Assembly (NCBI GenBank): GCA_013001285.1
Contig: JABDMU010000026.1
Span: forward strand, 1 to 53,775
DNA: 53,775 nucleotides
Source of the DNA: Flavobacteriaceae bacterium
GTDB lineage: Bacteria > Bacteroidota > Bacteroidia > Flavobacteriales > Flavobacteriaceae
Direction of reading: 5' to 3'
The notes under the pieces are model-generated. The model was not told the DNA's origin. It worked only from the letters and a program-made list of their open reading frames with translations, and ran no database searches. Positions 1 through 53,775 of this stretch are shown in pieces; position 1 is the first letter of the stretch; every line of letters begins with the position of its first letter. The position numbers were made by a program, and so were the translations under genes.

Positions 1-2459
1 ACAGAAACAGAGCTAAAACTCATTGCTAATGCTGCGATCATTGGTGAGAGTAATATTCCAAAAATTGGAAATAAAACGCCTGCCGCAACTGGAACACCTA
101 AGGTGTTGTATATGAGCGCAAAAAATAAATTCTGTTTTATATTTTTCATTACAGCAGCACTTAAATTTCTTGCCTTTACGATCCCATGTAAATCACCCTT
201 CACCAAAGTGATCATCGCGCTTTCAATGGCGACATCGGTACCGGTTCCCATAGCGATGCCAACGTCACTTTTGGCCAATGCTGGAGCATCATTGATGCCA
301 TCGCCAGCCATTGCCACAACCTGTCCATTTTGCTGTAATTTTTCTACTTCTTTAAGTTTATCTTCTGGCAACATACTGGCTTTAAAATCAGCCAAATTAA
401 GTTCTGATGCTACGGCTTGTGCGGTATCAGGATTATCTCCAGTAAGCATGATCACATTAATTCCTTTGTCTTGTAGAATTTTGATAGCTTTTGCACTCGT
501 TTCCTTTATTTTGTCACCTATAACAACATATCCTTTTACGTGTTGATCTTCTGCCAAAAAGGATACTGTTTTACCTTGCTTTTGATAAACCAGTGCTTCT
601 TCTGTCATAGCAGAAGAAATTTCAGCATGGACATAACTCATCATTTCAGGGTTTCCTAAAGCCACTTTCTGACCGTTAATAAATCCTTCAACCCCTTTTC
701 CAGTAACCGCGGAAAACTTTTCAGTTTTTAATAGTTCAGTTTTTTGTTGGTTCCCATATTTTACAGTCGCTTCAGCCAAAGGATGTTCACTATTACTATT
801 CAATGATACGATGTATTGCAGCACCTTGTTCGAATTAAAATCATCGTCAAAAGCCCCTATTTTTTCAACTGTTGGTTTTCCTTCTGTTATGGTTCCTGTT
901 TTATCTACTATTAAGGTGTTCACTTTAGCCATTTTTTCGAGGGCTTCCGCATTTTTAATCAATACACCATTTTGAGCGCCCTTCCCTACACCAACCATAA
1001 CCGACATTGGTGTGGCCAATCCTAATGCACAGGGGCAAGCAATAATTAACACTGCAATGGCATTCACCAGCGCATAAACATAAGCGGGTTCTGGTCCCCA
1101 AATGGCCCAAACTCCAAAAGTGATCGCTGAGATTAATACAACGATAGGAACAAAATATCCAGAAACTTTATCGGCCAAATTTTGAATAGGCGCACGACTT
1201 CTACTGGCATCATTTACCATTTTGATAATTTGTGATAGTAACGTATCACTACCTACTTTTTCTGCTTTCATTAAAAAGGATTGATTCCCATTAATGGTGC
1301 CGCTACTCACTTGATCACCTTTAATTTTATTAACCGGGATAGGCTCACCGGTAATCATGGATTCATCAATACTGGTTTCTCCCTCTGTCAGGACACCATC
1401 TACTGGGATTTTTTCGCCTGGTTTCACCTTTAAAATATCATTAAGTTCTATGTTATCAATACTAACTTCAACTTCTTGTTCGTCTACTATTTTTATAGCT
1501 TTATTCGGTGCTAATTTTAGGAGTTCTTTTACTGCCGAATTTGTTTTACTATGAGCTCTTGCTTCTAATAGTTGTCCAAGTAAAACAAGGGTTAATATAA
1601 CTGTCGCAGCTTCAAAATAAACATGAACGGCACCAGAATCTGTTTTAAATTGATCTGGAAAGAAGTCAGGAGAAAACAAGCCGAAGACACTGAATATCCA
1701 GGCAACACCAGCTCCAATACCTATAAGTGTAAACATATTTAGGTTCCACGTTTTGATGCTTCTATAAGCACGTTCAAAGAACATCCAGGTTGCATAAAAC
1801 ACAACTGGAATTGACAGTACAAACTGAACCCAGTTCCAGTTTTTTTGTTCCATAAGATCATACAACGGATTCTCGGGAATCATTTCACTCATGGCAATCA
1901 AAAAGATCGGCAATGTGAACGCCACCGCAATCCAAAACTTTTTTGAAAGGGTTCTATAGGTTTTTTCTTCTGCAGAAAGATCTGGTTGCATCGGTACTAG
2001 ATCCATGCCGCAAATAGGACAAGAACCTGCTTCATCTTTTACTATTTCTGGGTGCATTGGGCAAGTCCATTGTTCACCCTTAGTGGTCATTATATTTTGT
2101 TCTTCTACTAAATCCATTCCACAAACTGGACAATCACCAGGCTTATCATAGGTTTTATCACCTTCACAATGCATTGGGCAGTAAAAAGTGCCACTACCTT
2201 TTCCCTTCGGGAGTTCTGGTTTTGCCTTATGATGAAGATGATGCTGGCCAGGCATAGCAATAGAATAATTCCCTGGGATGGACTTTAAGGCATCTTGAAA
2301 TTTTGAAATATCAATATGCTCAGACATCGTAATTGTAGCTTTTGAATTTTCTAATTCAACATGAGCTTCAACAACACCATTAACCTTGCTAAGTGCTTCC
2401 TTAACATGATTTTGGCAACCTGTACAGGTCATACCATAAACGTCATAAACATGTTTCAT
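1..2459 (-). CDS. copA: Copper-translocating P1B-type ATPase, 3' end cut by the window edge
   Basis: This inner-membrane ATPase would pump Cu(I) out of the cytoplasm. My reverse-strand translation begins MKHVYDVYGMTCTGC, an HMA metal-binding domain (residues about 1-70, CxxC at C12/C15). A His-rich linker (HHLHH near residue 73) follows, then two heavy-metal-binding knuckles of the CPMH...CPxCGMDL type (about 94-115 and 133-154). The catalytic core has a TGEP motif, the membrane CPC metal site (IIACPCALG), the phosphorylation site DKTGT and the hinge GDGINDAP. The frame is still open at base 1 after about 819 codons, inside the last membrane helices, so only a short C-terminus is missing. It starts 2 bases after the TolC-like gene and is surely co-transcribed with it. 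The copper assignment rests on CPC, the HMA domain and the CusA neighbour. Confidence 0.93.
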   Translation of the reverse strand, partial: MKHVYDVYGMTCTGCQNHVKEALSKVNGVVEAHVELENSKATITMSEHIDISKFQDALKSIPGNYSIAMPGQHHLHHKAKPELPKGKGSGTFYCPMHCEGDKTYDKPGDCPVCGMDLVEEQNIMTTKGEQWTCPMHPEIVKDEAGSCPICGMDLVPMQPDLSAEEKTYRTLSKKFWIAVAFTLPIFLIAMSEMIPENPLYDLMEQKNWNWVQFVLSIPVVFYATWMFFERAYRSIKTWNLNMFTLIGIGAGVAWIFSVFGLFSPDFFPDQFKTDSGAVHVYFEAATVILTLVLLGQLLEARAHSKTNSAVKELLKLAPNKAIKIVDEQEVEVSIDNIELNDILKVKPGEKIPVDGVLTEGETSIDESMITGEPIPVNKIKGDQVSSGTINGNQSFLMKAEKVGSDTLLSQIIKMVNDASRSRAPIQNLADKVSGYFVPIVVLISAITFGVWAIWGPEPAYVYALVNAIAVLIIACPCALGLATPMSVMVGVGKGAQNGVLIKNAEALEKMAKVNTLIVDKTGTITEGKPTVEKIGAFDDDFNSNKVLQYIVSLNSNSEHPLAEATVKYGNQQKTELLKTEKFSAVTGKGVEGFINGQKVALGNPEMMSYVHAEISSAMTEEALVYQKQGKTVSFLAEDQHVKGYVVIGDKIKETSAKAIKILQDKGINVIMLTGDNPDTAQAVASELNLADFKASMLPEDKLKEVEKLQQNGQVVAMAGDGINDAPALAKSDVGIAMGTGTDVAIESAMITLVKGDLHGIVKARNLSAAVMKNIKQNLFFALIYNTLGVPVAAGVLFPIFGILLSPMIAALAMSFSSVS

Positions 2460-2461
2460 CA

Positions 2462-3673
2462 TTACTTTGTTAAATAATTAATAATGGCCGACTGTATGAA
2501 ATAGCTTCTTACAGATTCGACTTGGTTTATTTGAAACTTTAATTGAAGTTCTTGTATATCCAGAACATCTTTAAAATCTATAGTTCCAGTTTCATAACTC
2601 TTGATCAAAATATCTTCAGCATCTCTAGCTTGTTTTAAATTTTTTGTTTGGGTTACAAAATTTATCCGTGCCGAAGCACGTTCCCGTATGGCCTTTTCTA
2701 ATCGTGTTTCAAGCATATTATAACGCTCTTGTTTTTGGGCAATTAATTCTTCTTGCTGCAGAGCGTTTTGTTTCGATTGGGATTTATATTTATTATTGAA
2801 AATTGGCAATGAAACCGAAACCATTGGCATAAAAATATCTTTTCCATTATCTGTAAAATTCATTTCAGGACGCTTTTGCACATTTACATAATCTAATCCG
2901 AATCCTATCATTGGATTGCTTTCCTTTAGATTTAATAATTCTGATTGTTCAACCGATGTATAGAGTTTGTCATATTTGATCAACTCTGGATGTAAGTCCA
3001 AACTTTCAGTAGAAATTTCAACATCTTCCGTTGGAATTTGCAATACCTCAATATCAATAGCGTTATTTTTATCTCTATTTAATAATTTATTCAGCCTAGT
3101 ACGTTCAGCTAAAAGGTTTTGCTCTAAAACCTGTTTTAATTGTTCCAATTCATTCTGACGTATTTGTAATTGCAACACATCAACTGCCGATGCCTTTCCC
3201 ACCTCAACCGAAGTTAAGGCTAGAGTTTTATAGGTCTCGAGCAATTTTATATTCTCCACCAACACCTCTTGTTTCGCTTTATTTGAATAAAGATTGTAAT
3301 AAGATTGTGAAACCGAAGTAATGAGTTGGCGCTTCGCTATAGCAATATCCTCATATTTTGCTTCAGCAAGTGAACTCATATAATTTTCTCTCGCCGTAAT
3401 ATTACCAAACCAAGGCAACATTTGTCGCGCCGACAATCGGAAACGCTGCGCTCCGGTTCGGGTTTCAGGTTCACTAACAAAGAATCCGAGGCCGAGTTCA
3501 GTATTCGGAAGTGTATTGACTTCATTCACTTTTTCTGAAACGATGCCATATTGCAATTCAAATTTTTGAATTTCAGGGCTGTTTTTTAAAGCTATCTCGA
3601 TCAAACTTTCCAAATTTTGTGCATTTGAAAAATTCAAGATCAAAAATCCGATTATAAAAATTATATGTTTCAT
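2462..3673 (-). CDS. TolC-family outer-membrane efflux channel (CusC-like)
   Basis: A 403-residue outer-membrane factor expected to form the exit duct of the CusA pump. It has a signal peptide (MKHIIFIIGFLILNFSNAQ, cleavage near residue 19). Long amphipathic coiled-coil stretches are rich in Glu, Lys, Gln and Leu, in the two-repeat pattern of the OEP family (Pfam PF02321). The end is typical of Bacteroidota members (SYETGTIDFKDVLDIQELQ). Its ATG overlaps the cusA stop by 4 bases, so translation is probably coupled. It lacks the N-terminal lipobox Cys of E. coli CusC. Substrate is inferred from the neighbours only. Confidence 0.88.
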   Translation of the reverse strand: MKHIIFIIGFLILNFSNAQNLESLIEIALKNSPEIQKFELQYGIVSEKVNEVNTLPNTELGLGFFVSEPETRTGAQRFRLSARQMLPWFGNITARENYMSSLAEAKYEDIAIAKRQLITSVSQSYYNLYSNKAKQEVLVENIKLLETYKTLALTSVEVGKASAVDVLQLQIRQNELEQLKQVLEQNLLAERTRLNKLLNRDKNNAIDIEVLQIPTEDVEISTESLDLHPELIKYDKLYTSVEQSELLNLKESNPMIGFGLDYVNVQKRPEMNFTDNGKDIFMPMVSVSLPIFNNKYKSQSKQNALQQEELIAQKQERYNMLETRLEKAIRERASARINFVTQTKNLKQARDAEDILIKSYETGTIDFKDVLDIQELQLKFQINQVESVRSYFIQSAIINYLTK

Positions 3674-6600
3674 TTTACTACGCTTTTAAGTTGATATTCT
3701 CGTTTCCAGCTATATAATACTGGAACAACGAACAAGGTGATCAAGGCAATTATCATCCCTCCAAAACTCGGAATGGCCATTGGGATCATGATATCACTAC
3801 CTCGACCTGTTGAAGTAAGTACAGGCAGTAATGCTAAAATGGTGGTAGCTGTGGTCATCAAACAGGGTCTGATTCGTTTTTCTCCAGCCTCAACTACAGA
3901 TGCTCGTACCTCCTCTATAGTTTTAGGAACATTTCTATCGAAGGTTTGTGTCAAATAAGTTGCCATGACCACACCATCATCTGTAGCAATTCCAAACAAC
4001 GCAATAAATCCAACCCAGACCGCAACACTTAAGTTAATAGGATGCATTTGAAATAATTCTCGGAGATTCTCACCAAAAAAATCAATATTTAAAAACCACC
4101 CTTGACCGTAGAGCCAGATCATCATAAATCCGCCTGCAAAAGCAACCGCAATTCCTGTGAATACCATAAGTGAAGTGGCCACCGATCGGAATTGAAAATA
4201 CAGAATTAAAAAGATGATGAGCAAGGATAATGGCACCACTACTGATAGTGTTTTTTCTGCCCTTATTTGATTCTCATAAGTCCCTGTAAATTTGTAATTA
4301 ATGCCTTTCGGCACAATTAATTCGCCAGAAGCGATTTTTGACTGAATTAATTCTTGAGCAGCTTCAACCACACCAACTTCGGCAAAGCCATCTACTTTAT
4401 CAAATAGTACATAACCTACCAAGAAAGTATCTTCACTTTTGATAACTTGTGGCCCTTGTTCATATCGAATTGTCGCCAATTCGCTTAGAGGCACCGGACT
4501 TCCTTTTTCAACTGGAATGTATATTTGTTTAAGATCGGAAGGGTCGGCTCTTAATTCTCGGGGATATCGAACCCGAACACCGTAGCGTTCTCTACCTTCA
4601 ACGGTTTGGGACAATACCATACCACCAACTGCAACCTTCAGTACATTCTGAACATCATCAATTGAGATGCCGTAACGTGCAATTTTTTCTCTATCAATAT
4701 CAATAAGAAGGTAGGGTTTCCCCACAATTCTATCGGCAAAAACAGCTTCATCTTTTACACCTTCTACCTCTTTTAAAATGTTCTCTAATTGAATTCCAAA
4801 ATTTTCAATTAGCTTGAGATCTTGTCCCTTTACTTTAATTCCCATTGGAGCACGCATTCCTGTTTGCAACATTACTAATCGGGTTTCAATGGGCTGTAAT
4901 TTTGGTGCAGACGTTACTCCGGGCAACTTTGTTACCTTCACAATCTCATTCCAAATGTCATCGGGTGATTTAATTTCGGGACGCCAATTCCTATAGAATT
5001 TCCCATCGTCATCTTCAATTAATTGAGTTCTTTCAACTACACTCATAGAAACATTATCTGAATTATTGGGGTTAGCAATAAAACGACCATCCTTCAATTC
5101 AAATAAACCATCATCATTCACTTTATAGCGCTGACGCTCGCCATGAAGATTGAGCATATATTCAGGTTTGTATTGAATGAGATTTTCATACATGGACAGT
5201 GGTGCAGGATCTAGTGCTGATTCGGTGCGCCCAGATTTTCCAACTACGGTTTCAATTTCAGGAATGCTAGCAACTGCCATATCCATCTGTTGTAAAACAC
5301 GCTTGTTTTCTTCGACTCCAGAATGCGGCATAGAAGTTGGCATCAACAAGAAGGACCCTTCATTAAGAGAAGGCATAAATTCCTTGCCTGTATCTTTCAT
5401 AATAAAAAACCCTGCAATTACGATTAAAGTGGGAATTGATAAAAAGGCAAGTTTGTGTCTTAATGCCCATCGCAATATGCGCGTATAGTATTGTCTGAAC
5501 ACTATAAAAACACCTAATAATCCAAAGCAAATGATAGCAACAAAGATAAGGTTCCAGAAAATGCTTTTATCGACTCCTAGCGGTCTCCAAAATTCTGCGA
5601 GAAGGAAGACAATAGCTAATGCAGACAGTCCGCCTGTATACCAATTGGCTTTTTTTAAAGACAAATTATCTTGAATTTTCAGTATACCTATAGTACCAAA
5701 ACCCATCAGAATAATTCCTAACCAATATCCCATGACCAGAGAAACCAATCCAAATAAAACGAGAAGCCCATTAAGCACATAACTGAATTTCATTTTTATG
5801 GATTTCCTTCGAAAAAGAAATGCAGCGAATGGAGGAATAAGAAATAATGCAACAATTATAGATGCCGTTAGCGCAAAAGTTTTTGTAAATGCCAAAGGTC
5901 TAAACAATTTACCTTCGGCTCCAATCATAGTGAATACCGGAATAAAACTTATAATGGTTGTCATTACTGCGGTTACAATGGCACCCGATACTTCAGAAGT
6001 AGCATTATATATAATGGTATTTATTGAAAGTTTTTGATTTGATTTCTTTTCATCGTTTTTATGTTCATCGAGATGCCTAATAATATTTTCAGATAGAATG
6101 ACCCCAACATCCACCATGGTCCCAATAGCAATAGCAATACCTGATAGCGCCACTATATTTGCATCAACGCCAAATAATTTCATGGCAATAAATACCATTA
6201 GAACGGCCACAGGAAGCAATCCAGAAATTAAAATGGAAGCTCTTAAATTAAATACCATAATTATGATTACCAAAATGGTTATTAATATTTCTAGCGTGAG
6301 TGCTTCATTTAATGTGCCCAAAGTTTCCTGAATCAATTCTGTTCTATCATAAAAGGGTACAACAGTTACTTGTGATGTACGGCCATCAGACAGAACTTTA
6401 GACGGTAATCCAGGACTAAGTTCATTTATTTTTTCCTTTACATTATTGATAACTTCTAAAGGATTCGCACCATATCGTGCTACAACTACGCCTCCAACAA
6501 CCTCAGCACCTTCTTTGTCCAAAATGCCTCTCCTCACTGCAGGTCCTAGGCTGACTTTGCCAATATCTTTAATTTTGATTGCCGTAAACTCCTCAGAAGC

Positions 6601-7398
6601 GACCACAGCATTTTCTAAATCTGAAATAGATTTTACATAGCCCAAACCACGCACTAAATATTCAGCTTGATTAATTTCTAAGGTTTGAGCGCCAATATCT
6701 CTATTGCTTTCCTTTACAGCCTTAACTACTTGATTTAATCCAATGTTATACTGTCGCATGAGCTCTGGATCTACATCAATCTGATATTCCTGAACATATC
6801 CACCAATGGATGCCACTTCAGACACACCACTTGCCGAAGACATTGCATACTTAACATAATAATCCTGAATACTTCGTAATTCTTGAAGATCCCATCCACC
6901 AGTGACGTTGCCTTGAGCATCTCGTCCTTCAAGCGTATACCAATAGATCTGTCCTAAACCAGTAGCGTCAGGACCTAATGCTGGATTTACACCATCTGGT
7001 AATAATCCGCTTTGTAATGAATTCAGTTTTTCAAGTATTCTACTGCGACTCCAGTAAAATTCGATATCCTCTTCAAAAATGATATATATGCTAGAAAACC
7101 CAAACATAGAAGAACTCCGAATGGTTTTTACACCTGGAATGCCAAGTAAAGAGGTTGTTAAAGGATAGGTGATTTGGTCCTCAATGTCTTGTGGAGAGCG
7201 ACCCTCCCATTTTGTAAATACAATTTGCTGATTTTCACCAATATCAGGTATGGCATCAACAGCTACTGGATCGTTTGGTAAGAACCCTATATTCCAATTA
7301 AAGGGTGCGTTAATTGTTCCCCATCCAATAAATAGGACGAGCATTAATACAGCTACGAGTTTATTTTCTATTAAAAATTTTATGCTTTTATTCAGCAT
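3670..7398 (-). CDS. cusA: CusA/CzcA-family heavy-metal RND efflux pump
   Basis: Inner-membrane, proton-driven trimeric RND pump for heavy-metal efflux. The frame contains the family signatures: an N-terminal helix ending GTINAPFNW, the D-containing TM4 motif (AIGTMVDVGVILSENI) and the C-terminal GFIALFGIATDDGVVMATYL. The three methionines that bind Cu/Ag in E. coli CusA appear in matching contexts (LLMPTSMP, PLSMYENLI, LVMLQTGM), which favours Cu(I)/Ag(I) over Zn/Co. At about 1,242 residues it is some 200 longer than E. coli CusA. The extra length is a hydrophobic block of about four helices after TM6 and a charged insert in the porter domain. I chose the start MLNKSIKFLIENK at 7398; an in-frame ATG nine codons upstream (7425) is the alternative. 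No periplasmic adaptor (CusB) gene lies in the window. Confidence 0.93.
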   Translation of the reverse strand: MLNKSIKFLIENKLVAVLMLVLFIGWGTINAPFNWNIGFLPNDPVAVDAIPDIGENQQIVFTKWEGRSPQDIEDQITYPLTTSLLGIPGVKTIRSSSMFGFSSIYIIFEEDIEFYWSRSRILEKLNSLQSGLLPDGVNPALGPDATGLGQIYWYTLEGRDAQGNVTGGWDLQELRSIQDYYVKYAMSSASGVSEVASIGGYVQEYQIDVDPELMRQYNIGLNQVVKAVKESNRDIGAQTLEINQAEYLVRGLGYVKSISDLENAVVASEEFTAIKIKDIGKVSLGPAVRRGILDKEGAEVVGGVVVARYGANPLEVINNVKEKINELSPGLPSKVLSDGRTSQVTVVPFYDRTELIQETLGTLNEALTLEILITILVIIIMVFNLRASILISGLLPVAVLMVFIAMKLFGVDANIVALSGIAIAIGTMVDVGVILSENIIRHLDEHKNDEKKSNQKLSINTIIYNATSEVSGAIVTAVMTTIISFIPVFTMIGAEGKLFRPLAFTKTFALTASIIVALFLIPPFAAFLFRRKSIKMKFSYVLNGLLVLFGLVSLVMGYWLGIILMGFGTIGILKIQDNLSLKKANWYTGGLSALAIVFLLAEFWRPLGVDKSIFWNLIFVAIICFGLLGVFIVFRQYYTRILRWALRHKLAFLSIPTLIVIAGFFIMKDTGKEFMPSLNEGSFLLMPTSMPHSGVEENKRVLQQMDMAVASIPEIETVVGKSGRTESALDPAPLSMYENLIQYKPEYMLNLHGERQRYKVNDDGLFELKDGRFIANPNNSDNVSMSVVERTQLIEDDDGKFYRNWRPEIKSPDDIWNEIVKVTKLPGVTSAPKLQPIETRLVMLQTGMRAPMGIKVKGQDLKLIENFGIQLENILKEVEGVKDEAVFADRIVGKPYLLIDIDREKIARYGISIDDVQNVLKVAVGGMVLSQTVEGRERYGVRVRYPRELRADPSDLKQIYIPVEKGSPVPLSELATIRYEQGPQVIKSEDTFLVGYVLFDKVDGFAEVGVVEAAQELIQSKIASGELIVPKGINYKFTGTYENQIRAEKTLSVVVPLSLLIIFLILYFQFRSVATSLMVFTGIAVAFAGGFMMIWLYGQGWFLNIDFFGENLRELFQMHPINLSVAVWVGFIALFGIATDDGVVMATYLTQTFDRNVPKTIEEVRASVVEAGEKRIRPCLMTTATTILALLPVLTSTGRGSDIMIPMAIPSFGGMIIALITLFVVPVLYSWKREYQLKSVVK

Positions 7399-7504
7399 GG
7401 ATTTGATGATTAAACTGTTAGACAAAGGCGCTTTAAAAACACCGTGTACAAGAAATTATCCTATTAGAAATCATCCATAGAATAACATAGTCCGACCTTA
7501 AAAA

Positions 7505-7921
7505 TCAAATTAAATAAGACTCATCAAGCTTGTATATCTGCCTTATGATGAGTGGAGGTGGGTAGTCTATAAAAGAAGATGGATTTTCTACAAAATCCTC
7601 AAACTGGGATATATAAGAATAGACCAAAGTAGCAACAACTATTTGCTGATCTAAAGTAAGCTTATCAAATGAAATCTTTAATTCATCTTGCCCTTGAATT
7701 ACCAATTGTTCATTGGTACAGCAGTCTTTCTTCATTACTTCACACCCTGATTCTGCCATTGGCTCGTTCATGTCCATACCACAGGACTTCGCTTTTATAA
7801 ACAGAGCAGAATCCACTAAAACGTCACCGCAATAATGCTTGTTAATAGTAAACGACATGGTAGATACCAAAACGGCAACAGCCATCGAAAGGGACAATAT
7901 TTTATGAAAAAATGCTTTCAT
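7505..7921 (-). CDS. HYC_CC_PP-type small exported protein, putative metal-handling partner of the Cus pump
   Basis: A 138-residue protein with an N-terminal hydrophobic signal segment (residues about 8-26). It has the three motifs for which the Bacteroidota HYC_CC_PP family is named: HYC (residues 29-31), CC (KKDCCTNE) and PP (DYPPPLI). Between the first two lies a Cys/Met-rich stretch (CGMDMNEPMAESGCEVM) that resembles the CGMDL knuckles of the neighbouring CopA. No enzymatic function is known to me. It is the first gene of the copper operon, 106 bases ahead of the chosen cusA start, so a periplasmic copper-binding or chaperone role is a reasonable inference. The family call rests on motif recognition only. 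Confidence 0.75.
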   Translation of the reverse strand: MKAFFHKILSLSMAVAVLVSTMSFTINKHYCGDVLVDSALFIKAKSCGMDMNEPMAESGCEVMKKDCCTNEQLVIQGQDELKISFDKLTLDQQIVVATLVYSYISQFEDFVENPSSFIDYPPPLIIRQIYKLDESYLI

Positions 7922-7928
7922 TCTTTAA

Positions 7929-7936
7929 CAAATGTA
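7929..7936 (-). promoter_or_regulatory. Bacteroidota -7 element for the copper efflux operon
   Basis: On the minus strand these bases read TACATTTG, an exact match to TAnnTTTG. Only seven bases separate it from the ATG of the HYC_CC_PP-type gene, so the message would begin at or within a base or two of the start codon. I see no clear TTG at the -33 position. Confidence 0.5.
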
Positions 7937-7982
7937 TGAAATTTTAACATTATGCGATAAATTTATGAATACATTAACGCAG

Positions 7983-8411
7983 CTATCGCCTTATTTTATA
8001 ATAATAAAATGCGGGTAAAAAGATGACTAATAATAAAGGTTGAATTAAAAAACGTCTAATATTAAAAAATAAATAATAGTCTTCTTGTCTTGGATTTATT
8101 ACAAAATATAAATAAAAAATAAGAAGGATCAGATAGGCAATTCCATATAAAACAGTAGAAAATTTAACAATCCCTCTATCTTTAAAAACCAACCAAATAA
8201 TGCCTAATGAAATAAGAGTATTCAAAATATACCTAAGTGTTGTGAACAAGGTAAGTTTGAATGTTTCTCTACGCGGCGAATCAATATAGAGGTAGTCGTT
8301 TTCAAAGAATTGCAAATACGGATCATAAAACAAGTGGCTCTCAAAAAATCTAATCGCCGCTAAAAGAGCAACTGATAAAAAAATCAATATGTACCGCGTT
8401 TTGTTAGACAT
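7983..8411 (-). CDS. Exosortase F system-associated membrane protein
   Basis: A 142-residue membrane protein with about four hydrophobic helices (residues about 6-22, 57-76, 84-103 and 120-137) and a very basic C-terminus (YYYKIRR). It matches the pattern of the partner protein that accompanies exosortase XrtF in Flavobacteria (TIGR04127 type): short, hydrophobic, encoded immediately after xrtF. The two frames overlap by 8 bases, implying coupled translation. Its biochemical role is unknown; it may help XrtF fold or recognise substrate. The call depends mainly on the adjacent xrtF. Confidence 0.75.
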   Translation of the reverse strand: MSNKTRYILIFLSVALLAAIRFFESHLFYDPYLQFFENDYLYIDSPRRETFKLTLFTTLRYILNTLISLGIIWLVFKDRGIVKFSTVLYGIAYLILLIFYLYFVINPRQEDYYLFFNIRRFLIQPLLLVIFLPAFYYYKIRR

Positions 8412-8955
8412 TTCGAAGTCTTGAAATTGTAAATCGTCTCACCCAAAGCATCCATAATAGAAAAACGAGACCATAAATTATTAAAGGGAAAATAATGGTA
8501 TGTAAAATATCCTTTCGCCATGGATAATGGTATAAGCCAATTGAAAGGATGACAATTCGAATGAGGTTAATTGAATATATTAGAACGCTCCCAGCTAATA
8601 AATAAATGGTTGTCCGCTTAAAATTATCGGCGAAAGCCAAAATAAATGAAACAAAAAGGATAATAACACTGATTGAATTACAACCTTCAATAACTCTAGC
8701 CACGAATTTATCATTGATGATCAGCTTCATCGATGGCTCGTTCGGATGTGATTCAACAATGGCTTCATATCCCAAACTATTTATCAGCAATTCGCTTTGT
8801 TGAGCAGTTAGATGCGTCAAATAATCCGGATAATATTTAGAACCATCAGAAAAGTCTAAATAAAATTTGTATGAAATCGACAAGGCAATGTATACGCAAA
8901 GAAACGTAAGGATAAATTTAATGACCGACTTATATTTTATAAATAATGCTTTCAA
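8404..8955 (-). CDS. xrtF: Exosortase family protein XrtF
   Basis: A 183-residue polytopic membrane cysteine transpeptidase of the exosortase/archaeosortase family, thought to process C-terminal sorting signals at the cell envelope. The three family catalytic residues are all present in membrane-proximal positions: Cys92 in EGCNSISVIILF, Arg133 in INLIRIVIL and His152 in DILHTIIFPLI. It is a minimal exosortase with no EpsI-like extra domain. It precedes and overlaps its associated protein gene. For the XrtF group the physiological substrates are, as far as I know, not established, and no protein in this window carries an obvious PEP-CTERM tail. Confidence 0.85.
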   Translation of the reverse strand: MKALFIKYKSVIKFILTFLCVYIALSISYKFYLDFSDGSKYYPDYLTHLTAQQSELLINSLGYEAIVESHPNEPSMKLIINDKFVARVIEGCNSISVIILFVSFILAFADNFKRTTIYLLAGSVLIYSINLIRIVILSIGLYHYPWRKDILHTIIFPLIIYGLVFLLWMLWVRRFTISRLRNV

Positions 8956-9041
8956 TCTATTTTTAAAAGTTGTTTAAAAATACAGTTAATCAAGCTCAGA
9001 TATTTATTCAAAATAGATATTTTTACCAAAATTTAAAACAA

Positions 9042-9497
9042 ATGAATTTTGACTTGCTCAAATCAAAAGTAACTGAAATTGTTTCAAATACAAATGATAG
9101 TGTTGAAAAACGACTATTTGAAATTTGTAATGTCCTAGAATCGCAAATCGATTATTACGACTGGGTTGGATTTTATTTTAAAAATGGTGATAAGGATGAG
9201 CTCAAATTAGGGCCTTATGTTGGAGAATCTACTGACCATGAGATCATTCCCTTTGGAAAAGGCATTTGTGGGCAAGTTGCGCTTAGCAATACAAATTTCG
9301 TGGTTCCCGACGTTAGTGCACAGGATAATTATCTCGCATGCAGCATCAGCGTTAAAGCCGAAATTGTCATCCCTATTTTTGTCGATGATGAGAACATCGG
9401 ACAAATCGATATCGATTCGAAAACTGCCAACCCGTTTTCTGACAAAGACGAGCGCTTTTTAGAGTTTGTATGTCATGAAGTAGCAAAAATTCTCTAG
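9042..9497 (+). CDS. GAF-domain protein related to free methionine-R-sulfoxide reductase
   Basis: A 151-residue single GAF domain resembling fRMsr (E. coli YebR/MsrC), which reduces free methionine-R-sulfoxide. The shared core includes DWVGFYF, LGPYVGES, PFGKGICGQVA, NYLACSISVKAEIVIPI and IGQIDIDS. Two of the three redox cysteines of E. coli fRMsr are present (GIC and YLAC, equivalents of Cys94 and Cys118). The Cys84 position is occupied by Asp/His (STDHEIIP), so the catalytic or recycling chemistry may differ. The start at MNFDLLKSK fits family length; a further 24 in-frame codons upstream (from 8970) look like untranslated leader. It diverges from xrtF. Confidence 0.75.
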   Translation: MNFDLLKSKVTEIVSNTNDSVEKRLFEICNVLESQIDYYDWVGFYFKNGDKDELKLGPYVGESTDHEIIPFGKGICGQVALSNTNFVVPDVSAQDNYLACSISVKAEIVIPIFVDDENIGQIDIDSKTANPFSDKDERFLEFVCHEVAKIL

Positions 9498-9566
9498 TTG
9501 TTAATAACTATTCTGTTTGGTTGAAAAAACTCGACGAATTCTCCCTTTTAAAAATTGGATTATAGT

Positions 9567-9574
9567 TACTTTTG
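9567..9574 (+). promoter_or_regulatory. -7 element upstream of purH
   Basis: TACTTTTG matches TAnnTTTG exactly and lies 22 bases before the purH ATG at 9597. It falls inside the upstream extension of the purH frame (from 9555), supporting 9597 as the true start. No TTG is seen at the expected -33 spacing. Confidence 0.5.
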
Positions 9575-9596
9575 TGTGCTTAATACACAACAGCAT

Positions 9597-11129
9597 ATGA
9601 GCCAGGAAAAAGCCATCAAATCAGCCCTTATTTCAGTCTATAGTAAAGACGGTTTAGCCCCGATTGTTAAGCAATTAGATCAATTAGGAGTTACGATTTA
9701 TTCAACGGGAGGCACACAAAAATTTATCAATGAACTCGATGTAAATGTGGTGCCTGTTGAGGATGTCACATCGTACCCATCTATATTAGGCGGTCGTGTA
9801 AAAACATTACACCCGAAAGTCTTTGGAGGTATTTTAAACAGACAAGAAAATCATCAAGATGTAGCTGAGTTAGAGGCCTTTGAAATACCACAGATCGATG
9901 CGGTTATCGTAGACCTTTATCCGTTCGAAAATACAGTGGCTTCAGGAGCTTCACATAATGACATCATTGAAAAAATAGATATTGGTGGTATTTCATTAAT
10001 TCGTGCTGCTGCAAAAAATTATGCTGATGTCATCTGTGTTTCTTCTGTAGATGATTACGCTGAGTTTCTTTCGATTATTACCGAAAAAAACGGTGTTACT
10101 TCAGAAGAAGACAGAAAGCAATTTGCCGCAAAGGCTTTTAATGTGTCATCACATTATGATACGGCCATTTTTAATTATTTCAATTCAGATAGCAGCATTT
10201 CGGCATTGAAAATTAGTCATGGCAATGGCAAGGTTCTTCGCTATGGTGAGAATCCTCATCAAAAAGGATTTTTCTTTGGAGATTTTGAGGCCATGTTCAG
10301 TAAATTACACGGCAAAGAGCTAAGCTATAACAACCTCTTAGATGTTGACGCTGCGGTAAATTTGATGAATGAATTTAAAGGAGATCCACCAACCTTCGCT
10401 ATTCTAAAACATAATAATGCATGTGGATTAGCGCAGCGAAGCTCCATCAAACAGGCCTATATTGATGCTCTGGCAGGTGATCCCATTTCTGCATTCGGAG
10501 GCATCCTTATCAGTAACACTGAAATAGATGCTAATACAGCCGAAGAGATTCATAAGTTGTTTTGTGAAGTCGTGATCGCACCTTCCTTTTCAGATGCTGC
10601 TCTTGAAATATTAAAAGGCAAAAAGAATAGAATTTTGTTAGTTCAAAACAATGTAAAACTTCCAAATACAATAGTAAGAACCTGTTTAAACGGCACGCTT
10701 GTTCAGGACAGAGACGATAAAACCGATACTGCAAATGACCTTACAAATGCCACCGAAAGAACACCTTCATCAACTGAGCTAGATGATCTTATTTTCGCTT
10801 CGAAAATATGCAAGCATACCAAATCAAATACCATTGTACTTGCCAAAAACAAACAATTGTGCGCCAGCGGCACAGGGCAAACAAGTCGGGTAGACGCTTT
10901 AAATCAAGCTATACATAAAGCCACGTCCTTCAATTTCGATTTGAATGGTGCTGTTATGGCAAGCGATGCATTCTTCCCATTCCCTGATTGTGTAGAAATT
11001 GCTGAAAAAGCAGGAATAACGGCAGTTATACAGCCTGGAGGCTCAATAAAAGATCAATTAAGTATCGATTATTGTAATGCAAATAATGTCGCAATGGTTT
11101 TAACTGGAACCCGACATTTTAAGCACTAA
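9597..11129 (+). CDS. purH: Bifunctional AICAR formyltransferase / IMP cyclohydrolase
   Basis: Catalyses the last two steps of de novo purine synthesis in the cytoplasm: formylation of AICAR with 10-formyl-THF, then ring closure to IMP. The 510 residues have the usual two-domain order. The N-terminal IMP cyclohydrolase (MGS-like fold) shows SVYSKDGL, STGGTQKFI and GGRVKTLHPKVFGGIL. The C-terminal AICAR transformylase contains LRYGENPHQKG, the conserved Lys-His pair in ILKHNNACG, and the tail SDAFFPFPDCVEIAEKAG...IQPGGSIKD. The start MSQEKAIKSAL was chosen because the 14 codons upstream contain a promoter element. It appears monocistronic, followed by mreB after 124 bases. Confidence 0.96.
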   Translation: MSQEKAIKSALISVYSKDGLAPIVKQLDQLGVTIYSTGGTQKFINELDVNVVPVEDVTSYPSILGGRVKTLHPKVFGGILNRQENHQDVAELEAFEIPQIDAVIVDLYPFENTVASGASHNDIIEKIDIGGISLIRAAAKNYADVICVSSVDDYAEFLSIITEKNGVTSEEDRKQFAAKAFNVSSHYDTAIFNYFNSDSSISALKISHGNGKVLRYGENPHQKGFFFGDFEAMFSKLHGKELSYNNLLDVDAAVNLMNEFKGDPPTFAILKHNNACGLAQRSSIKQAYIDALAGDPISAFGGILISNTEIDANTAEEIHKLFCEVVIAPSFSDAALEILKGKKNRILLVQNNVKLPNTIVRTCLNGTLVQDRDDKTDTANDLTNATERTPSSTELDDLIFASKICKHTKSNTIVLAKNKQLCASGTGQTSRVDALNQAIHKATSFNFDLNGAVMASDAFFPFPDCVEIAEKAGITAVIQPGGSIKDQLSIDYCNANNVAMVLTGTRHFKH

Positions 11130-11253
11130 TTTTAAGCTAAAATATTTAGTGGTTATTAAGAAGTCCAATTCGGGAATAGTATCGTATATTTTATTACTTT
11201 TACAGTTGTTCAAAATAACATAATAACAACCCTCAGATAATTACGTATAGCCC

Positions 11254-12282
11254 ATGGGATTTTTTGATTTCTTAACAGAAGAAATTGCAATCGATTTAGG
11301 AACCGCAAACACACTTATAATTCACAACGATAAAGTAGTTGTTGATAGCCCTTCAATAGTCGCAAGAGATAGAATTACAGGTAAAATCATTGCCGTTGGA
11401 AAAGAAGCTGCCTTAATGCAAGGTAAGACGCATGAAAATATCAAGACTATAAGACCTTTGAAGGATGGCGTTATTGCCGATTTCGATGCGAGTGAACAAA
11501 TGATCTCCATGTTCATTAAAAATATTCCAGCCTTAAAAAAGAAATTATTCGCTCCGGCTCTACGTATGGTGATCTGTATACCCTCAGGTATCACAGAAGT
11601 AGAAATGCGTGCGGTTAGAGAATCGGCTGAGCGTGTGAATGGTAAAGAAGTGTATTTGATTCATGAGCCTATGGCAGCTGCTATTGGTATTGGTGTAGAT
11701 ATCATGCAACCAAAAGGAAATATGATCGTTGACATTGGTGGTGGAACAACTGAAATTGCAGTGATTGCCCTAGGAGGTATTGTTTGCGATAAATCGGTGA
11801 AGGTTGCTGGTGATGTATTTACAAACGATATCATTTATTATATGCGAACTCAGCATAACTTATATGTTGGAGATCGCACTGCTGAAAAAATAAAGATTCA
11901 AATTGGTGCAGCTACGGAAGACCTTGAATTACCACCAGAAGAAATGAGTGTTCAGGGGCGTGACCTGTTAACAGGAAAACCAAAGCAAGTCCAGATTTCA
12001 TTCCGTGAAATTGCAAAAGCCATAGATAAATCGATCTTGAGAATTGAAGATTCGGTCATGGAAACCTTATCACAAACGCCACCAGAGCTGGCCGCCGATA
12101 TTTACAATACTGGTATATACTTAGCTGGTGGAGGATCGATGTTAAGAGGCCTTGACAAACGTCTTTCTCAAAAAACGGACCTTCCCGTTTATATTGCCGA
12201 AGATCCATTACGCGCTGTTGTTCGTGGAACGGGAATCGTTCTAAAAAACCTCACGAAATACAAAAGTGTATTGATTAAATAG
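11254..12282 (+). CDS. mreB: Rod shape-determining actin homologue MreB
   Basis: A 342-residue cytoskeletal ATPase that forms membrane-associated filaments and guides the elongasome. The start MGFFDFLTEEIAIDLGTANTL has an amphipathic membrane-binding N-terminus running into the phosphate-1 loop. Other actin-fold motifs are the phosphate-2 loop (MIVDIGGGTTEIAVIALGG), the adenosine loop (YLAGGGSMLRGL), and HEPMAAAIGIG. Length is normal for the family. It is the first gene of mreB-mreC-mreD-mrdA-rodA, with mreC 9 bases downstream. The 124-base gap upstream contains only a near-consensus promoter-like sequence. Confidence 0.96.
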   Translation: MGFFDFLTEEIAIDLGTANTLIIHNDKVVVDSPSIVARDRITGKIIAVGKEAALMQGKTHENIKTIRPLKDGVIADFDASEQMISMFIKNIPALKKKLFAPALRMVICIPSGITEVEMRAVRESAERVNGKEVYLIHEPMAAAIGIGVDIMQPKGNMIVDIGGGTTEIAVIALGGIVCDKSVKVAGDVFTNDIIYYMRTQHNLYVGDRTAEKIKIQIGAATEDLELPPEEMSVQGRDLLTGKPKQVQISFREIAKAIDKSILRIEDSVMETLSQTPPELAADIYNTGIYLAGGGSMLRGLDKRLSQKTDLPVYIAEDPLRAVVRGTGIVLKNLTKYKSVLIK

Positions 12283-12291
12283 AACTGAACA

Positions 12292-13098
12292 ATGCAACAG
12301 ATCATAAATTTCTTTTTAAGGAACAAAAATTTTCTCTTGTTCTTGTTGCTCTTTTCTATTGCCATTTCCTTAACTATTCAATCGCATTCTTACCATCGCA
12401 GTAAGTTTATAAACTCAGCGAATTTCCTAACAGGTGGCGTTTATGAATCGGTAAATAATATCGAACAGTATTTTAATTTAAAAGAAGAAAATGAACAGCT
12501 TTTAGAAGAAAACAATAGGCTAAAAGCAATGCTTTATAATAATATTGAACCTTTAAATATCGATTCAATGCACCAAGGTCAATATGAGGTTTTTCCGGCC
12601 AAGGTGATAAAAAATGCCTATGCATCTACCAATAATTATTTGATCATCAATAAAGGGCAACGTGATAGCCTTACGGAAGATTTAGGTGTCATTACTTCAA
12701 AGGGCATTGTAGGTATTATTGATAATACTTCAAAAGGCTATTCGCGAGTGATGTCTATTTTAAATACCAACAGTCGTGTGAATGCCCAATTAAAAAAAAC
12801 GGATCATTTTGGGACCTTAACATGGAATACCAATGACCCGCAAGTCGTACAACTTATCGATATCCCAAAGCAGGCTCCGCTTAATGTGGGTGATACTATA
12901 TTAACAGGCGGCCGATCTACAATTTTTCCGAAGGGTATTATGATCGGGACCATTTTGGGTTTTCAAATTGACGAGACTGAAAATTACTTTACGATTGACG
13001 TAAAACTCTTTAACGACATGACCAATATTGGACATGTTCACATAATAAAAAACAAAAACACTCAAGAAATTAAGGCGCTTGAGGCCATTGATGAGTAA
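12292..13098 (+). CDS. mreC: Rod shape-determining protein MreC
   Basis: A 268-residue bitopic inner-membrane protein. It has one N-terminal membrane helix (residues about 12-28), a periplasmic coiled coil (LKEENEQLLEENNRLKAML) and the double beta-barrel domain seen in AKVIKNAYASTNNYLIINKG, GVITSKGIVGIID and GDTILTGGRSTIFPKGIMIG. It connects MreB/MreD with PBP2 in the elongation machinery and is thought to activate PBP2. The gene lies 9 bases after mreB, and its stop overlaps the mreD start, so the two are translationally coupled. Confidence 0.93.
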   Translation: MQQIINFFLRNKNFLLFLLLFSIAISLTIQSHSYHRSKFINSANFLTGGVYESVNNIEQYFNLKEENEQLLEENNRLKAMLYNNIEPLNIDSMHQGQYEVFPAKVIKNAYASTNNYLIINKGQRDSLTEDLGVITSKGIVGIIDNTSKGYSRVMSILNTNSRVNAQLKKTDHFGTLTWNTNDPQVVQLIDIPKQAPLNVGDTILTGGRSTIFPKGIMIGTILGFQIDETENYFTIDVKLFNDMTNIGHVHIIKNKNTQEIKALEAIDE

Positions 13099-13597
13099 TA
13101 CCATTACATTACATATTGCACGTTTTATCGTACTGGTACTTGTACAAGCCTTGGTATTGAACAATATTAATTTTTTGGGATACATCAACCCCTATATTTA
13201 TATACTTTTTATTCTCCTGTATCCTATTAATAACAATCGCATGTTATTTATTTTTCTCAGTTTTTTATTGGGAATTAGTGTCGATTTATTTTTGGATTCA
13301 GGTGGTGTACATGCAGGGGCCAGTGTTTTTATTGCCTACGTTAGACCTGTTTTTTTAAAATTTTCTTTCGGTGCAACTTATGATCATCAAACAGTAAAGA
13401 TCAACACCTCAGATATCGGTCAACGTCTCACCTATTTTAGTTTGATCACGGTAGTTCATCACCTCCTTCTGTTTTCACTTGAAGTTTTTAACACTTCAAA
13501 AGTACTACTGATCCTAAAAAAGACGTTATTCTCTAGTATATTTACCATAATTTTATGCGTATTGATAACGCTAATATTCAGTAGGAAACCTAAATGA
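13091..13597 (+). CDS. mreD: Rod shape-determining protein MreD
   Basis: A roughly 168-residue integral membrane protein with five or six predicted helices, hydrophobic from LHIARFIVLVLVQALVLNNI onward and including the typical DLFLDSGGVHAGASVFIAYVRP region. It is the membrane component of the elongasome and interacts with MreC. I placed the start at 13091 (MSNTITLHIARF), whose ATG overlaps the mreC stop in ATGAGTAA. A second ATG four codons earlier (13079) is possible. The 3' end overlaps the mrdA start by 4 bases. Confidence 0.88.
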   Translation: MSNTITLHIARFIVLVLVQALVLNNINFLGYINPYIYILFILLYPINNNRMLFIFLSFLLGISVDLFLDSGGVHAGASVFIAYVRPVFLKFSFGATYDHQTVKINTSDIGQRLTYFSLITVVHHLLLFSLEVFNTSKVLLILKKTLFSSIFTIILCVLITLIFSRKPK

Positions 13598-15462
13598 GAA
13601 AACTATTACTTTTTCTTACCGTACTTTTTGTTGGATTGATCTTTGTAGGACGTTTGTTCTACCTTCAGGTCTATGCTGGTGTTAGCTATGATATAAATGA
13701 AGACAATGCTATAAGGAAGGTTTATAATTATCCTAAGCGTGGTTATGTCTATGACCGAAACGGTGAGCTTCTTGTGGCTAATCAGCCCTCTTATGATGTT
13801 ATGGTCATTCCAAGAGAAGTAGAACCGTTAGATACTATGGAGTTTTGTTCGCTTTTAAAAATTTCGAAACAGGATTTTATTAAATCTTATAAAAGAGCAA
13901 ATAATTATTCACCGAGGCTTCCCTCTGTATTTCTTGCCCATCTATCTAAGGAAGACTATGCAGTTCTTTCGGAAAAAATGCGAAAATTTCATGGTTTTTA
14001 TATTCAGAAAAGATCCTTAAGAGATTATCAAACATCTATTGGAGCAAATGTTTTAGGGTTTATTGCCGAAGCAAATAGAAAGACCATTGAAAAAGATCCT
14101 TTTTATAAAATGGGCGATCTCATCGGGAAGCAAGGGGTTGAACTATCCTATGAAACGGAATTACGCGGTGTAAAAGGGGTAAAGTACATTCAAAAAGACC
14201 GATTCAATAGGGATATTGGTCCTTATAAAAATGGAAATCATGATATTCAGGCTGAACCAGGAAAGGATATTACCATTTCTATTGATGCCGAATTACAAGC
14301 TTATGGAGAGCGTTTAATGCAAAACAAGCGTGGAGGAATTGTTGCTATTGAACCTAAAACAGGTGAGATCTTAAGCTTGGTCTCAGCACCAACCTATAAT
14401 CCGAATTTACTTGTTGGTAGAGAACGTTCAAAAAACTATACAAAATTATATAACGATACCATTAGCCGACCGCTCATTGATCGCGGGTTATTAAGAATGC
14501 ATGAGCCGGGTTCGCCTTTTAAAGCCCTTATCGCTTTAACTGCTTTGCAAGAAGGTGTGATAGATGAGCAAACAAAAATCACCTGTAAACATGGCTATGT
14601 CTATGGCAGAAATAATCGGAAAATGGGATGTCATTGCGGTGGAGGCATTCGCTATTTAAATAATGGGATATCAAAATCTTGTAATGCCTACTTCGCAAAC
14701 GCCTTCCGAAAAACCATAGAAAAATACGATGACGCTGGCGAGGCTATGGACATTTGGAGCGATCATATAAAAAGTTTTGGACTCGGAAATTTTCTTGGTT
14801 ATGATCTCCCAATAGGAAAGAAAGGGAATATTCCAAATGGTGCCTATTATGACAAATGGTATCCTGATTTCAGGTGGGGTGCTACCACTATAATTTCCAA
14901 TGCTATTGGGCAAGGTGAAGTTTTAGTAACGCCAATTCAATTGGCCAATATGATGGCAGCAATAGCAAATAGAGGCTATTATTATACACCCCACATCATT
15001 AAAAACATAAAAGGCAGTTCGATTCCTGATAAATTTAAAGAACAACATCATACGTCAATCGATAAAGAACATTTCGGCCCTGTTATTCAAGGTTTGTTCG
15101 ATGTATTTGAAAGTAGAGGCGGAACAGCAAATTTTTTAAAAGTTCCAGGTATTGAAATTTGTGGTAAGACAGGAACGGCTGAAAACTTTATAAAGATAGA
15201 TAGTGTAAGAACCCAACTCACAGATCATTCAATATTTGTGGCTTTTGCACCAAAAGACGATCCTAAAATAGCTATAGCTGTATTTGTTGAAAATGGTTAT
15301 TATGGTGCCCGTTGGGCGGGCCGAATTTCAAGTTTGATGATTGAGCAGTACATTAAAGGTGAGGTGACCTTAAAATACATGGAGAAAATGGTTCTTGAAA
15401 AAAGTTTAGAAGAAGAATATCTTAAGCCATACAGCGGTCAACCTTTTAAAATCAACCAATAA
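13594..15462 (+). CDS. mrdA: Penicillin-binding protein 2, elongation-specific transpeptidase
   Basis: A 622-residue class B PBP that cross-links peptidoglycan during cell elongation. There is one N-terminal membrane anchor (residues about 3-25), a PBP dimerisation/pedestal region starting at YPKRGYVYDRNGELL, and a transpeptidase domain with all three active-site motifs: SPFK (Ser307, Lys310), SCN (Ser362 to Asn364) and KTG (Lys525 to Gly527). The start overlaps mreD by 4 bases and the stop abuts rodA, its partner glycosyltransferase. A conserved-looking GCHCGGG segment just before the SxN motif contains two Cys and one His; its role is unknown to me. Confidence 0.95.
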   Translation: MRKLLLFLTVLFVGLIFVGRLFYLQVYAGVSYDINEDNAIRKVYNYPKRGYVYDRNGELLVANQPSYDVMVIPREVEPLDTMEFCSLLKISKQDFIKSYKRANNYSPRLPSVFLAHLSKEDYAVLSEKMRKFHGFYIQKRSLRDYQTSIGANVLGFIAEANRKTIEKDPFYKMGDLIGKQGVELSYETELRGVKGVKYIQKDRFNRDIGPYKNGNHDIQAEPGKDITISIDAELQAYGERLMQNKRGGIVAIEPKTGEILSLVSAPTYNPNLLVGRERSKNYTKLYNDTISRPLIDRGLLRMHEPGSPFKALIALTALQEGVIDEQTKITCKHGYVYGRNNRKMGCHCGGGIRYLNNGISKSCNAYFANAFRKTIEKYDDAGEAMDIWSDHIKSFGLGNFLGYDLPIGKKGNIPNGAYYDKWYPDFRWGATTIISNAIGQGEVLVTPIQLANMMAAIANRGYYYTPHIIKNIKGSSIPDKFKEQHHTSIDKEHFGPVIQGLFDVFESRGGTANFLKVPGIEICGKTGTAENFIKIDSVRTQLTDHSIFVAFAPKDDPKIAIAVFVENGYYGARWAGRISSLMIEQYIKGEVTLKYMEKMVLEKSLEEEYLKPYSGQPFKINQ

Positions 15463-16743
15463 ATGCAATCAAGCAGAACCCGAAATTTTAAGTTAGATTG
15501 GATTAGCATTATTCTTTTTTTGTTATTGGTTGGGTTTGGTTATCTAAATATTCTTTCGGCCTCAGCATCTGGCGAAGTAACCAGCTATTTTGATATGGGT
15601 CAACCCTACGGTAAGCAGTTGGTCTTTATTGGATGTACAATAATTCTTATTGTTTTGATACTGGCCATAGAAGCTAAATTCTACGAACGGTTTGCGAGTT
15701 TAATTTATCTCATTTCAATAATTTCATTAATCGGGCTTTTTATTTTTGGGAAAAATGTAAATGGGGCAACATCCTGGTATGCTATTGGTGGCATGACTTT
15801 ACAACCTAGTGAATTTGCTAAATTTGCAACAGCTCTTGCAGTTGCAAAATACATAAGTGACCTTCAAACCAATATTAGATTATTAAAATACCAGCTTAAA
15901 ACAATACTCATCATATTGGTCCCAGCATTCCTTATTTTGCTTCAAAATGATGCTGGAAGTACCATTGTCTATGGTGCTTTTTTCTTTGTATTTTTTAGAG
16001 AAGGCATTCCAAAGATCTATCTTATAATTGGATTTGCTTTAACCCTTTTAGCTGTCTCGGCATTAAAATTTGGCGTCTTGCCTTCGGCCTTAGCTGCTGC
16101 ATTCATTGTATTCATGTATTACTTTTTTATGCAGAAAAAGAGGAAAAGTATCCTTAATCCAATTTTTGTCACTTTAGTCAGTATAGTTTTTGTTTTCGCT
16201 ATAAAGTTCTTTTATCAAAATATATTACAACAGCATCAGCAAGATCGGATAAGTGTTTGGTTGCGACTTGAAAATGATCCAGAAAAATTAGAGGCAATGA
16301 AAAGAGACATTACCTATAATTTGCATGAATCTGAAAAGGCAATTAGCTCTGGCGGGGTCACTGGAAAAGGGTTTATGGAAGGTACGCGAACCATAGGTAA
16401 GTTCGTGCCTGAGCAACACACTGACTATATATTTAGTACGGTTGGAGAAGAATGGGGATTTCTAGGCAGTAGCCTTGTTGTCGTCTTATTTGTCTTTCTT
16501 ATCGTGCGAATACTACATCTCGCTGAACTGCAAAAATCACAATTCAGTCGTGTTTATGGCTACGGTGTGGCATCCATCCTTTTTGTTCACTTTTTGATCA
16601 ATATTGGCATGGTCATGGGCCTGATTCCAACTATTGGCATCCCTTTGCCGTTTTTTAGCTATGGTGGCTCTTCATTATGGGGATTTACAATTTTACTCTT
16701 TATTTTCATTAAGTTAGATGCCAACCGAATAAATGAATGGTAA
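15463..16743 (+). CDS. rodA: SEDS-family peptidoglycan glycosyltransferase RodA
   Basis: A 426-residue polytopic membrane protein of the SEDS family (RodA/FtsW/SpoVE) that polymerises lipid II together with PBP2. About ten hydrophobic helices are visible. Conserved segments are NGATSWYAIGGMTLQPSEFAK, QNDAGSTIVY, GKGFMEGTRTIGKFVPEQHTD with the essential Asp in the extracellular loop (EQHTDYIFSTVGEEWGF), and the C-terminal PTIGIPLPFFSYGGSS. It begins on the base after the mrdA stop, so the pair is certainly co-expressed. The position in an mre operon distinguishes it from FtsW. Confidence 0.94.
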   Translation: MQSSRTRNFKLDWISIILFLLLVGFGYLNILSASASGEVTSYFDMGQPYGKQLVFIGCTIILIVLILAIEAKFYERFASLIYLISIISLIGLFIFGKNVNGATSWYAIGGMTLQPSEFAKFATALAVAKYISDLQTNIRLLKYQLKTILIILVPAFLILLQNDAGSTIVYGAFFFVFFREGIPKIYLIIGFALTLLAVSALKFGVLPSALAAAFIVFMYYFFMQKKRKSILNPIFVTLVSIVFVFAIKFFYQNILQQHQQDRISVWLRLENDPEKLEAMKRDITYNLHESEKAISSGGVTGKGFMEGTRTIGKFVPEQHTDYIFSTVGEEWGFLGSSLVVVLFVFLIVRILHLAELQKSQFSRVYGYGVASILFVHFLINIGMVMGLIPTIGIPLPFFSYGGSSLWGFTILLFIFIKLDANRINEW

Positions 16744-16747
16744 CTCT

Positions 16748-17569
16748 ATGAAAGTAGATTTTTTGATCATAGGTGCAGCGAGATCAGGCACTACTAGCTT
16801 AAGTCAGATTTTGGACGCCCATCCTGATATTGGTTTTTGCAGTATAAAAGAGCCACAATTTTTTTGTAAAGAAGATTGGCGCGAACATCTTGATGACTAT
16901 CATTCCCTTTTTAAAACCAAAAGTGATATTTATGGAGAAGGCTCTACGAATTATTCTAAGTTTCCTTCTTTTAATCCAAATATTCATGCTGACATCTATG
17001 AATATAACCCAAAAATGAAGCTCATTTATATTATGAGACATCCGATAGAACGGATCATTTCACATTATAAATTTTCTGTAGAACGCGGCTATACGAATTC
17101 ACAAATTGATGAAGAAGTGCTCTCAAATCCTATTTATTTAAATACTAGTAAATATTTCTTTCAGATACATCCCTATATCGAACGCTTCGGATTAGCAAAT
17201 ATCAAACTCATTTTACTGGAAGATTTTAAAAAAGATCCTAGAAAAACAATGCAAGCGGTTTTTAGTTTTCTTGGAGTTCGTGCATTCGATTTTTCCAATA
17301 AATTAGTCCATTCTAATAGCAGTGATACTGGAAGCATTAGCCACAAAAAATATGATCATCCCAAATCCTTAGTTGAAAAGTTTTTAAAAGGCATCCACAT
17401 TTTATTTCGAAAATTAGCGCCAAAGACCTCAACAGATCACACAACATTATCACAAGACTCAAAAACTAAATTAATTGAACAACTAAAAGGCGATATAACC
17501 AGGCTGGAAGGTCTTTTAAACAGAGATCTAAGTCATTGGACTTTTACTCATACTGAATCACCTAAATGA
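16748..17569 (+). CDS. PAPS-dependent sulfotransferase-domain protein
   Basis: A 273-residue soluble protein with the two hallmarks of sulfotransferases. The 5'-phosphosulfate loop is at the N-terminus (GAARSGTTSLSQIL), and the 3'-phosphate-binding region is YIMRHPIERIISHYKFSVERG. It would transfer sulfate from PAPS to an acceptor that the sequence does not reveal. I preferred the start MKVDFLIIGAARSG at 16748; the ATG at 16733 lies within rodA. It sits only 4 bases after rodA and probably shares the elongation operon's transcript, which is an unusual partner for mre genes. It ends 6 bases from convergent gldC. Confidence 0.85.
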   Translation: MKVDFLIIGAARSGTTSLSQILDAHPDIGFCSIKEPQFFCKEDWREHLDDYHSLFKTKSDIYGEGSTNYSKFPSFNPNIHADIYEYNPKMKLIYIMRHPIERIISHYKFSVERGYTNSQIDEEVLSNPIYLNTSKYFFQIHPYIERFGLANIKLILLEDFKKDPRKTMQAVFSFLGVRAFDFSNKLVHSNSSDTGSISHKKYDHPKSLVEKFLKGIHILFRKLAPKTSTDHTTLSQDSKTKLIEQLKGDITRLEGLLNRDLSHWTFTHTESPK

Positions 17570-17575
17570 AAATAA

Positions 17576-17908
17576 TTATTTCAATTCCAATTTTTCAGCA
17601 AAATAATCGCAGAAGTCTTTCATAGTTGCCGTCATTTTTTCATCCTGTGTAGCGCGGTTAAAGGTGTTGCTCATTGCAACTAGTGTTTGATGAAAAAATA
17701 TCTTCATATCATCAACTGGCATGTCCTTAGTCCATAGGTCAATTCGCAACGTTTCTTTCGACTTGTTATCCCAGACCGATAACATCATTGCCTTGGCTTC
17801 TTCATTGTGTATCCCACCATCTTCGGCAGACCAATGTAACTTCTCTGGAATACGATTTTCATCTAGTGCCACGATAAGCTCAATAGTTGACGTGTTTTCT
17901 TTTGCCAT
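17576..17908 (-). CDS. gldC: Gliding motility protein GldC
   Basis: A 110-residue acidic soluble protein with no signal peptide. Typical GldC features are the start MAKENTSTIELIVALDENRIPEKLHWSAEDGG (shown here in two blocks: MAKENTSTIELIVALDEN and IPEKLHWSAEDGG), LRIDLWTKDMPVDDMKIFFHQTL and the C-terminal FCDYFAEKLELK. In Flavobacterium johnsoniae it is encoded next to gldB and is needed for efficient gliding; its biochemical function is not established. Its ATG overlaps the last base of gldB, so translation is coupled. Confidence 0.93.
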   Translation of the reverse strand: MAKENTSTIELIVALDENRIPEKLHWSAEDGGIHNEEAKAMMLSVWDNKSKETLRIDLWTKDMPVDDMKIFFHQTLVAMSNTFNRATQDEKMTATMKDFCDYFAEKLELK

Positions 17909-18870
17909 TATTTTTCTGGTTTAAATTTCGAATTTCTAAATATCTCGTCTGCGTCTTTTGTCAGCATTTGCTTGAATTCAACAGTATTGTTTTCCATATA
18001 GGCCTTAACAATTTGCCAGCCTATATAACAGCCAATGCGGCCTGGCGATTCGCGGTCAAGGCCAAGATTAAATTTACTAAATGGTGCAGGTCTAATAAAT
18101 CGACCTTGTAATTTTGGATCGGTACTATACAATAGTTCGTTTTCAATAAAATTACTCCAAATATTGCTCTCATTAACTTTGGCCCATTCAAGTTCACTCT
18201 TGGTATAGCCAATTTTCAGCTCATCCTGTACAAAAGGGATCATCTGATCCTTAAAATAAAGCAGCTTCCCAAAATAGATCATATCATCTAAAAAGGTGTT
18301 GGTCTCAGATTGGAAAATAAGTTGTTTGGCATATGCTTCAGCAAGATCTGAAACGATCATTTCACGTTTAAAATTTTTCCGCAAATAATTCTGTATGCCG
18401 CCGTAGAATTCATGATCTGGCCCCAGGTAATTGTCGAGAGCAATAAGCACGATGGTGTCTGTAACAATGGATTTATTTCTATAATCAACATCATTGGTTA
18501 CCGTAATAACCCTTGGTGTTTTAAATTCTTTGTAATAATATTTTAAATGTTTAAACAACTGTCTAATATCATCTTCTTCTTCCTCAAAAGTTGAAAACGT
18601 ACGATTTACCTCATTATGAATTTGAATTTGAAGCGTGTCCTGTAACCTATCAATCCAATCTTGATCGGTAAATCTTGAAGAGAACATGAATGGATATGCA
18701 GCCTTTAACTCAGATAAATCTTCAGGTTGACTTTGGCTAAACATTCGATCAAATCGCTCGACATCAACTTCAATATTAATCATGGCAATCTCTGAAGCGA
18801 TCTGATTTTCATTTTTGCAACTAAAAGCCAGAAAAATCAATAAAACACAAACTCCGATATTATTCTTCAT
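17908..18870 (-). CDS. gldB: Gliding motility lipoprotein GldB
   Basis: A 320-residue envelope lipoprotein essential for gliding in related flavobacteria. It has a lipoprotein signal peptide with lipobox LAFSC (lipidated Cys18), a charged N-terminal part (VERFDRMFSQSQPEDLSELK) and a His/Glu-containing region (DNYLGPDHEFYGG). GldB-type proteins have this zinc-peptidase-like arrangement, with a later segment ESPGRIGCYIGWQIVKAYMENN. It forms an operon with gldC and is divergent from nadE, the arrangement also known in F. johnsoniae. Confidence 0.94.
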   Translation of the reverse strand: MKNNIGVCVLLIFLAFSCKNENQIASEIAMINIEVDVERFDRMFSQSQPEDLSELKAAYPFMFSSRFTDQDWIDRLQDTLQIQIHNEVNRTFSTFEEEEDDIRQLFKHLKYYYKEFKTPRVITVTNDVDYRNKSIVTDTIVLIALDNYLGPDHEFYGGIQNYLRKNFKREMIVSDLAEAYAKQLIFQSETNTFLDDMIYFGKLLYFKDQMIPFVQDELKIGYTKSELEWAKVNESNIWSNFIENELLYSTDPKLQGRFIRPAPFSKFNLGLDRESPGRIGCYIGWQIVKAYMENNTVEFKQMLTKDADEIFRNSKFKPEK

Positions 18871-18925
18871 ACTGTCCTAAAAAAGTAAAGAACGCTCTTA
18901 ATTTTTATAAATTATCTGATTCTCT

Positions 18926-18933
18926 TACATTTG
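18926..18933 (+). promoter_or_regulatory. -7 element for nadE
   Basis: TACATTTG is an exact TAnnTTTG match lying 51 bases before the nadE ATG at 18985. No clear TTG is seen at -33. It lies four bases from an oppositely oriented element for gldB. Confidence 0.5.
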
Positions 18934-18937
18934 TTGG

Positions 18938-18945
18938 CAAAGGTA
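18938..18945 (-). promoter_or_regulatory. -7 element for gldB-gldC
   Basis: The minus strand reads TACCTTTG, an exact TAnnTTTG match, giving a 5' leader of about 60 bases before gldB. A TTG on the minus strand (18970-18972) lies 24 bases upstream, one base beyond the usual 17-23 spacing. The transcription start it implies falls inside the opposing nadE element. Confidence 0.5.
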
Positions 18946-18984
18946 ATATTCTTTCAAATAAAAACATCGCAAAATCAAATTCGA

Positions 18985-19773
18985 ATGAAAACAGAGCTCG
19001 TTGTTAAACATATTGTAAAATGGTTAAATGATTATGCCGTTAATGCGAAGGTAAACGGATTTGTAGTCGGGGTATCTGGAGGCATTGATTCAGCTGTTAC
19101 TTCAACACTATGTGCCGAAACTGGCTTGCCAGTGTTGTGCTTAGAAATGCCAATACATCAAGCCAAAAGCCATGTCACGCGTGCTCAAGAACATATTTCA
19201 CAATTAAAAGCGCGATATAAAAATGTAAAAGACGCCAAAATTGACCTCACTCCAGTATTTGAAGAGTTTAAAACAGAAGTATCACTAGATGGAGAACAGG
19301 CCACAGTTGAAATGGCCTTAGCAAATACGCGAGCCCGACTAAGAATGACAACGCTTTATTATCACGCCGGATTATTAGGTATGTTAGTTGCCGGGACCGG
19401 GAATAAGGTTGAAGACTTCGGCGTTGGTTTCTACACTAAACACGGCGATGGTGGTGTAGACCTGAGTCCTATTGCTGATCTCTTAAAATCTGAAGTTTAT
19501 AAGATCGGATCCTATTTAAAAGTACCGTTATCAATAATGAAAGCAGCTCCAAGTGATGGCCTTTTTGGTGATGCACGAAGTGATGAAGATCAAATTGGAG
19601 CAAATTATGACGAACTGGAATGGGCTATGCAAATGAAGGATAAAGGGAAACAATTAGATGATTTCAGTGGACGTGAACGTGAAGTATATCAAATATTTAG
19701 CCGATATAATTCAGCAAATATGCATAAAATGCTTCCAATTCCTGTTTGTGAAATTCCAGAAAACTTAAGATAA
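18985..19773 (+). CDS. nadE: NAD(+) synthase, ammonia-type
   Basis: A 262-residue N-type ATP pyrophosphatase that amidates deamido-NAD to NAD. The PP-loop SGGIDSAV is near residue 32. Further family elements are LANTRARLRMTTLYYHA, GTGNKVEDFGVGFYTKHGDGGVDLSPIADLLKSEVY (split: GTGNKVEDFGVGFYTKHGDG and GVDLSPIADLLKSEVY) and PSDGLFGDARSDEDQIG. There is no nitrilase-type glutaminase domain, so it should use ammonia directly. The start MKTELVVKHIVKW was chosen because the 18 codons before it overlap the promoter region. The gldB-gldC/nadE arrangement is conserved in flavobacteria. Confidence 0.94.
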   Translation: MKTELVVKHIVKWLNDYAVNAKVNGFVVGVSGGIDSAVTSTLCAETGLPVLCLEMPIHQAKSHVTRAQEHISQLKARYKNVKDAKIDLTPVFEEFKTEVSLDGEQATVEMALANTRARLRMTTLYYHAGLLGMLVAGTGNKVEDFGVGFYTKHGDGGVDLSPIADLLKSEVYKIGSYLKVPLSIMKAAPSDGLFGDARSDEDQIGANYDELEWAMQMKDKGKQLDDFSGREREVYQIFSRYNSANMHKMLPIPVCEIPENLR

Positions 19774-19908
19774 TTAATATAATTTCCTCGCAAAAAAAAC
19801 ACCTTGCATTATTATTTTTCTTAAATTAGTTGTTCTCCACAATGATGTAAGTCCGCTTCAAACCTCGCTTGTGTTTAGTAATTGCGTAATGAACCAAAAA
19901 ATTAAATC

Positions 19909-20538
19909 ATGATTAATGTACTAGTTGCTGATAATCACCCCATTGTAAGAACCGGACTAAAAATGCTTTTCGAATCATCTCCAGATATTCAAGTTATTGG
20001 GAGTGTTACGACCGGTAAAGAATTATTCGATTTTGTAGGACGCACTCACGTTGACGTCGTCCTTTCTGAAATTGACCTTCCCGAGTTAAATGGGATCACC
20101 GCCCTTCGAACATTAAAGAAAGAATACAATGATGTAAAGGTCATAATGTTTAGTTCTCATCCAGAAGAGATCTATGCTGTTAGTACCATCAAAGCTGGCG
20201 CGTCTGGTTACCTTACCAAAACGGTAAGCACACAAACCATAAAGGATGCTATTTTAAAGGTATATAATGGTGGTATCTATATCAGTAATGAATTGGCCCA
20301 ACGGCTTGCATTTGATGAGCGTGGCAATAAACCAAGCAAACTTTATAAAAAACTATCTATGCGTGAAGTTGAAGTACTTAAATTACTTTCCTCCGGTAGA
20401 AAAAATAAAGAAATTGCAACTGAGCTAAATATCAATGAAAAAACCGTGAGTACTTATAAGGCGCGACTCATGAAAAAATTAAATGTTACCAACTTGGTAG
20501 ATCTTATCAATCAAGCGAGACATCTAGAATTGAGTTAA
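19909..20538 (+). CDS. NarL/FixJ-type response regulator with a degenerate receiver domain
   Basis: A 209-residue DNA-binding protein made of an N-terminal receiver domain (residues about 1-120) and a C-terminal LuxR-type helix-turn-helix (LSMREVEVLKLLSSGRKNKE, then IATELNINEKTVSTYKARLM). The receiver looks inactive for phosphorylation. The position of the phospho-acceptor Asp in NarL (LLDLNMP) is Glu54 here (LSEIDLP), and the usual acidic pair DD is Asp8-Asn9 (ADNHP). The switch Ser82/83 and Lys104 remain. No histidine kinase gene is adjacent. It probably binds DNA independently of phosphorylation, since Glu can mimic the phosphorylated state. Its stop is directly followed by the convergent dnaG stop. 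Confidence 0.88.
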   Translation: MINVLVADNHPIVRTGLKMLFESSPDIQVIGSVTTGKELFDFVGRTHVDVVLSEIDLPELNGITALRTLKKEYNDVKVIMFSSHPEEIYAVSTIKAGASGYLTKTVSTQTIKDAILKVYNGGIYISNELAQRLAFDERGNKPSKLYKKLSMREVEVLKLLSSGRKNKEIATELNINEKTVSTYKARLMKKLNVTNLVDLINQARHLELS

Positions 20539-22491
20539 TTACAGCACGCGATTAAGCTTCCTGCTCAGAAGCATTTTTAAATTGGAGTAGTTCAAGACAT
20601 CTTCTAATACGGTCTTATTCGCATTATTTTCAATTGTTTCCTGTTTGAAGTCATTGACCTTTTGATCAATCAAATGACATCTCAAACTTAAAATAGTTTC
20701 ATTAACGAGTTGTGCTATGCTAAGCTCCTTCCCTTTAGGATAAATATTTTTTCGTTCCCAATCATGCAAATTATGACGCTCTTCATTCATTAAAATGGAG
20801 GTCACTTCATTGGCTACTTCTGGATCAACTTTTTGAATGAAAGCTTTTAATTGAAACTCAGGCTCCTGATTTAAGGTGTCTATTATTTTAAAATAAAGAT
20901 TTCGAAATTGTTCATTGGTGAACTCCATTTCGTCCTCTTGAAGATCCAGATAAATCTTTTCAAAAACCTTAGCTTCCTGTATAACAGGCTCTAAGATTAA
21001 ATCGCCATCCTCATTGTCCTTTAAAACAAGATCTTCAAATACTTCTGTTTTATTACCATACAGCAGCAAAATTTCTATGATCTTTCTTTCTAATTCATAT
21101 TGAACATCTACTTTTTTTACCTGTTGCTGAGGTTTTATGACCTCAAATGACTTCTGTTCCTTTTTAAACTTAGCATTCGCGTCATATCGTTCCTTTTTAT
21201 GAATTTGAGCAAGCGTACTAAAAAGCACCTCCTCACTAATATCCATAATTTTGGCGCATTCTTGAATATAGATCTCACGTTTGATCTGATCAGGAATTTT
21301 TGAAATACTATTAACAATATCGCGAATGGTCTCTGCTTTTTTTACAGGATCATTTTTGGTCTCTTCAAATAACAGGGAAGCCTTAAATTGAATAAAATCT
21401 AGTGCATTTGTTTCAAGAAATAGTGTTAATTCCTCAAGGGTATTTGACTTCGCAAAACTATCTGGGTCTTCACCTTTCGGAAATGAACACACCTTTACAT
21501 TCATCCCTTGTTCCAAAATAAGATCAATACCTCTTAATGAAGCACGTGTTCCAGCCGCATCGCCATCAAATAAAACCGTTATGTTCTTTGTAAGTCGATT
21601 GATCAATCTGATCTGATCTGAGGTTAAGGCCGTCCCTGAGGAAGCGACAACGTTCTTGATCCCTGTTTGATGGAATTGAATGACATCAGTATAGCCTTCA
21701 ACTAAATAACAATTATCCTCTTTAGCGATGCTTTGTTTAGCATAATAAATACCATAAAGTACTTTGCTTTTGTGATAGATATCGCTTTCTGGAGAATTAA
21801 GGTATTTGGCAGCTTTTTTATCGATGCCTAAAATACGACCTCCAAACCCCAAGACTCGTCCTGACATACTATGAATTGGAAAAAGTACACGGCCCTTAAA
21901 ACGATCAAACTTTTTATCCTCTTTAACTATGGTTAAACCTGTTTTTTGGAGGTAATCTAAGTTATAGCCCTGTTTTAAAGCTTCATCAGTAAACGCTTGC
22001 CATTCGTCTTTGGCATAACCCAATTGAAATTTCTTTATGGTCTCATCTGTAAAACCTCGTTCTTTAAAGTAACTTAATCCTATTGCTTTGCCTTGGTCAG
22101 TGTCATGAAGTACCTTTTGAAAATAAGTGTTTGCATAATCACTTACTAAATACAAACTCTCCCGCTCATTGGCTTTTTCTTTTTCTTCATCGGTTTGTTC
22201 GGTCTCTTCAATTTCAATATTATACTTTTTTGCCAAATACTTTATGGCTTCCGGATAGGTGAAATGTTCGTGTTCCATTAAAAATGAAACTACTGTTCCT
22301 CCTTTACCGCTTGAAAAATCCTTCCATATTTGTTTCACAGGAGATACCATAAAACTTGGTGTGCGTTCATCGCTAAACGGACTTAAACCTTTGAAGTTAC
22401 TTCCTGATTTTTTCAGATTTACAAAATCTCCGATCACCTCCTCTACTCGGGCGGTTTCAAAGACTTTGTCAATGGTGGATTTTGTAATCAC
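20539..22491 (-). CDS. dnaG: DNA primase DnaG lacking zinc-finger ligands
   Basis: A 650-residue replicative primase that makes RNA primers at the fork. Domain order is a CHC2-like N-terminal module (about 1-100), the TOPRIM catalytic core (YLVEGYTDVIQFHQTG with the catalytic Glu, then VLFDGDAAGTRASLRGIDL with the Asp pair), and a C-terminal helicase-binding region. The N-terminal fold is clear (GLSPFSDERTPSFMVSPVKQ). Every canonical zinc ligand is replaced: Ser37, Ser40, Asp58 and Ser61 stand where Cys, His, Cys and Cys are expected. It starts at GTG, with in-frame TGA and TAA codons immediately upstream that exclude an earlier start. Confidence 0.95.
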   Translation of the reverse strand: MITKSTIDKVFETARVEEVIGDFVNLKKSGSNFKGLSPFSDERTPSFMVSPVKQIWKDFSSGKGGTVVSFLMEHEHFTYPEAIKYLAKKYNIEIEETEQTDEEKEKANERESLYLVSDYANTYFQKVLHDTDQGKAIGLSYFKERGFTDETIKKFQLGYAKDEWQAFTDEALKQGYNLDYLQKTGLTIVKEDKKFDRFKGRVLFPIHSMSGRVLGFGGRILGIDKKAAKYLNSPESDIYHKSKVLYGIYYAKQSIAKEDNCYLVEGYTDVIQFHQTGIKNVVASSGTALTSDQIRLINRLTKNITVLFDGDAAGTRASLRGIDLILEQGMNVKVCSFPKGEDPDSFAKSNTLEELTLFLETNALDFIQFKASLLFEETKNDPVKKAETIRDIVNSISKIPDQIKREIYIQECAKIMDISEEVLFSTLAQIHKKERYDANAKFKKEQKSFEVIKPQQQVKKVDVQYELERKIIEILLLYGNKTEVFEDLVLKDNEDGDLILEPVIQEAKVFEKIYLDLQEDEMEFTNEQFRNLYFKIIDTLNQEPEFQLKAFIQKVDPEVANEVTSILMNEERHNLHDWERKNIYPKGKELSIAQLVNETILSLRCHLIDQKVNDFKQETIENNANKTVLEDVLNYSNLKMLLSRKLNRVL

Positions 22492-22600
22492 TTATCAGAA
22501 ATTAAAAAGGGAGATAAAGGTAATATAAAACAATAAAATAATGACCACACCATTCTTTAAAAATAAGTGCTATTTTAGGTCAAATGGAAAATCTTATAAT

Positions 22601-23578
22601 TTATTTTTTTCTATCGATAACGTAATTAACCATTAATTCAAGTGCTGCTTTGTACTCTGAGTTAGGGTATTTCACAAGTAATTTTAGCGCTTCTTCCTGA
22701 AATTCTTTCATTTTTAAGACCGCATAGTCGAGACCACCATTTTCTTTAACAAATGCAATGACCTCTTTGACTCGTTTTCGATCCTTGTTGTGATTCTTAA
22801 CAGAATTGATGATCCAGTCCTTGTCTTTCTTATTACAATTATTGAGCACATATATTAACGGCAGCGTCATTTTTTGTTCTTTGATGTCGATACCCGTTGG
22901 TTTTCCAATTTTCTCTTCACCATAGTCGAAAAGATCATCTTTGATCTGAAAAGCAGTCCCAATGAGCTCTCCAAATTTTCTCATGTCTTCAACCTGATCG
23001 GTATTGGGTTTCACCGAAGCAGCTCCTAAACTACAGCAAGCCGCGATTAAAGTCGCTGTTTTTTGCCTAATGATGTCATAGTATACTTCTTCCGTAATGT
23101 CAAGTTTACGGGCTTTATCTATTTGCAACAGCTCCCCTTCACTCATTTCTCGTACAGCCACAGAAATGATCCGAAGCAGATCAAAATCGTTATTATCTAT
23201 ACAGAGAATCATTCCTTTCGACAAAAAGAAATCACCTACTAAAACAGCGATTTTATTCTTCCAAAGGGCATTTATAGAAAAGAATCCACGTCGGCGATTA
23301 CTATCATCTACAACATCGTCATGGACTAAGGTAGCGGTATGAATAAGCTCAATTACTGAAGCTCCTCGGTAAGTTCGTTCACTTACTTCGCCATTATTGA
23401 GCATTTTTGCCACAAGAAAAACGAACATAGGCCGCATTTGTTTACCCTTTCTGTTCACTATATAGTGTGTAATCCTGTTGAACAAGGGTACTTTTGAAGA
23501 CATTGAAAGCAGAAATTTCTGTTCAAATAGCTCCATTTCATAGGCAATTGGCTGTTTTATTTGCTCTACAATCTTCAA
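22601..23578 (-). CDS. Long-chain polyprenyl diphosphate synthase
   Basis: A 325-residue trans-prenyltransferase of the IspA/IspB/GerC3 superfamily, expected to make the isoprenoid side chain of menaquinone. Motifs are KGKQMRPMFVFL, the first Asp-rich region VHDDVVDDSNRRRG and the second FQIKDDLFDYG. Length and the small residues before the first Asp-rich motif fit a long-chain (hexa- to octaprenyl) product, but chain length cannot be read with certainty. It is separated from dnaG by 109 bases, probably as its own transcript with a promoter at about 23608. Confidence 0.88.
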   Translation of the reverse strand: MKIVEQIKQPIAYEMELFEQKFLLSMSSKVPLFNRITHYIVNRKGKQMRPMFVFLVAKMLNNGEVSERTYRGASVIELIHTATLVHDDVVDDSNRRRGFFSINALWKNKIAVLVGDFFLSKGMILCIDNNDFDLLRIISVAVREMSEGELLQIDKARKLDITEEVYYDIIRQKTATLIAACCSLGAASVKPNTDQVEDMRKFGELIGTAFQIKDDLFDYGEEKIGKPTGIDIKEQKMTLPLIYVLNNCNKKDKDWIINSVKNHNKDRKRVKEVIAFVKENGGLDYAVLKMKEFQEEALKLLVKYPNSEYKAALELMVNYVIDRKK

Positions 23579-23607
23579 ATAATGCTAAAAATTATGTTTA
23601 CGATGAG

Positions 23608-23615
23608 CAAAGGTA
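23608..23615 (-). promoter_or_regulatory. -7 element for the polyprenyl synthase gene
   Basis: The minus strand reads TACCTTTG, an exact TAnnTTTG match. A TTA rather than TTG lies 21 bases upstream. The leader before the ATG at 23578 would be about 25 bases. Confidence 0.5.
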
Positions 23616-23709
23616 AGACAAATCGAGAAAAAAAATTAACGCATAATTTAACATATTGAACAATTAATTTTTGTATTTTTAATTAATTAATGCTTAAGGG
23701 ATTACGACT

Positions 23710-24579
23710 ATGAATAAAATTACATTACTATTATTTAGCTTTTTAGCATTGACTATCAATGCTCAAACGGTCTTGTTTTCCGATGATTTTGAAGGGGAAG
23801 CAGTAGATGCTACAACCTATACAAATTGGGTAGCATTCGATCAAGATGGGGATACTGAATTTTTTGAGGTAGCAGATATTACAGGGAGCACAGTTGAAGC
23901 CTCTCCATTAGTAGGTCTCGTAGCAGACTCGGATTCCTGGGAATCAGGAAATCCTAATAGTCCAATGACACCTAATAATTATTTGATCACTGCAAATCCA
24001 ATTGATCTCACAGGTGCAACCGATGGACTTTTAGAATTTACCTTCGGAACTTATCAAAATAATGGAACTTTCTTGGAAGATCAATTAGCTGTTTATATTT
24101 CCACTTCAAATGATCCAACAGTTATTGAAACTGAAACCGCAATTTATGATGCAACCGTTGGTTCGGCTACACCAGCAGATAATGGTGGCGCAAATTCGGC
24201 TGTAGATATCAGTCTTGATATTTCAGCGTTTGAAGGTCAAAATGTATATATAGCTTTTAGACATTATAATACCTTTGATCACAATTCGGTTCTTTTAGAT
24301 AATGTTGTTGTTTCAAGCTTAGTGTTAAGCGTTGAAGAGTTTTCAGCACCGCGTATCAAACACACATTTAATAATGATACTAAGGTATTAACCTTAGATT
24401 CTAATGTGATGTTATCAGAATTGGCCATTTATAATATTCTCGGGCAAGAATCCTTAAAGGTAGGAATCAATAATACTGATGCTGATATCAATTTATCAAA
24501 TTTAGAAGCTGGGATCTATATTGCAAAGATTATTGGTAATAACAACGCTTCAAAAACCATAAAACTGGTTGTGAAATAA
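23710..24579 (+). CDS. Secreted protein with jelly-roll-like adhesin domain and T9SS C-terminal sorting tail
   Basis: A 289-residue exported protein. It has a signal peptide (MNKITLLLFSFLALTINAQT, cleavage near residue 19). A central domain runs from DDFEGEAVDATTYTNWVAFD to FRHYNTFDHNSVLLDNVVVS and resembles the choice-of-anchor J/cleaved-adhesin fold. A C-terminal type A sorting domain of about 75 residues follows (LSELAIYNILGQESLKVGIN, DINLSNLEAGIYIAKI, ending KTIKLVVK). It should cross the outer membrane by the type IX system and be anchored or released at the surface. The ligand is unknown. Monocistronic, closed by a strong hairpin. Confidence 0.85.
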   Translation: MNKITLLLFSFLALTINAQTVLFSDDFEGEAVDATTYTNWVAFDQDGDTEFFEVADITGSTVEASPLVGLVADSDSWESGNPNSPMTPNNYLITANPIDLTGATDGLLEFTFGTYQNNGTFLEDQLAVYISTSNDPTVIETETAIYDATVGSATPADNGGANSAVDISLDISAFEGQNVYIAFRHYNTFDHNSVLLDNVVVSSLVLSVEEFSAPRIKHTFNNDTKVLTLDSNVMLSELAIYNILGQESLKVGINNTDADINLSNLEAGIYIAKIIGNNNASKTIKLVVK

Positions 24580-24602
24580 AATATATCCTTTCAAAAATAA
24601 TT

Positions 24603-24637
24603 AAAGGTGTTACTGAAAAGTAGCACCTTTAGCTTTT
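24603..24637 (+). terminator. Hairpin terminator between the T9SS protein gene and rlmN
   Basis: An 11-base-pair stem AAAGGTGTTAC / GTAGCACCTTT (one G-U pair) with loop TGAAAA is followed by AGCTTTTATT. It lies between convergent genes and overlaps the last codon of rlmN, so it may act in both directions. Confidence 0.75.
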
Positions 24638-25669
24638 ATTAGCCAATTGGCCACATGCAGCATCGATATCTTTCCCTCGACTTCGCCTTACATTAACCAC
24701 GATCCTGTTGCGCTCAAGGACCCTTAAATAATTATTGATGGCTTCTGGGCTAGCCTGCTCAAAATCACCATCATCTATAGGATTATATTCAATAATATTG
24801 ACTTTACAAGGAACAGCCTTACAGAATTTGACCAAAGCATCGATAGCTTCATTTGAGTCGTTAATTCCTTTCCACACCACATATTCATAGGTAATGCGTT
24901 TTCCCGTCTTTTCGTACCAGTATTCTAATGATGATTTCAAATCGTCAAGTGGAAAAGTCGAATTGAAAGGCATTATGGAAGTTCTTACTTCATCAATTGC
25001 CGAATGTAGAGATACAGCTAAATTAAACTTTACCTCATCATCAGCCATTTTCCTGATCATTTTGGGCACTCCAGACGTGGATAACGTTATGCGCTTTGGA
25101 GACATGCCTAAGCCTTCTGGAGACGTAATCTTATCGATGGCCTTCAACACGTTATTATAATTCATTAATGGTTCACCCATACCCATAAAAACTATATTTG
25201 ATAAAGGTCTGTTATGATACAGGCGGCTTTCATTATCTATGGCAACTACTTGATCATAAATCTCATCAGGATTTAGATTACGCATTCGTTTTAAACGCGC
25301 AGTTGCACAAAATTTACAATCTAAACTACATCCTACTTGTGACGACACGCAAGCTGTGGTTCTAGATTTGGTTGGTATTAATACTGATTCTACAACGAGT
25401 CCGTCATGCAATTGAACAGCATTTTTTATAGTGCCATCTTTACTGCGTTGAATGGTATCTACCTTGATATGGTTGATCACATAATGCTCTTCAAGAAGCT
25501 GACGTGTTTCTAATGAAATATTAGTCATCGCATCAAAAGTGTGTGCAGACTTTTGCCACAACCATTCATAAACCTGGTTTCCTCTAAATGCTTTATCACC
25601 TTGTTTTACAAAAAACTCACGTAATTGCTCTTTGGTCAATGCGCGTATGTCCTTTTTTTTCGTTTCCAT
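24629..25669 (-). CDS. rlmN: 23S rRNA (adenine2503-C2)/tRNA(A37) methyltransferase, radical SAM
   Basis: A 346-residue radical-SAM enzyme that methylates C2 of A2503 in 23S rRNA and A37 in some tRNAs. It contains the iron-sulfur motif CxxxCxxC (GCSLDCKFCATA). The two cysteines of the ping-pong methyl transfer are also seen: one in TACVSSQ and the C-terminal one in DAACGQLANKS. The N-terminal segment LTKEQLREFFVKQGDKAFRG is typical of RlmN. It lies 44 bases after queA but is separated from it by a terminator. Confidence 0.95.
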   Translation of the reverse strand: METKKKDIRALTKEQLREFFVKQGDKAFRGNQVYEWLWQKSAHTFDAMTNISLETRQLLEEHYVINHIKVDTIQRSKDGTIKNAVQLHDGLVVESVLIPTKSRTTACVSSQVGCSLDCKFCATARLKRMRNLNPDEIYDQVVAIDNESRLYHNRPLSNIVFMGMGEPLMNYNNVLKAIDKITSPEGLGMSPKRITLSTSGVPKMIRKMADDEVKFNLAVSLHSAIDEVRTSIMPFNSTFPLDDLKSSLEYWYEKTGKRITYEYVVWKGINDSNEAIDALVKFCKAVPCKVNIIEYNPIDDGDFEQASPEAINNYLRVLERNRIVVNVRRSRGKDIDAACGQLANKS

Positions 25670-25680
25670 TCAACTCGCAT

Positions 25681-25705
25681 AAAAAAGCCTCGAAAACGAG
25701 GCTTT
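25681..25705 (-). terminator. Intrinsic terminator of queA
   Basis: On the minus strand a perfect stem AAAGCCTCG / CGAGGCTTT with a TTTT loop is followed by a run of six T. It lies between the queA stop and the rlmN start, so rlmN would depend on read-through or its own promoter. Confidence 0.85.
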
Positions 25706-25713
25706 GTGGTTTG

Positions 25714-26763
25714 TTATATGATGAGCATGGCGTCACCATAACTATAAAATTTATATTTCTCTTTAATGGCTTCATCGTAGGCCTTTTTAATGAAGTCATG
25801 ACCTGCAAAAGCAGAGGCCATCATTAATAAAGTTGATTTAGGGGTATGAAAATTTGTGATCATACTATTGGCAATACTGAATTCATAAGGAGGGAAAATA
25901 AACTTGTTGGTCCAACCATCATATTCATTCAAGGTTCCACTTGAAGAAACAGCGCTTTCAATAGCTCTCATAGCCGTAGTACCTACAGCGCAAATACGTT
26001 TTTTATTTTTAAGAGCTGTATTGATAGTTTCCCTTGCAAAGCGATCGATCACAATTTCTTCACTATCCATTTTATGTTTTGATAGATCTTCCACCTCGAC
26101 CGGATTGAAGGTTCCAAGGCCTACATGTAAAGTAATTTCAGCAAATTTCAAGCCTTTGATCTCAAGCCGTTTTAATAAATGACGAGAAAAATGTAATCCC
26201 GCTGTTGGAGCGGCAACAGCACCTTCATTCTTTGCATAAATAGTTTGATAGCGTTCTTCATCCTCAGGTTCAACATCTCGCTTGATATATTTAGGAAGTG
26301 GTGTTTGGCCTAATTCCTTTAATTTTTTTCTAAAATCGTGGTATGACCCATCATACAAGAATCTTAAAGTACGCCCTCTTGAAGTGGTATTATCAATAAC
26401 CTCAGCGACTAACATATCATCAGTTCCGAAATATAATTTATTTCCAATTCTAATTTTACGAGCTGGATCTACTAGTACATCCCAAAGTCTTTGTTCTGGA
26501 TTCAATTCTCTTAACAGAAAAACTTCGATACGAGCACCTGTTTTTTCTTTATTACCAAATAAACGGGCAGGAAACACCTTTGTATTATTCAAGATCATCA
26601 CATCATCCTCTTCGAAATAATCAATAAGATCTTTAAATTTTTTATGTTCAATAGATTGATCTGCTCTGTTTAGGACCATTAATTTCGCTTCATCTCTGTG
26701 TTCTGTTGGATATTCGGCTAAGAGATCTTCCGGAAGATCAAAATGGAAATGTGATAATTTCAT
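25714..26763 (-). CDS. queA: S-adenosylmethionine:tRNA ribosyltransferase-isomerase
   Basis: A 349-residue enzyme of queuosine synthesis that transfers the ribosyl moiety of SAM to 7-aminomethyl-7-deazaguanine in tRNA. Family signatures are [20 protein letters not shown] near the N-terminus, [13 protein letters not shown], the central [13 protein letters not shown] and [10 protein letters not shown], and the C-terminal [21 protein letters not shown]. The length is normal. It has a consensus promoter of its own and is closed by a strong terminator. Confidence 0.96.
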
Positions 26764-26789
26764 ATAATTTCGTTTATTTAAGAAAGTTG

Positions 26790-26821
26790 CAAATATACAA
26801 TCTACAAGGAGGGGTTGTCAA
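26790..26821 (-). promoter_or_regulatory. Full consensus Bacteroidota promoter for queA
   Basis: On the minus strand TTG, a 21-base spacer, and TATATTTG (TAnnTTTG) match both promoter elements. The expected start of transcription is about 20 bases before the queA ATG. It lies just after the aroA stop, so queA need not rely on the upstream operon. Confidence 0.65.
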
Positions 26822-26838
26822 GTAATTGACTGTTTATT

Positions 26839-28068
26839 TTAGGAATAATTTAAAGTGATGCCAATCTGCTTTAGATCTTCCCAAAAATTGGGATACGATT
26901 TTGAAACAACGTCAGCCTCATTTATAGTTAAAGTTGTTTTTAAAGAAATTGGCGCAAATGCCATGGCCATGCGGTGATCATTGTAGGTGTCAATGTGCAC
27001 TTCAGACTTAAGAACATGGCATGGTTTTAGTTCGAGCGAATTTTTCGTTATCACTACGGTCGCTCCAAATTTACTTAGTTCAGTTTTCATTGCTTCTAGT
27101 CGGTCTGTCTCTTTTATTTTCAAAGTATGTAACCCCGTCAAGTTGCAACCAATGCCTAGTCCAAGGCAAGTTACTGCAATTGTTTGCGCTATATCTGGAG
27201 CATTATTTAAGTCATATTTAAAATTATCTATTTGATAAGATTCAACTTTTCGCAGTGTAATTTGATTCGAATCAAATTGGGTGAATACACCGAAGGATTT
27301 ATAAATTTCAGCTAAGACCGAATCCCCTTGTAAACTCATTAGGCTATATGAGGATAATCTCAATTGGGTGCCCACTTCGCTTAGAGCCACTATGCTATAA
27401 AAATATGATGCCGATGACCAATCAGATTCTATAGTGATTGTAGTTTCTTTAGATAAGCTTTTTAATGGATCGACTTTAATCATATTCCCAGTAAAATTGC
27501 TGTTTACTCCAATCTGATCTAATAAACCCAAGCTCATTTTTATGTATGGTCGTGAAGTGATTTCACCATCAAGTGTTAGCTCCAACCCATGTTGTAGACT
27601 AGGAGCAATCAATAGTAAGGCCGAGATGTATTGGCTACTTACATTAGCTTTCAATGATGTTTTATGACCATTTACCAGTGTTCCTTTTATGCATAGTGGT
27701 GGATAACCTTCATTTTGCACATACGATATATCTGCGCCCAATTTACTTAATGCGTCGACCAATATTTTTATCGGTCTTTGTTTCATCCGTTCTGATCCTG
27801 TTAATATGGTCGTTCTGTTTTCTATTGTTGAAAAATAAGCTGTAAGAAATCGCATTGCTGTTCCTGCATGATGAATATCAATTTCCTCGTCCTGTGATGC
27901 TAAAGCGCGCGCCATTAGTCTCGTATCATCAGAATTTGAAAGGTTATCAAGCTTAATTTCAGGATATAGCGCTTTGAGCAAAAGCGCTCTGTTAGATTCG
28001 CTTTTAGAACCTGTAATAATTACATTATTTTCCGACTGGATCTTTGATCGATTAAGAACTACCTGCAT
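26839..28068 (-). CDS. aroA: 3-phosphoshikimate 1-carboxyvinyltransferase (EPSP synthase)
   Basis: A 409-residue cytoplasmic enzyme that transfers enolpyruvate from PEP to shikimate-3-phosphate, the sixth step of the shikimate pathway. Motifs are ITGSKSESNRALLL, HAGTAMRFLTAYF, NVSSQYISALLL, the internal RLEAMKTELSKFGA and the C-terminal DTYNDHRMAMAFAP. The usual NAGT appears as HAGT. It is slightly shorter than E. coli AroA (427). It lies 4 bases after the MazG-like gene in an operon with rsgA and dtd. Confidence 0.94.
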   Translation of the reverse strand: MQVVLNRSKIQSENNVIITGSKSESNRALLLKALYPEIKLDNLSNSDDTRLMARALASQDEEIDIHHAGTAMRFLTAYFSTIENRTTILTGSERMKQRPIKILVDALSKLGADISYVQNEGYPPLCIKGTLVNGHKTSLKANVSSQYISALLLIAPSLQHGLELTLDGEITSRPYIKMSLGLLDQIGVNSNFTGNMIKVDPLKSLSKETTITIESDWSSASYFYSIVALSEVGTQLRLSSYSLMSLQGDSVLAEIYKSFGVFTQFDSNQITLRKVESYQIDNFKYDLNNAPDIAQTIAVTCLGLGIGCNLTGLHTLKIKETDRLEAMKTELSKFGATVVITKNSLELKPCHVLKSEVHIDTYNDHRMAMAFAPISLKTTLTINEADVVSKSYPNFWEDLKQIGITLNYS

Positions 28069-28072
28069 TGTT

Positions 28073-28399
28073 TTACTTTAATTTTTCATTACCATGGTGA
28101 CGATCATGATCTCTTTTGGTTTTTAATGCGAGTTTTTTATCGAAAGCTTCTTGTAGGTCGATATCGGTTTGGTTAGCAAGACAAAGCACAACGAATAGCA
28201 CATCTGCCAGTTCTTCGCCAAGGTCCTTTTCTTTATCGCTCTCCTTTTCGCTTTGTTCGCCATAACGTCTTGCGATGATACGTGCTACTTCACCAACTTC
28301 TTCGGTTAATTGGGCCATATTGGTCAATTCATTAAAATAACGAACCCCATGGGCTTTTATCCATCGATCAACCTCAGCCTGAGCGTTTTGAATATTCAT
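28073..28399 (-). CDS. MazG-like nucleotide pyrophosphohydrolase
   Basis: A 108-residue all-alpha pyrophosphatase expected to hydrolyse non-canonical or excess nucleoside triphosphates. The metal-binding acidic motif is complete: an ExxE pair in LTEEVGEVARIIARRYGEQ and an ExxD pair in GEELADVLFVVLCLANQ. It is a single-domain form, as in RS21-C6/iMazG proteins. Its substrate cannot be predicted. The ATG overlaps the last base of the dtd stop codon, which suggests coupled translation. Confidence 0.85.
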   Translation of the reverse strand: MNIQNAQAEVDRWIKAHGVRYFNELTNMAQLTEEVGEVARIIARRYGEQSEKESDKEKDLGEELADVLFVVLCLANQTDIDLQEAFDKKLALKTKRDHDRHHGNEKLK

Positions 28400-28851
28400 T
28401 AGCTTTTGTTTTTAGTATCAATAATTATGGTCACTGGACCATCGTTTAGTAAACTCACTTTCATATCAGCGCCAAATTCGCCTGTTTGAACAGGCTTTTC
28501 CAAATCCTTCGATAAGTGTTTTACGAACGCCTCATATAATGGAATGGCAATATCGGGTTTTGCAGCTTTAATATAACTTGGTCTATGCCCTTTTTTTGTA
28601 TTGGCCTGTAAAGTAAACTGACTGACAACTATTGCTTCACCATCAATGTCTTTGAGCGAGTTGTTCATGACCTCATTGTCGTCATTAAAGATTCTTAAGT
28701 TGACAATTTTATTTGACAACCACTCGATATCATTTTGTGTATCTTCATTAACGATTCCAATTAAAATTAGGAGGCCATTACCAATTTCGGCTACTTTAGT
28801 GTTATTTATGGTAACGCTTGATTTTGAAACGCGTTGGATGACTGCCTTCAT
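28399..28851 (-). CDS. dtd: D-aminoacyl-tRNA deacylase
   Basis: A 150-residue proofreading enzyme that removes D-amino acids (and glycine mischarged on tRNA-Ala) from tRNA. It starts MKAVIQRVSKSSVTIN and contains the catalytic-site SQFTLQANTKKGHRPSY and the C-terminal Gly-cisPro motif NDGPVTIIIDT. The length is standard. It overlaps rsgA by 4 bases and mazG by one, in a tightly packed operon. Confidence 0.95.
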   Translation of the reverse strand: MKAVIQRVSKSSVTINNTKVAEIGNGLLILIGIVNEDTQNDIEWLSNKIVNLRIFNDDNEVMNNSLKDIDGEAIVVSQFTLQANTKKGHRPSYIKAAKPDIAIPLYEAFVKHLSKDLEKPVQTGEFGADMKVSLLNDGPVTIIIDTKNKS

Positions 28852-29798
28852 TCGCTATCAAAATTATCGGTTCTATAATTTTCATCTTCGCCTTCAAGTA
28901 TTTGCACATAACTGCGGTATCTTGAAAAGGAAACCTCATCATTGTCAAGCGCCTTTTTAACCGCGCATTGTGGTTCATGCAGATGCAAGCAATTATTGAA
29001 TTTACAATCTTGCTTTAGTTTAAAAAACTCTGGGAAAAAATCGCCAACTTCTTCGTCATCCATATTCACAACACCAAACCCTTTTATTCCAGGAGTATCA
29101 ATGATCTTGGCATTGAAATTCAAATCAAACATTTCTGCAAAAGTGGTGGTATGCTGACCTTGTTGGTGCTGTTCAGATATTTCCTTAGTTTTAAGATCTA
29201 AGCCTGGTTCAAGAGCATTGATCAAAGTTGATTTTCCAACGCCCGAATGTCCTGAGAACATGCTCACTTTTCCAATCATAAGCTGTTTTACCTTGTCTAT
29301 ATTTTTTCCGGTTTTAGCTGAAATGCCGAAACATTCGTAGCCAATTTTACGATAGAGGCTAACCAAATACCTAACCTCATTTAAATTCTCCTCATCATAA
29401 GTATCCATTTTATTAAACAGTAAGACCGTTTGAATACTGTAGGCCTCAGCTGTTACTAAAAATCGATCTATAAAACTCGTAAATGTTGGAGGGTTATCTA
29501 TAGTGATAATTAAAAATACAAGGTCAATATTGCTCGCGATGATATGCGTTTGCTTCGAAAGATTCACCGATTTCCTAACGATGTAATTTTTACGTTCTTG
29601 AATACGATGAATGACGCCAGTAACTTCATCATTCTTAGTTTCCAGTTCGAAATCGACAAAATCTCCAACAGCAATTGGATTGGTACTTTTAATACCTTCT
29701 AATCTAAATTTTCCTTTTATCCGGCATTGGTAAATTTTTCCATTTAAGGTTTTTACAGTATACCAACTGCCTGTAGATTTATATACAACTCCGGTCAT
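28848..29798 (-). CDS. rsgA: Ribosome small-subunit biogenesis GTPase RsgA
   Basis: A 316-residue circularly permuted GTPase that checks late 30S maturation. The order is an N-terminal OB fold (starting MTGVVYKSTGSWYTV), then G4 (NKMDTYD), G5 (SAKTG), G1 (GHSGVGKSTLIN), G2 region, G3 (DTPGIKGFG), and a C-terminal zinc finger (CKFNNCLHLHEPQC). All motifs are intact. It heads the operon rsgA-dtd-mazG-aroA and diverges from a small exported-protein gene. Confidence 0.95.
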   Translation of the reverse strand: MTGVVYKSTGSWYTVKTLNGKIYQCRIKGKFRLEGIKSTNPIAVGDFVDFELETKNDEVTGVIHRIQERKNYIVRKSVNLSKQTHIIASNIDLVFLIITIDNPPTFTSFIDRFLVTAEAYSIQTVLLFNKMDTYDEENLNEVRYLVSLYRKIGYECFGISAKTGKNIDKVKQLMIGKVSMFSGHSGVGKSTLINALEPGLDLKTKEISEQHQQGQHTTTFAEMFDLNFNAKIIDTPGIKGFGVVNMDDEEVGDFFPEFFKLKQDCKFNNCLHLHEPQCAVKKALDNDEVSFSRYRSYVQILEGEDENYRTDNFDSE

Positions 29799-29805
29799 GT
29801 ATTGA

Positions 29806-29813
29806 CAAAAATA
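29806..29813 (-). promoter_or_regulatory. -7 element for the rsgA operon
   Basis: The minus strand reads TATTTTTG, an exact TAnnTTTG match, with seven bases between it and the rsgA ATG. Transcription would start at or next to the start codon. No TTG is seen 17-23 bases upstream. Confidence 0.45.
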
Positions 29814-29879
29814 GAATAAAAAATAATGAATACTTTATTCATATACGTATATTCACGGTCAAAATATATATATAATAAT

Positions 29880-30530
29880 ATGAAACATCTACTTTACACT
29901 TTTATTTTGATTACCATTTTTTCATCGGCTTCAGCTCAAACAAATCTATACGAAAATCCAGAGTTTGATGAAATTGCAAAGAGTCATAAGAATATTGCAA
30001 TAGTCCCTTTTAAAACACAAGTTAAATTAAGGCCAAAGCAAATGAAGGATATTACGCCAGAGCAACTTGACAGAATTGAAAGAGCCGAAGGCGAGAGTAT
30101 TCAATCAGCAATGTATTCTTGGTTTTTAAAACGCAAAAAACGAGGGAAGCTTGAATCTATTGAAGTACAGGACCCAAAAACAACTACGGCACTTCTAAAA
30201 AGAAACGATATTGATTATGACAATATTACCGATTATACGCCTCAGGAATTGGCGAATATTCTTGGTGTAGATGCCGTAATTTCTGGTGAATATGAAACGA
30301 ATAAACCAATGTCTGAAGGTGCATCAGTTGCTTTAGGGGTTTTATTTGGTTTTTTTGGCAGTACGAATAGCGCTACCATCAATATGAGTGTGCATAATGC
30401 AGCCGATGGTGTTTTACTGTGGAATTACAATAAAAAAGTTAGGGGAAGTATTGGCAGTAGCCCTGAAGATCTTATAAATATTTTAATGCGAAAGGCTTCA
30501 CGCCGACTGGCTTATACTAAAAATGATTAA
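29880..30530 (+). CDS. Exported protein of unknown function
   Basis: A 216-residue protein I do not recognise. It has a clear signal peptide (MKHLLYTFILITIFSSASAQ, cleavage near residue 20) and no lipobox. The mature part begins with the beta-alpha pattern KNIAIVPFKTQVKL, has a charged helical region, then LANILGVDAVISGEYETN, a glycine-rich hydrophobic segment (GASVALGVLFGFFGSTNSA) and DGVLLWNYNKKVRGS. The IAIVPF...DAVISGEY arrangement recalls CsgG/FlgO-like periplasmic proteins, but this is only a fold-level guess. The start at 29880 was chosen over an ATG 18 codons earlier because the signal peptide begins here. A strong terminator follows. Confidence 0.7.
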   Translation: MKHLLYTFILITIFSSASAQTNLYENPEFDEIAKSHKNIAIVPFKTQVKLRPKQMKDITPEQLDRIERAEGESIQSAMYSWFLKRKKRGKLESIEVQDPKTTTALLKRNDIDYDNITDYTPQELANILGVDAVISGEYETNKPMSEGASVALGVLFGFFGSTNSATINMSVHNAADGVLLWNYNKKVRGSIGSSPEDLINILMRKASRRLAYTKND

Positions 30531-30535
30531 ATCTA

Positions 30536-30563
30536 AAAAGGCTCGCTGCGGCGAGCCTTTTTT
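30536..30563 (+). terminator. Bidirectional intrinsic terminator between convergent genes
   Basis: A perfect seven-base-pair GC-rich stem GGCTCGC / GCGAGCC with loop TGCG is flanked by AAAA on the left and TTTTTT on the right. It can end both the exported-protein gene (plus) and the aromatic operon (minus). It overlaps the last codon of the DAHP synthase gene by two bases. Confidence 0.88.
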
Positions 30564-31644
30564 AATGATTGATTATTTCTTCTTGATGATTAATCGATTC
30601 CTGATGGATGGCCTTGAAAACTCGTAAAATAAATTCTTCACTTAGATTTTTTTCTTCACCCTGAAGAATCATTTTGCCAAGGATCTCATTCCATCGTTTT
30701 GTTTGTAAAACGGCAACGTTATGTTCCTTTTTAAGTGTTCCAATATCATCTGCTACAGTCATGCGTTTTCCCATCATTTCAATTAGTTGATGATCAATGA
30801 CATCAATTTGTGTTCGCAGTGTATTTATTCGGTTTCTAAATTCAGCCGTAGCATCAGTTTCCTTTCTTATCTTAAGGTCATCCATGAATTGAATTAACGT
30901 ACTCGGTGTAATTTGTTGTGCTGCATCACTCCAAGCATTGTCAGGATCAAAATGGGTTTCCACCATAAGTCCGTCATAATTAAGATCTAATCCCGTTTGA
31001 CACAGATCGAAAATAATATCACGTCTCCCAGCAATATGTGAAGGGTCTAAAATTAATGGTAAATCTGGAAAGCGATTTTGCAGATCAATTGGCAATTGCC
31101 ATTCTGGATTGTTACGATATCTTGTTTTTTCATAAGTCGAAAAACCTCGATGAATCACACCAAGATTCTTGATTCCGGCAGTATAAAATCGCTCAACAGC
31201 GCCTAACCACAATGACAGATCAGGGTTTACTGGATTTTTTATGAGTACAGGCTTATCGGTTCCTTCAAGTGCATCTGCAATTTCTTGAACAATAAACGGA
31301 CTCACAGTAGTTCTTGCGCCAATCCAAAGAATATCGACGTCGTGTTCCAGAGCTAAATCAACATGATTCGCGTTCGCTACTTCAGTTGTGATCAGCATTC
31401 CAGTTTCTTCCTTTGCTTTTTGCAACCATTTTAATCCGAGTGCACCTACGCCTTCAAAATTTCCTGGACGTGTTCTTGGCTTCCAGATACCTGCTCTTAG
31501 GACAGTAGCATCACTATCTTTTAATTGATGTGCGATTTTAAGCACCTGTTCTTCTGTTTCTGCACTACATGGTCCGGCAATTACTAGTGGATGTTCTAAT
31601 CCAAAATTATCTAACCATGTTCTTAGTTCCTTTTTGTTTTCCAT
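30562..31644 (-). CDS. Bifunctional DAHP synthase / chorismate mutase
   Basis: A 360-residue fusion. The N-terminal part (about 1-260) is a type I-beta 3-deoxy-7-phosphoheptulonate synthase, the entry step of the shikimate pathway: VIAGPCSAE, LRAGIWKPRTRPGNFEG, TEVANANHVDLAL, GARTTVSPF, KNPVNPD and DPSHIAGRRD. The C-terminal part (about 265-350) is an AroQ-class chorismate mutase helix bundle (RNRINTLRTQIDVIDHQLIE, then KRMTVADDIGTLK). In Porphyromonas gingivalis the same C-terminal fusion makes the synthase sensitive to prephenate, so similar feedback is likely here. It is the last gene of the aromatic operon. Confidence 0.93.
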   Translation of the reverse strand: MENKKELRTWLDNFGLEHPLVIAGPCSAETEEQVLKIAHQLKDSDATVLRAGIWKPRTRPGNFEGVGALGLKWLQKAKEETGMLITTEVANANHVDLALEHDVDILWIGARTTVSPFIVQEIADALEGTDKPVLIKNPVNPDLSLWLGAVERFYTAGIKNLGVIHRGFSTYEKTRYRNNPEWQLPIDLQNRFPDLPLILDPSHIAGRRDIIFDLCQTGLDLNYDGLMVETHFDPDNAWSDAAQQITPSTLIQFMDDLKIRKETDATAEFRNRINTLRTQIDVIDHQLIEMMGKRMTVADDIGTLKKEHNVAVLQTKRWNEILGKMILQGEEKNLSEEFILRVFKAIHQESINHQEEIINH

Positions 31645-31654
31645 TTCAATTTAT

Positions 31655-32506
31655 TTATACTATTCCTTCTAAAATTTGTTTTATGTGATTTGTGTCTTCC
31701 ATCTCCTTATAAATACCTTCAAAATCGCTATTTTCCATTAATGCCTTGAAATGCTTCAAGTTGTTGATATATTCTTCCAGAGTTTCAATGACATTGGTCT
31801 TATTTTGCTTGAAAATTGGTGTCCACATATCTGGTGAACTTTTTGCCAAACGCACTGTACTTTCAAATCCACTTCCTGCCATATCAAAAATATCGCGTTC
31901 ATTTTTTTCTTTTTCTATAACGGTTTTACCTAACATAAATGAACTTATATGTGAAAGATGAGAAACATATGCAATATGCTTATCATGCGATTTAGGCTTC
32001 ATGTATCGAATACGCATGCCTAGATCAGAAAATAATTTCAAGGCTTTTTCCTGAAGCTTAAATGCGGTTTCTTCAACATCACAAATAATTATGGTCTTCC
32101 CATTGAAAAGTCCGTGCAAAGCCGATTCTGGACCGGAAAATTCAGTACCTGCGATAGGATGAGAAGCTAAAAAATTTCGGCGTTTAGGATGATCTTTAAC
32201 CTTGAGACAAATATCCTCTTTGGTCGATCCTGCATCAATAACAATAGTATCGTCTGATACACGATCTAAGATCTCAGGTAATTGCCGAACCGTTGCATCC
32301 ACTGGAATGGCAATTATGACCATATCAGCATTTACAATAGTTTCTAATGTAGCTTTCTGATCAATAAGGTTTAGTTGAAGCGCTTTCGACAAATGTTCAT
32401 CATTATGATCAATGCCGAAAAGCGTTGCTTTAGGATAAATTGCTTTTATGTCTAAAGCAAAACTACCTCCAATTAACCCTACGCCTATGATATATATATT
32501 CTTCAT
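31655..32506 (-). CDS. tyrA: Prephenate dehydrogenase
   Basis: A 283-residue NAD(P)-dependent oxidative decarboxylase that turns prephenate into 4-hydroxyphenylpyruvate for tyrosine. The Rossmann motif is at the N-terminus (IIGVGLIGGSFALDIK). Substrate-site segments include IDAGSTKEDI, SHPIAGTEFSGPE, HIAYVSHLSHISSFML and FDMAGSGFESTVRLA. No ACT or chorismate mutase domain is attached. The gap to the aminotransferase gene is 3 bases and to the DAHPS-CM gene 10. Confidence 0.92.
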   Translation of the reverse strand: MKNIYIIGVGLIGGSFALDIKAIYPKATLFGIDHNDEHLSKALQLNLIDQKATLETIVNADMVIIAIPVDATVRQLPEILDRVSDDTIVIDAGSTKEDICLKVKDHPKRRNFLASHPIAGTEFSGPESALHGLFNGKTIIICDVEETAFKLQEKALKLFSDLGMRIRYMKPKSHDKHIAYVSHLSHISSFMLGKTVIEKEKNERDIFDMAGSGFESTVRLAKSSPDMWTPIFKQNKTNVIETLEEYINNLKHFKALMENSDFEGIYKEMEDTNHIKQILEGIV

Positions 32507-32509
32507 ATG

Positions 32510-33655
32510 TTATTTAATTCTTGCAATAGCCTCTTCAATATCTTCGGTGGAAGCACATAGGGAAAACCTCACATATCCTTCGCCATTACTGCCAAAAATA
32601 TGTCCAGGAGCAATAAAAATGTGATAATTTTTTAAAATGACCTCTATAAATTCTTCCGATTTAAAATAATCTGGAAGTTTCGCCCAAACAAATAGACCAG
32701 AAGCTTCCTCATCGAAAGTGCAATTCAATGCCGTTGCTAATTTCCAGATCAATTTTCGACGTTGATCATAAACACTGTTCAAACTTAAATACCAGAGGTC
32801 TGAGCATCGAAGCGCCTCAATGGCTCCCTTTTGAATTCCATAAAACATGCCGGAATCCATGTTGCTTTTTACTTTCAAAATATTATCGATATGCTTAGAA
32901 TGACCAAGCACCATTCCTACACGCCAACCTGCCATATTAAAGGTCTTGCTCAATGAATTAAGTTCCAGACAATCATCTTTAGCACCGTTAACTTTTAGAA
33001 TGCTCTTAGGAGCGTCATTCAAGATAAAACTGTACGGATTATCATTAACTAGTAAAATGTCATTTCGTTTTGCAAAGGCTACAAGCTCACCAAGTTCTTT
33101 ATAGTCTGCACGAGCACCAGTGGGCATATGCGGATAGCTTATCCACATTAATTTCACCTTGGACAAATCTGATTTTTCCAAAGTCATGATATCGGGCAAC
33201 CAATTACCCTCTTCTTTCAAATCATAATAAATAGGCCTTGCATGTAATAGTTTGGCAACAGCGCCATAGGTTGGATAGCCCGGATTGGGAACAAGAACAG
33301 CATCACCTGGATTTAAATAAGCCATTGATATATGCATAATACCTTCTTTACTTCCCATTAATGGAAGTACTTCGGTCTTCGGGCTCATACTAACTTGAAA
33401 ATGTTCTTTATAAAAGTTGGTCATGGCTTCTCTAAGTTCAGGCAAGCCTTGATAACTCTGATATTTATGTGTGTTTGGAGCGTTTAAACTTGCTGTAAGT
33501 GCTGAAATTACTTTCTGAGGAGGTTGAAGATCAGGACTACCAATACCAAGGTTAATTATTGGATTACCACTAGCGATCAATAAATTGACCTCTCTTAATT
33601 TTTTCGAGAAATAGTATTCTTCAACAGTCTGCAGTCTTTTCGCTCCTTCAATCAT
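32510..33655 (-). CDS. Class I/II aminotransferase, probably for aromatic amino acids
   Basis: A 381-residue PLP enzyme of fold type I. The PLP lysine is in LNSLSKTFNMAGWRVGM. Other elements are NLGIGSPDLQPP, LPLMGSKEGIMHISMAYLNP, NPGYPTYGAVAKLL and NDNPYSFI. Position between pheA and tyrA suggests it transaminates phenylpyruvate and 4-hydroxyphenylpyruvate (or prephenate). The sequence alone would also fit an aspartate- or diaminopimelate-type aminotransferase. Its start overlaps pheA by 4 bases. Confidence 0.85.
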   Translation of the reverse strand: MIEGAKRLQTVEEYYFSKKLREVNLLIASGNPIINLGIGSPDLQPPQKVISALTASLNAPNTHKYQSYQGLPELREAMTNFYKEHFQVSMSPKTEVLPLMGSKEGIMHISMAYLNPGDAVLVPNPGYPTYGAVAKLLHARPIYYDLKEEGNWLPDIMTLEKSDLSKVKLMWISYPHMPTGARADYKELGELVAFAKRNDILLVNDNPYSFILNDAPKSILKVNGAKDDCLELNSLSKTFNMAGWRVGMVLGHSKHIDNILKVKSNMDSGMFYGIQKGAIEALRCSDLWYLSLNSVYDQRRKLIWKLATALNCTFDEEASGLFVWAKLPDYFKSEEFIEVILKNYHIFIAPGHIFGSNGEGYVRFSLCASTEDIEEAIARIK

Positions 33656-34479
33656 AACTTGGCATTTTTATATTCTCCCAACACTTTAAAATCATTGGCC
33701 ATAATTTTTAAAATTGATTTGGCTTTTTTGAAATCTTCAAAGTTTTCAAAAGTTACATCTACAAAGAACGCATAAAACCACGGTGTTTCAATTTTTGGAA
33801 GAGATTGTATTTTGGTCAAATTAAGTTTACAATCGCTCATCACGTTCAGTACCGTTGCAAGACTGCCGCGTTTTGAAGACAGTTCAAACTTAACTGACGC
33901 TTTATTGATTTGTGCTTCTGGTATTTCATGATTCTCACGCTTTACAATGACAAATCGTGTTTCATTGTGTTTAATGGTTTGTATGCTTTCTGCTAAAACA
34001 TCTAAATTAAATAATTTAGCGGCAGCAATACTTGCAATAGCAGCAACCCCTTTAATTTGATCATTAAATATTCTTTGAGCAACTTCAGCAGTATCTTTAT
34101 CTTCCACTAATTTAATATGCGGATGTTTCTTTAAAAACTCCTTGCATTGCAACAATGCCATAGGATGCGACCAGACTTCTTTAATTTCTGCAGTTGATTG
34201 TCCCGCTAAGGCCATAAGATTATGCTGAATATCCAAGTAATGTTCACCTACAATATGCAATTTATGATTATCAACCAGCGCATAATTAGGGATAATTGAA
34301 CCCGCAATTGAGTTCTCAATGGCCATGATCACAGCATCGCATTTCTTTGTGATCAAGCTATCCACAGCCGAGTCAAATGATAAACACTCCAATACATCAA
34401 TAGTATCATCAAAATAATTTTGAGACACAATATGATGGAAAGAACCCTTAACACCTTGTATTGCAACCGATCGTATCAT
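33652..34479 (-). CDS. pheA: Prephenate dehydratase
   Basis: A 275-residue enzyme producing phenylpyruvate from prephenate, with a C-terminal ACT domain for phenylalanine feedback. N-terminal motifs are AIQGVKGSFHHIVSQNYF, AIENSIAGSIIPNYALV and the catalytic-region NETRFVIVKRE. The ACT domain shows KRGSLATVLNVMSDCKLNLTKIQS, matching the regulatory motif of P-protein family members. It has no fused chorismate mutase, which here sits on the DAHP synthase. It is the first enzyme gene of the operon, and its ATG lies three bases after the T-run of a terminator-like hairpin. Confidence 0.94.
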   Translation of the reverse strand: MIRSVAIQGVKGSFHHIVSQNYFDDTIDVLECLSFDSAVDSLITKKCDAVIMAIENSIAGSIIPNYALVDNHKLHIVGEHYLDIQHNLMALAGQSTAEIKEVWSHPMALLQCKEFLKKHPHIKLVEDKDTAEVAQRIFNDQIKGVAAIASIAAAKLFNLDVLAESIQTIKHNETRFVIVKRENHEIPEAQINKASVKFELSSKRGSLATVLNVMSDCKLNLTKIQSLPKIETPWFYAFFVDVTFENFEDFKKAKSILKIMANDFKVLGEYKNAKL

Positions 34480-34482
34480 TCT

Positions 34483-34512
34483 AAAAAAAAAGCCTCGATA
34501 TTATCGAGACTT
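34483..34512 (-). terminator. Attenuator terminator immediately before pheA
   Basis: On the minus strand a nine-base-pair stem AAGTCTCGA / TCGAGGCTT (one G-U pair) with loop TAATA leads into nine T. It ends three bases before the pheA start, so it stands in front of the whole aromatic operon. The left arm can instead pair with CGAGGCTT (34545-34552) at the end of the leader ORF, forming an eight-base-pair antiterminator. Confidence 0.8.
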
Positions 34513-34542
34513 GTTTGAATTTATAAGTATTAACTATACATA

Positions 34543-34620
34543 TTAAGCCTCGGTCTTTTTCGTAAAAAAGAAATAAAACCAGTTATAATATGTATTCGTA
34601 ATTGTTTTCATTTTGTTCAT
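34543..34620 (-). CDS. Aromatic leader peptide of the pheA-operon attenuator
   Basis: A 25-codon ORF on the minus strand, from an ATG at 34620 to a TAA at 34543, beginning MNKMKTITNT. Residues 11-19 are YYNWFYFFF, giving four Phe, three Tyr and one Trp in nine codons. It ends TKKTEA. Such a run is extremely unlikely by chance ahead of Phe/Tyr synthesis genes. A ribosome stalled at the Phe codons would leave the final GAGGCT free to form the antiterminator, while one reaching the stop would mask it and let the terminator fold. There is no Shine-Dalgarno sequence, as is usual in this group. Confidence 0.82.
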   Translation of the reverse strand: MNKMKTITNTYYNWFYFFFTKKTEA

Positions 34621-34628
34621 TAACTCAG

Positions 34629-34657
34629 CTAATGTAAATAATATTTTCACAATTCAA
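34629..34657 (-). promoter_or_regulatory. Possible promoter of the aromatic operon
   Basis: On the minus strand TTG, an 18-base spacer and TACATTAG (one mismatch to TAnnTTTG) are positioned so that transcription would begin just before the leader-peptide ATG. Confidence 0.35.
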
Positions 34658-34714
34658 AATACAATACTGTCTTTTTTAAGGTTTTATTTAAAGTTTTAAA
34701 GATTTTCACAGAAA

Positions 34715-34746
34715 TTGAACTTTAATTTATTTAATGTTTATTTTTG
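34715..34746 (+). promoter_or_regulatory. Consensus promoter for gldA
   Basis: TTG, a 21-base spacer and TATTTTTG match both Bacteroidota promoter elements. The -7 box overlaps an upstream in-frame ATG (34734), which argues that gldA starts at 34764, about ten bases after the predicted transcription start. Confidence 0.65.
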
Positions 34747-34763
34747 ATCAAACTGAAGAAAAT

Positions 34764-35666
34764 ATGTCAATAAAGGTTGAACAGATCACAAAACGCTATG
34801 GCGAACAAAAGGCATTGAACGCGGTGTCGTTTGAAGTTTCTAAACCAGAAGTTGTTGGGTTCTTAGGTCCGAATGGCGCAGGAAAATCAACCATGATGAA
34901 AATACTAACAACCTATTTGGATGCCACTGAAGGTAAGGCTTCTGTTAACGGATTTGACGTTCAGTCTGAGTCTCAAAAAGTACAATATAGTGTTGGTTAC
35001 CTCCCAGAGCACAATCCCTTGTATTTAGATATGTATGTGCGTGAATACCTCGGTTTTAACAGCAAAATATATCAGGTTGATCAAGCAAGAATTGAAGAGG
35101 TCATTGCGCTTACTGGCTTAGAACCTGAAGCACATAAAAACATTGGACAGCTATCAAAAGGATATAGACAACGTGTTGGACTAGCATGTGCGTTATTGCA
35201 TGATCCCGATGTCCTGATCTTAGATGAGCCAACTACTGGACTAGATCCTAATCAGTTGGCAGAAATCAGACAATTGATAAAAGAACTTGGTGCTGAGAAA
35301 ACGGTTTTTCTTTCAACACACATCATGCAAGAGGTTGAAGCCATGTGTGATCGAGTGATCATTATAAATAAGGGTGAAATCGTGGCAGATGAAAAATTAA
35401 AAGCCCTTCGATCAAATCAAGAGCAAACTGTCATTGTTGAATTTGATTATCGCGTTGAAGATGCTTTTTTAAACCAATTGCCGAAAGTTAAATCGGTTGT
35501 GAATACTCATGATTTTGTTTATGAGATCACTTTCGATTCACAGGATGATATGCGCTCTTATGTTTTCGATTTCGCTCACGATAACGAATTGAAAATACTT
35601 CAGCTTAATCAGAAAAATGCAAGTTTAGAAAGTTTATTTAGAAGCCTCACTACAGGTCAGTCCTGA
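34764..35666 (+). CDS. gldA: Gliding motility ABC transporter ATP-binding protein GldA
   Basis: A 300-residue ATPase subunit of the GldA-GldF-GldG transporter needed for gliding in flavobacteria. Motifs are Walker A GPNGAGKST (residues 35-43), the signature LSKGYRQRVGLA, Walker B VLILDEPTTGLDP and the H-loop FLSTHIMQEVE. A C-terminal regulatory extension of about 80 residues follows. The start MSIKVEQITKRYGEQKALNA agrees with the family and with the promoter position. gldF and gldG are not in the window. Its last 10 bases overlap the convergent DUF2807 gene. Confidence 0.9.
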   Translation: MSIKVEQITKRYGEQKALNAVSFEVSKPEVVGFLGPNGAGKSTMMKILTTYLDATEGKASVNGFDVQSESQKVQYSVGYLPEHNPLYLDMYVREYLGFNSKIYQVDQARIEEVIALTGLEPEAHKNIGQLSKGYRQRVGLACALLHDPDVLILDEPTTGLDPNQLAEIRQLIKELGAEKTVFLSTHIMQEVEAMCDRVIIINKGEIVADEKLKALRSNQEQTVIVEFDYRVEDAFLNQLPKVKSVVNTHDFVYEITFDSQDDMRSYVFDFAHDNELKILQLNQKNASLESLFRSLTTGQS

Positions 35667-36406
35667 AAAATGAGTTGCCCTTGATAAAAGGACTGCACAT
35701 CAACCAATGCTGGTTCATTCAATGAGATGAGATCACCTGTTCCACGTAATTCACCGGTCAACGACAATTGTGGATTTACAATCATATCATTACTTCCTCT
35801 ATGAAATACATTCACATGATCAGCAATTAGATCTTGACCTTCAAATCGTCCAGCTCCAGCAAAGAAACCGACGGTTAAATTTTCGGTTTGACCCGACAAG
35901 TAAAATGATGCAATATTGTTTGAATTTATCTGGACCGAAAAACTATTCAATTGTAATCTAAAGTCACCAACAGTAAAACTATCCGGAACATTAAAATCTT
36001 CGGCATTTAAAACCAAAGAAGGATAATTCAAAACGCCATTTGAAGAGATTTCATATTGAGACGAATTTCTGATCTCAGTAATATTTGGTGAGGTAACATG
36101 GATTTTAGTGATGCCATAGTCGCGAACATAATTACAGGTATTGTTATCGACCAATTGCAATTCATCATTGACTACGAAAGCTTCAATGTCTGGAATTAAA
36201 TTCTCACCAGATTCAATGATCACCTTTGGAATAGCACCTTCAGTTATGATCAATTCAATATCACGGTTGACCAAAATTTTAGTGAAATTAGAAACTGGAA
36301 TTTCAACTTGAACAGTATTGTCTGCTGTTTGAATACAATCAAAAGCACCTTCCGAGTTACAGGAAGTCATCAAAACAAGTCCTAAAATGATGCTTATTCT
36401 TTTCAT
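35657..36406 (-). CDS. DUF2807 (head GIN domain) lipoprotein
   Basis: A 249-residue envelope lipoprotein with signal peptide and lipobox VLMTSC (lipidated Cys16). The mature protein is a right-handed beta-helix-like repeat protein of the DUF2807 type. It shows the entry segment FTKILVNRDIELIITEG and successive short strands with G-D/N turns (VGDFRLQLNSFSVQINSNNI, GELRGTGDLISL). Function is unknown; such proteins are common and often multicopy in Bacteroidota. It is 1 base after the PagL-like gene, so the two form an operon. Confidence 0.8.
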   Translation of the reverse strand: MKRISIILGLVLMTSCNSEGAFDCIQTADNTVQVEIPVSNFTKILVNRDIELIITEGAIPKVIIESGENLIPDIEAFVVNDELQLVDNNTCNYVRDYGITKIHVTSPNITEIRNSSQYEISSNGVLNYPSLVLNAEDFNVPDSFTVGDFRLQLNSFSVQINSNNIASFYLSGQTENLTVGFFAGAGRFEGQDLIADHVNVFHRGSNDMIVNPQLSLTGELRGTGDLISLNEPALVDVQSFYQGQLIFQD

Positions 36407-36407
36407 A

Positions 36408-37496
36408 TTATAATCTTATTCCTATTCCTAATTCAACAGCTTCAGCCTTGGCAGCGTGGCTTTTCAAAGTTAAGGCTCCAAACCAATGCTCTCCAAAATA
36501 ACGCTTAATTCCAATACGTTGATAGGTGCGGCCTTCAAAATCAAATGGATAATATATGTAATATCCAAATTGAGTAATCACAGACAATTTATTTATAAAG
36601 AGTTCATGCCCTAAAAATAACCCAAGGCGTTTATAATCGGTGTCAGGATCCAAGTTTGATTCTGGGAATGCTACTGAATTGTAATAGATCAATTCTTTTA
36701 AAAAATTAGAGAAAAACAGATCAGTTCCAAAATGAACAGCACTTTTATGATTTAGGCGTTTATCGACATAAGCAGATACAATATAAAACGGAAATTGTCC
36801 GCTACCAACAACATCACTTTCATTGATTCCAGACCTGAACACCAGATTGTATCTTAAAGGTTCAGTAAATTTTTCTTCGGAAGTATACACGTATTCAGGA
36901 TCTGCAGAATTTAATTCATAATTGATCCCGACATTAAAAGTGATGGAATTAACACTCGTATTTGGTGCTTTTACGTTAGCGTTAGAATAATGTATCAATG
37001 AGAGTCCCGCTTGAATTCCAAACAGATCTACAAGGCGTTCTTTTTTATAATTTAACATGACGTAGGTGCTACTCATAAAGCGCGAACCAAATGCAATGTT
37101 CTTGAAATTGTCGATCTTATCGTAAGGATTCGTAGTTAATGCTAAGCCTTGTCCAATTCGAAACATGAGATCTCGATTAAGAAAGTAAAAATTATAATGG
37201 GCATAAATTGCGTAGTTATTTCCTAAGACCTCATTCTTAAGATTTTGATAACTGAAGGACAGACCATAATCAGGATAGTTATAGCGCTGTTGCCATAGTT
37301 CTTCACCGAAGGTCTTTTTATTCCAACTTAAAATGAAGCCTTCCGGGTGTCCTTGAATAAGATGCAGGATGCCATCATTATGAAGCGCGATGTTTCCTTT
37401 AAAATAATTAATATCAAAAGAAAAATGAGAGGTCTGATCTTGAGCTTGGTTAGCAAATGACGAAAAAAGTGCAATCAAGAAAAAAACTGATCTCAT
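36408..37496 (-). CDS. PagL-like outer-membrane lipid A deacylase / acyloxyacyl hydrolase family protein
   Basis: A 362-residue protein with a signal peptide (MRSVFFLIALFSSFANQAQ) and alternating beta-strand composition ending in aromatic residues, as in an outer-membrane barrel. It carries the HxSN motif of lipid A 3-O-deacylase PagL (LIHYSNANVKAPNTSVN), with the expected downstream NVGINYEL strand. It is about twice the size of PagL, as is common in Bacteroidota homologues, whose extra C-terminal strands are uncharacterised. Lipid A remodelling is plausible but unproven. Co-transcribed with the lipoprotein gene that follows. Confidence 0.72.
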   Translation of the reverse strand: MRSVFFLIALFSSFANQAQDQTSHFSFDINYFKGNIALHNDGILHLIQGHPEGFILSWNKKTFGEELWQQRYNYPDYGLSFSYQNLKNEVLGNNYAIYAHYNFYFLNRDLMFRIGQGLALTTNPYDKIDNFKNIAFGSRFMSSTYVMLNYKKERLVDLFGIQAGLSLIHYSNANVKAPNTSVNSITFNVGINYELNSADPEYVYTSEEKFTEPLRYNLVFRSGINESDVVGSGQFPFYIVSAYVDKRLNHKSAVHFGTDLFFSNFLKELIYYNSVAFPESNLDPDTDYKRLGLFLGHELFINKLSVITQFGYYIYYPFDFEGRTYQRIGIKRYFGEHWFGALTLKSHAAKAEAVELGIGIRL

Positions 37497-37638
37497 TATT
37501 TATTCTTAAAGCGCCAAAGTTAAAAGAATAATTAAAACACTCGCGAAGCAATAGCCTTTATGTTATCACTTTTGCCCATAGAGTAATAATGAAGTACTGA
37601 AATTCAGAAATTCTTGGTCTAAATATGAATCTAATTTT

Positions 37639-38631
37639 TTATGAAGCTTTAGATGAAACGTTTTGCTTAAATATTGTAAAAAGTAAATTTGACAACTGAT
37701 CAAATTCAATTAAAAAGGCGTCATGACCATGAATAGAATTGATAGTTCCAATACTCACATTCTTATTAATAGACTTTAGTTCCTCATAGGTTTTCCAATT
37801 TTCTTCACTTTTAAAGAAAAGATCTGAATTAATGGTTATGATTTTGATATTCGATTCAATTTTAGAAGCTACTTTTAAAAAATTAGATTTTCCTTGCGTA
37901 ATATCAATAGTTCTCAGAATTTGATTCATCATTTTATAAGCTGCCAGTTCAAACCGTTTGTTTAAAATATCTCCATGATAATTCAACCAGCTCTCCACAT
38001 TAAATAACTGATTCTCTTTTTTCTCAGTTCGGTTAAATTTTTGTGTAAACGATTCAGGTGTTCTATAGAGTGTCATCGCGTGCATTCTCGCATCGGCAAG
38101 TGGTTGCGTTGAATTATTGAGAATACTTTCTTGAATATGGCAATTTGCAATCAACCAATCTGTCGACTTCCAATCTGCTGCAATAGGAATTAAATATTCG
38201 ATCAATTTGGGTTTTAAAGCTGCCAATTCCCATGCAATTCCGCCACCAACCGAACCGCCTAGGACTGCATACAAGGAGTTAATGCTTAACTCATTCAATC
38301 CAATTGCGAAAATCTTTGCAATATCTCTTGCGGTGAAATCTTTGTAGTTATCAATGAGATTTTCTGGGTTTTCATCATACCCATTGCCGGGAATATTGAA
38401 AGCTAAAATAGTGTAGACGTCTGTATTTAAACACTTTCCTTTTCCAATGAGATCTTTCCACCAGCCATTTATGCCACAAATATTGGAATTACCTGTTAAG
38501 GCGTGATTTACCAATACAATTGGAGCAGCATGAAGTTCTTGACCAAAAATCTGGTAAGACAGTGAAATGTTCACTGCTTTACCAGTTTCAGTGACATGTC
38601 TAATGTTATTAATAAACTTTAAATCACTCAT
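37639..38631 (-). CDS. metX: Homoserine O-acetyltransferase
   Basis: A 330-residue alpha/beta-hydrolase-fold enzyme that acetylates L-homoserine, the first committed step to methionine. The motif order is VLVNHALTGNSN, NIPGNGYDENP, nucleophile Ser in LGGSVGGGIAWELA, then the Asp of the triad in the NSDLFFKSEE region and His in INSIHGHDAFLIEF. It is slightly shorter than typical MetX. It lies 16 bases after metY, so both should answer to the SAM riboswitch upstream. Confidence 0.9.
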   Translation of the reverse strand: MSDLKFINNIRHVTETGKAVNISLSYQIFGQELHAAPIVLVNHALTGNSNICGINGWWKDLIGKGKCLNTDVYTILAFNIPGNGYDENPENLIDNYKDFTARDIAKIFAIGLNELSINSLYAVLGGSVGGGIAWELAALKPKLIEYLIPIAADWKSTDWLIANCHIQESILNNSTQPLADARMHAMTLYRTPESFTQKFNRTEKKENQLFNVESWLNYHGDILNKRFELAAYKMMNQILRTIDITQGKSNFLKVASKIESNIKIITINSDLFFKSEENWKTYEELKSINKNVSIGTINSIHGHDAFLIEFDQLSNLLFTIFKQNVSSKAS

Positions 38632-38647
38632 TATTTCAAAAATCAGG

Positions 38648-39940
38648 TTATGACAAAACCGTTTTTTTTACAACAGTAAAGGCTGCTTTTAAATCGGCTT
38701 TCAGGTCATCAATATTCTCTATCCCAACCGATAAACGAATGAGGTCTTTTGTAACGCCAGTTGTTTCCTGTGCTTCATCGCTTAGTTGCTGATGTGTTGT
38801 GCTTGCTGGATGAATGATCAAAGATTTTGTGTCGCCAATATTAGCAAGCAACGAGAACAATTTAGTTGTATCTGCAATAGTTTTAGCAGAATCAAAACCT
38901 CCTTGAACACCAAAAGTTACGATACCACTTTGTCCATTTGGTAAGTATTTTTCTGATAATTTCTTATACTCACTTGTTTCAAGTCCTGGATAGTTGACCC
39001 ATTTCACTTCAGGTTGTTCTTGCAGCCATTTCGCCAATTCCAGGGCATTTTGACTATGTTTCGTTATGCGCAATTCAAGAGTTTCTAAGCCTTGAATAAT
39101 TTGCCATGCATTAAAAGGACTTAAGGCTCCGCCGTAATCACGTAAACCCTCAATTCTTACTTTGGCAATAAAAGCTGCTGCTTCCAATACTTCACTATAC
39201 ACCAAACCGTGATATCCTTGGGAAGGCTCAGTAAACTCTGGGAATTTACCATTAGACCAATCAAAAGTGCCTGCATCAATAATCACACCTCCTAATGCTG
39301 TTCCGTTGCCATTGATGTATTTCGTTAATGAATGTATGACGATATTGGCGCCATATTCAATTGGATTCAACAGATAGGGTGTAGCCACCGTATTGTCTAC
39401 AATCAGTGGGACTTTATAAGTTTTCGCTTCATTGGAAATTGCTTCAATATCCAGAACATCCAATTTAGGATTTCCTAAAGATTCAATAAAGAACGCTCGT
39501 GTATTTTCTTTCGCAGCTTCCTTAAAGTTTTTAGGATTTGAAGGATCTACAAATGTGGTAGTGATACCATGTCTAGGCAAGGTCACACTCAACAAATTAT
39601 AGGTACCTCCATACAAGCTATTTGAGGCAACAATATGGTCTCCAGCTTTTAACAAGGTTAGCAAGCTAGTAGCAATTGCTGATGTACCAGAAGCCGTAAC
39701 AACGGCTGCAATACCTCCTTCTAATGCTGCTAAACGCTGCTCCAGAATGTCATTCGTTGGATTGTTGATTCTTGTGTAAATGTTGCCCGTTTCAGCCAAA
39801 GCAAATAAATTGGCTGCATGATCAGAATCATTAAAAACATAAGCTGTTGATTGATAAATTGGAACTGCTCTGGTTCCACCATTGGACTTAACATCATGTC
39901 CAGCATGCAATGCTTTGGTTGCAAATTTTTGTGTACTCAT
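38648..39940 (-). CDS. metY: O-acetylhomoserine aminocarboxypropyltransferase (sulfhydrylase)
   Basis: A 430-residue Cys/Met-metabolism PLP enzyme (MetY/Met17 type) that makes homocysteine from O-acetylhomoserine and sulfide. Motifs are PIYQSTAYVF, YTRINNPTNDILEQRLAALE, the PLP-site Asp region VPLIVDNTVATPYLL, the PLP lysine in HSLTKYINGNGTALGG and the C-terminal ANIGDTKSLIIHPASTTHQQ. The last element and the length distinguish it from cystathionine gamma-synthase. It is the first gene behind the SAM-I riboswitch, with metX next. Confidence 0.93.
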   Translation of the reverse strand: MSTQKFATKALHAGHDVKSNGGTRAVPIYQSTAYVFNDSDHAANLFALAETGNIYTRINNPTNDILEQRLAALEGGIAAVVTASGTSAIATSLLTLLKAGDHIVASNSLYGGTYNLLSVTLPRHGITTTFVDPSNPKNFKEAAKENTRAFFIESLGNPKLDVLDIEAISNEAKTYKVPLIVDNTVATPYLLNPIEYGANIVIHSLTKYINGNGTALGGVIIDAGTFDWSNGKFPEFTEPSQGYHGLVYSEVLEAAAFIAKVRIEGLRDYGGALSPFNAWQIIQGLETLELRITKHSQNALELAKWLQEQPEVKWVNYPGLETSEYKKLSEKYLPNGQSGIVTFGVQGGFDSAKTIADTTKLFSLLANIGDTKSLIIHPASTTHQQLSDEAQETTGVTKDLIRLSVGIENIDDLKADLKAAFTVVKKTVLS

Positions 39941-40021
39941 TTTTCTAGTTTTTGAGTTAATAATTAATTAAACCAAAAGTCAAATAAGCCTCGTTAGAAG
40001 CATACTTAATAGAAAAATGTT

Positions 40022-40058
40022 AAAAAGAAATGACGTTATTACAGACGAGTAATTACGT
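40022..40058 (-). terminator. Probable expression-platform terminator of the SAM riboswitch
   Basis: Four bases after the riboswitch P1 helix the minus strand forms ACGTAATTAC / GTAATAACGT (nine of ten pairs) with loop TCGTCT. CATTTCTTTTT follows. The stem is AT-rich and so a weak terminator, but its place fits ligand-dependent termination ahead of metY. Confidence 0.5.
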
Positions 40059-40061
40059 TTG

Positions 40062-40180
40062 GTTATCTATCCGAAATAGTGAGGAATAATTCACTTTTCA
40101 AGTAGAATTTAGCACCTTCTTAATTGCTTAAGGGTTGCTAAGGCTTCACAGGGTCTATTCCCTCCGCCTTTCTTGATAAC
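40062..40180 (-). ncRNA. SAM-I (S-box) riboswitch controlling metY-metX
   Basis: The 344-base gap before metY holds a canonical SAM-I aptamer on the minus strand. P1 is closed by GTTATC (40175-40180) and GATAAC (40062-40067). It contains the characteristic core AAAGGCGGAGGGA, GACCCTGTGAAGCCTT and AGCAACC. The P3 arm is CTTAA/TTAAG, followed by AAGGTGCTAAATTC and a P4 arm near 40075-40100. It should repress methionine synthesis when S-adenosylmethionine is abundant. Confidence 0.93.
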
Positions 40181-40210
40181 ATCTCAATAAGATTTTGAAC
40201 TTTGTTAAAA

Positions 40211-40241
40211 CAAATATTCAGAAAGTAAAACTAACAACCAA
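40211..40241 (-). promoter_or_regulatory. Probable promoter of the metY-metX transcript
   Basis: The minus strand has TTG, a 20-base spacer and AATATTTG (one mismatch to TAnnTTTG). Transcription would start about 25 bases before the riboswitch. A second exact box, TAATTTTG at 40280-40287, lies further upstream without a matching TTG. Confidence 0.45.
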
Positions 40242-40284
40242 ATTTTTTAACTGTTATTATCTGATTTTTATGATATTCGCAAAA

Positions 40285-41832
40285 TTAGACCCTGTTTTTT
40301 TCTAAATATTTATTTCTAATTATTATTCCAACAGGTTTATTCTCAATCTTACTCTCTAACCAAGAAATGATATCCAAATACAGAAATGCCCGACGTTCAT
40401 AAGGATGATCTTCATAAATCTTTAAAGTTGAATGTAGTTCACTGAATGCATTCTTAAGATCGTGTGGAAAAATATCTTGAAGCCCTCGAATAAATTTTAT
40501 CATTTCCTTTTGTACTTCGTGAAGGTCATCCATTTTAATCAAAAACTTATAGGTACTTCGCAACAGTGATTCCATATGATAATCCATCCCAGCTTCATAA
40601 TGCGCCACTAAATTCAAAACTCTCGAGAAACAAAGCAAATCTTCTCGCATTGATAAGGACCTATTTGAAATGATTTTATCCAGATATTCAATACATTTCT
40701 TATTATTGCCTGAACCAAAGTGAAGACTGGCAAACTTGTAATAAAAAATCATCTTGTGATGCTCATCAATCCGATTTTTATAGGATGATAATTCGGCTTC
40801 AATCTCAGGAATGATCTTTAACCCTTCGTCAAAACTACCGTCAATAAAATGCAGATTCACCTTGTTCAGATTGATATACAAGAACGACAATGCTTCAACA
40901 TTTTCATCTTTTGGAAAGGATGGCGAACTTTTTATTTTGATTAGCTTATTAAGTGATTTTTCAAACTTATCTCTATTCCCAATAAAAAATAGTGCTTCTA
41001 ATAAATAATTATTCCCTTTTAAGAAAAAGACAGGGTTTAATTCGATCATGTTTGGATTATCATAAAACAAATCCACCCATTTTGAAGCATATTTAAAACA
41101 GTTTTTAAAATCCTGAAGTAAAAAACTATACCATAAATGTGCTTTATAGAGCCAGAGTTTTTCCCTGAAACCCAGCTCCTTAATATCAAATTTCGGTAAT
41201 CGATTATTAAAGTAATCGGTTATTTCTTTTGCCTCTATTTCGTTTTTCACGTATCCCGTTTTTAGGAAGATGCCGTACAGTTGTAAAGATAGATTGGATA
41301 GCTTACTGGCAATTACATTCAACCTGCTTAATTCTTTCGCCTGAATGGTCAATTCATCAGCACGACCACTGATGCTTCTCGTGATATATTGAGATTCAAT
41401 TATTTTTTCGAGCTCCACAATTTCGTAGGCAAGATTTTTTTCTTCGTTTTGGATGGCTATTTCTTTGGATTTATCCAGAATCTTCAAACTTTGTTTGTAA
41501 AGCCCTTTGTGATATAAGATTGAAGCAAAATCCAGTTGTTCCCGAATTTGGGAGCGAATGTTCTGATGTGATGGATTCAACTTAAGGCTTATTAAGATCT
41601 GTTTATACAAATGAGCCTTTACATTGGCAAGCTGTTGTTTTTTGACAATTCCTGTTTTAAGAATTGCAGCTTCATCATAACTTGAAGCCTTGTCAAGAAC
41701 ATTAAAAAGATTAAGAAATTTTGAATCGGTATTCACACCTAATCGCCCAACATATAGCTTAAACTGACGCTTTTCTGATTTGGTAAGTGATTTTACCAAT
41801 AAAAACAGGTTATCTTTTTGATCTTTAGTCAT
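40285..41832 (-). CDS. Helical-repeat (TPR-like) protein of unknown function
   Basis: A 515-residue protein I do not recognise beyond a general type. There is no signal peptide or membrane helix. The composition is almost entirely amphipathic helices (for example SLTKSEKRQFKLYVGRLG near the N-terminus and SILYHKGLYKQSLKILDKSK), and spacing suggests TPR-like repeats from about residue 100 to 480. It is Lys/Leu/Ile-rich with a basic tail (KYLEKNRV). A scaffold or regulatory role is possible but not supported by any motif. It is monocistronic, divergent from leuA across 147 bases, and its stop lies just upstream of the met promoter. Confidence 0.7.
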   Translation of the reverse strand: MTKDQKDNLFLLVKSLTKSEKRQFKLYVGRLGVNTDSKFLNLFNVLDKASSYDEAAILKTGIVKKQQLANVKAHLYKQILISLKLNPSHQNIRSQIREQLDFASILYHKGLYKQSLKILDKSKEIAIQNEEKNLAYEIVELEKIIESQYITRSISGRADELTIQAKELSRLNVIASKLSNLSLQLYGIFLKTGYVKNEIEAKEITDYFNNRLPKFDIKELGFREKLWLYKAHLWYSFLLQDFKNCFKYASKWVDLFYDNPNMIELNPVFFLKGNNYLLEALFFIGNRDKFEKSLNKLIKIKSSPSFPKDENVEALSFLYINLNKVNLHFIDGSFDEGLKIIPEIEAELSSYKNRIDEHHKMIFYYKFASLHFGSGNNKKCIEYLDKIISNRSLSMREDLLCFSRVLNLVAHYEAGMDYHMESLLRSTYKFLIKMDDLHEVQKEMIKFIRGLQDIFPHDLKNAFSELHSTLKIYEDHPYERRAFLYLDIISWLESKIENKPVGIIIRNKYLEKNRV

Positions 41833-41979
41833 CTATAGCTTTTTGATATAACTTATTGATTGTCAGGCATAAGTGTGGCTTTTTTCACGTTGGACATCGT
41901 AATTTTTTAGGATGCAATAACTTCATAGTTATAACCAAAATATACATTCGTATAACAACTTAAAAATAAATCACTGAAA

Positions 41980-43155
41980 ATGTCAAATGATGAGGTCAAA
42001 ATCTTCGATACAACTTTAAGAGATGGAGAACAAGTTCCCGGTTGTAAATTAAACACAGAACAGAAATTAGTAATTGCAAAACAATTAGATCAACTTGGCG
42101 TTGACGTTATTGAAGCTGGATTTCCAGTTTCTAGTCCGGGCGATTTTAAATCGGTTGAAGAAATTTCGAAAATAGTAACAAATGCCATAGTTTGTGGCTT
42201 GACCAGATCGGTTGAAAATGACATCAGAGTAGCTGCTGAAGCCTTAAAATATGCTAAATATCCCAGAATTCACACTGGAATTGGCACATCTGAATCACAT
42301 ATTAAACACAAATTCAAGTCCACTCAAGAAGCTATTTTGGAGCGTGCTTCATCTGCAGTGCGCTACGCGAAATCCTTTGTTGAAGATGTCGAATTTTACG
42401 CTGAGGATGCCGGACGTACTGATAATGAATATTTGGCAAAGGTATGTGAAGCTGCCATAAAAGCAGGGGCTACCGTTTTAAATATCCCCGATACAACCGG
42501 ATATTGTTTACCTCACGAATATGGAGCTAAGATCAAATTTCTAAAAGAAAACGTTAAGGGTATTGAAAAAGCCATTTTATCTTGTCATTGCCATAATGAC
42601 CTAGGTTTAGCAACTGCAAATTCTATTGAAGGCGTTATAAATGGTGCTAGACAAATTGAATGTACCATTAACGGTATAGGTGAGCGGGCTGGAAATACAG
42701 CATTGGAAGAAGTGGTTATGATCTTAAAACAACATCCTTATTTAAATTTGGACACCAATATTGATACAACAAGGCTTTATGGCATAAGTCAATTGGTCTC
42801 TGATAGTATGGGTATTTATACCCAACCCAACAAGGCCATTGTTGGTGCCAATGCTTTTGCTCATAGCTCAGGAATTCATCAGGATGGGGTTATAAAAAAT
42901 AGAGAAACTTACGAAATCATCGATCCAAAGGCTGTTGGCGTGACTGATTCGGCCATTGTGTTAACGGCAAGAAGCGGCAGAGCTGCTTTGGCATATAGAG
43001 CAAAAAATATTGGTTATGAATTGACCAAATTACAGCTAGATGAAGTTTATACTAATTTCCTCACCTTCGCAGATAAGAAAAAAGAAATCAACGATTCTGA
43101 CATTCATCAGATTATTGAATCCTGTAAAATCTATAACGAAATTGCTTCTGCATAA
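41980..43155 (+). CDS. leuA: 2-isopropylmalate synthase, short form without regulatory domain
   Basis: A 391-residue enzyme that condenses 2-oxoisovalerate with acetyl-CoA, the first step of leucine synthesis. The HMGL-like TIM barrel is complete: [13 protein letters not shown] at the N-terminus, the metal-site [27 protein letters not shown] and HSSGIHQDG. The chain ends about 70 residues after the barrel, so the usual C-terminal leucine-binding LeuA dimer domain (total 500 or more) is absent. A homocitrate- or citramalate-synthase activity is possible in principle, but the leuCDB context makes IPMS by far the likeliest. Its stop overlaps the leuC start by one base. Confidence 0.92.
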
Positions 43156-44540
43156 TGAAAAAGACATTATTTGATAAGGTCTGGGATTCCCATGTTGTGA
43201 AGTCAATTGAAAACGGACCACAAGTTCTATATATTGATAAGCATTTAATTCACGAAGTTACGAGTCCTCAAGCATTTAATGAACTGAAAGATCGCGGTAT
43301 TTCAATTTTTCGACCAGATCAAATTGTAGCAACTGCCGATCATAATACACCAACCTTAAACCAGCATTTACCAATTAAAGATGAATTGTCGCGGAAACAG
43401 CTAGAACAATTAACAGTTAATTGTAAAAATAATGGCATTACCCTTTATGAGTTAGGCCATAAATATAATGGCATTGTCCATGTCATGGCTCCCGAATTAG
43501 GGATTACCCAACCTGGAATGACCATGGTTTGTGGTGATAGTCACACCTCTACGCATGGTGCATTTGGAACCATTGCATTTGGGATTGGAACAAGTCAGGT
43601 TGCCCAGGTATTTGCAAGTCAATGTCTGTTGCTTACTAAACCTAAAAGTTTAAGAGTAACCGTAAATGGAACCTTAAAAAAAGGAGTTCTGCCTAAAGAC
43701 GTTATTCTTTATATTATTTCAAAATTAGGTACGAATTCAGGAACAGGATATTTCTGTGAATATGCTGGAGAAGTTTTTGAAAATATGTCCATGGAAGGAC
43801 GTATGACCGTATGCAATATGAGCATCGAAATGGGCGCACGTGGTGGCATGATCGCGCCAGATGAAACAACCTTTGAATATATAAAAGGAAGGCAATTTGC
43901 TCCGAAAGATGAAGCTTTTGATGAGAAAGTTGCCTTTTGGAAAACCCTGCCAACAGATCCAGGTGCACAATTTGACAAAGAATATGTTTTTGATGCTCAG
44001 GATATTGACCCCATGATCACTTATGGAACTAATCCAGGAATGGGAATCAAGATTACAGATCAAATCCCAGACGACATAGAAAATGATTCGTTTCAGAAGT
44101 CTTTAAAATACATGAATTTTAAGGCTGGGGAATCATTGATCAACACGCCTATAAATTATGTATTCATTGGAAGTTGCACAAATTCTAGAATTGAAGATTT
44201 TAGAGTTGCAGCCGACTTTATTAAAGGCAAACAAAAAGCAAAAAATGTAACGGCTTGGTTAGTTCCAGGAAGTAAACAAGTAGAGGCCCAGATCATTGAT
44301 GAGGGCTTAAAAACAATTTTTGATGCAGCAGGATTTGAATTAAGGCAACCGGGTTGCTCAGCTTGCCTTGCTATGAATGACGATAAAATCCCACAAGGTG
44401 AATACTGCGTTTCAACATCAAATAGAAATTTTGAAGGCAGACAAGGTCAAGGCTCACGTACCATATTGGCAAGTCCATTGGTAGCAGCAGCTACAGCTGT
44501 GGAAGGAAAAATAATTGATATAACTAAACATTTGAACTAA
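43155..44540 (+). CDS. leuC: 3-isopropylmalate dehydratase large subunit
   Basis: A 461-residue aconitase-family subunit carrying the [4Fe-4S] cluster for isomerising 2- to 3-isopropylmalate. It starts [20 protein letters not shown]. Key segments are [27 protein letters not shown], the cluster cysteine in [14 protein letters not shown] and the CxxC pair in [11 protein letters not shown]. The C-terminal [20 protein letters not shown] binds substrate. It overlaps leuA and leuD by one base on each side, so the subunits are made stoichiometrically. Confidence 0.96.
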
Positions 44541-45130
44541 TGGAAAAATTCACAACATTAGTTTCTACTGCTGTACCCTTACCTCATGAAAATGTAGATA
44601 CAGATCAAATCATTCCTGCGCGATTTCTAAAAGCAACTGATCGAAAAGGATTTGGAGAAAACTTATTTCGTGATTGGAGATTTACCAAGAATGGCGATCT
44701 AAACGCTGACTTTCCATTAAATAATTCTGATTATTCTGGAAAAATTTTGGTTACTGGCGATAATTTTGGATGTGGTTCTAGTCGTGAACATGCGGCATGG
44801 GCTCTGGCCGATTATGGGTTTAAAGTGGTTATTTCCAGTTTCTTTGCAGATATTTTTAAGGGAAATGCATTAAATAACGGCATTTTACCTATTCAGGTAG
44901 ATTCAAAATTTTTAAAAGAATTATTTGATGTTATCGAAAAGGACCCTAACACTAAAATCAAGATAGATCTAGAATCACAATTGCTTTCAGTTCATGGCAG
45001 TGAGATCACAACTAATTTTGATATTGATTCGTATAAGAAAACCTGTCTGATCAATGGATATGATGACATTGATTACCTATTAAGTTTAAAAAATTCAATT
45101 GAAGCTTTTGAAGCTCAACATCAACATTAA
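44540..45130 (+). CDS. leuD: 3-isopropylmalate dehydratase small subunit
   Basis: A 196-residue swivel-domain subunit that completes the LeuCD isomerase. Signatures are [21 protein letters not shown] near the N-terminus, [21 protein letters not shown] around the substrate-binding Ser/Arg, and [18 protein letters not shown]. The length is normal. One-base overlap with leuC and a 5-base gap to leuB. Confidence 0.96.
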
Positions 45131-45135
45131 TAATT

Positions 45136-46254
45136 ATGAAACTACAAATTGCTGTATTACCAGGAGATGGTATTGGACCTGAAGTTACCGCACAAGCGAT
45201 CAAGGTGTTAAAAGCAGTTGCTTTAGAATTTGATCATTCATTTCATTTTAAATTTGGTTCGGTTGGCGCTATCGCCATTGACGAAACTGGAAACCCCTTA
45301 CCTGAAGAAACGCTTGATTTATGCGAGAATAGTGATGCAGTGCTGTTTGGTAGTATTGGGCATCCTAAATATGACAACGACCCTTCAGCAAAGATACGCC
45401 CTGAACAAGGCCTGTTAAGGCTTCGAAAATCTCTTGGGTTGTATGCCAATATTCGCCCTGTGAAAGCTTACGATTCCTTATTAAATAAATCACCTTTAAA
45501 AAGAAATATTATTAAAGGAACGGATATTAGTATCTATAGAGAACTAACTGGCGGTATTTATTTCGGAGACAAGTCTCTAAGTGAAGATGGAAATCAAGCT
45601 TCTGATCTTTGTGTTTATTCTAGGGAAGAAATTGAACGAATTACCCATTTGGCCTTTAAATCGGCCTTATCGAGAAAGCAGAAAGTTACTTTAGTAGATA
45701 AAGCCAATGTTCTTGAAAGTTCACGTTTATGGCGCAAGGTAGTAACTGAAATTTCTAAGGATTATCCAAAAGTTGAATTAGATTATTTGTTTGTTGATAA
45801 CGCGGCCATGCAACTGATTTTAAATCCGAAACAATTTGATGTAATCCTCACTGAAAATATGTTTGGTGATATTATTAGTGATGAAGCTAGTGTGATTGGT
45901 GGATCTATAGGCTTATTAGCATCGGCTTCTATTGGAGATAAATATGCGTTATTTGAGCCTATTCACGGGTCTTTCCCACAAGCTGCCAATAAAGGTGTTG
46001 CAAACCCTATAGCATCTATATTATCTGCTGCAATGCTCTTAGATCATTTTGCGCTTTATGATGAAGCAGAAATTATTCGGAAGGGTGTCGAGAAGTCCTT
46101 GAAATTACACATCTCTACACCAGATGTGAATACTAAATTTGATAATATTACCACAAGTAAAGTTGGTGAGTTTATTGAGGATTATATTTCCAATCCGAAA
46201 GATTCTAACCTAAATTTTACAAATATCCACTTGGGTCAGTCAACAATCATTTGA
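45136..46254 (+). CDS. leuB: 3-isopropylmalate dehydrogenase
   Basis: A 372-residue NAD-dependent beta-decarboxylating dehydrogenase, the third leucine-pathway enzyme. Motifs are VLPGDGIGPEVTAQA, LFGSIGHPKYD, RPEQGLLRLRKSLGLYANIRP, RELTGGIYFG, DKANVLESSRLWR, ENMFGDIISDEASVIGGSIG and EPIHGSFPQAANKGVANP. The last segment and the RxxxGLLxLRK helix separate it from isocitrate dehydrogenase. It is the last gene of leuACDB and is convergent with proC, with 21 bases between them. Confidence 0.96.
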   Translation: MKLQIAVLPGDGIGPEVTAQAIKVLKAVALEFDHSFHFKFGSVGAIAIDETGNPLPEETLDLCENSDAVLFGSIGHPKYDNDPSAKIRPEQGLLRLRKSLGLYANIRPVKAYDSLLNKSPLKRNIIKGTDISIYRELTGGIYFGDKSLSEDGNQASDLCVYSREEIERITHLAFKSALSRKQKVTLVDKANVLESSRLWRKVVTEISKDYPKVELDYLFVDNAAMQLILNPKQFDVILTENMFGDIISDEASVIGGSIGLLASASIGDKYALFEPIHGSFPQAANKGVANPIASILSAAMLLDHFALYDEAEIIRKGVEKSLKLHISTPDVNTKFDNITTSKVGEFIEDYISNPKDSNLNFTNIHLGQSTII

Positions 46255-46275
46255 CCTGATTTCAAAATACCATTC

Positions 46276-47079
46276 TTAAAGTGGTTCCTTTGATTTTATG
46301 CTATTAATTTTATCAAAGGAAGTCACCATTCCCTTAATCAATGAAGAGCTCAATCCTTGATGTTCCATTTCATTTAAGCCCTCGATAGTACAGCCTTTTG
46401 GTGTTGTCACTTTATCAATTTCCTGTTCAGGATGATTTCCGGAGCTAATCAATAAATTGGCCGCACCTTCGCAGGTGTGCATAGCAAGTTCCTGAGCCTC
46501 CTTGGCGTCAAATCCCAGTTGAATGGCCGCCTGTGAAGTTGCTCTTATAAGTCGCATCCAAAAGGCGATGCCACTGGCACAAACCACAGTCGCCGCCTGC
46601 ATTTGATTTTCTGGGATAAGTAATGTGGTCCCTAGTGTATTAAAGATAGATCTTGCCGCATTAAGAACCTTTCTGTTCTTGGTTTTACTACTCAAACAAG
46701 TCATAGATTTTCCAACAGCAATTGCCGTATTTGGCATGGCTCTAATCACGTTATTTTTAGTGCCAATAATCGCTTCTATTTCATTTATTGAGAATCCTGT
46801 TATGGTTGATATGATAATATGATGATCTGAAAGGTTCGCTACATTTTCTTTTAAAATATCTTCAAAATCTGAAGGTTGGACCGCAAAGATTAAAATAGTC
46901 GAATTCTTAATAGCTAGTGCATTATTTGTGGTGATCTTTACTTTTTTATTCGACTTAAAATGATTCAACTCCTTGATGTTTCGACGGGTCAAATACAAAC
47001 TGGAAATCACCTTATTCGAAATAAGACCTTTGGCCATAGAAATTCCCAAATTTCCTGCGCCAATAATTGCAATTTTCAT
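46276..47079 (-). CDS. proC: Pyrroline-5-carboxylate reductase
   Basis: A 267-residue NAD(P)H-dependent enzyme for the last step of proline synthesis. The Rossmann motif is IIGAGNLGISMAKGLI. Further family signatures are VIRAMPNTAIAVGKSMTCL, the C-terminal dimerisation region with ASGIAFWMRLIRATSQAAIQ, and SSGNHPEQEIDKVTTPKGCT plus IEGLNEMEHQGLSSSLIKG. It follows ilvA after 30 bases and may be the tail gene of the ilv operon. Confidence 0.93.
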   Translation of the reverse strand: MKIAIIGAGNLGISMAKGLISNKVISSLYLTRRNIKELNHFKSNKKVKITTNNALAIKNSTILIFAVQPSDFEDILKENVANLSDHHIIISTITGFSINEIEAIIGTKNNVIRAMPNTAIAVGKSMTCLSSKTKNRKVLNAARSIFNTLGTTLLIPENQMQAATVVCASGIAFWMRLIRATSQAAIQLGFDAKEAQELAMHTCEGAANLLISSGNHPEQEIDKVTTPKGCTIEGLNEMEHQGLSSSLIKGMVTSFDKINSIKSKEPL

Positions 47080-47109
47080 AAATAAATAATTTTGGTAATA
47101 CTACAAAAG

Positions 47110-48369
47110 TTAAACTAAAAATTGAAACAGATCTGGTTTATCATTCAAATAATCACCAAAAAAGTTATGCAACTTCATTTTGGTAATAAGTGGATCCAGA
47201 TCTTTAGGAGATTTTAATTGAATGCCAACTACAGCAACGTCATTTTCTCGATTTGCTTTTTTAGTATATTGAAAATGGGTAATATCATCAGAAGGGCCTA
47301 AAATATCTACAACAAATTCTCTAAGTGCACCTGCACGTTGTGGGAATTTAATAATGAAATAGTGTTTTAAACTAGCGAATAATAATGCGCGTTCCTTGAT
47401 TTCTGGTGTTCTTAAAATATCGTTATTGCTTCCACTAACAACACACACCACATTTTTACCCTTGATTTCTTCTGCGTAATGATCTAACGCTGCAATGCTC
47501 AATGCTCCTGCAGGTTCAACTACAATAGCTTCCTTATTGTAAAGATCAAGAATGGTTTGGCATATCTTCCCTTCATGCACAGTAATGACATTATCAAGAA
47601 ATTCTTTACAGATCTCAAAAGTCTTATATCCAACACGTCGAACAGCTGCACCATCCACAAATTTCTCAATCTGTTTCAATGTTGTAACCTTACCATTTTT
47701 TATAGATTCCGACATAGATGGCGCTCCTAAAGGTTCTACACCTATAATTTTGGTCTTTGGAGAGATCTGATTGAAATACGTTGAAAGTCCGGCGGCTAAA
47801 CCCCCTCCTCCTACTGGAACAAAGATGTAATCAATTTCTTCCTGACTTTGTTCAAATATTTCTAAGCCCACAGTAGCTTGCCCTTCAATTATTTTTTCAT
47901 CATCAAAAGGGTGAATAAATGTTCTATTGAGGCGTTCACATTCAAGCATGGCTTCATGATAAGAATCGTCAAAGGTGTCACCCTTTAAAACGATCTTTAT
48001 ATAATTTCCGCCAAACATTTTCACCTGATCAATCTTTTGTTGTGGGGTCGGCTCTGGCATAACTATGGTGCCTTCAATTTTTAATAAATTGCAGGACAAG
48101 GCAACCCCTTGAGCATGATTTCCTGCGCTTGCACATACAACACCATTCTCTATTTCATGGGTTGATAACGATTTAATTTTGTTATAAGAACCGCGTATTT
48201 TATAAGAACGGACTTGCTGAAGATCTTCTCTCTTAAAGAATACATTACTTTCAAAGCGATTTGAATATTGAATATTGCGCTGCAATGGTGTTACAGAGGC
48301 AATACCCTTTAAAATTTCAGAAGCTTTATTAATATCTTCTATGCTTGGAAAATAAGTTACGGTTTGCAT
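47110..48369 (-). CDS. ilvA: Threonine dehydratase, biosynthetic, with one ACT-like domain
   Basis: A 419-residue PLP enzyme that deaminates threonine to 2-oxobutanoate, the committed step to isoleucine. The PLP lysine lies in REDLQQVRSYKIRGSYNKI. Other motifs are CASAGNHAQGVALSC, VPVGGGGLAAGLSTYF and VVCVVSGSNND. A single C-terminal ACT-like domain (about 335-419: FIIKFPQRAGALREFVVDIL, FFGDYLNDKPDLFQFLV) suggests isoleucine feedback, in the short form rather than the two-ACT E. coli form. It lies 3 bases after ilvC. Confidence 0.94.
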   Translation of the reverse strand: MQTVTYFPSIEDINKASEILKGIASVTPLQRNIQYSNRFESNVFFKREDLQQVRSYKIRGSYNKIKSLSTHEIENGVVCASAGNHAQGVALSCNLLKIEGTIVMPEPTPQQKIDQVKMFGGNYIKIVLKGDTFDDSYHEAMLECERLNRTFIHPFDDEKIIEGQATVGLEIFEQSQEEIDYIFVPVGGGGLAAGLSTYFNQISPKTKIIGVEPLGAPSMSESIKNGKVTTLKQIEKFVDGAAVRRVGYKTFEICKEFLDNVITVHEGKICQTILDLYNKEAIVVEPAGALSIAALDHYAEEIKGKNVVCVVSGSNNDILRTPEIKERALLFASLKHYFIIKFPQRAGALREFVVDILGPSDDITHFQYTKKANRENDVAVVGIQLKSPKDLDPLITKMKLHNFFGDYLNDKPDLFQFLV

Positions 48370-48372
48370 ATG

Positions 48373-49872
48373 TTATGAGAATACAGGCTGACTTTTAACT
48401 TCAGATTTTATAGCTTTCATTGCAGTCATAGCGGCACGAAGCACCTTTCCTGTTTTTTCTATAGGATGCTGACGAATTGCTTCATTAACTGCGATCAATT
48501 CAACATTATCTACGCCATTTGTTGTCGAGTAAGCTGTTCCCATTACTGAAGAATCAACAGTCGTCATAAAATCTTCCAGCAATGGTTTACATGCATGATC
48601 AAAAAGATAACAGCCATATTCTGCAGTATCAGAAATGATACGATTCATTTCAAATAGTTTTTTTCTAGCTACTGTATTGGCAATTAATGGCAATTCATGT
48701 AAGGATTCGTAATAAGCAGATTCTTCAACAATTCCAGAAGCCACCATAGTTTCAAAGGCTAGCTCAACACCGGCTCGAATAAAAGCCACCATTAATACAC
48801 TATGATCAAAATATTCTTGTTCAGAAATATGATCAGATGTTGATTCAGTCTGCTCAAAGGCCGTTTCTCCTAATTCTGCTCTCCATTTTAGAAGGTTAGC
48901 ATCATCATTGGACCAGTCAGCCATCATTGTATCTGAAAAATGTCCAGACATGATATCGTCCATGTGTTTTTCAAATAAAGGTTTCATTATGATCTTTAAT
49001 TCTTCTGATAAGGTATAAGCCTTTATTTTTGCTGGATTTGATAAGCGATCCATCATATTGGTTATACCGCCATGTTTTAATGCTTCGGTAATGGTTTCTG
49101 AACCATACTGAATTAATTTAGCAGCATAATTCGCATCGATACCTTCTTCAATCATTCTATCAAAGCATAATACGGATGCTGTTTGCAAAACACCACATAA
49201 AATGGTTTGTTCACCCATTAGGTCACTTTTAACCTCAGCAACAAAAGACGATTCTAATACACCGGCTTTATGACCACCAGTAGCAACAGCATAAGCTTTT
49301 GCTTGATCCCAGCCTTTTTGTTCAGGGTCGTTTTCAGGATGCACAGCGATTAATGTTGGCACACCAAAACCTCGTAAATACTCTTCTCGCACTTCGGTGC
49401 CTGGGCATTTAGGAGCCACCATAATTACGGTTATGTCCTTTCTAATTTGTTTCCCTTCTTCAACAATATTAAATCCATGAGAATACGATAAGGTTGCACC
49501 CTTTTTCATTAAAGGCATTACAGTATCTACAACATTCGAATGTTGTTTATCTGGTGTTAAGTTAAGCACAAGATCTGCAGTTGGTATTAAGTCTTTGTAA
49601 GTACCAACTTCAAAATGATTTTCGGTAGCATTTTTATATGACTGGCGTTTTTCAGAAATCGCCTGGTCTCTTAAGGCGTAAGCAATATCCAATCCAGAAT
49701 CTCTCATATTTAATCCTTGGTTCAAGCCTTGTGCTCCACAGCCAACAATAACTATTTTTTTGTTCATTAAAGCAGTAACGCCATCTTGAAATTCAGAAGA
49801 TTCCATAAAACGACATTTCGAAAGTTGTTCTAATTTTTTTCCCAGTGAAAGGGTATTGAAATAATTTGCCAT
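48373..49872 (-). CDS. ilvC: Ketol-acid reductoisomerase, class II (long form)
   Basis: A 499-residue NADPH-dependent enzyme that converts acetohydroxy acids to dihydroxy acids for valine and isoleucine. The Rossmann region reads [20 protein letters not shown] and is followed by [21 protein letters not shown]. Acidic metal ligands lie in the [21 protein letters not shown] segment. The length and a duplicated C-terminal helical domain mark the class II (E. coli/plant-like) form rather than the 330-residue class I enzyme. The start [20 protein letters not shown] matches E. coli IlvC in style. Confidence 0.96.
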
Positions 49873-49884
49873 TTGATTTATTTT

Positions 49885-50415
49885 TTAATTGTGAAATGCC
49901 TCTAGCATTTCGGTTATTTTCATTTCATTTTTAGTAATTGCGATTCGTCCAGACCTCACAAATTGCATAATGCCAAAAGCACTTAATTCACGATGTAATA
50001 ATTCAACCTCTTCTCGTCTACCAGATTTTTCCAAAACAAAAAATTCTTTATTTACCGTTACAATTCGTGCGTTGCTTTCTTTTATTATATTTTGAATTTG
50101 ACGCTCGTCAAAAAGCAAATCCGATTTAATCTTAAACATACAGGACTCTTGATATATGGTATCCTCATCAGTATGGTAGTACGCCTTTATAACCTCGACC
50201 TGCTTTTCAATTTGTCCAATTATTTTTTTTATTTGATCTTCTGTAACACATACCAAAATAGTAAAGCGTGAAACACCTTCAATTTCTGAAGCCGATGTGT
50301 TCATGCTTTCAATATTGATGTGTCTTCTTTGAAATATTGCTGATATTCTATTCAATAACCCAATATTATTTTCGGTATAAACCGAAACCGTAAACAATTC
50401 TTTTTTATCCTTCAT
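49885..50415 (-). CDS. ilvN: Acetolactate synthase small regulatory subunit
   Basis: A 176-residue regulatory subunit with an N-terminal ACT domain (FTVSVYTENNIGLLNRISAIF, RRHINIESMNTSASEIEGVS) and the second IlvN/IlvH domain ending in FVRSGRIAITKNEMKITEML. It should confer valine feedback on IlvB. It lies 2 bases downstream of ilvB and 12 bases upstream of ilvC. Confidence 0.93.
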   Translation of the reverse strand: MKDKKELFTVSVYTENNIGLLNRISAIFQRRHINIESMNTSASEIEGVSRFTILVCVTEDQIKKIIGQIEKQVEVIKAYYHTDEDTIYQESCMFKIKSDLLFDERQIQNIIKESNARIVTVNKEFFVLEKSGRREEVELLHRELSAFGIMQFVRSGRIAITKNEMKITEMLEAFHN

Positions 50416-50417
50416 AA

Positions 50418-52151
50418 TTATTCTAATCTAATATCTGAAACCGATGCTCCTGAAGGGATCATAGGAAATACATTATCTTCTTTTTCAACACAGACTTCAA
50501 GAAAATACGCATCTTTACAAGCCATCATTTCAGCAACGGCAGATGCTAATTCTTCTCGTTTAGTCACTTTTTTAGCTTCTAAATAGTAACCCTTTGCGAT
50601 ACTGACAAAATCAGGATTTACCAACTCGGTAGATGCATATCTTTTATCAAAGAATAACTGTTGCCATTGACGAACCATGCCTAGGAATTCATTATTTAAT
50701 ACCACAATTTTTACAGGCACTTTGGATTGAAAAATTGTCCCCAACTCTTGAATGGTCATTTGATATCCTCCATCACCAATAATTGCAACGACATCGCGCT
50801 CTGGAGCAGCCATTTTAGCTCCAATGGCGGCGGGAAGGGCAAATCCCATGGTACCTAAACCACCAGAAGTAATGTTGCTTTTGGAGGTGTTGAATTCGGC
50901 ATAACGACAAGCCACCATTTGATGTTGACCAACATCTGAAACAATTGCTGCTTCACCTTTGCTTTGGTTATTGATTTCCTTGAGAACCTCTCCCATTGTT
51001 AATCCATTTTTAGTTGGATAAATATCTTTTTTTATAACCTTTTCGTATTCAATGGCATAGAGGTCTTTAAATTGTTGAACCCATTCTGAATGGTTGTTAT
51101 TATTGATCTTTGGTAATATGGACTTAAGGCTTTCTTTAGCGTCTCCAAGAACAGCGATGTCTGTTTTTACATTTTTATCGACTTCGGCGGGGTCAATCTC
51201 AAAATGTATGATCTTAGCTTGCTTTGCATAGCTGGCCAGGTTACCAGTAACGCGGTCATCAAAACGCATACCGATGGCAATCAAAACATCGCATTTATTG
51301 GTTAAAATATTTGGCGCATAATTTCCATGCATACCTACCATACCTACATTTAAAGGATGTGAAGTTGGTATAGCTGATGCTCCTAAGATGGTCCAAGCTG
51401 CCGGAATTCCAGCTTTTTCCATCAAACTTTTCAGTTCGGTTTCGGCTTGACCCAAAATAATGCCTTGCCCCCAAACAATCATTGGTTTTTTTGCAGAATT
51501 AATGAGTTCAGCTGCCGAAATAATATCCTTTTCGTTCAGGGTTGGTGTAGGTTCATAGCTTCTGATGCCCAAACATTTTTCATATTTAAAATCGAATTCT
51601 TCAAATTGTGCATCCTTGGTGATATCAATTAGTACCGGACCTGGTCGACCACTTTTTGCTATATAAAATGCTTTTGCAAGAACTTCTGGGATTTCAGATG
51701 CCTTGGTAATTTGATGATTCCATTTGGTAACTGGCGTTGAAATACCAACAATGTCTGTTTCTTGAAAGGCATCGCTGCCCAATAAATGAGACGGCACCTG
51801 GCCTGTTATACAAACCATTGGTGTAGAATCAATTTGAGCGTCAGCAATCCCAGTTATAAGATTAGTTGCACCTGGGCCTGAAGTAGCAATAGCTACGCCT
51901 ACTTTTCCAGAGATTCTGGCATAACCTTGTGCAGCATGCGTTGCACCTTGTTCGTGACGTGTAAGTACATGATGTATCTTATCTTGATACTTATATAATT
52001 CGTCATAAACCGGCATTATGGCACCTCCAGGATAGCCATAAAGTACATCGACGCCTTCAGCTAAAAGGCATTTAATAATGGCTTCGCTTCCAGAGATTCG
52101 TTCAGAATTCTGATTTTCGGCTTTGGCTATTTTGACTGTTTGTAAGTTCAT
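50418..52151 (-). CDS. ilvB: Acetolactate synthase catalytic subunit
   Basis: A 577-residue ThDP/FAD enzyme, the first common step of branched-chain synthesis. Conserved parts are the catalytic Glu region RHEQGATHAAQGYARISGK, GYPGGAIMPVYDELY, the FAD-domain IGMRFDDRVTGNL and the ThDP/Mg motif GDGGYQMTIQELGTIFQSK ... VVLNN. I chose the ATG at 52151 (MNLQTVKIAKAENQNSERIS), 10 bases after ilvD. A second ATG seven codons earlier lies inside ilvD. It pairs with the downstream ilvN. Confidence 0.95.
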   Translation of the reverse strand: MNLQTVKIAKAENQNSERISGSEAIIKCLLAEGVDVLYGYPGGAIMPVYDELYKYQDKIHHVLTRHEQGATHAAQGYARISGKVGVAIATSGPGATNLITGIADAQIDSTPMVCITGQVPSHLLGSDAFQETDIVGISTPVTKWNHQITKASEIPEVLAKAFYIAKSGRPGPVLIDITKDAQFEEFDFKYEKCLGIRSYEPTPTLNEKDIISAAELINSAKKPMIVWGQGIILGQAETELKSLMEKAGIPAAWTILGASAIPTSHPLNVGMVGMHGNYAPNILTNKCDVLIAIGMRFDDRVTGNLASYAKQAKIIHFEIDPAEVDKNVKTDIAVLGDAKESLKSILPKINNNNHSEWVQQFKDLYAIEYEKVIKKDIYPTKNGLTMGEVLKEINNQSKGEAAIVSDVGQHQMVACRYAEFNTSKSNITSGGLGTMGFALPAAIGAKMAAPERDVVAIIGDGGYQMTIQELGTIFQSKVPVKIVVLNNEFLGMVRQWQQLFFDKRYASTELVNPDFVSIAKGYYLEAKKVTKREELASAVAEMMACKDAYFLEVCVEKEDNVFPMIPSGASVSDIRLE

Positions 52152-52161
52152 ATAAAAAAGT

Positions 52162-53775
52162 TTAAAATTCATCTGTCACACAACCCGTTGAGGCTGATGA
52201 TACAGTTCGCGCATATTTATAAAGAACCCCACGTTTAAATTTAATATCGGGTGCTTTCCAATTTTGTTTTCTCATCTTTAATTCTTCATCCGAAACTTCT
52301 AATTGAATGGTATTAGTTTCGGCATCAATTGTGATCATATCACCATCTTTTACTAAAGCTAATGTGCCACCTTCTTGAGCTTCAGGCGTGATATGGCCAA
52401 CTACAAATCCGTGTGTTCCACCAGAAAATCGTCCATCAGTGATTAATGCAACATCTTTACCTAGTCCCGCTCCCATTATAGCTGCCGTTGGCTTCAACAT
52501 TTCTGGCATTCCAGGTCCACCTTTCGGACCTTCATATCGAATAACGACAACATCACCTTTTTCTACCAATCCATCTCGAATACCGTCATTTGCTTCATAT
52601 TCACCTTCAAATACTTTGGCTTTGCCCACAAAGTTCAATCCTTCTTTTCCTGTGATCTTTGCGACACTTCCCCCTTCTGCTAAATTTCCATACAACATTC
52701 TTAAATGTCCAGATGTTTTTATAGGATTTTCCACCGTTTTTATAACGTCTTGATCCTTGGGTAGATCATTAACCTCTAATAAATTTTCTGCTATTGTTTT
52801 ACCAGTTACAGTCAAACATTCGCCGTGAATCAATCCTTTTTTCAATAAATATTTTAATACTGCTGGTATGCCGCCAATGGCGTGAACATCTTCCATCAAA
52901 TACTTTCCGCTGGGTTTTAAATCAGCTAAAAAGGGTGTATTATCACTTATTTTTTGAAAATCTTTCAATGTGAAATCAATTTGTGCAGCACGTGCTATGG
53001 CTAAAAAATGCAAAACCGCATTGGTCGATCCTCCTAAAATTGTTACGAGTCTAACTGCATTTTCTAAAGATTTTCTGGTGATTATATCTGAAGGTTTTAT
53101 ATCCTTTTCCAACAATAATCGCATAGCTTCACCAGCCTTTATTGATTCTTGTTGTTTTTCATCGCTAAGTGCTGGATTAGATGCATTAAAAGGTAATGTC
53201 ATTCCTAGTGCTTCTATTGCAGAGGCCATGGTATTTGCAGTATACATTCCTCCACATGCTCCTGCTCCAGGGCAGGCCTTTTGAACGATACTTTGATATT
53301 CTGACTCATTCATTGTTCCAGCTACCTTACTTCCCCAAGCTTCAAAAGCAGAAACAACATCCAGTTTCTTCCCTTCGTGACATCCAGAATCTATGGTTCC
53401 TCCATAAACCAGAATACTAGGTCTATTTAACCGAATCATCGCCATAAGAGCACCTGGCATGTTTTTATCACAGCCAACCACTGTAACTAATCCGTCATAA
53501 CTCATGGCTTGAACCACGGTTTCCATGGAATCTGCTATGATATCTCGAGATGGTAAAGAATAGCGCATTCCAGGGGTTCCCATTGAAATACCATCACTCA
53601 CACCAATTGTATTGAAGATCAATCCAACTACTTCTTCATTCTTCGTACCTTCTTTAACCAACTTAGCAAGATCATTAAGATGCATATTGCAGGGATTGCC
53701 TTCATAACCCGTGCTGGCAATACCAATGAATGGTTTATAAAAATCTTCAGAAGTTAATCCAATAGCATGCAACAT
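52162..53775 (-). CDS. ilvD: Dihydroxy-acid dehydratase, N-terminus cut by the window edge
   Basis: At least 537 residues of the iron-sulfur enzyme that dehydrates dihydroxy-isovalerate and -methylvalerate. The three cluster cysteines are visible: [25 protein letters not shown] and [20 protein letters not shown]. The C-terminal [20 protein letters not shown] is also typical. The first codon in the window is a Met, but homologues have about 20 further residues before the equivalent MLYAIG segment, so the true start lies beyond base 53775. It is the first visible gene of ilvD-B-N-C-A; any leader or attenuator would be outside the window. Confidence 0.95.

Follow-up and report, generated by a model that had tools for sequence, protein, structure and literature searches.

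A probable ribosome-mediated transcription attenuator with an aromatic leader peptide before the pheA operon of Flavobacteriaceae

The pheL-pheA attenuator of E. coli combines a Phe-rich leader peptide encoded before pheA with a four-region pairing logic and an intrinsic terminator, while the ilvGMEDA and thr leaders of the same organism are multivalent, i.e., they carry codons for several end products of a branched pathway. A comparative survey of attenuation is said to have been made by Lopatovskaya et al. in 2010, and earlier attenuator predictions for Bacteroidetes may exist there. For Bacteroidota, the accessible part of a 2021 transcriptome study of F. psychrophilum (PMC9723704) reports strong clues to leader-peptide attenuation ahead of amino acid operons, and describes structured 5′ elements at pheA and hisG that are conserved in other Flavobacteriaceae and had no Rfam hit. 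Short ORFs reminiscent of leader peptides were described in Bacteroides (available part of PMC7366714), and the phylum is reported, in the portions available of PMC6847099 and PMC9976891, to be largely without Shine-Dalgarno-led initiation. The available sections of PMC4833913, PMC1262725, PMC8305728, PMC2965389, and PMC5613140 contained nothing on Bacteroidota attenuators, and we found no mechanistic study of such an attenuator in this phylum in the literature searched, which mostly did not cover subscription papers. A preliminary description of the DNA studied here had stated that no experimentally studied example was known in Flavobacteriia; this stands as far as mechanistic tests are concerned, none of which was seen, but it has to make room for the RNA-seq clues from F. 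psychrophilum (PMC9723704, as accessible).

We analyzed a stretch of 53,775 nt from a Flavobacteriaceae bacterium (hereafter, the window), where an aromatic amino acid operon on the minus strand runs in the order pheA (prephenate dehydratase, the first structural gene; 33652..34479; PF00800, E 1.2e-54), a class I/II aminotransferase gene (32510..33655; PF00155), tyrA (prephenate dehydrogenase; 31655..32506; PF02153 and PF20463), and a gene for DAHP synthase with a C-terminal chorismate mutase (CM) (30562..31644; PF00793 + PF01817). The leader, also on the minus strand, lies between pheA and a divergent ABC transporter gene (34734..35666, plus strand), which, because of that divergence, the leader terminator is unable to serve. 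With pheL-pheA (RF01859), the locus shares the Phe-rich leader, the four regions, the intrinsic terminator, and the target enzyme. It differs in that the flavobacterial leaders are also frequent in Tyr (a mean of 3.56 Tyr codons per leader, compared to 5.32 Phe) and often contain one Trp, that the operon also includes tyrA and DAHP synthase/CM, and that no Shine-Dalgarno sequence was seen. As in the ilvGMEDA and thr leaders, codons for more than one end product of a branched pathway stand in a single leader, but here the end products are aromatic amino acids and the third one (Trp) is optional and placed away from the last codons. The likeness to the F. psychrophilum elements lies in a conserved pheA 5′ element, a proposal of attenuation, and the lack of an Rfam hit; the main text of that study, as far as accessible, gives neither a peptide nor arms nor a phylogenetic test, and stops short of expressly calling the pheA element an attenuator (PMC9723704). 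When searched with Rfam, the window leader reached 24.3 bits (E 0.044) for Phe_leader (RF01859), against a gathering cut-off of 55, and had no match at cut-off to a T-box or any other Rfam riboswitch. Elsewhere in the same window, a SAM riboswitch (RF00162, 73.9 bits; 40060-40182, minus strand) lies upstream of a gene (38648-39940, minus strand) that appears, by sequence reading only, to encode a PLP-dependent sulfhydrylase-like protein.

The preliminary description had reported a 25-codon ORF, an aromatic cluster, pairing arms, and a terminator before pheA, and all of these were found in place on the minus strand. Read from the ATG at 34620 to the TAA at 34543, the leader ORF (MNKMKTITNTYYNWFYFFFTKKTEA) has 25 codons and carries 4 Phe, 3 Tyr, and 1 Trp codons within nine positions. 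These control codons, TAT TAT AAC TGG TTT TAT TTC TTT TTT (YYNWFYFFF; 34564..34590), are conserved in the family, and the last Phe codon occupies 34566-34564. The in-frame ATG at 34611, which would yield the ORF MKTITNTYYNWFYFFFTKKTEA of 22 codons plus stop (34543..34611), is the likelier start, since it has an A at -3 and at -6 and lies 17 nt from a -7 element, as in many relatives. Among the 124 family leaders described below, 15, including that of the window, have a second in-frame ATG upstream, and in 109 the chosen ATG is the sole in-frame ATG within 60 nt upstream; the leader detector favors the most downstream ATG. Upstream of the ORF we find a probable promoter (34629..34657, minus strand), with a putative -33-like TTG at 34657-34655, a spacing of 18 nt, and the -7 element TACATTAG at 34636-34629, a reading that follows the Bacteroidetes promoter consensus; transcription would then start near 34622, about 11 nt 5′ of the leader ATG. 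Of the 124 leaders, 116 have a TAnnTTwG element no more than 70 nt before the leader ATG (65 of them at a distance of 16-19 nt), compared to 14 of 124 in mononucleotide shuffles. The start context was A-rich and of a non-Shine-Dalgarno type: of the leaders counted, 77% had A at -3 and 60% had it at -6. A at these two positions is reported, in the accessible part of PMC6847099, as a positive determinant of translation in F. johnsoniae.

The terminator AAGTCTCGAT(AAT)ATCGAGGCTT spans 34512-34490 and consists of a left arm (region 3, AAGTCTCGAT, 34503..34512) and a right arm (region 4, ATCGAGGCTT, 34490..34499, with conserved 3:4 pairing), followed by a tract of seven T (34483..34489), all on the minus strand. 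For the stretch 34520-34485, the folding energy is -11.6 kcal/mol (z -6.19; 0/200 shuffles as good), and the stem ends 10 nt from the pheA start codon (window 34479-34490). Region 2, CGAGGCTT (34545..34552, minus strand), lies in the last codons of the leader ORF and is the candidate antiterminator arm: its start lies 11 nt beyond the last Phe codon, and, allowing one G-T pair, it complements AAGTCTCG, the first eight bases of region 3 (34512-34505). Region 1, ATACATATTA (34586..34595, minus strand), lies within the Asn-Thr-Tyr-Tyr codons and folds with TAATATGTAT (34536..34545, minus strand), which spans the leader stop codon, into a 10-bp 1:2 hairpin that joins the Tyr codons to the stop-codon region; region 2 sits within this hairpin or overlaps its 3′ arm by one base. 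The earlier suggestion that the mechanism needs no separate pause hairpin did not survive for this locus, given this hairpin (34595-34586/34545-34536) and the both-side changes in the corresponding helix of A1, our alignment of the window's clade (46 sequences). From its sequence, the window locus is a complete predicted 1:2 / 2:3 / 3:4 attenuator.

Conservation was assessed in 149 family genomes, an even sample of a larger group; 130 of them had PheA, and the window's genome alone represented its genus among the genomes searched. Upstream regions of up to 400 nt were taken for all 130 loci, with contig ends limiting two of them (128 nt in L002, 382 nt in L110). When a leader was defined as an ORF with at least six aromatic codons in nine, accompanied by an intrinsic terminator before pheA, 123 of the 130 loci possessed one, whereas none of the 130 reverse complements and none of the 390 dinucleotide shuffles did (the aromatic ORF alone occurred in 5/130 and 7/390 of these controls). 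This bears out the expectation that a short Phe/Tyr-rich ORF would be conserved upstream of pheA in Flavobacteriaceae. One further locus, L114, falls short of the threshold of six with 5/9 aromatic codons and is scored as a miss there; it is included in the 124 loci with leader and terminator that are used in the further leader counts. No leader was detected at the other six (L002, L043, L084, L101, L110, and L119): L002 is cut by the contig end, yet has cluster, arms, and terminator; L043 has a covariance-model match 515 nt upstream of pheA, outside the 400 nt examined; L084 has a terminator at -344; and L101, L110 (382 nt upstream), and L119 had no leader in the upstream region examined. In a second set of GTDB species genomes, which partly overlapped the first and of which 44 of 80 carried species names (Algibacter, Tamlana, Psychroserpens, Gelidibacter, and others), leader plus terminator were present in 79 of 80 loci, the single miss being a locus cut by a contig end. 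With an E limit of 0.01, a covariance model built on A1 gave matches in 46 of 60 family genomes, and 44 of its 53 matches lay immediately before pheA, which covers 44 of the 51 PheA-bearing genomes. The window's own genome had one match (E 2.8e-14). Nine matches were located elsewhere, of which eight were weak (E at least 0.002); the ninth, at G047:C240:8625-8754, was a second strong match (E 5.3e-15) in a genome with 6% contamination, and is perhaps a contaminant or a second pheA leader. These counts confirm the leader-plus-terminator observation and put it well beyond what chance would give.

At 123 of 124 loci, the end of the leader has a helix-forming match to the left terminator arm; the median strength was -12.95, compared to -7.2 for shuffled sequences, and 100 of the 124 loci had at most 5/100 shuffles as good. 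Across the 124 loci, the 2:3 pairing of a locus with its own partner averaged -12.6, whereas partners swapped between loci averaged -9.1 (the most negative of 30 swap means being -9.6) and shuffled ones -7.3. This is the fair version of the own-versus-swapped test, and it supports the earlier proposal of a ribosome-mediated attenuator whose antiterminator arm is the end of the leader ORF. Picking the register as the best helix biases the alternative figure, 95.7% own pairing versus 87.8% on average for swapped partners, and the same upward bias applies to the one middle 2:3 position, where we counted T-A in 68, C-G in 52, T-G in 3, and C-A in none.

Within clades, the helices behaved differently in A1 and in A2, the alignment of a second clade (23 sequences). 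For 3:4, 99.6% of the cells were paired in the 46 sequences of A1, with one both-side change (reached by 7/500 shuffles), and A2 had three pairs with both-side changes (reached by 0/500). In the 1:2 helix of A1, 88.4% of cells were paired; three pairs had both-side changes (41/500 shuffles reach this), these changes occupied 8 cells (0/500), and pairing fell to 18-64% when the partner was slid. A2 has a different 1:2 helix, of the CTGGAACGG:CTGTTCTAG type, where 87.9% of cells were paired and both-side changes affected three pairs (123/500) and 8 cells (6/500). A simple family-wide search found a 1:2 helix with at most 5/100 shuffles as good at 42 of 124 loci, where about 7 are expected; since this search was weak, we claim the helix for the window's clade and A2 only. 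For 2:3, A1 was nearly invariant, without any both-side change and with no excess of pairing (85.3% paired versus a shuffled mean of 86.0%), and A2 showed one pair with a both-side change, which 198/500 shuffles reach. Compensatory changes, which had been suggested as a check for all three arms, were thus obtained for 1:2 and 3:4 in both clades but hardly for 2:3, and the presumed 2:3 coupling rests on the comparison across clades, where relatedness inflates counts.

The spacing would fit a stalled ribosome. Region 2 started a median of 11 nt after the last aromatic codon in 123 leaders, the same distance as from the last Phe codon in the window, in agreement with the stall spacing that had been proposed; it began at least 9 nt past that codon in 115/123 and ended no more than 9 nt past the stop codon in 122/123, while region 3 never started less than 9 nt beyond the leader stop (124 of 124). 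We folded the RNAs with ViennaRNA, assuming that a ribosome covers 9 nt past its A-site codon. For the window RNA before region 4 has emerged, the modeled probability of 2:3 was 0.04 without a ribosome, where region 2 was instead paired upstream (mean probability 0.46), and rose to 0.98 once a ribosome stood at the last Phe codon; a ribosome at the stop codon gave a modeled 3:4 probability of 0.95. Among family RNAs modeled at the same stage, 2:3 exceeded 0.5 in 114 of 123 stalled and in 80 of 123 free states, and was higher in the stalled than in the free state in 112 of 123. The default in the absence of a ribosome may therefore differ between lineages. At full-length equilibrium, the model preferred 3:4 even with a stalled ribosome (0.95 in the window, median 0.94), and the switch must therefore be kinetic, i.e., decided during transcription.

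From the ORF, the codon cluster, the arms, the spacing, the promoter-like element, and the conservation, as seen by sequence and comparison, we infer how stalling, ribosome-polymerase coupling, termination efficiency, and the amino acids sensed in vivo would combine. Transcription would begin about 11 nt before the leader ATG. With charged Phe and Tyr tRNAs plentiful, the ribosome would get to the stop codon and cover region 2, upon which 3:4 would pair and RNA polymerase would stop after about 140 nt. If Phe or Tyr were short, the ribosome would stall in the YYNWFYFFF cluster and break up region 1, leaving region 2 free to pair with the emerging region 3, so that no terminator would form and pheA, the aminotransferase gene, tyrA, and the DAHP synthase/CM gene would be transcribed. 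In an untranslated leader, the 1:2 hairpin would hold region 2 off region 3, making termination the probable default in the window's genome. What marks an attenuator of this class was thus found in predicted form: an ORF with end-product codons and an apparent intrinsic terminator, an antiterminator that a stall would free and that would exclude the terminator, and a putative 1:2 protector or pause hairpin (in the window fold and in the A1 and A2 clades). We put the probability that the pheA leader acts as a classical ribosome-mediated transcription attenuator at about 0.9.

The same leader and arms might instead act at the level of translation, where the 3:4 hairpin would mainly block pheA translation by hiding the initiation region and termination would be minor. 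The short distance between the window stem and the pheA ATG would suit such a scheme, as would the 26 of 124 family loci with a distance of at most 11 nt, but over the family this distance ranges from 5 to 135 nt, which would generally not be tolerable for a start-codon hairpin. A T tract moreover follows the stem in 124 of 124 loci, although the detector requires a T tract, so that this is no independent test and the six leaderless loci stand apart. We hold a mainly translational role to be very improbable; under transcription attenuation, the 3:4 hairpin may, at 10 nt from the start, additionally hamper pheA translation.

It is harder still to see the leader as an RNA element that is read by a protein or a small molecule in the manner of a riboswitch, with an incidental short ORF, even if its nucleotides are strongly conserved and no Rfam family reached its cut-off in it. 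The last nine cluster codons of the 124 leaders (1116 codons) contain 520 TTT/TTC versus 1 TTA/TTG, which therefore is a coding signal beyond T-richness. Phe and Tyr are freely interchanged among family leaders, region 2 is read in all three frames, and the codon type tracks the pathway, with His at hisG and Trp at trpE; together, these observations leave a riboswitch-like element scarcely credible. The use of all three frames likewise speaks against a small, functional hydrophobic peptide as the product of the ORF, with the terminator as a separate feature. The conserved aromatic core would agree with such a peptide, but downstream of the core the residues change from clade to clade together with region 2 (ETLYV, TGLL, VRVVL, and others), and we consider this the faintest of prospects. 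Ribosome-mediated transcription attenuation thus remains our preferred reading.

The claim that one leader senses all three aromatic amino acids was borne out in part. A Trp codon is present in 84 of 124 leaders (one in 83, two in 1), but it is missing from 40, and among the last four control codons Phe and Tyr account for 477 of 496 and Trp for only 1 of 496. Counted from the last aromatic codon, most Trp codons sit at offsets -4 to -6, -8, and -10. A ribosome stalled at Trp could still free region 2, and sensing of Trp is therefore possible, yet no defining feature of the leader. As Trp is optional and upstream, and trpE has a leader of its own with WWW, we regard the sensing of all three as only partly supported.

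The genome of the window itself has this trpE leader with WWW (L315) as well as a hisG leader with HHHH (L278), and in the family a Trp-rich leader with terminator was present at 29 of 30 trpE loci taken, and a His-rich one with terminator at 29 of 30 hisG loci taken. The trpE leader L315 (G000:C72), MKINLNNTWWWLSRNLNFVN, has three Trp codons and the terminator AAGGCTTGTC(ATTCAC)GACAAGCCTT. Among the trpE loci (L290-L319), a leader TCGTGA (TTGTGA in one) was complementary to the terminator loop plus the first bases of the 3′ arm, with TCACGA or TCGCGA as its target, in 28 of 29; this match had at most 10/100 shuffles as good in 27 of 29, as compared to 1 of 29 for the left arm alone. The antiterminator geometry at trpE may thus differ from that at pheA and capture the terminator loop and the start of the 3′ arm. 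The hisG leader L278 (G000:C24), MTFIQLHHHHFHICLQAK, is likewise accompanied by a terminator, and region 2 of the hisG set (L260-L289) was mostly of the TCAAGCG- or TCAGGCG-type, pairing with the left arm of the terminator.

Outside the family, 118 genomes had a PheA match and 80 loci were examined, 20 of which had leader plus terminator, 18 of these with a 2:3 match that at most 10/200 shuffles equaled. The 20 loci span 11 families (f2, f3, f9, f13, f15, f17, f18, f19, f22, f28, and f31). No leader plus terminator was found in f5, f12, f23-f27, f29, f30, f33, f35, f37, f38, and f40-f43 (1 to 8 loci each), and eight loci in leader-negative families or in f2 and f9 had an aromatic ORF without a detected terminator. 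In f16, of the same order, seven genomes of ~0.6 Mb (L225-L227, L229, L230, L232, and L235) keep pheA with no leader plus terminator, as expected if reduced endosymbiont-like genomes, a status suggested by their size, lose regulation; L226 among them has an aromatic TTG-start ORF without a terminator. Two loci in the phylum but outside the class, L248 (G284) and L251 (G237), have a PheA 42% identical to the query together with an aromatic leader and terminator, in families where a leader was present in 1/6 and 1/2 loci examined; their 2:3 match fails the shuffle test, and a transfer of the operon together with its leader is possible. We entertain, at somewhat less than even odds, the broader notion that the pheA leader is an ancestral multivalent sensor of Bacteroidia (for Phe, Tyr, and mostly one Trp) with Shine-Dalgarno-free starts, which together with the hisG and trpE leaders would imply close coupling of polymerase and ribosome.

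Overall, the pheA leader appears as a well-supported attenuator of a familiar type, with a solid comparative case from which its function is deduced. The pathway-specific leaders suggest that phe, his, and trp operons are commonly attenuator-controlled in Flavobacteriaceae, and the combination of leader ORF, arms, and terminator provides a rule to find attenuators that were missed here by Rfam models. If attenuation works without a Shine-Dalgarno sequence, the first ribosome must closely trail the polymerase, and the pheA leader would therefore be a ready-made assay of transcription-translation coupling for this phylum. Very probably, the window's organism and its relatives switch on the synthesis of aromatic amino acids once a lack of Phe or Tyr stalls their ribosomes, much like E. 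coli does.
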